This document shows positions 1-32,920 of a stretch of 32,920 bases of DNA, in pieces. Within the stretch, counting starts at the first letter, position 1. The number at the start of each line of letters is the position of its first letter. The DNA comes from Ruminococcus sp. (GTDB taxonomy: Bacteria > Bacillota > Clostridia > Oscillospirales > Ruminococcaceae): assembly GCA_017534595.1 (NCBI GenBank), contig JAFXVY010000083.1:1-32920 (forward strand). Reading direction: 5' to 3'. A program made the translations under genes and the position numbers. The notes beneath the pieces were generated by a model. That model was not told where the DNA came from. It searched no databases and saw only the letters and a list, made by a program, of their open reading frames with translations.

Positions 1-166
1 ACCGCACAACCCCTGTGCGTCAGATACGAAATCAGATTTTTCGTCAGAGTGCATAAATTCGACGCAGGCGGGCTGACGCCCGGCAAGGAGAATTTGTGTG
101 CTATGACGGAAAATATGCAAGCAGATGACGTGCAGAGGCTTTAGCCGTGGGTTGTGCGGTGTTGCC
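1..166. mobile_element. MITE-like repeat element, copy 1 (left end cut by window)
   Basis: The reverse complement of this stretch aligns along nearly its whole length with 11008-11218. Both share an outer inverted repeat of the form GGCAACACCGCAC and conserved inner blocks. The first six bases of the element lie outside the window. A hairpin with arms CGGGC/GCCCG sits at 69-82, where copy 2 has a hairpin of unrelated sequence. No protein is encoded. The element ends 17 bases before the tyrA start codon, just ahead of its ribosome binding site. The mobile nature is inferred from the terminal inverted repeats and the second copy; no transposase is present. Confidence 0.7.
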
Positions 167-183
167 TTTACGGAGGAACAACT

Positions 184-1026
184 ATGAAAATAGCGATAGT
201 CGGCCTCGGACTGATAGGCGGTTCGCTTGCCAAGGCCATAAAGAAGAATACCCCGCACAATGTTTTTGCTCTCGATATAAATAAGGAGACCGTCAACGCA
301 GCTCTTGCGGAGGAGGTCATCGACGGCGAGATAACCGCCGATCAGCTCTCCCGCTTCGATGTGGTCATCCTCGGGCTCTACCCGGAGGCAACGGTGAAGT
401 TCTGCCTTGACAACCTTGACAACTTCCGCAAGGACGGCATCGTCATAGATACCTGCGGCATAAAGACCGCTGTGGTCTCACAGGTCGAGAAGCCGATGAA
501 GGAGGCCGGTGTACGCTTCCTCGGGTGTCATCCCATGGCAGGGCGTGAGTTCTCCGGCTTCGGATATTCCGTCGATAACCTCTTCGACAACGCCAGCTTC
601 ATCATGACTCCCACCGACCTGACCCCCATGTCTGCGGTGAGAGAGGTGTCGGCGCTGGCTTACGAGATAGGCTTTGCGAAATGTGTCATGGCCTCCCCCG
701 AGGAGCACGACAGCGTTATCGCGTTCACCTCGCAGCTCGCGCATATCGTCTCGAGCGCTTATGTCAAGAGCCCCAGCCTTATGAAGCAGGCCGGCTTCTC
801 GGCGGGCAGCTTCCGCGACCTGACAAGAGTCGCCAAGCTCAACGAGGATATGTGGACCTCGCTGTTCATGCTCAACCGCGGCCCCCTCGTCTCGGAGATC
901 TCCCATATCATCGGCTGCCTCGAGGATTACCGCGACGCCCTCGCAAATGAGGACAGCGAAAAGCTTCATGAGCTGCTGCGCGAAGGCCGCGAGCTCAAGG
1001 AAAGATCAAACGCATCACTGCACTAA
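184..1026 (+). CDS. tyrA: Prephenate dehydrogenase
   Basis: The 280-residue protein matches the NAD-dependent prephenate dehydrogenase family, which makes 4-hydroxyphenylpyruvate for tyrosine synthesis in the cytoplasm. A Rossmann nucleotide-binding loop GLGLIGGSLA lies at about residues 7-16, DTCGIKT near 89-95, and the family motif GCHPMAG with the catalytic-type His at about 116. The C-terminal half is the helical dimerisation domain. No ACT or chorismate mutase domain is seen, so it is a stand-alone enzyme. The ATG at 184 is preferred over an upstream GTG at 154 because GGAGG at 172-176 is well spaced and the GTG lies inside the repeat element. It is followed closely by a membrane protein gene, suggesting co-transcription. 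No promoter is visible between the element and the gene, so transcription may come from outside the window or from within the element. Confidence 0.93.
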   Translation: MKIAIVGLGLIGGSLAKAIKKNTPHNVFALDINKETVNAALAEEVIDGEITADQLSRFDVVILGLYPEATVKFCLDNLDNFRKDGIVIDTCGIKTAVVSQVEKPMKEAGVRFLGCHPMAGREFSGFGYSVDNLFDNASFIMTPTDLTPMSAVREVSALAYEIGFAKCVMASPEEHDSVIAFTSQLAHIVSSAYVKSPSLMKQAGFSAGSFRDLTRVAKLNEDMWTSLFMLNRGPLVSEISHIIGCLEDYRDALANEDSEKLHELLREGRELKERSNASLH

Positions 1027-1038
1027 GGAGTGACAGGC

Positions 1039-1557
1039 TTGCCCGTAATGCATAAGAAGATCGGCGTATTCCAGAAGCTCGCTCCGCTGTGGGCGGTGCT
1101 GCTTTGTGCGCTGAATGTCGGAGCCGCGTTCCTTTACCTGTTCGTGGTGAAGGAGACCGACGATATCGACACCTACCATTCGTTCATACGCTTCGCCGTA
1201 CTCATATTCGCGGTGCTGATCTCCACCCTCTCCTTCGCGGCGGAGGATGTTCAGGCCGTGGTGAAGCACGTTACCTTTTATATAGTATCCTCTGCGCTGT
1301 TCGTCGGGGCGGTGTACCTCTACGCCGTAAAGGTATTTCCCGACAGCAGCGGGCTCACCCAGGCCGAGCTCACCTTCCGCGAGTTCATAATGGGCGAGTC
1401 GGTAAACAACCTCTCGGCTGACAAGGAGGAATACGCGCAGTTCGCCGTCAAATACGCCGGGATACTTTCACTGTATCTCTGCGGAGGCGTGGCAGCGTTC
1501 AGCGCGGCAAAGCTCTATCTGTCCTCAAACGGCTGGATCAAACGTGATTATAAATAG
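1039..1557 (+). CDS. Small membrane protein of unknown function
   Basis: This protein of about 172 residues has four hydrophobic stretches: two near the N-terminus (LWAVLLCALNVGAAFLYLFV and FAVLIFAVLI), one in the middle (YIVSSALFVGAVYLYAV) and one near the C-terminus (YAGILSLYLCGGVAAFSAA). A charged, soluble-looking segment lies before the last helix. I do not recognise a family. AAGGAG at 1025-1030 directly follows the tyrA stop and best fits the TTG at 1039; GTG 1030 and ATG 1048 are in-frame alternatives with poor spacing. It sits between tyrA and the esterase gene with gaps of about 12 bases, so the three are probably one transcript. The start is uncertain; the reading frame is convincing. 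Confidence 0.72.
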   Translation: MPVMHKKIGVFQKLAPLWAVLLCALNVGAAFLYLFVVKETDDIDTYHSFIRFAVLIFAVLISTLSFAAEDVQAVVKHVTFYIVSSALFVGAVYLYAVKVFPDSSGLTQAELTFREFIMGESVNNLSADKEEYAQFAVKYAGILSLYLCGGVAAFSAAKLYLSSNGWIKRDYK

Positions 1558-1568
1558 GAGGGAAATCC

Positions 1569-2741
1569 ATGAAGCTCAGAAAATTCATCGCACTGATAGT
1601 CTCGGGAGCACTGTGTATGGCTCTCGCCGCAGGCTGCGGGTCGTCGGACTCATCCTCCGGCACATCATCAGAGAACGAAAACAAGGAGGAAACTGCTTTG
1701 ACCGATATCCAGAAAATGAAATACATTGGCAGAACATACTATAACGAGGAAAACGACCGCCTCTGGATGGGGCTCTCGGGCTCCGGCTTCTCCTTTGACT
1801 ACACCGGCGACAAGGTCTCAATGTTCATGACCGGCAACCCCGGCGGCAAGACCGACAAGGCCCGCGTCGGCGTGTATGTTGACGGCGAGAGAGTCAAGGA
1901 TCTCCAGATCCCCGCCGACGGAGAGATCATCGAGCTCGACGGCAAGGGCAGCGAGCCGATCAACGTTACCGTGGTCAAGCTCTCGGAATGCGCCATGAGC
2001 TGCTGCGGGCTGATAAAGCTCGAGACAAACGGCGGCACCGTCTCCCCTGCTGCCGACAAGAAGCACCGCATCGAGATCATCGGCGACTCGATCACCTGCG
2101 GCTACGGCGTTGACGACCCGGATATGTCCCATTCCTTCTCCACCGCCACCGAGGACTGCACCAAGAGCTATTCGATCAAGACCGCAAATCTCCTCGACGC
2201 TGATTACAGCCTCGTGTCCTTCTCCGGCTACGGCATAATCTCCGGCTACTCCGGCGACGGCAAGAAGCACGACGATCAGCTCATCCCCACCTACTATGAC
2301 AAGTACGGCTTCACCTATAACTCCGGCTTCGGCGGCAAGAAGCCGCAGGATCTCGAGTGGGACTTCTCCCGCTTCGTGCCGGAGGTAGTCGTTATAAACC
2401 TCGGCACCAACGACGCGAGCTATGCCGCAGGAAATGAGGAAAGAGAGAAGGAGTACGCCGACAGCTACGCAGAGTTCCTGAAGCACGTCCGCGAGAAGAA
2501 CCCCTCCGCCCGCATCTACTGCACTCTCGGCACCATGGGTACCCAGCTCAACGAGAAAATGCACGAAGCAGTCGAGGCCTACACCTCCTCCACCGGCGAC
2601 ACCAACATCGCCGTCGTTGACTTCCCTCTCCAGAACCAGAACGAGGACGGCATTGCCGCAGACTGGCACCCCTCCGATAAGACCCACACCAAATCCGCCG
2701 AACAGCTCGCAGCAGTCATCAAAGCAGACATGGGCTGGTAA
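1569..2741 (+). CDS. SGNH/GDSL esterase lipoprotein, CE2-like carbohydrate acetyl esterase
   Basis: The 390-residue protein begins with a lipoprotein signal peptide (lipobox LAAGC, Cys23) and a Ser-rich linker, so it should be anchored outside the membrane. Residues of about 50-160 resemble the N-terminal beta-sandwich of CE2 esterases. The SGNH hydrolase domain follows, with GDSIT (Ser174), GTND (Asn281) and DWHPS (Asp365, His367). CE2 enzymes remove acetyl groups from xylan or other plant polysaccharides, and that is the probable role; the exact substrate is not visible. AGGAGG before ATG 1569 supports the start. The gene ends about 30 bases before a strong hairpin terminator. Its pairing with tyrA looks accidental in function, but spacing suggests shared transcription. 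Confidence 0.88.
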   Translation: MKLRKFIALIVSGALCMALAAGCGSSDSSSGTSSENENKEETALTDIQKMKYIGRTYYNEENDRLWMGLSGSGFSFDYTGDKVSMFMTGNPGGKTDKARVGVYVDGERVKDLQIPADGEIIELDGKGSEPINVTVVKLSECAMSCCGLIKLETNGGTVSPAADKKHRIEIIGDSITCGYGVDDPDMSHSFSTATEDCTKSYSIKTANLLDADYSLVSFSGYGIISGYSGDGKKHDDQLIPTYYDKYGFTYNSGFGGKKPQDLEWDFSRFVPEVVVINLGTNDASYAAGNEEREKEYADSYAEFLKHVREKNPSARIYCTLGTMGTQLNEKMHEAVEAYTSSTGDTNIAVVDFPLQNQNEDGIAADWHPSDKTHTKSAEQLAAVIKADMGW

Positions 2742-2772
2742 GGCTTTCTGCGATCATCAATACATGAACTGA

Positions 2773-2810
2773 GAAAAGCGCCTGTCCGTTTTTTTGGACA
2801 GGCGCTTTTC
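2773..2810. terminator. Bidirectional intrinsic terminator, island boundary copy 1
   Basis: A perfect 15-bp stem (arms GAAAAGCGCCTGTCC and its complement) encloses a T-rich loop, with A and T runs on both sides, so it can stop the esterase transcript and the convergent XRE transcript. Almost the same hairpin recurs at 4173-4210, on the far side of the AT-rich insert. Confidence 0.88.
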
Positions 2811-2812
2811 GT

Positions 2813-3031
2813 TTATACCAACGGCTTCTTACAGAGACACAGCCCTGCCAGATAATCCAGCGAGACATTGTAATGCTTTGCCAGCACCACAAACAAATGC
2901 ATCGGCATTTCCCGCTTGCCGGATTCGTAGAGCTGATATTGCTGGCGGGTGATATTCAGCAGCTCTGCGACCTGCTGCTGATTAAGGTCGGCATCCTCTC
3001 TTACGTCACGAATTCTCTGATAATAATACAT
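2813..3031 (-). CDS. XRE-family helix-turn-helix repressor
   Basis: This 72-residue protein is essentially one Cro/CI-type helix-turn-helix domain. The motif spans about residues 17-40 (NQQQVAELLNITRQQYQLYE), followed by SGKREMP and the conserved tail VSLDYLAGL. It should bind palindromic DNA as a dimer. GGAGG lies 8-9 bases before the ATG. The gene is divergent from the Ltp lipoprotein gene, and the shared intergenic region carries two near-identical palindromes, one of them inside a promoter spacer. It is therefore probably the repressor of the cassette. The stop codon lies three bases from a terminator shared with the upstream esterase gene. No peptidase, dimerisation or toxin domain is present. 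Confidence 0.88.
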   Translation of the reverse strand: MYYYQRIRDVREDADLNQQQVAELLNITRQQYQLYESGKREMPMHLFVVLAKHYNVSLDYLAGLCLCKKPLV

Positions 3032-3092
3032 AAAATACCTCCAAGTGATTTGTACGTTATGTAGATTTTATCATGAATTCGTATGGATGCAC

Positions 3093-3121
3093 TTGATTGG
3101 CATTCATATAAATGCTATAAT
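3093..3121 (+). promoter_or_regulatory. Sigma-A promoter of the Ltp lipoprotein gene with operator in the spacer
   Basis: TTGATT at 3093-3098 and TATAAT at 3116-3121 are separated by exactly 17 bases. The spacer is filled by the palindrome GCATTCATATAAATGC (3100-3115), so a protein bound there would block RNA polymerase. A second TATAAT at 3183-3188 lacks a good -35 box. Confidence 0.75.
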
Positions 3122-3131
3122 TCTTATATTG

Positions 3132-3147
3132 GCATTCATTTGAATGC
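3132..3147. promoter_or_regulatory. Second operator palindrome
   Basis: GCATTCATTTGAATGC has 7-bp perfect arms around a TT centre. It matches the first palindrome (3100-3115) over TTGGCATTCAT and lies 32 bp from it, about three helical turns, just downstream of the predicted start of transcription. It is the likely second binding site of the XRE repressor. Confidence 0.7.
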
Positions 3148-3222
3148 GGAATCTGTTTTTATAAACTCATTTTCGGTTATGGTATAATAGCATCATCAAA
3201 TTATATTACAGGAGGAATTAAT

Positions 3223-4161
3223 ATGAAAAAAGGTTTATTCATTCTTTTGTCAGCAGCACTATTGTTCGGTTGCAATTCAGAAGACTTATCCACTGCAAAT
3301 GATTCTCATTCTATTTCAAATAAAAATGATTCAGAATCATTTTCTTTTGACAAAGAGAATTACACTAAAGAATTAACTATTGATAATGTCTCATTTTTCT
3401 TCAAAGAAAACACATATGAATCAAGATTAGATAGTAACACAAATTCATCTTCAAGGAATTATGTTTTCCAACTGGATGATGGTTTGATAAACATTATACA
3501 AATCGAATACAAGAGTACAGATCCACGTGTAATATGGCATTTAAAATCAAATGCAGACGCAATAATCGGTAGTTATAATACAGCAAATAGGCAAAACAAA
3601 TGTTTAAATGCAACTGCTGCATTGTACTATGAAGAAGTCTCTTCAAAAGCTAATACTCCATATATTATCTTCAATTCAACAAATTCTATAATATCTGTAT
3701 CCGCAACAACTTTTTCTGATACAGAGAAATCAAAAAATCTTTTATTCTCAACAATTGAACACATGAAAATAGATGGAGAAAGAGTTAGTATCACCGATGT
3801 TTATACAGAAACTGACAATAGTAATTCTATTACTTTAAGCATAACAGAAACGCAAAAGCAGATAGATAGTATTCCTATTGGAAAGCAAAATGCTTTAAAA
3901 TCTGCTATATCATATATTAAGTATCAGGATTTTTCATATAAAGGCTTGATCGAACAACTCAAATATGAAGGTTATGATGATATTGAAGCGATATATGCTG
4001 CTGATAATTGCGGAGCAAATTGGTATGACGAAGCAGCAGATTGCGCTAAAAGCTATTTAAAGTATTCATCTTTTTCAAAACAAGGATTAATTGACCAACT
4101 TGTTTATGAAGGCTTTACGCTTGAACAAGCACAATATGGTGTTAATCAAGCTGGTTACTGA
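3223..4161 (+). CDS. Ltp-repeat surface lipoprotein, possible phage superinfection-exclusion factor
   Basis: The 312-residue protein has a lipoprotein signal peptide (LLFGC, Cys17), a Ser/Asn-rich linker to about residue 45, a unique middle domain (about 48-190), and two C-terminal repeats (about 222-263 and 269-312). The repeats read SAISYIKYQDFSYKGLIEQL and CAKSYLKYSSFSKQGLIDQL, each ending in YEG plus an acidic helix. These match the host-cell-surface-exposed lipoprotein (Ltp) repeat family. In Streptococcus phage TP-J34 the Ltp lipoprotein blocks DNA injection by other phages; many other proteins with this repeat have unknown roles. The gene is strikingly AT-rich compared with its neighbours, which suggests transfer. 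AGGAGG precedes ATG 3223. A defence role is inference from family and context. Confidence 0.82.
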   Translation: MKKGLFILLSAALLFGCNSEDLSTANDSHSISNKNDSESFSFDKENYTKELTIDNVSFFFKENTYESRLDSNTNSSSRNYVFQLDDGLINIIQIEYKSTDPRVIWHLKSNADAIIGSYNTANRQNKCLNATAALYYEEVSSKANTPYIIFNSTNSIISVSATTFSDTEKSKNLLFSTIEHMKIDGERVSITDVYTETDNSNSITLSITETQKQIDSIPIGKQNALKSAISYIKYQDFSYKGLIEQLKYEGYDDIEAIYAADNCGANWYDEAADCAKSYLKYSSFSKQGLIDQLVYEGFTLEQAQYGVNQAGY

Positions 4162-4172
4162 TGAGCATGCAG

Positions 4173-4210
4173 CAAAAGCGCCTGTCCAATTTCTTGGACA
4201 GGCGCTCTCT
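4173..4210. terminator. Bidirectional intrinsic terminator, island boundary copy 2
   Basis: An 11-bp GC-rich stem (AGCGCCTGTCC and its complement) encloses an 8-base loop. Arm and loop layout match the terminator at 2773-2810 almost base for base. It serves the lipoprotein gene and the convergent cellobiose phosphorylase gene. Confidence 0.82.
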
Positions 4211-4233
4211 GTATGCCTGATTGGATTTCGGTA

Positions 4234-6651
4234 TTATCCAAGTACTACCGTAACCTCGGTAACGTCTGTCAGCTTGCACTGGCAGAGGAAGTTGCCTTCA
4301 ACCTTTTCACCGTTGACGGTCATGGACTTGACGCCCGACTGAACGTGATCCGGGTTCTGGATGTCGATCCTGATGCGCTTGCCGCGGAAGGTCTTCTCGA
4401 TCTTGAAGCCGTCCCATGCAGCGGGGATAGCAGGATCTATAACAAGTCCCTCGGCGTTGGGTCTCATACCGCAGATACCCTCAACGCAGCCTACCATAAC
4501 GGTCGAGCCGGTACCGGTCAGCCAGTGAACGTGAGATCTGCCGGCGTAAGGCGAGCGTGTGGACTCGGTGAACTGACCGTGAACGTACGGCTCGAGCACT
4601 CTCTGCTCCGCCTTGTCGTTCATCGAAGCCGGCGAGCTCTCGAGGAAGTACTCAAATGCTCTGTCACCGTGACCGAGCAGCGACTCTGCAAGGATAGCCC
4701 AGCCCTGGGTCTGCGAGAAGATACCGCCGTTCTCCTTGGTGTCGGGATTGAAGATGTGCATGAGCGCACCGCCGAAATAGTGATCTACATAAGGCGGGTC
4801 AAGCAGCTTTACGCCGTAAGGAGTGTTCAGCAGCTCGTGAACGGACTCCATAGCGGTCTCGGCCTGCTCCCTGGAAGCGAAGCCGGAGATCACCGACCAG
4901 CTCTGCGGGTTGAGCCACATCGAAGCCTCGGGATCCTTCTTCGCGCCGACGATCACGCCGTCCTCGCGGATGCCGCGGATAAACCTGTCCTCGTCCCAGC
5001 AGTCGGAAAGCGACTTGCCGAGCTCGGCCTGTGCCTTGTCGAGGTATGCGAGATACTCGGTGTCCTTCTTGTCCTCCGCCCACTTCCTGATAACGCTCAT
5101 AGCATAATAGAGCTGGAAGGCAACGAAAGTGCTCTCGCCCTGCTTGCCCATTCTCAGGCAGTCGTTCCAGTCAGCGTGGAGACCTGCGGGCATCTTGTGA
5201 GCGCCCAGTCTCTCCTGCGAGAAGCGGATAGCGTTCTTCATGTGCTCATAAACGGTGGCGCTCCCGCCGCCCTCCTCGGCATAAACGATCTCCTCGTCGA
5301 GGAATGCGGTGTTGCCGGTCTCGCCGATGTACTTGAGCACCGTCGGGAACAGCCACAGCGCGTCGTCAGCTCTGTAAGAGGGATGACCTGTCTGCTTGGC
5401 GTAAACCGAGTTCTCGTCGTTCTCGTCGGGGCAGGTCTCGTGACCCGCATTGTGGTCGAACTTAACGAGCGGCAGACCTCCGCCGTTGGATACCTGTGCC
5501 GAGAGCATGAAGCGGATCTTCTCAGCCGCAAGCTCGGGGTCGATGTGGATGATGCCCTGGATATCCTGAACGGTGTCGCGGTAGCCGTAGCCGTTTCTCA
5601 GGCCGCAGTAGATGAAGGATGCAGCTCTCGACCAGATGAAGGTGATGAAGCACTGATAAGCGTTCCATACGTTTACCATGTTGTTGAACTCTGCGGAGGG
5701 GGTCTCTACCTTGAAGTTGTCGAGCTTGCCGTGCCAGTAGTCAACGAGCTCCTTAAGCTCGGCGTCTACCTTGCCGGCAGCCTTGTACTCGTCAAGGATA
5801 GCCTTTGCGGTCATGGGATCCTTCTGACCGAGGATGTAGATGATCTCAGCCTCCTCGCCGGGAGCGAGCATAAGATCGCTCTGCAGAGCGCCGCAGGCGT
5901 TGGAGTTGTAGTTCATCTTGTTGTCGCAGAAGCCTCTCTCAACGGCGATAGGATTGGAATAGGTCCTGTAGGAGCCGATGAAGCTCGAAAGGTCTCCGTT
6001 CGCAGCGGATACCGGAGCGCCCACCGCACCGAAAAATCTCTCGCGGTGATTGGAGCCGGTCTCGTCCTTGCCGGAGTTCTCGTTGATGTGCTGAACGATC
6101 ATGTTGCCGTTCTCGAAGCTGGTGCGGGTGATGAACAGGGTGTACTGCAGATTTACCTGATCCTGCTCGTAGTTGTTCTCGTTGGTGAACTCGATGAAGC
6201 CGAACAGCGAAAGGCTGCGGGCATTGTCACCGGTGTTCTTTACCTTAGTCCTCCAGACCTCATAGGTCTTGTTGAGGGGAACGTAATAGGTGACTTCGCT
6301 CTGAACGTTGGAATAGCAAGCCTTTATAGTGGTATAGGCCGTGCCGTGATGACATTCGCTCTTGTAGCGGTCGAGCGGCTTGCCTACCGGCTGCCAGGAT
6401 GCAGACCAGTAATCCTTCTTGTCATTGTCTCTGATGTAGACATATCTGCCGGGCAGAGCCATCATCGAGTTGAAGCGATATCTCGCTATACGGCCGTTGG
6501 CGCCGCTCTTTACAAAGCTGTAGCCCCCCGCATTGTTAGATACGATCGCGCCGTACTCCGGGGAACCGAGGTAGTTTGCCCACGGTGCGGGAGTATCGGG
6601 TCTGGTGATGACGTACTCTTTGTTTTCGAGATCAAAGTAACCGTACTTCAT
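4234..6651 (-). CDS. cbp: Cellobiose phosphorylase, GH94
   Basis: This 805-residue protein has the full length and order of GH94 enzymes: an N-terminal beta-sandwich beginning MKYGYFD, a helical linker, an (alpha/alpha)6 barrel and a C-terminal jelly roll. The general-acid motif HADWND lies near residues 492-497, and the barrel contains GYGYRDTVQD and the phosphate-site region around TGTGSTVMVG. It cleaves cellobiose with phosphate to alpha-glucose 1-phosphate and glucose in the cytoplasm; no signal peptide is present. AAGGAG fits the ATG at 6651 better than an upstream in-frame ATG. It is a single-gene transcript with its own promoter. Other GH94 activities (cellodextrin or chitobiose phosphorylase) are less likely but not excluded by sequence alone. 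Confidence 0.93.
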   Translation of the reverse strand: MKYGYFDLENKEYVITRPDTPAPWANYLGSPEYGAIVSNNAGGYSFVKSGANGRIARYRFNSMMALPGRYVYIRDNDKKDYWSASWQPVGKPLDRYKSECHHGTAYTTIKACYSNVQSEVTYYVPLNKTYEVWRTKVKNTGDNARSLSLFGFIEFTNENNYEQDQVNLQYTLFITRTSFENGNMIVQHINENSGKDETGSNHRERFFGAVGAPVSAANGDLSSFIGSYRTYSNPIAVERGFCDNKMNYNSNACGALQSDLMLAPGEEAEIIYILGQKDPMTAKAILDEYKAAGKVDAELKELVDYWHGKLDNFKVETPSAEFNNMVNVWNAYQCFITFIWSRAASFIYCGLRNGYGYRDTVQDIQGIIHIDPELAAEKIRFMLSAQVSNGGGLPLVKFDHNAGHETCPDENDENSVYAKQTGHPSYRADDALWLFPTVLKYIGETGNTAFLDEEIVYAEEGGGSATVYEHMKNAIRFSQERLGAHKMPAGLHADWNDCLRMGKQGESTFVAFQLYYAMSVIRKWAEDKKDTEYLAYLDKAQAELGKSLSDCWDEDRFIRGIREDGVIVGAKKDPEASMWLNPQSWSVISGFASREQAETAMESVHELLNTPYGVKLLDPPYVDHYFGGALMHIFNPDTKENGGIFSQTQGWAILAESLLGHGDRAFEYFLESSPASMNDKAEQRVLEPYVHGQFTESTRSPYAGRSHVHWLTGTGSTVMVGCVEGICGMRPNAEGLVIDPAIPAAWDGFKIEKTFRGKRIRIDIQNPDHVQSGVKSMTVNGEKVEGNFLCQCKLTDVTEVTVVLG

Positions 6652-6718
6652 ATTATCCTGCTCCTTTTTACATATATTAGGCGGCACAGCGCCTTACTTC
6701 GACTTAACGGTCACTTTC

Positions 6719-6747
6719 ATTTTACCATATCCCGCCGGAAAGTTCAA
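6719..6747 (-). promoter_or_regulatory. Promoter of cellobiose phosphorylase
   Basis: On the minus strand TTGAAC (6742-6747), 17 bases, then TGG-TAAAAT (6719-6724) gives a good sigma-A promoter with an extended -10. The leader to the ATG is about 60 bases. Confidence 0.75.
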
Positions 6748-6784
6748 GGGGGTCTCACAGGATTTTCCTATAATATTTTTATCA

Positions 6785-6990
6785 TTTGCCAAGATAAGCG
6801 AAGCATACCCCGCCTGTCAGGTCTCCGAGCTTTACGCACGCCCCGAAAACAACCGGAAAACAACCCAAAACAACCGAAAACAACCGACAAAAACAACCAA
6901 ACAACCGAAACAACCGAAACAAGCCTAAGTGATAGTGATATTGATAATGTTAGTGACAGTGTTATTGTAAGTGTGAGTGTGAGTGATATA
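6785..6990 (+). other. Low-complexity DNA, possible remnant of a phage-type gene tail
   Basis: Between 6847 and 6921 the unit CAACCGAAA recurs with small changes, followed at 6928-6989 by an AGTGAT-like repeat and a hairpin (GCACGC/GCGTGC). Read in one plus-strand frame the first part gives ENNRKTTQNNRKQPTK-type sequence, and another frame gives a DSDIDNVSDSV-type stretch. Such Lys/Asn/Thr then Asp/Ser/Val linkers are common at the ends of phage DnaD-like replication proteins, but no domain is left and the frames do not join. It may equally be simple-sequence DNA. Confidence 0.25.
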
Positions 6991-7042
6991 CGCGCGCACG
7001 CGAAGCGTGCAAGCCCCCCCTCCCCCGATCCAAACAAAAAAA

Positions 7043-7101
7043 GTCCGCATAGCGGACACCTTCATTCTTCATTATTCATTATTCATTCTTCATTATTCAT
7101 T
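7043..7101. repeat. Hairpin plus TTCATTATTCATT tandem repeat
   Basis: A GTCCGC/GCGGAC hairpin (7043-7057) followed by ACC and a run of TTCATT/ATTCATT units (7061-7101). A hairpin of the same sequence followed by ACACCG and an ATTGTGCATT run occurs at 14137-14190, so this is a recurring composite repeat of the genome. Confidence 0.65.
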
Positions 7102-7129
7102 GAGCGGGCGCACACAAAACTAAACAGAA

Positions 7130-7163
7130 AGACTCCCCCGCCGCATACCCGGCAGAGGAGTCT
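7130..7163 (-). terminator. Intrinsic terminator of the WYL regulator gene
   Basis: Arms AGACTCC and GGAGTCT with an inner CCG/CGG pairing form a hairpin. On the minus strand it is followed by TTTCTGTTT. It lies about 30 bases beyond the WYL stop codon. Confidence 0.6.
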
Positions 7164-7193
7164 GAACAAACATAAGCAGCACGCGCCCGCGCT

Positions 7194-8189
7194 TCAGTAC
7201 TTGTCTACCATCTCGGACAGACGCAGACGTGCTTCCCTGACCACATCGAAGGGCTCAAGGATCATGGCCTTGGTGCCGAACTGGAACAGCCAGCCCCAGA
7301 ACGGAGGCGAGATCTGTACCTCGCACCTGATGACAAAGGCGTTGTCGGTGCCGGCCTTGGCACACTCAACGTTCTCGCCGAAGCGGTCGATGACAACATC
7401 CATAAGCGAGTTGTCGAACTGGATCCTGATCTCGCGCTTCTCACCGCCGTACATCGAGTAGAGGCTCTTGTTGTTCTCGAGCTCCTGCTTCTCGCTGTCG
7501 GTGAAGGGCGCGATCTTGGAATCGGTCATGACAACGTCCGCCATCCGGTCAACGCGGTAGCGGCATACCTGCCCGTGATTGTGGCATACACAGGTGAGGT
7601 AGTAGTTGTCGTTCTCCCACACCAGCTCGTTCGGGGATACGAGATAGGACTCGCCGCCGTGCTTGAGCTGACGCTTCTTCTGGGAGTTGTAGGTGTAATA
7701 CTTGAACGTGATCTTGCGCTTTCTGGCGATCGCGTTCTGTATGGTGTTTATGCTGTAATATATCGTCTCATTCACAGACTTGTTGCGCGAGCGCTGTGCC
7801 ACATGGATCTGCCTGCCCAGCTGAGCCGCAGTGAACCTGTTGGTGATGCGCTGCATCTTGGCTATGAGCTCGTTGGATTTCTTCGTCGTCAGGAACCTGC
7901 AGGATGCCACGGCACTCGCAAGTATGAACAGCTCCTCCGCCGAGAAGTCCTCGCGGTTGAGGTAGAAGTAGGCGTTGGAGTGACCCTTCTTCACCGTCTC
8001 GATAGTCACGCCGCTGTCGCAGAGTGTGGCTATGTCGTCGTAGATGGTCTTTCTCTCGGCCTTGATGCCCTCCTTCTCGAGTATCTCGATGAGCTCGTTT
8101 CCGGTTATGACGTTGTTTTCGTCGGTCTGCGTCTTGAAGATCTGTTCCATTCTCAGAAGCTTCTGCTTCTGCTTCGATGCACCTGCCAT
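7194..8189 (-). CDS. WYL-domain transcriptional regulator
   Basis: The 331-residue protein has a DeoR/HTH-11-type winged helix at about residues 10-75 (ITGNELIEILEKEGI, RKTIYDDIATL) and a WYL domain at about 150-240. The WYL core is visible as SPNELVWENDNYYLTC with RYRVDRM downstream, and a WCX-like C-terminal region ends in WLFQFGTKAMILEP. WYL regulators sense ligands, often nucleic acid fragments or nucleotides, and many control DNA damage or phage defence genes; the ligand here is unknown. GGGGAGG precedes the ATG, which touches the stop of the upstream DUF896 gene, so the two are translationally coupled. Confidence 0.88.
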   Translation of the reverse strand: MAGASKQKQKLLRMEQIFKTQTDENNVITGNELIEILEKEGIKAERKTIYDDIATLCDSGVTIETVKKGHSNAYFYLNREDFSAEELFILASAVASCRFLTTKKSNELIAKMQRITNRFTAAQLGRQIHVAQRSRNKSVNETIYYSINTIQNAIARKRKITFKYYTYNSQKKRQLKHGGESYLVSPNELVWENDNYYLTCVCHNHGQVCRYRVDRMADVVMTDSKIAPFTDSEKQELENNKSLYSMYGGEKREIRIQFDNSLMDVVIDRFGENVECAKAGTDNAFVIRCEVQISPPFWGWLFQFGTKAMILEPFDVVREARLRLSEMVDKY

Positions 8190-8410
8190 CAGTTTTCCTC
8201 CCCGCTGCGTTTCTTATCCGACAACCTGCGTTGGGACCCGTCGGGCTCGACGATCGTTATGCGGTTGAGCTGTGCGGCAAGGTTCCCGGTCACAGCGGCC
8301 CTGTACTCATTTCTGAGCGCAGTTCGCTCTGACTGTTCCTCCTCCGTAAGCTCCCGCACGCGCGAGATCCTCGTCAGCTCGGACAATCTTTCCAGCTTGT
8401 TTTTCTCCAT
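8189..8410 (-). CDS. DUF896 (YnzC/UPF0291) family protein
   Basis: This 73-residue protein matches the DUF896 family: the pattern LxRLSELTRISRVRELTEEE, then ERTALRNEYRAAVTGNLAAQL and the ending VEPDGS are family hallmarks. The fold is a small helical hairpin of unknown function. In Bacillus subtilis, ynzC lies in the SOS operon with yneA and yneB, which makes the LexA-like boxes upstream here noteworthy. CAGGAG precedes the ATG. It is the first gene of a two-gene operon with the WYL regulator, and its leader is about 190 bases long. Confidence 0.85.
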   Translation of the reverse strand: MEKNKLERLSELTRISRVRELTEEEQSERTALRNEYRAAVTGNLAAQLNRITIVEPDGSQRRLSDKKRSGEEN

Positions 8411-8603
8411 AAATTTTTACTCCTGCCTTCCGGCCAATTCCCGCACACTGAAAGTTTACACAATCTTTCACCGTGCTCCCGCCCGCAGCTTACACAATAC
8501 TGCACGATATCATGCCGAAATTTATATGGACCCAATCTCTTTCTATATATGTTTGTATGGATTTTCAGTCCGTAAAATCTCCCACAATACGTCGGTAATC
8601 CAT

Positions 8604-8632
8604 ATTATAACACACTTTTTCGCAGATTTCAA
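8604..8632 (-). promoter_or_regulatory. Promoter of the DUF896-WYL operon
   Basis: On the minus strand TTGAAA (8627-8632), a 17-base spacer, then TATAAT (8604-8609). The sequence TTACACAA recurs around it at 8456-8464, 8490-8498 and 8673-8680, which could be binding sites for a regulator such as the WYL protein. Confidence 0.78.
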
Positions 8633-8704
8633 CAAGTAAATTGCACAAACTGTCCATTAAAAATCCCTCAAATTACACAAAAAACATTAATTTGACCCTC
8701 CCTA

Positions 8705-8760
8705 TTGACAAATCCGGGGTCTTGGTGTATCCTTGTAGGTGAGGATAGGAACAAACGTTC
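8705..8760 (+). promoter_or_regulatory. Possible SOS promoter with LexA-like box 1
   Basis: TTGACA (8705-8710), 17 bases, then TATCCT (8728-8733) point along the plus strand. GAACaaacGTTC at 8749-8760 matches the Firmicute LexA core GAAC-N4-GTTC and lies at about +10. No gene follows directly; the next plus-strand gene starts at 9104. Confidence 0.5.
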
Positions 8761-8782
8761 TGTACAAAGAAAGTCACAGCGC

Positions 8783-8854
8783 CTTGCCTTTCCCGCCCCG
8801 GAGGCAGGCGCAAAAATTTTACCCATATATGCGAACATTCGTTCGCGTATAGAC
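8783..8854 (+). repeat. 72-bp direct repeat, copy 1, with LexA-like box
   Basis: This unit matches 8972-9043 at all but a few positions. It contains a GC-rich hairpin (with flanking bases GCGCCTTGCCT / AGGCAGGCGC) followed by AAAAATTTT, and the palindrome CGAACATTCGTTCG at 8832-8845, which is close to the LexA consensus. Confidence 0.8.
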
Positions 8855-8932
8855 TCATAGACTCATAGATACTTAGATGCGTAGATGAAGGTGCGCCTCC
8901 GGCGAATATCCCGTCTGCGAAGCAGACGGTTC

Positions 8933-8971
8933 CAAGTATCTAAGTATCTAAGCATCTAAGTATCTAAGCAT
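8933..8971 (+). repeat. Short tandem repeat of the AAGTATCT/AAGCATCT unit
   Basis: An 8-base unit alternating between AAGTATCT and AAGCATCT is repeated about five times. An inverted, degenerate form (AGATACTTAGATGCGTAGATG) lies at about 8867-8887, across a perfect hairpin CCGTCTGC/GCAGACGG. Confidence 0.8.
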
Positions 8972-9043
8972 CTTGCCTTTCCCGCCCCGGAGGCAGGCGC
9001 AAAAATTTCACCCGTGTATGCGAACATTCGTTCGCGTACAGAC
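8972..9043 (+). repeat. 72-bp direct repeat, copy 2, with LexA-like box
   Basis: Second copy of the unit at 8783-8854. CGAACATTCGTTCG is at 9021-9034. The outer bases of the GC hairpin are lost in this copy because the preceding sequence is tandem repeat. Confidence 0.8.
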
Positions 9044-9046
9044 ACT

Positions 9047-9083
9047 TCTAAGTATCTAAGCATCTAAGTATCTAAGCATCTAA
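9047..9083 (+). repeat. Second block of the AAGTATCT/AAGCATCT tandem repeat
   Basis: About four and a half units, ending just before the AGGAGG of the gene at 9104. With the first block it frames direct-repeat copy 2, which suggests that repeat unit and tandem array were duplicated together. Confidence 0.78.
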
Positions 9084-9103
9084 AAGACTAACAGGAGGAC
9101 AAA

Positions 9104-9352
9104 ATGAAAAAGCTTATCGAACAGTACGAAGACGAGATCGGCAGGATCGTTAAGCGTGAGGCTCAGCTCAGAGAGGGGCTTAAAAACCGCAGCTATCCCG
9201 CCGAGGAGGTCAGGAGCGTCGAGAGAAGGCTCGACTTCCTGATCTGCGAGAGATACGACCTTATGCACTCGCTGGCTCTGATGAGAAAGCACTGCGCTCC
9301 CAAGCCGCTTTCCCCGAGTCTTGCCGCAAGGGAGCGTGAGCGCACTTGCTGA
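9104..9352 (+). CDS. Small coiled-coil protein of unknown function
   Basis: This 82-residue protein is almost entirely charged helix, with heptad-like sequence through KLIEQYEDEIGRIVKREAQL and VERRLDFLICERYDLMHSL. I recognise no domain. AGGAGG with ideal spacing supports ATG 9104. Its stop overlaps the start of the sigma-like gene, so the pair is translated together. Small helical proteins next to sigma region 4 proteins are common in prophages and integrated elements, so this may be a domesticated phage-type regulator pair; that is inference. Confidence 0.65.
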   Translation: MKKLIEQYEDEIGRIVKREAQLREGLKNRSYPAEEVRSVERRLDFLICERYDLMHSLALMRKHCAPKPLSPSLAARERERTC

Positions 9353-9678
9353 ATTACGGACGCGGCGGAGACGATGCTTTAAGGCTCGCGGAGCTGCGGC
9401 TCGCTGCGCTGTCTCCGGAGCTTATCGGCTCGCTACTCTGCGAAAGATTGACGAAAAAGCAAAAGTGTTATATAATATTATATTACAGGGACTGCCTCAC
9501 CATGGAGCAGATAGCCTCCCGCTGCGGAGTCAACCGCTCCACCGTCTCGCGCACCATCACCCGCGCCCGCAGACGGCTCTCCGAGGCCATCGAGGCAGAC
9601 TGCATCAGAAAGGCGCTGAAGCTCACCCTCGGCTCCCCCGTGAGCTCGGCTGCCGACACCGGAAGGGATACTTTATGA
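9346..9678 (+). CDS. Sigma-70 region 4-like helix-turn-helix protein
   Basis: The 110-residue protein has a sigma region 4 type motif: LTKKQKCYIILYYRDCLTME followed by QIASRCGVNRSTVSRTI and an Arg-rich recognition end (RARRRLSEAIE). No sigma region 2 is present, so it is not a complete sigma factor; it probably binds DNA as a phage-type positive regulator or YlxM-like accessory protein. The start appears to be TTG 9346, overlapping the previous stop as TTGCTGA; no in-frame ATG exists near it. The last codons overlap the ATG of the yaaO-like gene as ATGA, so all three genes are coupled. Confidence 0.75.
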   Translation: MLNYGRGGDDALRLAELRLAALSPELIGSLLCERLTKKQKCYIILYYRDCLTMEQIASRCGVNRSTVSRTITRARRRLSEAIEADCIRKALKLTLGSPVSSAADTGRDTL

Positions 9679-11000
9679 CTCCGATAATCAGCTTTATTGA
9701 ACAATACAACGCCTCCGGCACCGTAAGGGCTCACATGCCCGGTCACAAGGGCTGTGAGCTCACCGGCTCCGAGAGGTACGATATCACAGAGATCAGAGGC
9801 GCAGACGAGCTTTTCGAGGCGCAGGGCATCATCGCGCAGAGCGAGGCTGCCATGTCCGCGCTCTACGGCTCCGCCCGCACCTGCTACTCGACAGAGGGCT
9901 CATCGCTGTGCATAAAGGCTATGCTCGCCGCTTCACGCGAGCTGCTCGGAGACCTCCGCATAGCCGCGCCCAGGAACTCCCACCGCGCCTTTATAAACGG
10001 CTGCGTGCTGCTCGGCCTCGACCCCGTGACCGTCGCTCCCGAAGCGGAGGTCTGCGAGCCGGTGTCCTCGGCGGTCACTCCCGCTGACGTCCGCCGTACC
10101 CTCGACGCTCACCCGGAGCTCAACGCCCTCTACATCACCTCCCCCGACTACCTCGGCTGTATGGCCGATATCCGGGGGATCTCGGCGGTCTGCCGGGAGA
10201 GGGGCGTGCTGCTGCTCGTCGATAACGCCCACGGCGCTTATCTGCGCTTTGCCGGTGAGGGGCTGCACCCCCTCGAGCTCGGCGCCGATCTCTGCTGCGA
10301 CTCGGCTCACAAGACCCTTCCCGCCCTGACCGGCGCCGCCCTGCTGCACGTTTCAAGATCCGCGCCGCAGGAGCTCTGCTCCCTTGTCAAGGACGCCATG
10401 CAGCTGTTTGCGTCCACCAGCCCGAGCTATGTCATACTCTCGAGCCTCGACCGCCTCACCGCCGAGCTGGCAGGCGAGCTGCCGGAGCGCATCCGTGAAT
10501 GCTGCGGGCGTATCGCCGAGATCAAATCGCGCCTGCGCTCACGCGGGTTCGTCATTCCCGGGGAGGAGCCGATGAAGCTCACCGTCAATGCCCGCCCCCT
10601 CGGGTACACAGGCTCCGGGCTCGGAGACTTTCTGCGCACACACGGCATCGAGCCGGAATACACCAGCGAGGGCTGCGCCGTGCTTATGCTCTCGCCTTAC
10701 AACACCCCCGCAGAGCTTGAGGCAACGGAGGCTGCTCTGACCGCCCTGCCGGCGCGTACAGCGCTTTCTCCCCTGCCGCCCCTGCCGGGTATGCCCCGCC
10801 GTGCGATGAGCCTCAGAGAGGCATATTTCGCCCCTCACGAGCGTGTCCCCATCGACGAGGCCGAAGGACGTATATGCTCCCGCACCCTGCTCTCCGGCTG
10901 CCCCTCGGTGCCGGTCATCCTCGGCGGAGAGATATTTGACCGCGAAACGATATTTTTTTTGAAAAAGTATAGCTTTTTTTCCGCAGATGTGATAAAATAG
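9675..11000 (+). CDS. Orn/Lys/Arg decarboxylase-family PLP enzyme, YaaO-like
   Basis: The 441-residue protein is a fold-type I PLP enzyme of the short ornithine/lysine/arginine decarboxylase group. It opens with HMPGHKG (residues about 20-26), has the cofactor region STEGSS (72-77), LLVDNAHGAYL (180-190), and the Schiff-base lysine in DSAHKTLP (Lys213), with the typical end PSVPVILGGEIF. In Bacillus the yaaO gene lies just ahead of tmk, yaaQ, yaaR, holB and yaaT, and the same order minus tmk and yaaR is seen here. The substrate is not visible; arginine or lysine are likely. Start ATG 9675 overlaps the upstream stop. The stop is eight bases before the inverted-repeat element. Confidence 0.85.
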   Translation: MTPIISFIEQYNASGTVRAHMPGHKGCELTGSERYDITEIRGADELFEAQGIIAQSEAAMSALYGSARTCYSTEGSSLCIKAMLAASRELLGDLRIAAPRNSHRAFINGCVLLGLDPVTVAPEAEVCEPVSSAVTPADVRRTLDAHPELNALYITSPDYLGCMADIRGISAVCRERGVLLLVDNAHGAYLRFAGEGLHPLELGADLCCDSAHKTLPALTGAALLHVSRSAPQELCSLVKDAMQLFASTSPSYVILSSLDRLTAELAGELPERIRECCGRIAEIKSRLRSRGFVIPGEEPMKLTVNARPLGYTGSGLGDFLRTHGIEPEYTSEGCAVLMLSPYNTPAELEATEAALTALPARTALSPLPPLPGMPRRAMSLREAYFAPHERVPIDEAEGRICSRTLLSGCPSVPVILGGEIFDRETIFFLKKYSFFSADVIK

Positions 11001-11007
11001 ACATATA

Positions 11008-11218
11008 GGCAACACCGCACGACCCGCGGCTAACGCCTCTGCACGCCATCTGCTTGCCAGCTTTCCGTCATATCACCCAAATTCTCCTTGACGTTGCGTA
11101 AAGCGAAGTGAACTTCGCTTGCAAGCCTGCGTCGAATTCGGGCAATCTGACGAAAATCTCAGCTCAACTTTATTGAGCTTGCGCGCGATCTGACGCACAG
11201 GGGTCGTGCGGTGTTGCC
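11008..11218. mobile_element. MITE-like element, complete copy 2 (211 bp)
   Basis: The element starts GGCAACACCGCACGACCC and ends with the exact inverse, giving 18-bp terminal inverted repeats. TATA lies on both sides (11004-11007 and 11219-11222), consistent with a 4-bp target duplication or a TA-rich target. Inside are two hairpins, AAGCGAAGT/ACTTCGCTT at 11101-11120 and AGCTCAA/TTGAGCT at 11161-11179. It encodes no protein. It is homologous, in opposite orientation, to 1-166. It splits the yaaO-like gene from the pstA-holB block. Confidence 0.85.
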
Positions 11219-11279
11219 TATACTTTGTGCGAAGCCGACACTTTTGCTCGCGCGATCAACAATTCATCATCTTCGGGGG

Positions 11280-11813
11280 GTGAGGGCTACGGGAGTAGAA
11301 CGTTTCCGCCATCTTGTCGGCTGGCAAAGGCTCTGCGAGCCGGTGCCGGGGTATTTTGTGTATTTCGTGATGCCCTGCTATATGAGCTGGTTCCCGCCGA
11401 GGCTCACAAACGGCCCCGAGCGCCACAAGCAGAGGCTCTGGCTCCAGGAGCATCCCTATCCTGCGGAGCTCACCGCCTTCGGCAAGCCTGTCGAGAAGGT
11501 GGTATTCACCACTCAGCATTATCTGAAATACGATCAGAAGCTCATAGAGGGCAGGTTCATGCCCTCGGCGCTCGAAGCCCTCAGGCTCATTGAGGAGCAC
11601 GCGCAGGAGCTTCCCGCGATCATAAGCCGGGAGACTCTCGGCGACTACGACAGCGTCATCTCGCTGAGAAGGCTCGAGATAATTCTGTTCGAGGACTCTC
11701 CCCGCTGGACCTATCATATCCGGTTCGCCGGGGACGACTCCGACTGCCTGCGCATCCTCTGTATGGACGGGCGGTTCGTGATGTGCAATCTTTCCAAGCC
11801 GGACAAGTACTGA
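11280..11813 (+). CDS. Protein of unknown function
   Basis: The reading frame from 11211 to 11813 codes for a protein that I do not recognise. The C-terminal 130 residues look real, with normal codon use and the stretches FGKPVEKVVFTTQHYLKYDQ, SVISLRRLEIILFEDSP and RFAGDDSDCLRILCMDGRF. The N-terminus is unclear: GTG 11280 and ATG 11370 are possible starts but neither has a clear ribosome binding site, and the frame runs back into the repeat element. The element may have removed the original start region. It ends 15 bases before pstA and probably shares its transcript. It occupies the place where tmk is found in Bacillus but shows no P-loop, so it is not thymidylate kinase. Confidence 0.55.
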   Translation: MRATGVERFRHLVGWQRLCEPVPGYFVYFVMPCYMSWFPPRLTNGPERHKQRLWLQEHPYPAELTAFGKPVEKVVFTTQHYLKYDQKLIEGRFMPSALEALRLIEEHAQELPAIISRETLGDYDSVISLRRLEIILFEDSPRWTYHIRFAGDDSDCLRILCMDGRFVMCNLSKPDKY

Positions 11814-11828
11814 ATCAGGAGGTTCATT

Positions 11829-12152
11829 ATGAAGCTTGTATATGCGATAGTAAACGACGACGACACCTATGCCGTCACCAAGGCCATGCAGAAAAAGGGC
11901 ATCAGAGCCACAAAGCTTGCGTCCACCGGCGGCTTCCTCTCAAGGGGGAACACCACCTTCATGATCTGCTGCAGGGACGAGCAGGTGGATGAGATAATCT
12001 CTGTCTGCAAGGAGCATTCCCGCAAGCGCAGACAGGTCGTGCTCTCCACCGAGATAAACGAGGGCATGATCTCCGACCCGGAGCCGGTAGAGGTAAACAT
12101 CGGCGGCGCGACGATCTTCGTCACCGATATCGAGAGGTTCGAGCAGGTCTGA
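11829..12152 (+). CDS. pstA: Cyclic-di-AMP receptor PstA/DarA (DUF970)
   Basis: The 107-residue protein is a PII-like member of the DUF970 family that binds cyclic di-AMP as a trimer in the cytoplasm. Family features are the opening MKLVYAIVNDDDTYAV, the LASTGGFLSRGNTTFMICC core at about residues 30-48, and VNIGGATIFVTDIERFEQ at the end. In B. subtilis the gene is yaaQ, in the same place before holB and yaaT. AGGAGG precedes ATG 11829, and only one base separates it from holB. Its downstream partner is not known in this family, so its effect on the cell cannot be stated. Confidence 0.93.
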   Translation: MKLVYAIVNDDDTYAVTKAMQKKGIRATKLASTGGFLSRGNTTFMICCRDEQVDEIISVCKEHSRKRRQVVLSTEINEGMISDPEPVEVNIGGATIFVTDIERFEQV

Positions 12153-12153
12153 T

Positions 12154-13134
12154 ATGAAGCTTTATTCAAACGAGGACAACAAGCGCCTTATCGCCTCGAT
12201 GATCTCCAAGGGGCGGGAGCCTCATTCGGTCATCATCACCGGCGAGAAGGGCTCGGGGCGCAAGGCGCTGGGAAGATACTTAGCCGCCGCCCTGCTCTGC
12301 GAGGAGGGTACGGGTACCCCCTGCGGAAAGTGCAAGAGCTGCCGCATGGCCGAGCACGACGCTCACCCCGACCTTATCACGGCGCAGTCGAACGCAAACG
12401 GCAACTACCTTGTCGCGGATATCAGGCAGATAGTCTCCGACGCCGTCATAACACCGAACGAGGGTAAGCTCAAGGTCGTCATGATACCCGACCTCGACCG
12501 CTCAGTAAATACGCTCGTCGCCGTTCAGAACATACTCTTAAAGCTCGTGGAGGAGCCCCCGGAGCACTGCGTCATCATCATGACCGCTGTCTCCAAGGAG
12601 ACCTTCCTGCCAACGATAATCTCGCGTGTGGTCTGCTTTGCGGCACAGCCCTGCACCCCCGCCCAGGCGGAGGAATGGCTCACCGTCTCCGGCAAGTACG
12701 GGCAGGATGATATCATCCGTGCCGCGGCCTGCTGCGGAGGCAACTTCGGGCGCTGCGTGGAGTACCTCGAGGGCAGCGAGCTGCCTGCGGCTTTCGAGTG
12801 CGCGAGGAAGGTCTGCGAGGCGGTCACAGCAGACAGCGAATACGATATGCTCTGCGCCTTCACCGAGGTGCAGGACAAGAAACCCCTGCTGCGTCAGACG
12901 CTCGTGTTCGCAGCGGAGATATTCAGAGCCTCTGCCGTTATCTCGGCAGGAGCCGAGCCGGGGCACTGCTGTGCGCCGGACATGGCGGCAAAGCTCGCAA
13001 GACGTCTCGGGAGCTCTGTCTCCGAGCGGTATTACAGCGCAGTCACCGAGGCGATACTTCGCATCGACTGCAACGTCAGCAGGACGCTGGCCGTAAATGA
13101 CCTTTGCTGCACACTCAGCGGCAACGCCGTCTGA
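12154..13134 (+). CDS. holB: DNA polymerase III delta-prime subunit
   Basis: The 326-residue protein is the delta-prime clamp-loader subunit. It shows a modified Walker A (GEKGSGRKAL, residues about 29-38), the zinc-binding cysteines CGKCKSC, the Walker B-like region VVMIPDLDR, and the SRC-like sequence near LPTIISRVVC, followed by the helical C-terminal domain. It helps open and load the beta clamp. Spacing to pstA is one base and the order matches Bacillus yaaQ-holB-yaaT (yaaR missing). The start ATG 12154 has no strong ribosome binding site of its own, which fits translational coupling to pstA. Confidence 0.92.
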   Translation: MKLYSNEDNKRLIASMISKGREPHSVIITGEKGSGRKALGRYLAAALLCEEGTGTPCGKCKSCRMAEHDAHPDLITAQSNANGNYLVADIRQIVSDAVITPNEGKLKVVMIPDLDRSVNTLVAVQNILLKLVEEPPEHCVIIMTAVSKETFLPTIISRVVCFAAQPCTPAQAEEWLTVSGKYGQDDIIRAAACCGGNFGRCVEYLEGSELPAAFECARKVCEAVTADSEYDMLCAFTEVQDKKPLLRQTLVFAAEIFRASAVISAGAEPGHCCAPDMAAKLARRLGSSVSERYYSAVTEAILRIDCNVSRTLAVNDLCCTLSGNAV

Positions 13135-13164
13135 CACCGACACCAAGTAAGGAGAATATTCACT

Positions 13165-14028
13165 ATGAAAAAGATAATCGGAGTACGCTTCAAATCCGTG
13201 GGGAAGATCTACTATTTCGACCCCGCCGAACTCGAGCTCGCGCTCGGAGACCTCGTCATCGTTGAGACGGCGAGAGGCGTCGAGTGCGGAGAGGTCGCGC
13301 TCGCCGACCGCGAGATAGACGAGACAAGGTTCACAAGCCCCTTGAAGCCCGTCATCAGGAAGGCCAACGACGCCGATATGCGTCAGATCGAGCGCAACAA
13401 GAAGCGCGAGGAGGAGGCCTTTGAGATCTGCAGGAAAAAGATCGAGGCTCACAAGCTCAAGATGAACCTCATCGAGGCGGAGTGTACCTTCGACAACAGC
13501 AAGCTGCTGTTCTACTTCACCGCCGAGAACCGCGTGGACTTCCGCGAGCTGGTAAAGGATCTGGCTTCGGTGTTCCGCACGAGGATAGAGCTCCGTCAGA
13601 TAGGCGTGCGCGACGAGGCTAAGATGCTGGGAGGTCTCGGCATCTGCGGGCAGCCCTTCTGCTGCTCGAGGTTCCTCGGCGAGTTCCACCCGGTATCCAT
13701 AAAGATGGCGAAGGAGCAGTCGCTCTCCCTCAACCCGACAAAGATCTCCGGCACCTGCGGCAGGCTGATGTGCTGCCTCAAATACGAGCAGGACAGCTAC
13801 GAGCAGCTCTTCAGGACCACCCCGAAGGTGGGCGCTATCGTCAAGACCTCCGAGGGGCGCGGCGTAGTCGAGGAGACCAACCTGCTCACCGGCAAGCTGC
13901 GCGTCAAGATCGACAAGACCGACAACGTCGTCACCGTTGACAAGTCCGAGGTCGAGGTCATCAAGGACGGCTACTCCAAGATGAGCAAGAACGACATGAA
14001 GGCACTCAAGGAACTTGAGGACAATTAA
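13165..14028 (+). CDS. ricT: RicT/YaaT, PSP1-domain protein
   Basis: The 287-residue protein contains the PSP1 C-terminal domain and matches RicT, which in Bacillus forms a complex with RicA and RicF that carries 4Fe-4S clusters and supports RNase Y-dependent RNA processing. Its signature cysteines are present: Cys161, Cys166-Cys167 in GICGQPFCCSRFLGEF and Cys198, Cys203-Cys204 in GTCGRLMCCLKYEQ. The C-terminal 30 residues are charged. AAGGAG precedes ATG 13165. The gene follows holB as in many Firmicutes. Confidence 0.93.
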   Translation: MKKIIGVRFKSVGKIYYFDPAELELALGDLVIVETARGVECGEVALADREIDETRFTSPLKPVIRKANDADMRQIERNKKREEEAFEICRKKIEAHKLKMNLIEAECTFDNSKLLFYFTAENRVDFRELVKDLASVFRTRIELRQIGVRDEAKMLGGLGICGQPFCCSRFLGEFHPVSIKMAKEQSLSLNPTKISGTCGRLMCCLKYEQDSYEQLFRTTPKVGAIVKTSEGRGVVEETNLLTGKLRVKIDKTDNVVTVDKSEVEVIKDGYSKMSKNDMKALKELEDN

Positions 14029-14034
14029 ATTCTC

Positions 14035-14190
14035 AATGCACAATGCACAATTCACAATGCACAATGAATAATACCCCCATTGTGTAAAATGAAATGACAT
14101 TGTGCTGTTCACACATCAGTGCGTATCCAAAAAACCGTCCGCGCAGCGGACACCGTAATTGTGCATTGTGCATTATGCATTGTGCATTAT
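14035..14190. repeat. Inverted pair of AATGCACAATG tandem arrays around a hairpin
   Basis: The left array (14035-14072, AATGCACAATG units) and the right array (14158-14190, ATTGTGCATT units) are inverse complements. Between them lie about 65 bases with no gene and the GTCCGC/GCGGAC hairpin (14137-14151). The same units occur at 20748-20774 and 32910-32920. The whole could be a short non-autonomous element or an RNA that folds back; it sits directly before the mtaD-like gene. Confidence 0.72.
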
Positions 14191-14217
14191 ATCTGTGCAT
14201 TGAAAGGATGTACTGTC

Positions 14218-15498
14218 ATGATAAGATTCAAAAACGGACGTCTCCTTACCCTCAGCAGCGGCTGCGAGGTCAGCTGCGGGGAGGTATGGGTAGAGGGCGA
14301 TAAGATCGCCTTTGTCGGCAAGCCGACCGATGAACAGCTGAAAACCGCCTCCTTCGAGAGGGAGATAGACCTTGACGGCGACCTGCTTATGCCGGCTATC
14401 AAGAACGCGCATACTCATTCCGCCATGACCTTCCTGCGCTCCTATGCGGACGATCTGCCGCTGCAGGACTGGCTGTTCACACAGGTCTTCCCCATGGAGG
14501 CCAAGCTCACCGGCGAGGATGTCTACTGGTTCGCAAGGCTTGCGATACTCGAGTACCTGACAAGCGGCGTGTCCGCCTCCTTTGATATGTATTTCGAGCT
14601 GGACGACTATGTCCGGGCGAACATCGAGAGCGGCTTCCGGACTGTGATGTGCGGAGCTGTCAGCGGCGGGCGCGAGAATGCGAAGAAGCTTGAAGAGCGG
14701 TATCTGAAATACAACGGGATGCACCCGCTGATCTCGTTCCGGCTGGGCTTCCACGCCGAGTACACCGCCGAATACGGTCTGCTTGAGGACATCGCGGCAC
14801 TGGCGGAGAAATACAAGGCTCCCGTCTCCACTCACAATTCCGAGACGGCAAAGGAAGTCAGGGAGTGCATGGAGAAGTACGGCAAAACTCCCACCGCGCT
14901 CTTCGACAGCCTCGGGATCTACAACTACGGCGGCGCGGGCTTCCACTGCGTACACTTCACAGAGGAGGACATGGACATATTTGCCAACAGAGGCGTTTAC
15001 GCCGTTACCTGTCCCTGCTCGAATCTCAAGCTCGCCAGCGGTATAGCTCCCCTGACGACGATGCTCGAGCGCGGCGTAAAGCTCGGCATCGGCACCGACG
15101 GCCCTGCCTCCAACAACGCGCTCGATATGTTCAGAGAGATGTATCTTATGGCGGTGCTGCAGAAGCAGCGCTGTAACGATGCGGCAGCCATGCCGGCAGA
15201 CGTTGTGCTGAAAACCGCCTGCTGCGGCTCGGCTCACGCCATGGGTCTCGATGACTGCGACTGCATAGCTCCCGGCAAGCAGGCCGACCTGATCGTCATA
15301 GACCTGAAAAAGCCGTCCATGCAGCCGGAACACAACATCCCCAAGAACCTGATATACAGCGGCTCCAAGGAGAACGTTAAGCTGACCATGGTCGCCGGCA
15401 AGGTGCTCTACGAGAACGGTCAGTTCAGCGTAGGCGAGGATGCACAGCGCATCTACGCCAAGTGCGCCGAGCATTTCGACGCCCTCTGCAGGAGATAA
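14218..15498 (+). CDS. mtaD: Amidohydrolase, methylthioadenosine/S-adenosylhomocysteine deaminase family
   Basis: The 426-residue protein is a metal-dependent amidohydrolase of the MTA/SAH deaminase group. The metal ligands appear as NAHTHSAM, FHAEYTAEYG, HCVHFTEEDM and the Asp in GIGTDGPASNNALDM; the small beta domain closes with GKQADLIVIDL. It is expected to deaminate S-adenosylhomocysteine, methylthioadenosine or a related adenosine, in the cytoplasm. AAAGGA at 14204-14209 supports ATG 14218; an upstream in-frame ATG lies within the tandem repeat region and has no ribosome binding site. The C_GCAxxG_C_C gene follows after 33 bases. Guanine or chlorohydrolase-type activities in the same superfamily cannot be excluded. 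Confidence 0.85.
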   Translation: MIRFKNGRLLTLSSGCEVSCGEVWVEGDKIAFVGKPTDEQLKTASFEREIDLDGDLLMPAIKNAHTHSAMTFLRSYADDLPLQDWLFTQVFPMEAKLTGEDVYWFARLAILEYLTSGVSASFDMYFELDDYVRANIESGFRTVMCGAVSGGRENAKKLEERYLKYNGMHPLISFRLGFHAEYTAEYGLLEDIAALAEKYKAPVSTHNSETAKEVRECMEKYGKTPTALFDSLGIYNYGGAGFHCVHFTEEDMDIFANRGVYAVTCPCSNLKLASGIAPLTTMLERGVKLGIGTDGPASNNALDMFREMYLMAVLQKQRCNDAAAMPADVVLKTACCGSAHAMGLDDCDCIAPGKQADLIVIDLKKPSMQPEHNIPKNLIYSGSKENVKLTMVAGKVLYENGQFSVGEDAQRIYAKCAEHFDALCRR

Positions 15499-15531
15499 GT
15501 CCACCGTACACAAAACTTAGGAGGTATAGAT

Positions 15532-15894
15532 ATGGACCGTGCCGAAAACGCCGTAGCTTTCAAGCACAGCGGCTTCAACTGCGCACAGGCGGTGCTGCTC
15601 GCATTCGAGGACAGCGTTGAGCTTACCAAGGATCAGCTTATCGGGCTCGGAGCCTGCTTCGGTGCGGGTATGGGTACCTTTGACGCGACCTGCGGCGCCC
15701 TCTGCGGTGCGCAGATGCTCCAGGGGCTTTTAAAGCCAAAGCCGGGCGGCGCCAAGAAAATGCACGACCGCTTTGCCATGCTCTGCGGCAGCGTTGACTG
15801 CGGAGAGCTCAAGGGCAGAAAGGGCGGCAAGGTGCTCTGCTCCTGCGACGACTGCGTGCGCCACGCGGTGCGTCTGCTCGAGGCTGACGACTGA
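15532..15894 (+). CDS. C_GCAxxG_C_C family protein
   Basis: This 120-residue protein belongs to the Cys-rich family named after its motif: GFNCAQAVLLAF, then GACFGAGMG, DATCGALCGAQM, and late cysteines in LCGSVDC and CSCDDCVRHAV. Members are thought to be redox proteins, sometimes linked to electron transfer or metal binding, but no function is established. AGGAGG precedes ATG 15532. It is the last gene before a strong terminator and may be in one operon with the deaminase gene. Confidence 0.9.
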   Translation: MDRAENAVAFKHSGFNCAQAVLLAFEDSVELTKDQLIGLGACFGAGMGTFDATCGALCGAQMLQGLLKPKPGGAKKMHDRFAMLCGSVDCGELKGRKGGKVLCSCDDCVRHAVRLLEADD

Positions 15895-15918
15895 CCGATA
15901 CGAATATATGAAACAGGG

Positions 15919-15960
15919 ATATCCCCTCTGCTGCGAACTGCGGCGGAGGGGATATTTTGT
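15919..15960 (+). terminator. Intrinsic terminator
   Basis: Arms ATATCCCCTC (15919-15928) and GAGGGGATAT (15946-15955), extended by GC pairs toward the loop, are followed by TTTTGT. It closes the mtaD-like operon. Confidence 0.85.
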
Positions 15961-16125
15961 ATCTGTCAGCTTTTACCATTCATAAATATGGTGATAGCTG
16001 GCAATTTTATTACAACAATGTGTATTTGACCTTACTTAATTAAATATGTAAACATCTTTTTTAGTTAACCCGACATAACTAAACGTTTTCGCATTGTACA
16101 CGGTGCCAAAAATGTACATGAGAGA

Positions 16126-16154
16126 TTGACTATCATTGTAAAATGTGCTATAAT
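16126..16154 (+). promoter_or_regulatory. Sigma-A promoter of the pilin-like gene
   Basis: TTGACT (16126-16131), 17 bases, TATAAT (16149-16154). Two TGTACA palindromes lie just upstream at 16095-16100 and 16113-16118, a possible operator pair. The surrounding 15960-16229 is very AT-rich and holds no gene. Confidence 0.85.
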
Positions 16155-16229
16155 GTTATTAAGAATTAGAGTTGATATTTGGGTAAATATTATAGAATTA
16201 TGATAACTGCAATGAAAAGGGATGATAGT

Positions 16230-16964
16230 ATGAAAACTAAGAAAAACCAAAAGGGCTTTACGCTCATCGAACTGATCACGGTAATAATGATCATCGGCAT
16301 CCTGGCAACGATACTTGTTCCGGCGGTCATGAACTACGCCAAGAAGGCAAGGATCACGGCAGCCATAGCGGACACCAAGGTCGTAAGATCGGCGATCGAA
16401 TCCTCGCTGATAAATCATCTTACCGAGAAGAACGCGTCCAACGCCTTCAACAAGGTGCTCTACCTTGACCAGAACCCGGACAAGAACAAGAGAGACTACG
16501 AGGTAGTCGGCGTTTTCACCAATGTAAGCTGGGTCATCTACAGAACCAATGAGGGCGGCAAGCAGGGCGCGTCGCAGGAAGTTGACAGAGTTATCGCGAG
16601 CGCGATCGACAACGCATTCACCGAGAACTGGGAGACGGGTCTGAAAAAGAACCCGATGGCCTACCACACGAACAGTGACAACTGTGAGAAATTCATACAG
16701 GATCAGAAGACCAATTTCGGGCTTGTGGTCGTATACAACAGGACAGGAAGCATCCGCATGATGCAGCTTTACAGAAAGGGCATACTTGTTACCTACCTCA
16801 AGGGTGACTACATAGTTAACACCAATGACACTGCACACTTTGTCGGTGAAGGAGTTTGGAGCACGATCTACTCTGACAGCGGCGAGGAAGCTCCGCAGGA
16901 ATACAGCCAGATCAATCTTGCCAACGGACAGCTCAAGAACGGCAAGCTCAATCGCTGGTACTGA
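16230..16964 (+). CDS. Type IV pilin-like / pseudopilin protein
   Basis: The 244-residue precursor has a class III (prepilin) leader: basic MKTKKNQKG followed by FTLIELI and a hydrophobic helix to about residue 33. Prepilin peptidase should cut after Gly9. The rest is a soluble domain with no family that I can name, larger than a usual major pilin. Ruminococcus albus uses type IV-like pilins in adhesion to cellulose, so a surface adhesion role is plausible. No pilus assembly ATPase, peptidase or other pilin gene is nearby. AAAAGGGA supports ATG 16230. It is a single-gene unit with its own strong promoter and terminator. Confidence 0.85.
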   Translation: MKTKKNQKGFTLIELITVIMIIGILATILVPAVMNYAKKARITAAIADTKVVRSAIESSLINHLTEKNASNAFNKVLYLDQNPDKNKRDYEVVGVFTNVSWVIYRTNEGGKQGASQEVDRVIASAIDNAFTENWETGLKKNPMAYHTNSDNCEKFIQDQKTNFGLVVVYNRTGSIRMMQLYRKGILVTYLKGDYIVNTNDTAHFVGEGVWSTIYSDSGEEAPQEYSQINLANGQLKNGKLNRWY

Positions 16965-17020
16965 TCCGGGCTCGCGGGAGCGAGGCACGAACAAGAATTA
17001 TTCATCCTCCTAAATAACAC

Positions 17021-17060
17021 AAGACGCTGCGCACCGACGATGTCGGTACGCGGCGTTCTT
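17021..17060 (+). terminator. Intrinsic terminator of the pilin-like gene
   Basis: AAGACGCTGCGCACCGAC pairs, with two mismatches, with GTCGGTACGCGGCGTTCTT around a three-base loop. It lies 57 bases after the pilin stop. Confidence 0.65.
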
Positions 17061-17075
17061 AAGTTATGTCCTCGG

Positions 17076-17151
17076 CGCGGACGGCGCAGTTCCGCCTTTG
17101 ATTTATGGAGTGCAGGAAATCACTTTGATTTGACGGCGGGCTGAACAATGT
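17076..17151 (+). repeat. Dispersed repeat, copy A
   Basis: About 76 bases starting CGCGGACGGCG and containing TTCCGCCTTTG, GGAGTGCAG and TTTGACGGCGGGCTGAACA. It aligns with 19904-19980 at most positions and partly with 31551-31590. No coding sense is seen. Confidence 0.7.
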
Positions 17152-17190
17152 AGCGGTACTCGGCGCGTTTGGGGCTGCTTGCTTTGGCTT

Positions 17191-17973
17191 TTATCCCCTC
17201 ACCCTGCTCCTGTACTCGCTCGGCGTCATCCCCGTTCTGCGCTTGAACCCGTGCATGAACACAACTTCATTATCATACCCGCAGATCGCCGCGATCTCCT
17301 TTACCGTCAGCACAGTCGTACCAAGATAGTACTGCGCCGTGTTGATCTTCGCTGTCAGCAGGTCTTCATAGCAGCTGACCCCGAACTGCTGCTTGTATAG
17401 CTGCTGAAAATGCGACGGGCTCAGATTGGCCTTCCCTGCCAGCTGCGCCACCGACCCGAACTCCCCGGCATTGGAGTGAAGCTCCGCTCTCAGCTCGCTG
17501 AGCATCTCCGCGTGGACGCTCCCGCGCCGTTCCGAAGGTCTCGCGCTGCGCTCGGAGAGCTTTATCAGCAGCAGCCTGATAAGCATATCCACGCACAGCT
17601 CCCGGCTCGCAGACTCCGACATCTGCTCGAGGCTCAGCATCCGCAGCAGCTCCTCAGCCTCGTGGATCGCTCCCGGCGGCAGCAGCTCGTCGAACCGCAC
17701 GGCGTCCCCGAGCCCGCGGATATCCTCCCCGCTGCACGAGAAATGCAGGAAGTGATTGACATAGCTCCCGCAGACAGCTCTGTACTGCTGCGGGCTGCCC
17801 TCGGAGAATATCACGGCGCTGTCCGGGCGCACGGGTATATCCTCCCCGCGCAGGCGCAGCAGAGCGTCGGTCTTGAAGATGATAAGCAGGCAGTCGCCCG
17901 ACCCCTCGGGTCTGTCGATACCGAAATCCCCGGGATGTCTTGCAGCAAGGCCTATACGGTTGATCCGGAACAT
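17191..17973 (-). CDS. AraC-family transcriptional regulator
   Basis: The 260-residue protein has an N-terminal cupin-like sensor domain (about 1-150) and a C-terminal pair of helix-turn-helix motifs (about 165-258): VAQLAGKANLSPSHFQQLYK and VKEIAAICGYDNEVVFMHGF followed by KRRTGMTPSEYR, the AraC signature. AAAGGAG supports ATG 17973 over an upstream TTG. It is divergent from the GH51 arabinofuranosidase gene, which is its most probable target, with arabinose or an arabino-oligosaccharide as a possible signal (inference from position). A palindrome at 18079-18094 in the shared region is a candidate site. Confidence 0.9.
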   Translation of the reverse strand: MFRINRIGLAARHPGDFGIDRPEGSGDCLLIIFKTDALLRLRGEDIPVRPDSAVIFSEGSPQQYRAVCGSYVNHFLHFSCSGEDIRGLGDAVRFDELLPPGAIHEAEELLRMLSLEQMSESASRELCVDMLIRLLLIKLSERSARPSERRGSVHAEMLSELRAELHSNAGEFGSVAQLAGKANLSPSHFQQLYKQQFGVSCYEDLLTAKINTAQYYLGTTVLTVKEIAAICGYDNEVVFMHGFKRRTGMTPSEYRSRVRG

Positions 17974-18017
17974 AACACCGCTCCTTTGCAAATCGTAGGA
18001 TAAGTAAGTATAACAGT

Positions 18018-18046
18018 ATTATAAATCATTGTGCTTGGGATGTCAA
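18018..18046 (-). promoter_or_regulatory. Promoter of the AraC-family regulator gene
   Basis: On the minus strand TTGACA (18041-18046), 17 bases, TATAAT (18018-18023): a perfect consensus sigma-A promoter. Confidence 0.9.
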
Positions 18047-18078
18047 TATGATATAGTTAAATCATACCGATGCACGAT

Positions 18079-18094
18079 GCACACTTATGTGTGC
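18079..18094. promoter_or_regulatory. Candidate operator between araC-like and GH51 genes
   Basis: GCACAC-TTAT-GTGTGC is a perfect 6-bp palindrome, preceded by a GATGCAC direct repeat. It lies upstream of the GH51 gene and beyond the -35 box of the regulator promoter, a suitable place for an activator. Confidence 0.45.
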
Positions 18095-18176
18095 AGCCGT
18101 GTATTGAGACTCTTTCTCTGAAACTCAGCTGAAACAAGTTCAGTAAAATATCAGGTATATGAAAGGATGTAAGCTT

Positions 18177-19645
<1,469 letters not shown>

Positions 19646-19649
<4 letters not shown>

Positions 19650-19903
19650 TACCCTGTAAGAGATGTCTGCTTGCTGAGCTTTCGCAGACGGACTATACAA
19701 AGACACTGCTTGAATACATAGCGAGCGTACCTATGGAGAGGCGTGTGGATGAGAAGACATACGCGGCGAGGCTGGAGGCTTGCAGGAGCTGTGACGAGCT
19801 CACAGACGGGATGTGTATGCAATGCGGATGTTATGCGGAGCTGCGGGCATTGAAGCCGGAGCAGGAATGTGCGGCGGCGGACAAGCGATGGCACCGGTCC
19901 TAA
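19646..19903 (+). CDS. Small cysteine-rich protein, DUF6171-like
   Basis: This 85-residue protein has six cysteines in the order CKRC, then CRSC, CMQCGC and a late EQEC, and ends DKRWHRS. The pattern resembles the DUF6171 family found in Clostridia, probably a zinc-binding domain; the function is unknown. Its ATG overlaps the GH51 stop codon as ATGA, which shows translational coupling. The dispersed repeat B begins immediately after its stop. Confidence 0.75.
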
Positions 19904-19980
19904 CGCGGACGGCGTATTTCCGCCTTTGGATCGCGGAGTGCAGAACCGCACTTTGGTTTGACGGCGGGCTGAACATAGTG
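19904..19980 (+). repeat. Dispersed repeat, copy B
   Basis: The copy is closely similar to copy A (17076-17151). It lies directly after a stop codon and leads into the large palindrome. Confidence 0.72.
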
Positions 19981-20148
19981 CAAGACCCAAACGCGAAGCG
20001 AAATGAGGAAATTTCTTCCTCGAATAAACTCGGAAGAAATTGGGGGCTTTGCTCCCTTGCGGGGGTCGAGGGGGCAGAGCCCTCCTCGCGGGTCGAGGGC
20101 AGAGCCCTCGCACGGCTCCGCAGGCAATCATAATTCAATACAAAACAA

Positions 20149-20192
20149 GGCGCTGCGCCCAAGATACAAAGGGCACCAGCGCTTTTTGTTTT
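20149..20192 (+). terminator. Terminator of the GH51 transcript, in the left palindrome arm
   Basis: GGCGCTGCGCCC and GGGCACCAGCGC pair around AAGATACAAA and are followed by TTTTTGTTTT. Confidence 0.7.
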
Positions 20193-20574
20193 ATACACTG
20201 TTATGGGGACAATTATTCGCAGCGCCGGTAACTCCGTCCGTCGCCCGCACTCCCAGAAACAGAGAGCGAGCGCAGCGAGCGAACGTTTTTCGTCCGGCTC
20301 CGTAGATAGTAAGCGGTACAGAAGGCTCCGCACTGTGAGGAAAGATGTCCACCCGAAGGGGTTCGGGGGCGACCGGAAAGCCCCCGAGACAGGGCGGGTG
20401 TCTATCCTTCGACCTGCACAAAGCTTGGAGCGTGAAACTCAGAACCGCATACTTTCTGCGGAGACGAACGGAATTCGCTCGGCCGCTTACGCGACCTGCT
20501 ATTCCTGTATGTGCGGGCGACGGACTTTCTTGTCGGCGCTGCGATCATTAGTCCCCACTACTTTGAATAAATGA

Positions 20575-20612
20575 AAAGGCGTTGCAGCCCTTTGTGTCTT
20601 GGGCGCAGCGCC
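20575..20612 (-). terminator. Terminator of the argS operon, in the right palindrome arm
   Basis: On the minus strand GGCGCTGCGCCC pairs with GGGCTGCAACGCC and is followed by TTTTCATTT. It is the mirror partner of the terminator at 20149-20192. Confidence 0.65.
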
Positions 20613-20747
20613 TTATTTGTATTGAGTTTTAGTGCCTGCGGAGCCGTGCGAGGGCTCTGCCCTCGACCCGCTTAGGGCTCTGCCCTAAGAACCCGCAAGG
20701 GAGCAAAGCCCCCTTGACCCCATTTTGCTGCCGCGTTTGAAGCCGAT

Positions 20748-20774
20748 AATTGTGCATTGTGCATTGTGCATTAT
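20748..20774 (+). repeat. ATTGTGCATTG tandem repeat
   Basis: About three units of ATTGTGCATT, the same as at 14158-14190, running up to the stop codon of the membrane protein gene. Confidence 0.7.
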
Positions 20775-21328
20775 TTATTGTTCTTATACAACAGCTTGCT
20801 CTTCAGATCTACCCTGTCATATCCCCACCTGAACGATAACCACCCGCTCAGAATGAATACAAAAGGAAGTATCGCAAACAGTATAAAACACGCCGGGTGC
20901 ATCTCGCTTACATCTGCTGTGTGCGCCGGGATGTCTATGATCGGGAAGAAAAATGCGTTTATGATCTTGTATGCCGGCAGAATGTTGCCGATGATCTCCG
21001 CCTTTGAAAGGATCAGCACGAACATCGACAGCCAGCTCGGCAGCGATGCCATCGCCCCTATCGCCAGACCGAAGTTCCTGCAGGGCTCTTCACCGTGCAG
21101 CTCGACTTTCTTTATCGCCTTTTCTCCCTGCTTGAGACCGTAGTCCGCCATAACGCAGAATACCGTCGCCACTCCCATGAACCCGAACAGTATGTTCCCG
21201 AACAGCCCGAAGGCCTTGGATACCGCCCAGAAAAACAGGAACACGAACAGTCCGAGAAGCTCCGATTCGAGGTAGCCCTTTATCAGCGCTCCCACAAGCA
21301 GACGCTTTTTGTTGATCTTGTTTTCCAT
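20771..21328 (-). CDS. Four-helix membrane protein of unknown function
   Basis: The 185-residue protein has four predicted membrane helices: LLGLFVFLFFWAVSKAFGLF, ILFGFMGVATVFCVMA, an inner one around MASLPSWLSMFVLILSKAE, and CFILFAILPFVFILSGWLSF. The N-terminus is basic. I recognise no family. It starts nine bases after argS and is the last gene of the ddl-murI-ywiB-argS block. Its association with a cell-wall operon suggests an envelope role, but nothing in the sequence shows it. Confidence 0.75.
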   Translation of the reverse strand: MENKINKKRLLVGALIKGYLESELLGLFVFLFFWAVSKAFGLFGNILFGFMGVATVFCVMADYGLKQGEKAIKKVELHGEEPCRNFGLAIGAMASLPSWLSMFVLILSKAEIIGNILPAYKIINAFFFPIIDIPAHTADVSEMHPACFILFAILPFVFILSGWLSFRWGYDRVDLKSKLLYKNNK

Positions 21329-21337
21329 ATCAGTTCC

Positions 21338-23110
21338 TTACATCTTCTCGGGACACTCGATCTTGAGCATATCGAGTATGTTTGCGATGACCTGCTTGCA
21401 CGCTACGCAAAGCGATGCTCTCGCCTGCGTGAGATCCTCCTGCTCGCACATGATGCGGCAGTTGGTGTAGAAGCGGTGATACTTCGCCGCAAGCTCCCAT
21501 ACATAGCGGGTGATCCTTGCGGGGTCGTAGTGGCTCGCGGAGTCGTTTATTACCGACGGCAGCGAAGCGATGTACTTTATGAGCTCCACCTCGTCCGGCT
21601 CGCCGAGCAGACTGAGAGTCTGCTTGTCGGGAGCTTTGAGGGATACGCCCTCCTCCTCGAGCTTGCGGAGCACCGAGCAGATACGCGCATGAGCGTACTG
21701 AACATAGTAAACGGGGTTGTCGGAGGTCTGGGAGATAGCCAGCTCGAGGTCGAAGTCAAACTGCGAGTTGGGCTCGCGGAGGTTGAAGAAGAACCTTGCC
21801 GCGTCTATCGGGATCTCGTCGAGCAGGGTCGAGAGAGTGATAGCCTTTCCGGAGCGCTTGGAGAGCTTGTACTTCTCGCCGTTGCGCACGAGGTTGACCA
21901 TCTGCATGATGACCATATCGAGCCTCTTGGGGTCAACGCCGAGCGCCTGCATGGCTGCCTTCATACGCGGAATATAGCCGTGGTGGTCGGCGCCGAGGAT
22001 ATCAATGGCGGTGTCGTAGCCGCGGGTCACGAGCTTGTTGTAGTGGTAGGCGATATCGGGCACGAAGTAGGTGGGGATGCCGTTCTCGCGGACGAGTACC
22101 CTGTCCTTCTCATCGCCCATTTCGGAGGACCTGAACCAGAGGGCGCCGTCCTTTTCGTAGGTATAGCCGCTCTCCTTGAGCTTGCCGATTATCTCCGCAA
22201 CGGCGCCGCTGTTATGCAGCTCGCTCTCGCGGAACCACTTGTCGTAAACTATGCGGTACTTTTTCAGGTCACGCTCGAGGCCTGCGATATTCTTGGGCAG
22301 AGCGTAGGCGACCAGAGCCTTCTTGACGGTATCGTCGTCGGCGGAGACGAGGTCGGTGCCGTTCTCGTCGATGAAATTCTTGGCGTGCTCGATTATATCT
22401 GTGCCGAGGTAGACCTCCTCGGGCATGGCGAACCTGCCGCCCTCGCCGCTCTCGGCGTAGAGCACCGCGCAGACCTTCTCGGTATCGCTGCCCTCAGCCT
22501 CGATGACTGCCCTGCCCTCGTCCGAGGTCAGCTGGCGGAACCTAAGCAGCAGCGAGAGGCCGAACTTCTCGATCTGATTGCCGGCGTCGTTGACATAGAA
22601 CTCCCTTGCTACCTCATAGCCGGCGCGCTCCATTACAGAAGCCAGGCAGTCGCCGATAGCGCCGCCGCGGGCGTTGCCGATGTGCATGGGACCCGTGGGG
22701 TTCGCGGAAACGAACTCTATGAGCACCCTCTTGCCGGCGCCCATATCGGTCCTGCCGAAATCCTCCTTTTCGGTGAGCACTGCGCTGACCGTCTCGGAGA
22801 ACCATTCCTTCGAGAAGAAGAAGTTGATAAATCCGGCACCCGCCACCTCGCATTTCTCAAAGTACGAGCCGGTGAGGAACGCTCTCTTTGCGATCTCCTC
22901 GCCGATCTTTCGCGGAGCGCTCCTGAACGCTCTTGCGCAGACCATGGCAGCGTTGGTGGAGAGGTCGCCGTTCCTGGGGTCGGCGGGGATCTCCACATTG
23001 AACGAGGGTATGGGCTCGGCGGGGAAAACTCCCTCCGCAACGCACTCTCCGAGTGCCTTCATCACGAGCTCACGCACCTGATCGGATGCTTTCTTTATCA
23101 TATCAGACAT
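21338..23110 (-). CDS. argS: Arginyl-tRNA synthetase
   Basis: The 590-residue class I synthetase charges tRNA-Arg. The N-terminal additional domain (about 1-110) precedes the HIGH motif seen as SANPTGPMHIGNARG, and the KMSKS-like loop reads KLSKRSG. The C-terminal anticodon-binding domain carries the usual YVQYAHARICSVLRK stretch. All landmarks of the family are present and the length is typical. The gene lies 15 bases after the DUF1934 gene, the same pairing as ywiB-argS in B. subtilis. No T-box leader is seen before it. Confidence 0.96.
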   Translation of the reverse strand: MSDMIKKASDQVRELVMKALGECVAEGVFPAEPIPSFNVEIPADPRNGDLSTNAAMVCARAFRSAPRKIGEEIAKRAFLTGSYFEKCEVAGAGFINFFFSKEWFSETVSAVLTEKEDFGRTDMGAGKRVLIEFVSANPTGPMHIGNARGGAIGDCLASVMERAGYEVAREFYVNDAGNQIEKFGLSLLLRFRQLTSDEGRAVIEAEGSDTEKVCAVLYAESGEGGRFAMPEEVYLGTDIIEHAKNFIDENGTDLVSADDDTVKKALVAYALPKNIAGLERDLKKYRIVYDKWFRESELHNSGAVAEIIGKLKESGYTYEKDGALWFRSSEMGDEKDRVLVRENGIPTYFVPDIAYHYNKLVTRGYDTAIDILGADHHGYIPRMKAAMQALGVDPKRLDMVIMQMVNLVRNGEKYKLSKRSGKAITLSTLLDEIPIDAARFFFNLREPNSQFDFDLELAISQTSDNPVYYVQYAHARICSVLRKLEEEGVSLKAPDKQTLSLLGEPDEVELIKYIASLPSVINDSASHYDPARITRYVWELAAKYHRFYTNCRIMCEQEDLTQARASLCVACKQVIANILDMLKIECPEKM

Positions 23111-23125
23111 TGTACTTCCTCCGTT

Positions 23126-23551
23126 TTAGTTTTTCGGTGTAACGGCTATGTCGATCTCGAAATCTCCGACATAGCTTGAATTTACGTCTATCACATAGCT
23201 GAAGCCCAGCCTTCCGCCCTCCTCGGTGATCTGCGAGCTTATCTCCTTGGCGGAGACGCCCACCATGAAGCTCCCGAACGGGGTGCCGTAGTGGCAGTGG
23301 TGCTTCTTGCCGAGCTCGATTATCAGGCTCGAATCGGCGGGGGCTGTTCTGGTCATGACGACCTTATCCCCTCCCGTGACCGAAAGCTTTGTGACCGCTC
23401 CCTCAAAGCCGGTAGCCTCCGACTCCCTGTAGGAGATCTCATAGCTCTCCTTCCCGAAGCGGAACATCCCCTCGGTCAGCAGCTCGACCTGCTCGGAATG
23501 CTCGCCGTCGTTCTGCCTGCTCACAAGCTTTATACTAACATTCTTTTTCAA
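23126..23551 (-). CDS. DUF1934 family protein, YwiB-like
   Basis: The 141-residue protein matches DUF1934, a lipocalin-like beta-barrel of unknown function. Typical elements are the early VELLTEGMFRFGKESYEISY, the mid segment MTRTAPADSSLIIELGKKH, CHYGTPFGSFMVGVSA and the end LGFSYVIDVNSSYVGD. The argS neighbour fits the conserved ywiB-argS pair. It has no signal peptide. The start ATG 23551 follows AGGAGC on the minus strand. Confidence 0.88.
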   Translation of the reverse strand: MKKNVSIKLVSRQNDGEHSEQVELLTEGMFRFGKESYEISYRESEATGFEGAVTKLSVTGGDKVVMTRTAPADSSLIIELGKKHHCHYGTPFGSFMVGVSAKEISSQITEEGGRLGFSYVIDVNSSYVGDFEIDIAVTPKN

Positions 23552-23587
23552 AAAACTGCTCCTTTTTTATACTTCCCCAAAAGCCCG

Positions 23588-24403
23588 CTATTTCACGCTG
23601 CACTTCGAGATCACCGTGTTCTCGGTGGTGCCGAGGAAGGTGCCCACGTTCTCGGAGAAAAGTTCCTCACTGTCGGTGCAGTAGAGCTCGAGGGTTCCGC
23701 GCTCCTCACGCTCAGCCTGCAAGCCCTCCGAAACAAGGGTGCGCTCGGCATACTTTGCGATCTCGGCGCCCGAGGATATGAGCCTTACTCCGCTTCCCAT
23801 CACCGAGCTGATGACTCCTTCGAGGTGGGGGTAATGGGTGCAGCCGAGGATGAGGGTATCCACGCCCTCGCGCTTCATGCCCTCAAGGTATTCCTCCGCG
23901 ATGAGCTTAGCCACAGGATCGTCCTTATCGATGTAGCCGTTCTCAACGAGCGGAACGAACATCGGGCAGGCCTTGGAATATACTTTTATGTCGTTTCTCA
24001 GTTCTCTTATCGCCTTGCCGTAGCACCCTGAACGGATAGTGGCAGGCGTACCTATAACGCCGATCCTGCTGTTTCGGGTAGCGGCGCAGGCAGCGGTGAC
24101 AGTCGGGTAGATAACGCCCGAGTAATTCTTCACCGAGCTGTTTTCAAACAGCGGCCTTGACATCAGCACGGAGGAAACCGTGCCGCAGGCTATGAGTATC
24201 ATCTTGACGTTGAACCGCTCGAGGAAGGCGATATCCTCCCCGGCGTATCTGGCAATCGTGTCAACGCTCTTGGTGCCGTAGGGCACCCGGGCGGTGTCGC
24301 CGAGATACACGATGTTCTCGTGAGGCATCAGAGCGGTGAGCTCCTTTACGCAGGAGAGCCCGCCGACGCCCGAATCAAAAACGCCTATCGCGGAATTATT
24401 CAT
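23588..24403 (-). CDS. murI: Glutamate racemase
   Basis: The 271-residue enzyme makes D-glutamate for peptidoglycan in the cytoplasm. DSGVGG (residues 10-15), the first catalytic Cys73 in IACGTVSS and the second Cys188 in LGCTHYPHL are present. The usual ACNT is ACGT here, a variant that should keep the cysteine. ATG 24403 is chosen over an upstream TTG at 24424 because the protein then begins MNNSAIGVFDSG as in relatives. The start overlaps the 3' end of ddl by eight bases, so both wall-precursor genes are coupled. Confidence 0.94.
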   Translation of the reverse strand: MNNSAIGVFDSGVGGLSCVKELTALMPHENIVYLGDTARVPYGTKSVDTIARYAGEDIAFLERFNVKMILIACGTVSSVLMSRPLFENSSVKNYSGVIYPTVTAACAATRNSRIGVIGTPATIRSGCYGKAIRELRNDIKVYSKACPMFVPLVENGYIDKDDPVAKLIAEEYLEGMKREGVDTLILGCTHYPHLEGVISSVMGSGVRLISSGAEIAKYAERTLVSEGLQAEREERGTLELYCTDSEELFSENVGTFLGTTENTVISKCSVK

Positions 24404-25475
24404 AATCGACCCCCGCTCTGTCAAGTGCGAGCTTGATGAGTCTGTCCTCCTGGATAGAGTAAGGCAGACCTGCGTGCTCCATGAGCTTGGGATACATACT
24501 GATGCTCGTGTGCCCGGGGAGGGTGTTTATCTCGTTGAGCACGACGCCGTCCTCGGTGAGGAAGAAGTCAACTCTTGCAAGTCCCTCGCAGCCGAGGGCG
24601 TGGTAGGCCTTCAGAGCCGTCGAGCGGACAGCCTCGCGCTCGGCGTCCGTCACCTGTGCGGGTATGATGACCTCCGAGCCCTTGTCCTCATACTTGGCCT
24701 CGTAGTCGTAGAACTCGCTGCCGGCCCTGATCTCGCCCACATCGGAGGCGAATGCCTTGTCGTTGCCCATAACGGCGCACTCGATCTCCCTGCCGACCAC
24801 GGCTTCCTCAACGATGACCTTCTTGTCATGAACGAAGGCAAGCTTTATGCCGGCGACAAGATCGTCGCGGTTCTTGGCCTTGGTTATGCCCACCGACGAT
24901 CCGCAGTTGCAGGGCTTTACGAACATGGGGTATCCGAGGACGCGCTCCATCTCGTCGCACTTCTCGCCGAGCTTTTCGTCGAGCTCGCTTCGGAGGATCC
25001 TGATGCGCCTTGCTGTCCTGATGCCGTTGGCGTCAAGGACGGTATGGGTGATATCCTTATCCATGCACATAGCCGAGGAGATGAGGTCGCAGCCGACGTA
25101 GGGTATGCCGGCGAGCTCAAAGAGCCCCTGTATGGTGCCGTCCTCACCGTTCCTGCCGTGGAGCACGGGGAAGATGCAGTCTACCTTGATATTCTGGGTC
25201 TCGCCGTCGCTCTCGAAGACGATGAACCCCTTATGTATCGGGTCGGGGCTGAGTATGCAGGGAACGTTGTCGGGATGCTGCTCCCACTCTCCGGTAGCGA
25301 TGAGCTCTGTATCTCCCATATACTTGAACCAGTGACCCTTCTTCGAGATCCCGACGGTCAGCACATCGTAGCTCTCCTTGGGGATGCTGTTGATAACGTG
25401 AACAGCCGAGATCCTTGATATATCGTGTTCGTTAGATTTTCCGCCGAATATAACGGCGATCCTGAGCTTAGCCAT
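24396..25475 (-). CDS. ddl: D-alanine--D-alanine ligase
   Basis: The 359-residue ATP-grasp enzyme joins two D-alanines for the peptidoglycan peptide. The N-terminal VIFGGKSNEHDISRISA, the ATP-grasp lid region FVKPCNCGSSVGI, VEEAVVGREIEC and the Mg-binding VVLNEINTLPGHTSISMYP are present. I see no sign of a D-Ala-D-Lac (VanA-type) enzyme from context, as no vanHX genes lie nearby, but the specificity residues were not checked against a structure. AAAGGTGATG precedes the ATG. It is the first gene of the operon and has a long structured leader. Confidence 0.93.
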   Translation of the reverse strand: MAKLRIAVIFGGKSNEHDISRISAVHVINSIPKESYDVLTVGISKKGHWFKYMGDTELIATGEWEQHPDNVPCILSPDPIHKGFIVFESDGETQNIKVDCIFPVLHGRNGEDGTIQGLFELAGIPYVGCDLISSAMCMDKDITHTVLDANGIRTARRIRILRSELDEKLGEKCDEMERVLGYPMFVKPCNCGSSVGITKAKNRDDLVAGIKLAFVHDKKVIVEEAVVGREIECAVMGNDKAFASDVGEIRAGSEFYDYEAKYEDKGSEVIIPAQVTDAEREAVRSTALKAYHALGCEGLARVDFFLTEDGVVLNEINTLPGHTSISMYPKLMEHAGLPYSIQEDRLIKLALDRAGVDYE

Positions 25476-25502
25476 TATGACATCACCTTTTCGATGAGAC
25501 TT

Positions 25503-25675
25503 CGGATATTGCTCCGCCGATCAAATCGTGAAGATCTTATGCGCAGGGCTGATGACGGAAGACAAGGCGCTCGACCGCAGGCATACTGTCGTATGGTAAG
25601 GGAGAGCAACGCCGTATTCCGGCATCAGGACAAGCAGAAAAATTCAAGATCTGATCGGGGGAGCAATAGTATCCG
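25503..25675 (-). ncRNA. Rod-shaped RNA candidate (6S-like architecture) upstream of ddl
   Basis: On the minus strand the transcript from the promoter at 25687-25715 would fold into one long rod. The closing stem pairs CGGATA with TATCCG, TTGCTCC with GGAGCAA and CCGATCA with TGATCGG. A large internal bubble follows (GAATTTTTCTGCTTGTC on one side, CCCTGCGCAT on the other), then a 12-bp stem (CTGATGCCGGAA with TTCCGTCATCAG, one mismatch), a GGCG/CGCC step and a tip hairpin CATAC/GTATG. Length (173 nt) and the central bubble recall 6S RNA. No terminator follows and ddl starts 28 bases later, so a cis-regulatory leader is equally possible. Alternatively it is an inverted-repeat element. Confidence 0.5.
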
Positions 25676-25686
25676 AGCATTATTAT

Positions 25687-25715
25687 ATTATAACATAGTA
25701 TGCACCGAAATGCAA
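25687..25715 (-). promoter_or_regulatory. Promoter of the rod RNA / ddl operon
   Basis: On the minus strand TTGCAT (25710-25715), 17 bases, TATAAT (25687-25692). The expected start point near 25680 is about four bases before the rod structure. Confidence 0.82.
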
Positions 25716-25724
25716 GCACTTTTT

Positions 25725-26426
25725 TTACCGTATGTAGAGTATATTCGAGAAGAACGTCCTCTTAAGCTTCCGGTAGGCGAGGTATTCGTCCCAGCTGATG
25801 TAATATTTCTCGCCCCAGGAGGATATCTCCAGCCATGCCGCGTTCGGGGAGGTGTATACTCCCGTAACGGTGACATAGTGATCGCGCACCTTGCCGCTGC
25901 GCCTCCAGCGCGGCAGCTCGTAGCTCTCGCTGCGCAGCCGGGTGTAGAAATGCACGCCGTATTCGCCCCTGTTCTCCTTTTTGCAGATCACCGGCCCCAC
26001 GGCTATACATACCGGGATATCGTTCTCTATCATCGAGGTTATGCGCTCGAGCAGCTTCCCGCCCGAGAACCCCCACGACACACTGTATTTGAGTCCGTGT
26101 TCTTTCAGGCGCGGTCTCATGCCGAGAGCCATGCTTATCCCGTTGACGCCCAGCTTCCTGCGCACCTTTAGCATCCCCCGGTTCAGCGAGCGGACAAAGG
26201 CCATGTAGTCCTCCTGAGAGATATCCGTCCTGCCGGTCTTGTAGAGCAGGATGTCCGCGCAGGAGATCAGCCCGCAGCCGAGCGGGGCTATAGCGCCGTC
26301 GCCGGGGTCATTGAACCAGCTCTGATTGCCGCCGTAGGAGCGGCCGTCGGCCATGGAATTGCAGCGCCACTCCTTGCAGCGCACTCTGACATATTCTTTT
26401 TTCAGACCTGTCCTTGTTTCACTCAT
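25725..26426 (-). CDS. C39-like papain-fold cysteine peptidase
   Basis: The 233-residue protein has the order expected of a papain-like C39-type peptidase: Gln35 in GNQSWFNDP, the cysteine in APLGCGLISCADILLY (Cys51 or Cys56), His183 in VRDHYVTVTG, and the late SSWGEKYYISW, where the usual Asn of NSWG is replaced by Ser. It has no signal peptide, so it may act inside the cell. The substrate is unknown. GGAGGAG supports ATG 26426. Its start overlaps the 3' end of the hisA-like gene by eight bases. It might be inactive as a peptidase; the fold call is moderately sure. Confidence 0.65.
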   Translation of the reverse strand: MSETRTGLKKEYVRVRCKEWRCNSMADGRSYGGNQSWFNDPGDGAIAPLGCGLISCADILLYKTGRTDISQEDYMAFVRSLNRGMLKVRRKLGVNGISMALGMRPRLKEHGLKYSVSWGFSGGKLLERITSMIENDIPVCIAVGPVICKKENRGEYGVHFYTRLRSESYELPRWRRSGKVRDHYVTVTGVYTSPNAAWLEISSWGEKYYISWDEYLAYRKLKRTFFSNILYIR

Positions 26427-27201
26427 GATGCTCCTCCGCGTAGCGGACGACCTCCTCAAAGGGCAGGCTGCCGCCGAATATATCAAGCGCCGAGCCGACT
26501 GTGAAATCGACTCTGCCCCTGCCGAGGGCATAAAGCCTGTCGAGGTCGTCAAAGGACGAAATGCCTCCCGCATATGTCGCGGGGAAGCCGTACTCTCCGA
26601 GCAGCGCTGCGACGTCGCCGTCTATGCCGCTTGCCCTGCCCTCCACATCTACCGCGTGAACGAGCAGCTCGCTGCAGCTCTCCGAGAAGACGTCAAGGGT
26701 CTCCGGGCACAGCTCGGTATCGGTAAATCTCTGCCACCTGTCGGTGACGATATAACGCTTGCCGTCCCGCACCCGGCAGCTCAGATCGAGGACTATCCTC
26801 TCCCTGCCCACGGCCTTGACAAGCCTTTGCAGGTTCTCCGCGTTGACGGTTCCGTTTCTGAAAACATAGCTCGTCACGATAACGTGCGAGGCGCCGAGAT
26901 CCAGAAAATGCGCAGCGTTCTCCGCGTTAATGCCTCCGCCGAGCTGTAAGCCTCCGGGAAAGGCCTCGAGAGCAAGGGCTGCCTGAGCGCAGTCGGCCTC
27001 ATACTCCGGGGTGCCTGCGGGGTTGAGCAGGATGATATGCCCGCCGTAAAGCCCATAGCTTCTGTAAAGGGCGCCGTAGCTGCCGCCGTCCTGCGCGGAG
27101 ACGAAGTTCTCCTGCGCCTCGGCGCCGTCGTCACGCAGCGTCCCGCCGACTATCTGCTTTACCTTTCCGTTGTGGATATCTATGCAAGGTCTGAATCTCA
27201 T
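26419..27201 (-). CDS. hisA: Eukaryote-type HisA (ProFAR isomerase, His6-like)
   Basis: The 260-residue protein is a histidine-pathway TIM barrel of the long fungal/plant His6 type, not the usual bacterial HisA. Shared features are CIDIHNGKVKQIVGGTL at residues 6-22, GGGINAENA, VIVTSYVF, the DLSCRVRDGKRYIV block, ELLVHAVDVEGRASGID, and the end VDFTVGSALDIFGG. It should convert ProFAR to PRFAR. No other his gene is in the window. It is coupled to both neighbours by 4-8 base overlaps. Some Firmicutes and other bacteria are known to carry this type. AGAGGTGA precedes ATG 27201. Confidence 0.88.
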   Translation of the reverse strand: MRFRPCIDIHNGKVKQIVGGTLRDDGAEAQENFVSAQDGGSYGALYRSYGLYGGHIILLNPAGTPEYEADCAQAALALEAFPGGLQLGGGINAENAAHFLDLGASHVIVTSYVFRNGTVNAENLQRLVKAVGRERIVLDLSCRVRDGKRYIVTDRWQRFTDTELCPETLDVFSESCSELLVHAVDVEGRASGIDGDVAALLGEYGFPATYAGGISSFDDLDRLYALGRGRVDFTVGSALDIFGGSLPFEEVVRYAEEHHE

Positions 27202-28217
27202 GTCGTCACCTCTGTCTTTTTCTCAGGCACCGCGAACTGCACGACTATCACCCTGCCGAGGTCGGTATCGGCGGTGTAGAGCTCCTGCAGCCCGAGGCCG
27301 AGGCTCCCGAGCATTCTCAGGAGCTGCCTGTAATCGTCTGTATTCTTGTAGTCCTCGGTCAGGAGACCGTCCGCAAAGCCTTTTCTTGCCGGGATGAACG
27401 CCGCCTCCGCAAAGCCCTGCCGGTACCGGGAGGATACGAGCTCCTTCACATCTCCGAAATGCTCGGCGCTGCGGGCGATCAAGGCAAAGTAGGAGTATTT
27501 CCCGCCCGTAGTTCTCGGGTAGGCGTTCATATCCCATTTGTGATCCTTCGCAGCCATGACCGCGTCGCTGACGTTGAAATAGCGGTGCTTCATCTCTATG
27601 CCGCTGTCGTCCTTGCCGAGATCGTCCCAGGTGAGATCGACCGCATACCATTCTCCCCCGATATTCACGAGGTTCCAGGCGTGCTCGTTTCCCTTGCGGT
27701 TGGTGCCGGACACGACAAGGTTCTCAACGCCGATCATCGACATCATCAGCGAGAAGGTATTGGCATAGCCGGTGCAGATCACCCGGTGTTCGACGAGCCC
27801 GCCGTATGCGTCACAGCTGTGTATGCCGTGCTCATAGAAGGGGTTGAGCTCATCCTTGTCGTACTGTAAAAGCAGCGCGAGCCTGTCATGGATGGCGAGC
27901 TCCTGCTCAAAGAGATCCATCCCCTCGGTCACGGTCTCGGAGATCAGCTCCTCGGCCGCTTCAAGCACGGTGAGCTGATCGTCATCGAGCCCGGAGACGT
28001 CTCCGCTGCGGTATGCGCCGAGCACTGCCTCCGCGTCAAAGAGCGGGGGCGCCGGCGCTTCGGTCTCAGCGGGCTCGGTCACGGTCTGCGGGGGAACGGT
28101 GGTTGTGACCGTTGTAACCGCAGGCGTGGTACCGGTATTCTTTTTGCTGCTCGTATCGTCTCCCGCGCACCCCGGCAAAAGCAGTGCGGCGGCAAGTATC
28201 AGCGGTGTATATCTCAT
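27198..28217 (-). CDS. Transglutaminase-like lipoprotein
   Basis: The 339-residue protein has a lipobox LLPGC (Cys17), a Thr/Pro-rich linker (about 25-58) and a transglutaminase-like fold with the triad Cys148 (HRVICTGYANTF), His179 (GNEHAWNLV) and Asp194 (AVDLTWDDL). Such domains act as cell-surface proteases, peptidoglycan-related or cross-linking enzymes; the substrate is unknown. It is the first gene of a three-gene unit with hisA and the C39-like peptidase and has a perfect consensus promoter. ATG 28217 follows GGAG. Confidence 0.88.
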   Translation of the reverse strand: MRYTPLILAAALLLPGCAGDDTSSKKNTGTTPAVTTVTTTVPPQTVTEPAETEAPAPPLFDAEAVLGAYRSGDVSGLDDDQLTVLEAAEELISETVTEGMDLFEQELAIHDRLALLLQYDKDELNPFYEHGIHSCDAYGGLVEHRVICTGYANTFSLMMSMIGVENLVVSGTNRKGNEHAWNLVNIGGEWYAVDLTWDDLGKDDSGIEMKHRYFNVSDAVMAAKDHKWDMNAYPRTTGGKYSYFALIARSAEHFGDVKELVSSRYRQGFAEAAFIPARKGFADGLLTEDYKNTDDYRQLLRMLGSLGLGLQELYTADTDLGRVIVVQFAVPEKKTEVTT

Positions 28218-28270
28218 CTGCGGCTCCGTCCGTTATCCTGTTTGATGTACAGCAGATAGCTGCACATCTT

Positions 28271-28299
28271 ATTATATAATATCTCTCCGGATATGTCAA
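28271..28299 (-). promoter_or_regulatory. Promoter of the transglutaminase-hisA-peptidase operon
   Basis: On the minus strand TTGACA (28294-28299), 17 bases, TATAAT (28271-28276): perfect consensus. Confidence 0.9.
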
Positions 28300-28323
28300 T
28301 CAAAATAAATCTAACTGCGGGTC

Positions 28324-28352
28324 TTGAAAAAAGTGCAGGCTTGTGATATAAT
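28324..28352 (+). promoter_or_regulatory. Promoter of galE-ispF
   Basis: TTGAAA (28324-28329), 17 bases, then TGA-TATAAT (-10 at 28347-28352), an extended -10 promoter. It starts a leader of about 35 bases. Confidence 0.88.
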
Positions 28353-28393
28353 TATATGAAAGAAGCTTAACTTTATACGAAAGGATGATAATA

Positions 28394-29418
28394 ATGTCAG
28401 CAGTACTTGTTACCGGCGGTGCCGGATTTATCGGGAGCCATACCTGCGTCGAGCTGCTCGAGGCGGGCTATGAGGTCATCGTGGTCGATAACCTCTCCAA
28501 TTCCAAGCCGGAGGCGCTGAGGCGTGTTCAGAAGATCACCGGCAAGGAGCTTAAATTCTATGAGGCCGATATCCTCGACCTCGACGCCCTCAACAGGATC
28601 TTCGACGAAAACGAGATCGACGCCGTTATCCATTTTGCGGGTCTCAAGGCGGTGGGCGAGAGCGTTGCGAAGCCCGTCGAGTATTACCACAACAATATCA
28701 CGGGTACTCTCATGCTCATAAAGGCCATGAGGGCTCACGGCTGCAAGAGGATAGTTTTCTCCTCCTCCGCCACTGTTTACGGCATGGATAACCCCGTGCC
28801 CTATATCGAGACCATGCCCACCCACACCTCCACCAACCCCTACGCTACACCAAGGTCATGATCGAGCAGATCCTGAAGGATGTCGCCGTCGCGGACGAGG
28901 AGTGGTCGATAGCTCTGCTGCGCTACTTCAACCCCATCGGCGCTCACAGCAGCGGCCTTCTCGGTGAGGATCCCAACGGCATACCCAACAATCTGTTCCC
29001 GTATATCCAGCAGGTAGCTGTCGGCAAGAGAGAATATCTCGGCGTCTTCGGCAACGATTACGATACCCCCGACGGCACCGGCGTGCGCGACTACATCCAC
29101 GTCGTTGACCTCGCAAAGGGTCATATCTGCGCTCTGAGATACGTCCTCGGGCATAAGGGCGTCGAGGCCGTGAACCTCGGCACAGGCAAGGGCTCGTCGG
29201 TGTTCGACGTCCTCCACGCCTTCGAAAAGGCCTGCGGCAGAGAGCTGCCCTATAAGCTCATGCCCCGCAGAGCCGGTGATATCGCCTGGAGCTATGCCGA
29301 ACCCAAAAAGGCAAAGGAGCTGTTTGGCTGGGAGGCTCAGTACACTCTTGAGGATATGTGCCGCGACGGCTGGTCGTTCATCGAGAAGAACCCCAACGGC
29401 ATAGAAGAGGAGAAGTAA
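28394..29418 (+). pseudogene. galE: UDP-glucose 4-epimerase, single-base frameshift
   Basis: The reading frame codes for a normal GalE up to residue 150 ([12 protein letters not shown] loop, [21 protein letters not shown]) and stops in a wrong frame after NPYATPRS. The second part, from about 28845 in another frame, continues with [18 protein letters not shown] and GVRDYIHVVDLA to the natural end. Adding one G after 28844 restores [12 protein letters not shown], the YxxxK catalytic motif. So a one-base deletion falls exactly in the active site. The joined protein would be 341 residues, the usual length. AAAGGA supports ATG 28394. It may be a true mutation or a sequencing/assembly error. Confidence 0.9.
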
Positions 29419-29906
29419 TGGAAGGCTGTAATTTCCGCATAGGTCACGGCTATGACGTACATAAGCTCGTCGATGGGCGCAGGCTCATCCTCGGCGGAGT
29501 GGATATCCCCTGCGAAAAGGGTCTGCTCGGGCATTCGGATGCCGATGTCCTCGCCCACGCTATAACCGACTCGCTGCTCGGCGCGGCGACAATGGGGGAT
29601 CTGGGAAAGCTCTTCCCCGACACCGACCCGCAGTTCGAGGGTGCCGACAGTCTCCTGCTCCTCAAAGAGGTATGCAGACGTCTCAGGGACGAGGGCTATG
29701 AGATCTCCAACATCGACTCCACCGTCTGCGCACAGGCTCCGAAGCTCGCACCGCACATCCTGCTGATGCGCGAAAGGCTTGCCGAGGCGGCGGGTATAAC
29801 CCTGCGGCAGATCTCGGTGAAGGCCACCACAGAAGAGGGTCTTGGCTTCACGGGCGAGAAGAAAGGCATATCCGCGACGGCGGTGAGCCTGATCTACAAA
29901 AAGTAA
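29418..29906 (+). CDS. ispF: 2-C-methyl-D-erythritol 2,4-cyclodiphosphate synthase
   Basis: The 162-residue enzyme makes MEcPP in the MEP isoprenoid pathway, as a cytoplasmic trimer with bound metal. GHGYDVHKL (residues 9-17), [20 protein letters not shown] and the end [17 protein letters not shown] match the family. The ATG shares one base with the galE stop codon, and AGAGGAGAAG lies before it, so it is coupled to galE. No ispD is adjacent. It is followed by a terminator. Confidence 0.95.
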
Positions 29907-29910
29907 CGCA

Positions 29911-29950
29911 AAACGCTGCACCCCCGGAAAAGGGATGCAGCGTTGTTTTT
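29911..29950. terminator. Intrinsic terminator between ispF and the GH39 gene
   Basis: AACGCTGCA (29912-29920) and TGCAGCGTT (29936-29944) with an inner CCC/GGG step form a strong hairpin followed by GTTTTTG. It is shared by the convergent genes. Confidence 0.85.
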
Positions 29951-29953
29951 GTC

Positions 29954-31447
29954 TTATCTGAACGTCACGGCGCGCTCGTAGTCGTAGCCGCGGTCGGGGG
30001 TGAAGTTCCTGTTTGTAAGCTCGAAGTACAGCACTCCGCTGCGATCGACCGTAAACTCAGCGGATGCCGCGCCCGAAACAGCGGGGATGACGTCACTTGC
30101 AACAAGGGGCTTCGCCGCCGAGCGCAGGAGCTCGACCGTCGCAGCGTCGGGGTTCGCGGGCTCACCAAGATCGTGCCATACCTTCAAGGGATTGCAGCAG
30201 ACCTCGTCAACCGTCTTGGTGATGAGCACCTGCTCGCCCGATACCGGGAACTCAAAGCTGCGGGTGTATGCCTCAAGGCCGGTGTTCCACAGGATGCCGG
30301 CATAGCCGCGCTCGTTCTTCACGATCACAGCCGTGTCGTCACGGAGGACGCACTCTGAACCGAAGTTTTTGAGCTGCTTGTAGAAGGAGAAGGTGTGGAA
30401 GGTCGGCTTGGGTATGCAGCCCGCCGCCACCAGTCCGAAGCCGCCGTGGAACGGCGTGTAGGGTACTCCCTGCTCCTCAAAGACGTCGCCGAACGTCCAG
30501 TAGGAATAGCTCTCGTTCATGTCGCCGAGGCGTGAGAGCTGCTGGGCTATGTATGCCGCGTTGAGGTTGGTGTCGTGGATGACCCCCTTCGGGGTGTAGG
30601 AGGTGCTGAACTCGGTTATGTGTATCGGCAGACCTTTGAACTCCTCAAAGGAGTCAACGATGTCGCGTGTGGATTGAAGATTTCCAAGCCTCTCCTCGGG
30701 ATCCTGCAATTTGGAGTAATCGTAATGCCCCACATTCTCGGGGAATTCGACAGTGTAGTGATGGCGCGTCACCGAATCGGGTCTCAGGCCGTTATCGCGG
30801 CAGAAGGTCATGAACTCGGTGATCCATTTCGCATCGAACACTCCGCAGATCGCAGGGCCGCCTATCTTGAAGCGGGAGTCGCAGTCCTTTATCGCAAGGA
30901 AGGTCTCCTTGAACAGCTTGAAGTATTCCTCCATGTCGGCCTTGTACCAGAAGCCGGGGAGATTGGGCTCGTTCCAGACCTCGATAGGCCATTCGAGCAC
31001 CTGCTCGCCGTACCTCGAACGCAGGTGTGCAAGCAGAGCCACGACCATATCCGTCCACTTCCTGTAGTCCTTCGGAGGGGTGGTGTTGCCCTTCCAGTAG
31101 AATATGGTCTGGTCGCCGCTGGCAAGCTGACAGGGCATAAAGCCCAGCTCAAGGAACGGGCGTATGCCGGCCTTCTGATAGCTGTCAAAGATGCGGTCGA
31201 TGTAGGTGTAGTTATACTCGACCTTGGTCTCGCCGTTTTCCTCGTACTCGTGATAGATCGCAACATCGTCCGAGAACAGGCCGTGCCCGCGGATATGCCT
31301 GAATCCGATCTCCCGCTGAACGTATCTCAGCTCGTCGAGGTATTCCTCTGTAAGGGCGAGGCCGAGCCTTCCCGTCCCGACGCAGAAATCCACATTGTTG
31401 TTGAAGCGTATGCTGTTATTGGGGTCGATCACGGTTTTAGCTGACAT
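29954..31447 (-). CDS. xynB: Beta-xylosidase, GH39
   Basis: The 497-residue protein is a GH39 enzyme: a (beta/alpha)8 barrel with the acid/base Glu160 in IEVWNEPN and the nucleophile Glu279 in HITEFSTSY, and a C-terminal beta domain. GH39 xylosidases release xylose from xylo-oligosaccharides with retention. There is no signal peptide, so it acts in the cytoplasm on imported oligomers, complementing GH51. AAAGGCAGG precedes ATG 31447. It is a single-gene transcript by its promoter and terminator. A minority of GH39 enzymes have other activities (for example alpha-L-iduronidase), which this bacterial type does not suggest. Confidence 0.92.
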   Translation of the reverse strand: MSAKTVIDPNNSIRFNNNVDFCVGTGRLGLALTEEYLDELRYVQREIGFRHIRGHGLFSDDVAIYHEYEENGETKVEYNYTYIDRIFDSYQKAGIRPFLELGFMPCQLASGDQTIFYWKGNTTPPKDYRKWTDMVVALLAHLRSRYGEQVLEWPIEVWNEPNLPGFWYKADMEEYFKLFKETFLAIKDCDSRFKIGGPAICGVFDAKWITEFMTFCRDNGLRPDSVTRHHYTVEFPENVGHYDYSKLQDPEERLGNLQSTRDIVDSFEEFKGLPIHITEFSTSYTPKGVIHDTNLNAAYIAQQLSRLGDMNESYSYWTFGDVFEEQGVPYTPFHGGFGLVAAGCIPKPTFHTFSFYKQLKNFGSECVLRDDTAVIVKNERGYAGILWNTGLEAYTRSFEFPVSGEQVLITKTVDEVCCNPLKVWHDLGEPANPDAATVELLRSAAKPLVASDVIPAVSGAASAEFTVDRSGVLYFELTNRNFTPDRGYDYERAVTFR

Positions 31448-31491
31448 GATATCCCTGCCTTTCGTAAAGAATGACGTTTTCTTCCTAACAT

Positions 31492-31500
31492 ATTATACCA
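31492..31500 (-). promoter_or_regulatory. Extended -10 box of the GH39 gene
   Basis: On the minus strand TGG-TATAAT (-10 at 31492-31497) with no clear -35 box, about 45 bases before the ATG. Confidence 0.55.
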
Positions 31501-31550
31501 TATCAAGCTGCGGTTTGCTTCTCAAATATTGCGCAGAAAAGGAGTCCCGA

Positions 31551-31644
31551 CGCGGAGGGCGTATTCCCGCCTTTGGATAATGCAGTGCGGAGCCTTCAAG
31601 CAGCTCTGCCCCTTGACCCCTCTTTCGCTTCGCGTTCGGGTCTG
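31551..31644 (+). repeat. Dispersed repeat, copy C, with palindrome-arm fragment
   Basis: The first 40 bases (CGCGGAGGGCG, CCCGCCTTTGGAT, GCAGTGCGGAG) match repeats A and B. The rest is the reverse complement of the outer edge of the large palindrome (compare GACCCAAACGCGAAGCG near 19985 with TTCGCTTCGCGTTCGGGTC here). It fills the gap between GH39 and the phosphoesterase and holds no gene. Confidence 0.6.
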
Positions 31645-32838
31645 TCAGCCTGCTGTGAAATGTATATCTATCTCACATATCTCCGCATCACTGCCCAACC
31701 TCATAAACGGCCCGAACACCCCGACGCCCGATGTCACTATCGAGGTCATACCGTTCTTCTCAAGCAGTCCGCACGGGTTCTCCCAGATAATGTCGGTTAT
31801 CACTGTCAGCGGGAACAGCTGACCGTCGTGCGTATGCCCCGAAAGGTCAAGGTCGGCGCCCGCTGCCGCTGTTTCTTCCAGCTCGTCCGGCTCATGCGCT
31901 ATAAAGATGACCGGCTTGCTCTTATCGAGCCCCTCGGTAAGCTCTGCCGGCGTAAGCCTCGTGCCGTCGGCGCTCCCCGGCTTTGCGCGGTCTCTCCGAC
32001 CCACAAGATAAAAGCTGCCGTCAATCAGCGTGCTTTCGTCGCAGAGCAGCTTTATCCCCGCTTTCTCGCAGAACTCCCGCATCCGGCTGTCGTTCGGCGG
32101 CGAGTCCTTATGGCTGAACGTGAAGCCCATCAGTATCTTCTCGTCGATGTCGTGATTTCCGTAGGTCGCCCAGACGCCGTACTTTGTGCGGATGCTTTTG
32201 AACAGCGCGGCTATCTCGTCGGGGTAGTCGAGCATCTCGACGGAGTTGTCGAAGATGTCCCCCGCAAAGATGACTATATCCGGTTCGCAAGCGTTGATCT
32301 TCTCAACGGTCTGCCCGATATGATCCCTGCCGATAGCAGAGCCCATGTGTGTGTCCGCTATCAGCACTATTTTCAAGTTCTCAAGCGTACCCCCGGATTT
32401 GTTCACGCTTACGTTATAGTATGTGGTCTTGATCTGCCGGGCGTGATAGCAGCCGTAAAAGCAGAGCCCTGCCGTGCTGACAAAAACGGCAGCCCCGACT
32501 GTCACGGCTCCCGCACGCGAAAAAAGTGCGGTGCCCTTCAAAGGCGTGACCCTGGCAAGCAGACGTATCCCGTCGGCAAGCAGGATGATCCCCGCGGTAT
32601 AGAGCAGCACGCCCATCCAGTAGGCGGCAAAGCGTCTGACGAACAGCGCGGCTCCGGTCTTGGGCAGCAGGAACGCTGTCACCGGCGAGAACGCACACAG
32701 AAACCACACCGCATACACGGCGCAGCAGACGGCCTTGTTGCAGGGTTTCCCGAGCAGCGCGGACAGCCAGTGAAGTATCCGGGCGACTATATAAAAATTT
32801 ACCAGCAGATATCCCGGCAGCAAATACAGAAAGATCAA
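31645..32838 (-). CDS. Membrane-anchored metallophosphoesterase, YkuE-like
   Basis: The 397-residue protein has an N-terminal membrane region of about four helices (to about residue 135) and a calcineurin-like phosphoesterase domain with all five motifs: ADTHMG, GDIFDN, GNHD, AHEPD and SGHTHDGQ. These bind two metal ions. Relatives such as YkuE act on phosphate esters at the membrane; the substrate here is unknown. GGACGGAG supports the TTG start at 32838. The terminal stop lies within the edge of repeat C. It is a single-gene unit with its own promoter. Confidence 0.9.
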   Translation of the reverse strand: MIFLYLLPGYLLVNFYIVARILHWLSALLGKPCNKAVCCAVYAVWFLCAFSPVTAFLLPKTGAALFVRRFAAYWMGVLLYTAGIILLADGIRLLARVTPLKGTALFSRAGAVTVGAAVFVSTAGLCFYGCYHARQIKTTYYNVSVNKSGGTLENLKIVLIADTHMGSAIGRDHIGQTVEKINACEPDIVIFAGDIFDNSVEMLDYPDEIAALFKSIRTKYGVWATYGNHDIDEKILMGFTFSHKDSPPNDSRMREFCEKAGIKLLCDESTLIDGSFYLVGRRDRAKPGSADGTRLTPAELTEGLDKSKPVIFIAHEPDELEETAAAGADLDLSGHTHDGQLFPLTVITDIIWENPCGLLEKNGMTSIVTSGVGVFGPFMRLGSDAEICEIDIHFTAG

Positions 32839-32876
32839 TTCGCTCCGTCCTTTCTCAAAGGATAGGTTATACAGCT

Positions 32877-32905
32877 ATTATACTAAACGGCAGGAGAAAA
32901 GTCAA
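32877..32905 (-). promoter_or_regulatory. Promoter of the metallophosphoesterase gene
   Basis: On the minus strand TTGACT (32900-32905), 17 bases, TATAAT (32877-32882). Confidence 0.85.
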
Positions 32906-32909
32906 GGTC

Positions 32910-32920
32910 AATGCACAATG
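32910..32920. repeat. Start of another AATGCACAATG repeat, cut by the window
   Basis: AATGCACAATG ends the window and matches the unit of the arrays at 14035-14072. Confidence 0.5.

Follow-up and report, generated by a model that had tools for sequence, protein, structure and literature searches.

A candidate repressor switch with exchangeable cargo, carrying an Ltp-family lipoprotein gene, beside GH94 in Ruminococcus

We analysed a 32,920-nt stretch of a Ruminococcus sp. genome (the window), in which a gene for an XRE-type repressor is divergent to a gene (ltp) for a lipoprotein with Ltp repeats and lies close to a GH94 family gene. The best explanation of this locus, to which we give a probability of about 0.6, is a repressor switch that stays fixed while the cargo gene it controls is exchanged. 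We infer a mechanism of binding, repression, export and phage exclusion. XRE, which has 72 aa and no sensor domain, would bind, as a dimer, three 16-bp palindromes: the first next to its own -10, the second in the -35/-10 spacer of the cargo promoter, and the third just downstream. Bound XRE would keep both promoters low until a signal relieves repression. The switch and GH94 would stay in place while different species receive different cargo behind the promoter, and the GH94-linked cargo would mostly be membrane-anchored or exported proteins. In this genome the predicted cargo is an Ltp-family lipoprotein, lipid-anchored outside the membrane, whose two acidic Ltp repeats would most likely stop an incoming tailed phage from passing its DNA into the cell by binding its tape measure protein, as is reported for TP-J34 Ltp. 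The protein family, the repeat fold, the fixed position of the switch, the turnover of cargo, and the co-variation of repressor and operator were computed here.

Features of the locus:
left of the left hairpin, plus strand: GDSL esterase gene (neighbour)
2773..2810, no strand: left hairpin, between the GDSL esterase (+) and XRE (-) genes; terminator-like by position
2813..3031, minus strand: XRE repressor gene; 72 aa, helix-turn-helix only (HTH_3, E 2.5e-12)
3065..3070, minus strand: probable -10 of the XRE gene, TAAAAT with TG in front (by eye; absent from the promoter scan)
3075..3090, no strand: predicted operator 1, GAATTCGTATGGATGC, beside the XRE -10
3093..3121, plus strand: predicted ltp promoter, TTGATT - 17 nt - TATAAT; 10/12 consensus matches
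3100..3115, no strand: predicted operator 2, GCATTCATATAAATGC, inside the -35/-10 spacer of the ltp promoter
3132..3147, no strand: predicted operator 3, GCATTCATTTGAATGC, downstream of the ltp -10
3223..4161, plus strand: Ltp-family lipoprotein gene; 312 aa, with predicted signal peptide, orphan middle domain, and two Ltp repeats (about 217-312)
4174..4206, no strand: right hairpin, between ltp (+) and GH94 (-)
4234..6687, minus strand: GH94 family gene (PF17167, E 2.7e-133), which marks the slot in relatives

The repressor gene beside GH94 and the genes opposite it

Both open reading frames of the divergent pair described in the first-pass annotation, 2813-3031 (-) and 3223-4161 (+), are present. 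The block at 2773-4210 has a GC content of 34.3%, versus 55.3% for the whole window; the A+T richness earlier ascribed to all of it sits in ltp (GC 30.6%) and the intergenic region (28.8%) and does not extend to the XRE gene (47.9%). The neighbours are GDSL esterase, prephenate dehydrogenase, GH94, and WYL genes. No integrase gene of the kind that marks a prophage lysogeny module adjoins the pair, which agrees with its description as stand-alone, and no phage genes were recognised by eye among window ORFs of at least 130 aa from position 8500 onward. The window also contains a single gene with a type IV pilin N-terminal methylation motif (16227-16964; PF07963, E 6.6e-9) and short tandem repeats with units of 7-31 bp (6843-7101 and 8934-9083).

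In 14 of the 15 other genus genomes the best GH94 match is 78-93% identical; in the fifteenth it is 37% identical. XRE lies beside GH94 on one contig in two of these 15, G006 (92% identical) and G001 (83%). The order in G006 is GH94, hairpins, a gene for a 198-aa SHOCT membrane protein, XRE, and a hairpin; G001 has, in sequence, GH94, a gene that looks ATPase-like by eye, a gene for a 183-aa SHOCT membrane protein, and XRE. G003 and G014 also have an XRE gene (76-80% identical), separated from GH94 or at the end of a contig. When genome contigs were scanned with five XRE orthologues, 82 relatives turned up and 80 loci were returned; several of the genomes recur among these (for example, locus L185 is that of G006). 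GH94, cargo, and XRE lie within 4 kb at no fewer than 12 of the 80, as contigs that end earlier could hide others; XRE at these 12 is 66-92% identical to ours, giving 13 loci with the window. Distances for GH94 and XRE agree weakly across 12 loci (r 0.26, with 53 of 2000 permutations at or above), and without the three loci that have tandem XRE genes the remaining nine give r 0.08 (682 of 2000); synteny is therefore the basis for assigning the pair a common descent.

The window's own genome has two XRE paralogues, 45 and 41% identical. One (L137, G000:C41) is divergent to a gene for a 341-aa lipoprotein-like protein (GC 0.36) and the other (L138, G000:C61) to a gene for a 220-aa SHOCT membrane protein (GC 0.41); by eye, both pairs have palindromes of their own in the promoter region. 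The genome may run several such slots in parallel, with at least two further XRE-envelope pairs.

Between G006 and the window, XRE is identical at 187 of 219 nt, the first 45 nt upstream at 45 of 45, and the operator/promoter stretch at 42 of 55. Identity is 61% at 100-190 nt upstream of XRE and falls beyond about 190 nt to 50-56%, versus a mean of 55% and a maximum of 58% in 30 shuffles. Homology falls off in much the same way in G001, G323, G291, and L186. Since upstream identity is kept and the cargo is at the shuffled level, the cargo has been replaced behind a retained promoter: the divergent gene alone changes between species. From this between-species comparison we are fairly confident that the cargo is exchangeable.

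Cargo at the other GH94-linked loci:
L185 and L192: SHOCT membrane proteins (accepted Pfam matches)
L187, L188, and L195: membrane proteins with zinc-ribbon-like cysteine pairs (by eye), with no accepted Pfam match
L189 and L219: a 67-69 aa protein with two CxxC pairs, followed in L219 by an acidic lipoprotein-like protein
L193 and L196: lipoprotein-like proteins
L210, L226, and L245: tandem XRE genes beside GH94 and a 46-60 aa protein, Phd-type-antitoxin-like by eye (that of L226 was seen in one listing and was not recovered in the cargo comparison)

Five pairs were related at E < 0.01 in a BLASTP comparison of 14 GH94-linked cargo proteins, and the window's Ltp had no relative among them; nor did the flanks (up to 4 kb) of the 80 XRE loci yield an Ltp match. 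The cargo genes have a GC of 0.29-0.45, lower than that of their own locus in every case listed. Automated typing of 41 cargo genes at 46 operator loci gave 25 soluble, 13 membrane or secreted, and 3 lipoprotein, with the window's own lipoprotein misfiled as soluble. XRE loci elsewhere in the family have fn3, dockerin, or BspA-type proteins (cargo picked by script). The same XRE/operator type was also observed with a conserved soluble family of about 88 aa in several Clostridia RGIG MAGs of another clade (L202-L253); this family accounts for much of the cargo typed as soluble, and the term envelope cargo is therefore limited to Ruminococcus loci, above all the GH94-linked ones.

More broadly, we lean slightly towards the view that the chromosomes of Ruminococcus and related Clostridia maintain an expression slot, consisting of an HTH-only repressor and a promoter with an operator as its spacer, in which unrelated, mostly envelope genes would be exchanged and immediately repressed; phage-exclusion proteins would be one kind of occupant. 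If true, this would account for the ability of gut bacteria to acquire surface genes, including those for phage-exclusion proteins, without paying for uncontrolled expression. The repressor-operator pair could serve as a search handle for envelope proteins with no sequence similarity to one another, and these may include phage-exclusion factors that have gone unrecognised.

Predicted operators and their co-variation with the repressor

The earlier description of the pair as regulated gains from the intergenic promoter, which looks XRE-controlled, with operators predicted from sequence in the ltp promoter. All three 16-bp palindromic sites resemble GCATTCnnnnGAATGC, and the position of operator 1, 43 nt upstream of XRE, is kept in many relatives. 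The promoter scan overall was not above chance (8 sites vs 7.4), so the weight for the ltp promoter comes from conservation. An operator (at least 10/12) was found in the first 200 nt at 49 of 80 loci, versus a mean of 0.9 and a maximum of 5 in 200 resampled sets, and a site scoring at least 9 fills the promoter spacer in 45 of 80. The combined pattern TTGnnnnRCATTYnnnnRAATGYTATAAT occurs at 10 places in 9 of 396 family genomes (0 for the reversed-pattern control among matches listed), eight of them directly upstream of a window-type (P0002-type) XRE. The other two, G371:C1:19745-19773 and G363:C43:18120-18148, are not beside a listed XRE of this type. A loose operator pattern occurs at four places in the window's own genome, two of them in the block (control, 1), and the regulator therefore looks to act locally. 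By eye, a second promoter-like sequence, TGGTATAAT at 3180-3188, lies between operator 3 and the ltp start; it could allow ltp expression outside XRE control.

Repressor and operator were compared across loci with operators called blind to the motif, as any palindrome filling the TTG-TATAAT spacer, to avoid circularity. Six of 81 loci, three of them GH94-linked, were dropped (match not at the start codon, or a stop in frame), leaving 75 usable loci including the window, and an operator was called in 52 of these. Where base 1 is G in both half-sites (37 loci), XRE residue 29 is always R; Q is paired with A (5/5), Y with C (2/2), and P with A (one locus), and at six loci with T or S, base 1 is T, A, or C. 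All 45 loci with C at base 2 have Q at residue 30, and six of the seven with T have P. A single locus, L221 (R, Q, and a poor palindrome), goes against both rules. By mutual information, XRE columns 29 and 30 rank top for bases 1 and 2, respectively; column 19 is a close second for base 1 (1.18 vs 1.23 for column 29), perhaps through kinship. On a tree of 56 residues, built without columns 28-31 and bearing no support values, base 1 changes eight times and residue 29 seven, base 2 five times and residue 30 four; with such repeated changes, the co-variation is not one event. Judged by co-variation over the 52 loci, the operators in the target promoter appear to fit the recognition helix. We predict with high confidence that XRE binds these sites and works as a switch.

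The Ltp-family lipoprotein and its possible role

The search with PF07553 matched the lipoprotein in two stretches (E 4.5e-26), bearing out the two Ltp repeats of the first-pass annotation; these helix-turn-helix repeats place the protein in the Ltp family and have the fold of TP-J34 Ltp (structure 4eqq). The predicted signal peptide MKKGLFILLSAALLFGC has a putative lipobox, LFGC (by eye), and Pfam LPAM_1 scores 12.2 bits (E 0.28) vs a cut-off of 20. The middle domain is unique at the sequence level, as had been claimed: a search of 394 genomes of the order gave only itself at E <= 1e-3. The repeats are acidic (pI 4.47, net charge -5 over 96 residues). For TP-J34 Ltp, PMC3952083 attributes exclusion to the repeat domains, which target the tape measure protein via negative charges, and the acidic repeats of the window's protein thus lend support to exclusion by homology. 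Its two best PHROG matches are named superinfection exclusion. PADLOC-DB 2.0.0 returned 0 families at E <= 1 for the lipoprotein and 12 for XRE (for example HTH_VI, RmrA, capH, and control protein). By analogy with TP-J34, we put phage exclusion by the window's Ltp at even odds.

The slot may instead carry surface proteins for gut or rumen ecology, the Ltp repeats being a binding module without an anti-phage role. This alternative competes with the last step of the mechanism only, and we regard it as possible, at somewhat less than even odds. GH94-linked occupants that bear no phage label, such as SHOCT membrane proteins and lipoproteins, would fit it, as would the fn3, dockerin, and BspA-type cargo elsewhere in the family. 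Pneumococcal CbpL is described as having an Ltp domain and a role in infection, and is proposed to bind another protein or a component of the cell wall (PMC5137146). The PHROG names and the TP-J34 fold of the repeats point the other way.

It is also conceivable, if rather unlikely, that ltp originated in a prophage lysogeny module, was transferred to an XRE-controlled slot already present in the chromosome, and kept its exclusion role, a history compatible with the fixed switch. Lipoprotein relatives were found at E <= 1e-6 in 23 of 396 family genomes and at E <= 1e-5 in 2 of 16 genus genomes, own genome included in both; the other genus genome, G003, matches in the repeats only, and not beside GH94. 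Genomic contexts were drawn for 20 of 23 homologues other than the window's (G074, G089, and G273 were left out; in L090 the Ltp gene was not called by the script, and context genes were identified by eye). The presence of a recombinase gene near ltp in six contexts (L073, L074, L076, L077, L083, and L084), with an XRE gene also nearby in four of the six, would suit a prophage origin; the remaining contexts are mostly ordinary genes. Phage records matched the lipoprotein in 134 cases at E <= 1e-3, and at least three (L303, L305, and L316) of 20 viral proteins (19 from 80 viral loci, plus L093) share its layout of signal peptide, middle region, and Ltp repeats. Against such an origin, none of the 134 records covers 80% of the query in one place, and the search of the order sample gave no sequence relatives of the middle domain. 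By eye, N-terminal anchors joined to Ltp repeats elsewhere include lipoprotein-like signals, a zinc ribbon with a membrane helix, and cell-wall-type repeats. At L079 (G377, 8393-12139), a P0002-like XRE gene (E 1.1e-22) and a gene for an Ltp protein with cell-wall-type repeats are about 2.2 kb apart.

Flanking hairpins and comparison with known systems

The near-identical hairpins reported on both sides of the block match at 91% over 33 nt as a direct repeat; that they are terminators is suggested by their position. The left hairpin has a perfect 15-bp stem (-30.2 / -29.2 kcal/mol), and folding energies are -28 to -32 kcal/mol, with z of -6.7 to -10.8. In the 2.88-Mb draft genome (93% complete), the exact 10-bp stem enclosing a loop of 3-12 is limited to these two places. 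The terminator scan listed nothing at 2700-4300, because the T run pairs inside the stem. The right hairpin travels with GH94: it lies 3' of GH94 in G005 (same loop) and G006 (nearly the same loop), and after GH94 in shortened or altered form in G001, G004, and G011, a total of five of the 13 relatives shown. G006 also has a similar hairpin 3' of XRE and more copies inside larger repeats. At L125 (G006, 4154-5402), four related hairpins and repeated stretches flank XRE and cargo; the repeats in G006 are 38, 73, and 56 nt in register and include the 3' end of a SHOCT gene. Same-stem hairpins on both flanks occur at two of 12 GH94-linked loci, the window and G006/L185, a sister species with other cargo; the check covered the window and 11 of the 12 other loci, L193 being omitted for its partial GH94. 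The hairpins may have been duplicated in the common ancestor of the window species and G006. They do not bound a unit that arrived with ltp.

A mobile phage-exclusion cassette, in which XRE and ltp arrived together and left duplicated hairpins at both ends, is improbable. It would account for a direct repeat with only two copies in the genome, for the A+T richness of ltp, for an Ltp match in so few genus genomes (in G003, repeats only and away from GH94), and for XRE and recombinase genes near ltp elsewhere. It is contradicted for XRE and the right hairpin, both of which, like the promoter, are present in relatives with other cargo. The XRE gene is not A+T-rich, and a pattern scan of viral contigs gave three distant XRE relatives only (33-44%). 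The suggestion that 2773-4210 is one acquired block, with the hairpins as recombining ends, is not supported: XRE, the promoter, and the right hairpin are found in relatives without ltp, where the hairpin stays after GH94, and in the relatives compared the whole block is not present or absent as a unit. A toxin-antitoxin-like pair, with XRE as antitoxin and the cargo as membrane toxin, is very improbable: XRE scores against several antitoxin models and three GH94-linked loci have tandem XRE genes with a Phd-type-like protein (by eye), but all NCBIfam matches, whether to antitoxin models or to RstR (47.6 bits vs 80), are below cut-off, the genes are divergent rather than co-transcribed, and the cargo is mostly mutually unrelated while XRE is constant.

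The fixed switch and its cargo resemble several known systems in part. Like Ltp of the Streptococcus thermophilus phage TP-J34, the window's lipoprotein has PF07553 repeats with the same fold; TP-J34 ltp is given as 142 aa in PMC3952083, versus 312 aa here with an orphan middle domain, and the window's gene is chromosomal, beside GH94, and without an integrase alongside, its activity being predicted. In the TP-J34 lysogeny module, as tabulated in PMC3952083, ltp lies between integrase and metalloproteinase genes. The window's Ltp gene is likewise near a repressor-type gene; unlike in lysogeny modules, that repressor is a 72-aa XRE without a further domain, is fixed beside GH94, and faces many other cargo genes, with no Ltp match at the 80 other XRE loci. 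The nearest solved relative of XRE is the ICEBs1 XRE regulator (7t8i), which shares the HTH fold over residues 5-63 (E 1.1e-5); it serves a mobile element, and no such element was seen at the window locus.

The 434 repressor uses the same two recognition-helix positions to read operator bases 1 and 2. XRE is similar in that residues 29 and 30, at the start of the recognition helix, co-vary with bases 1 and 2, and its pairings of Q with A and Q with C match those of Gln28 and Gln29 in 434; it differs in its operator, GCATTCnnnnGAATGC, in R29, and in the lack of a C-terminal domain in this genome's XRE. Defence and cargo hotspots combine conserved neighbours with variable content, as does the slot described here. 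Unlike such hotspots, the slot also keeps its regulator, promoter, and operators, and new cargo would therefore be controlled at once.
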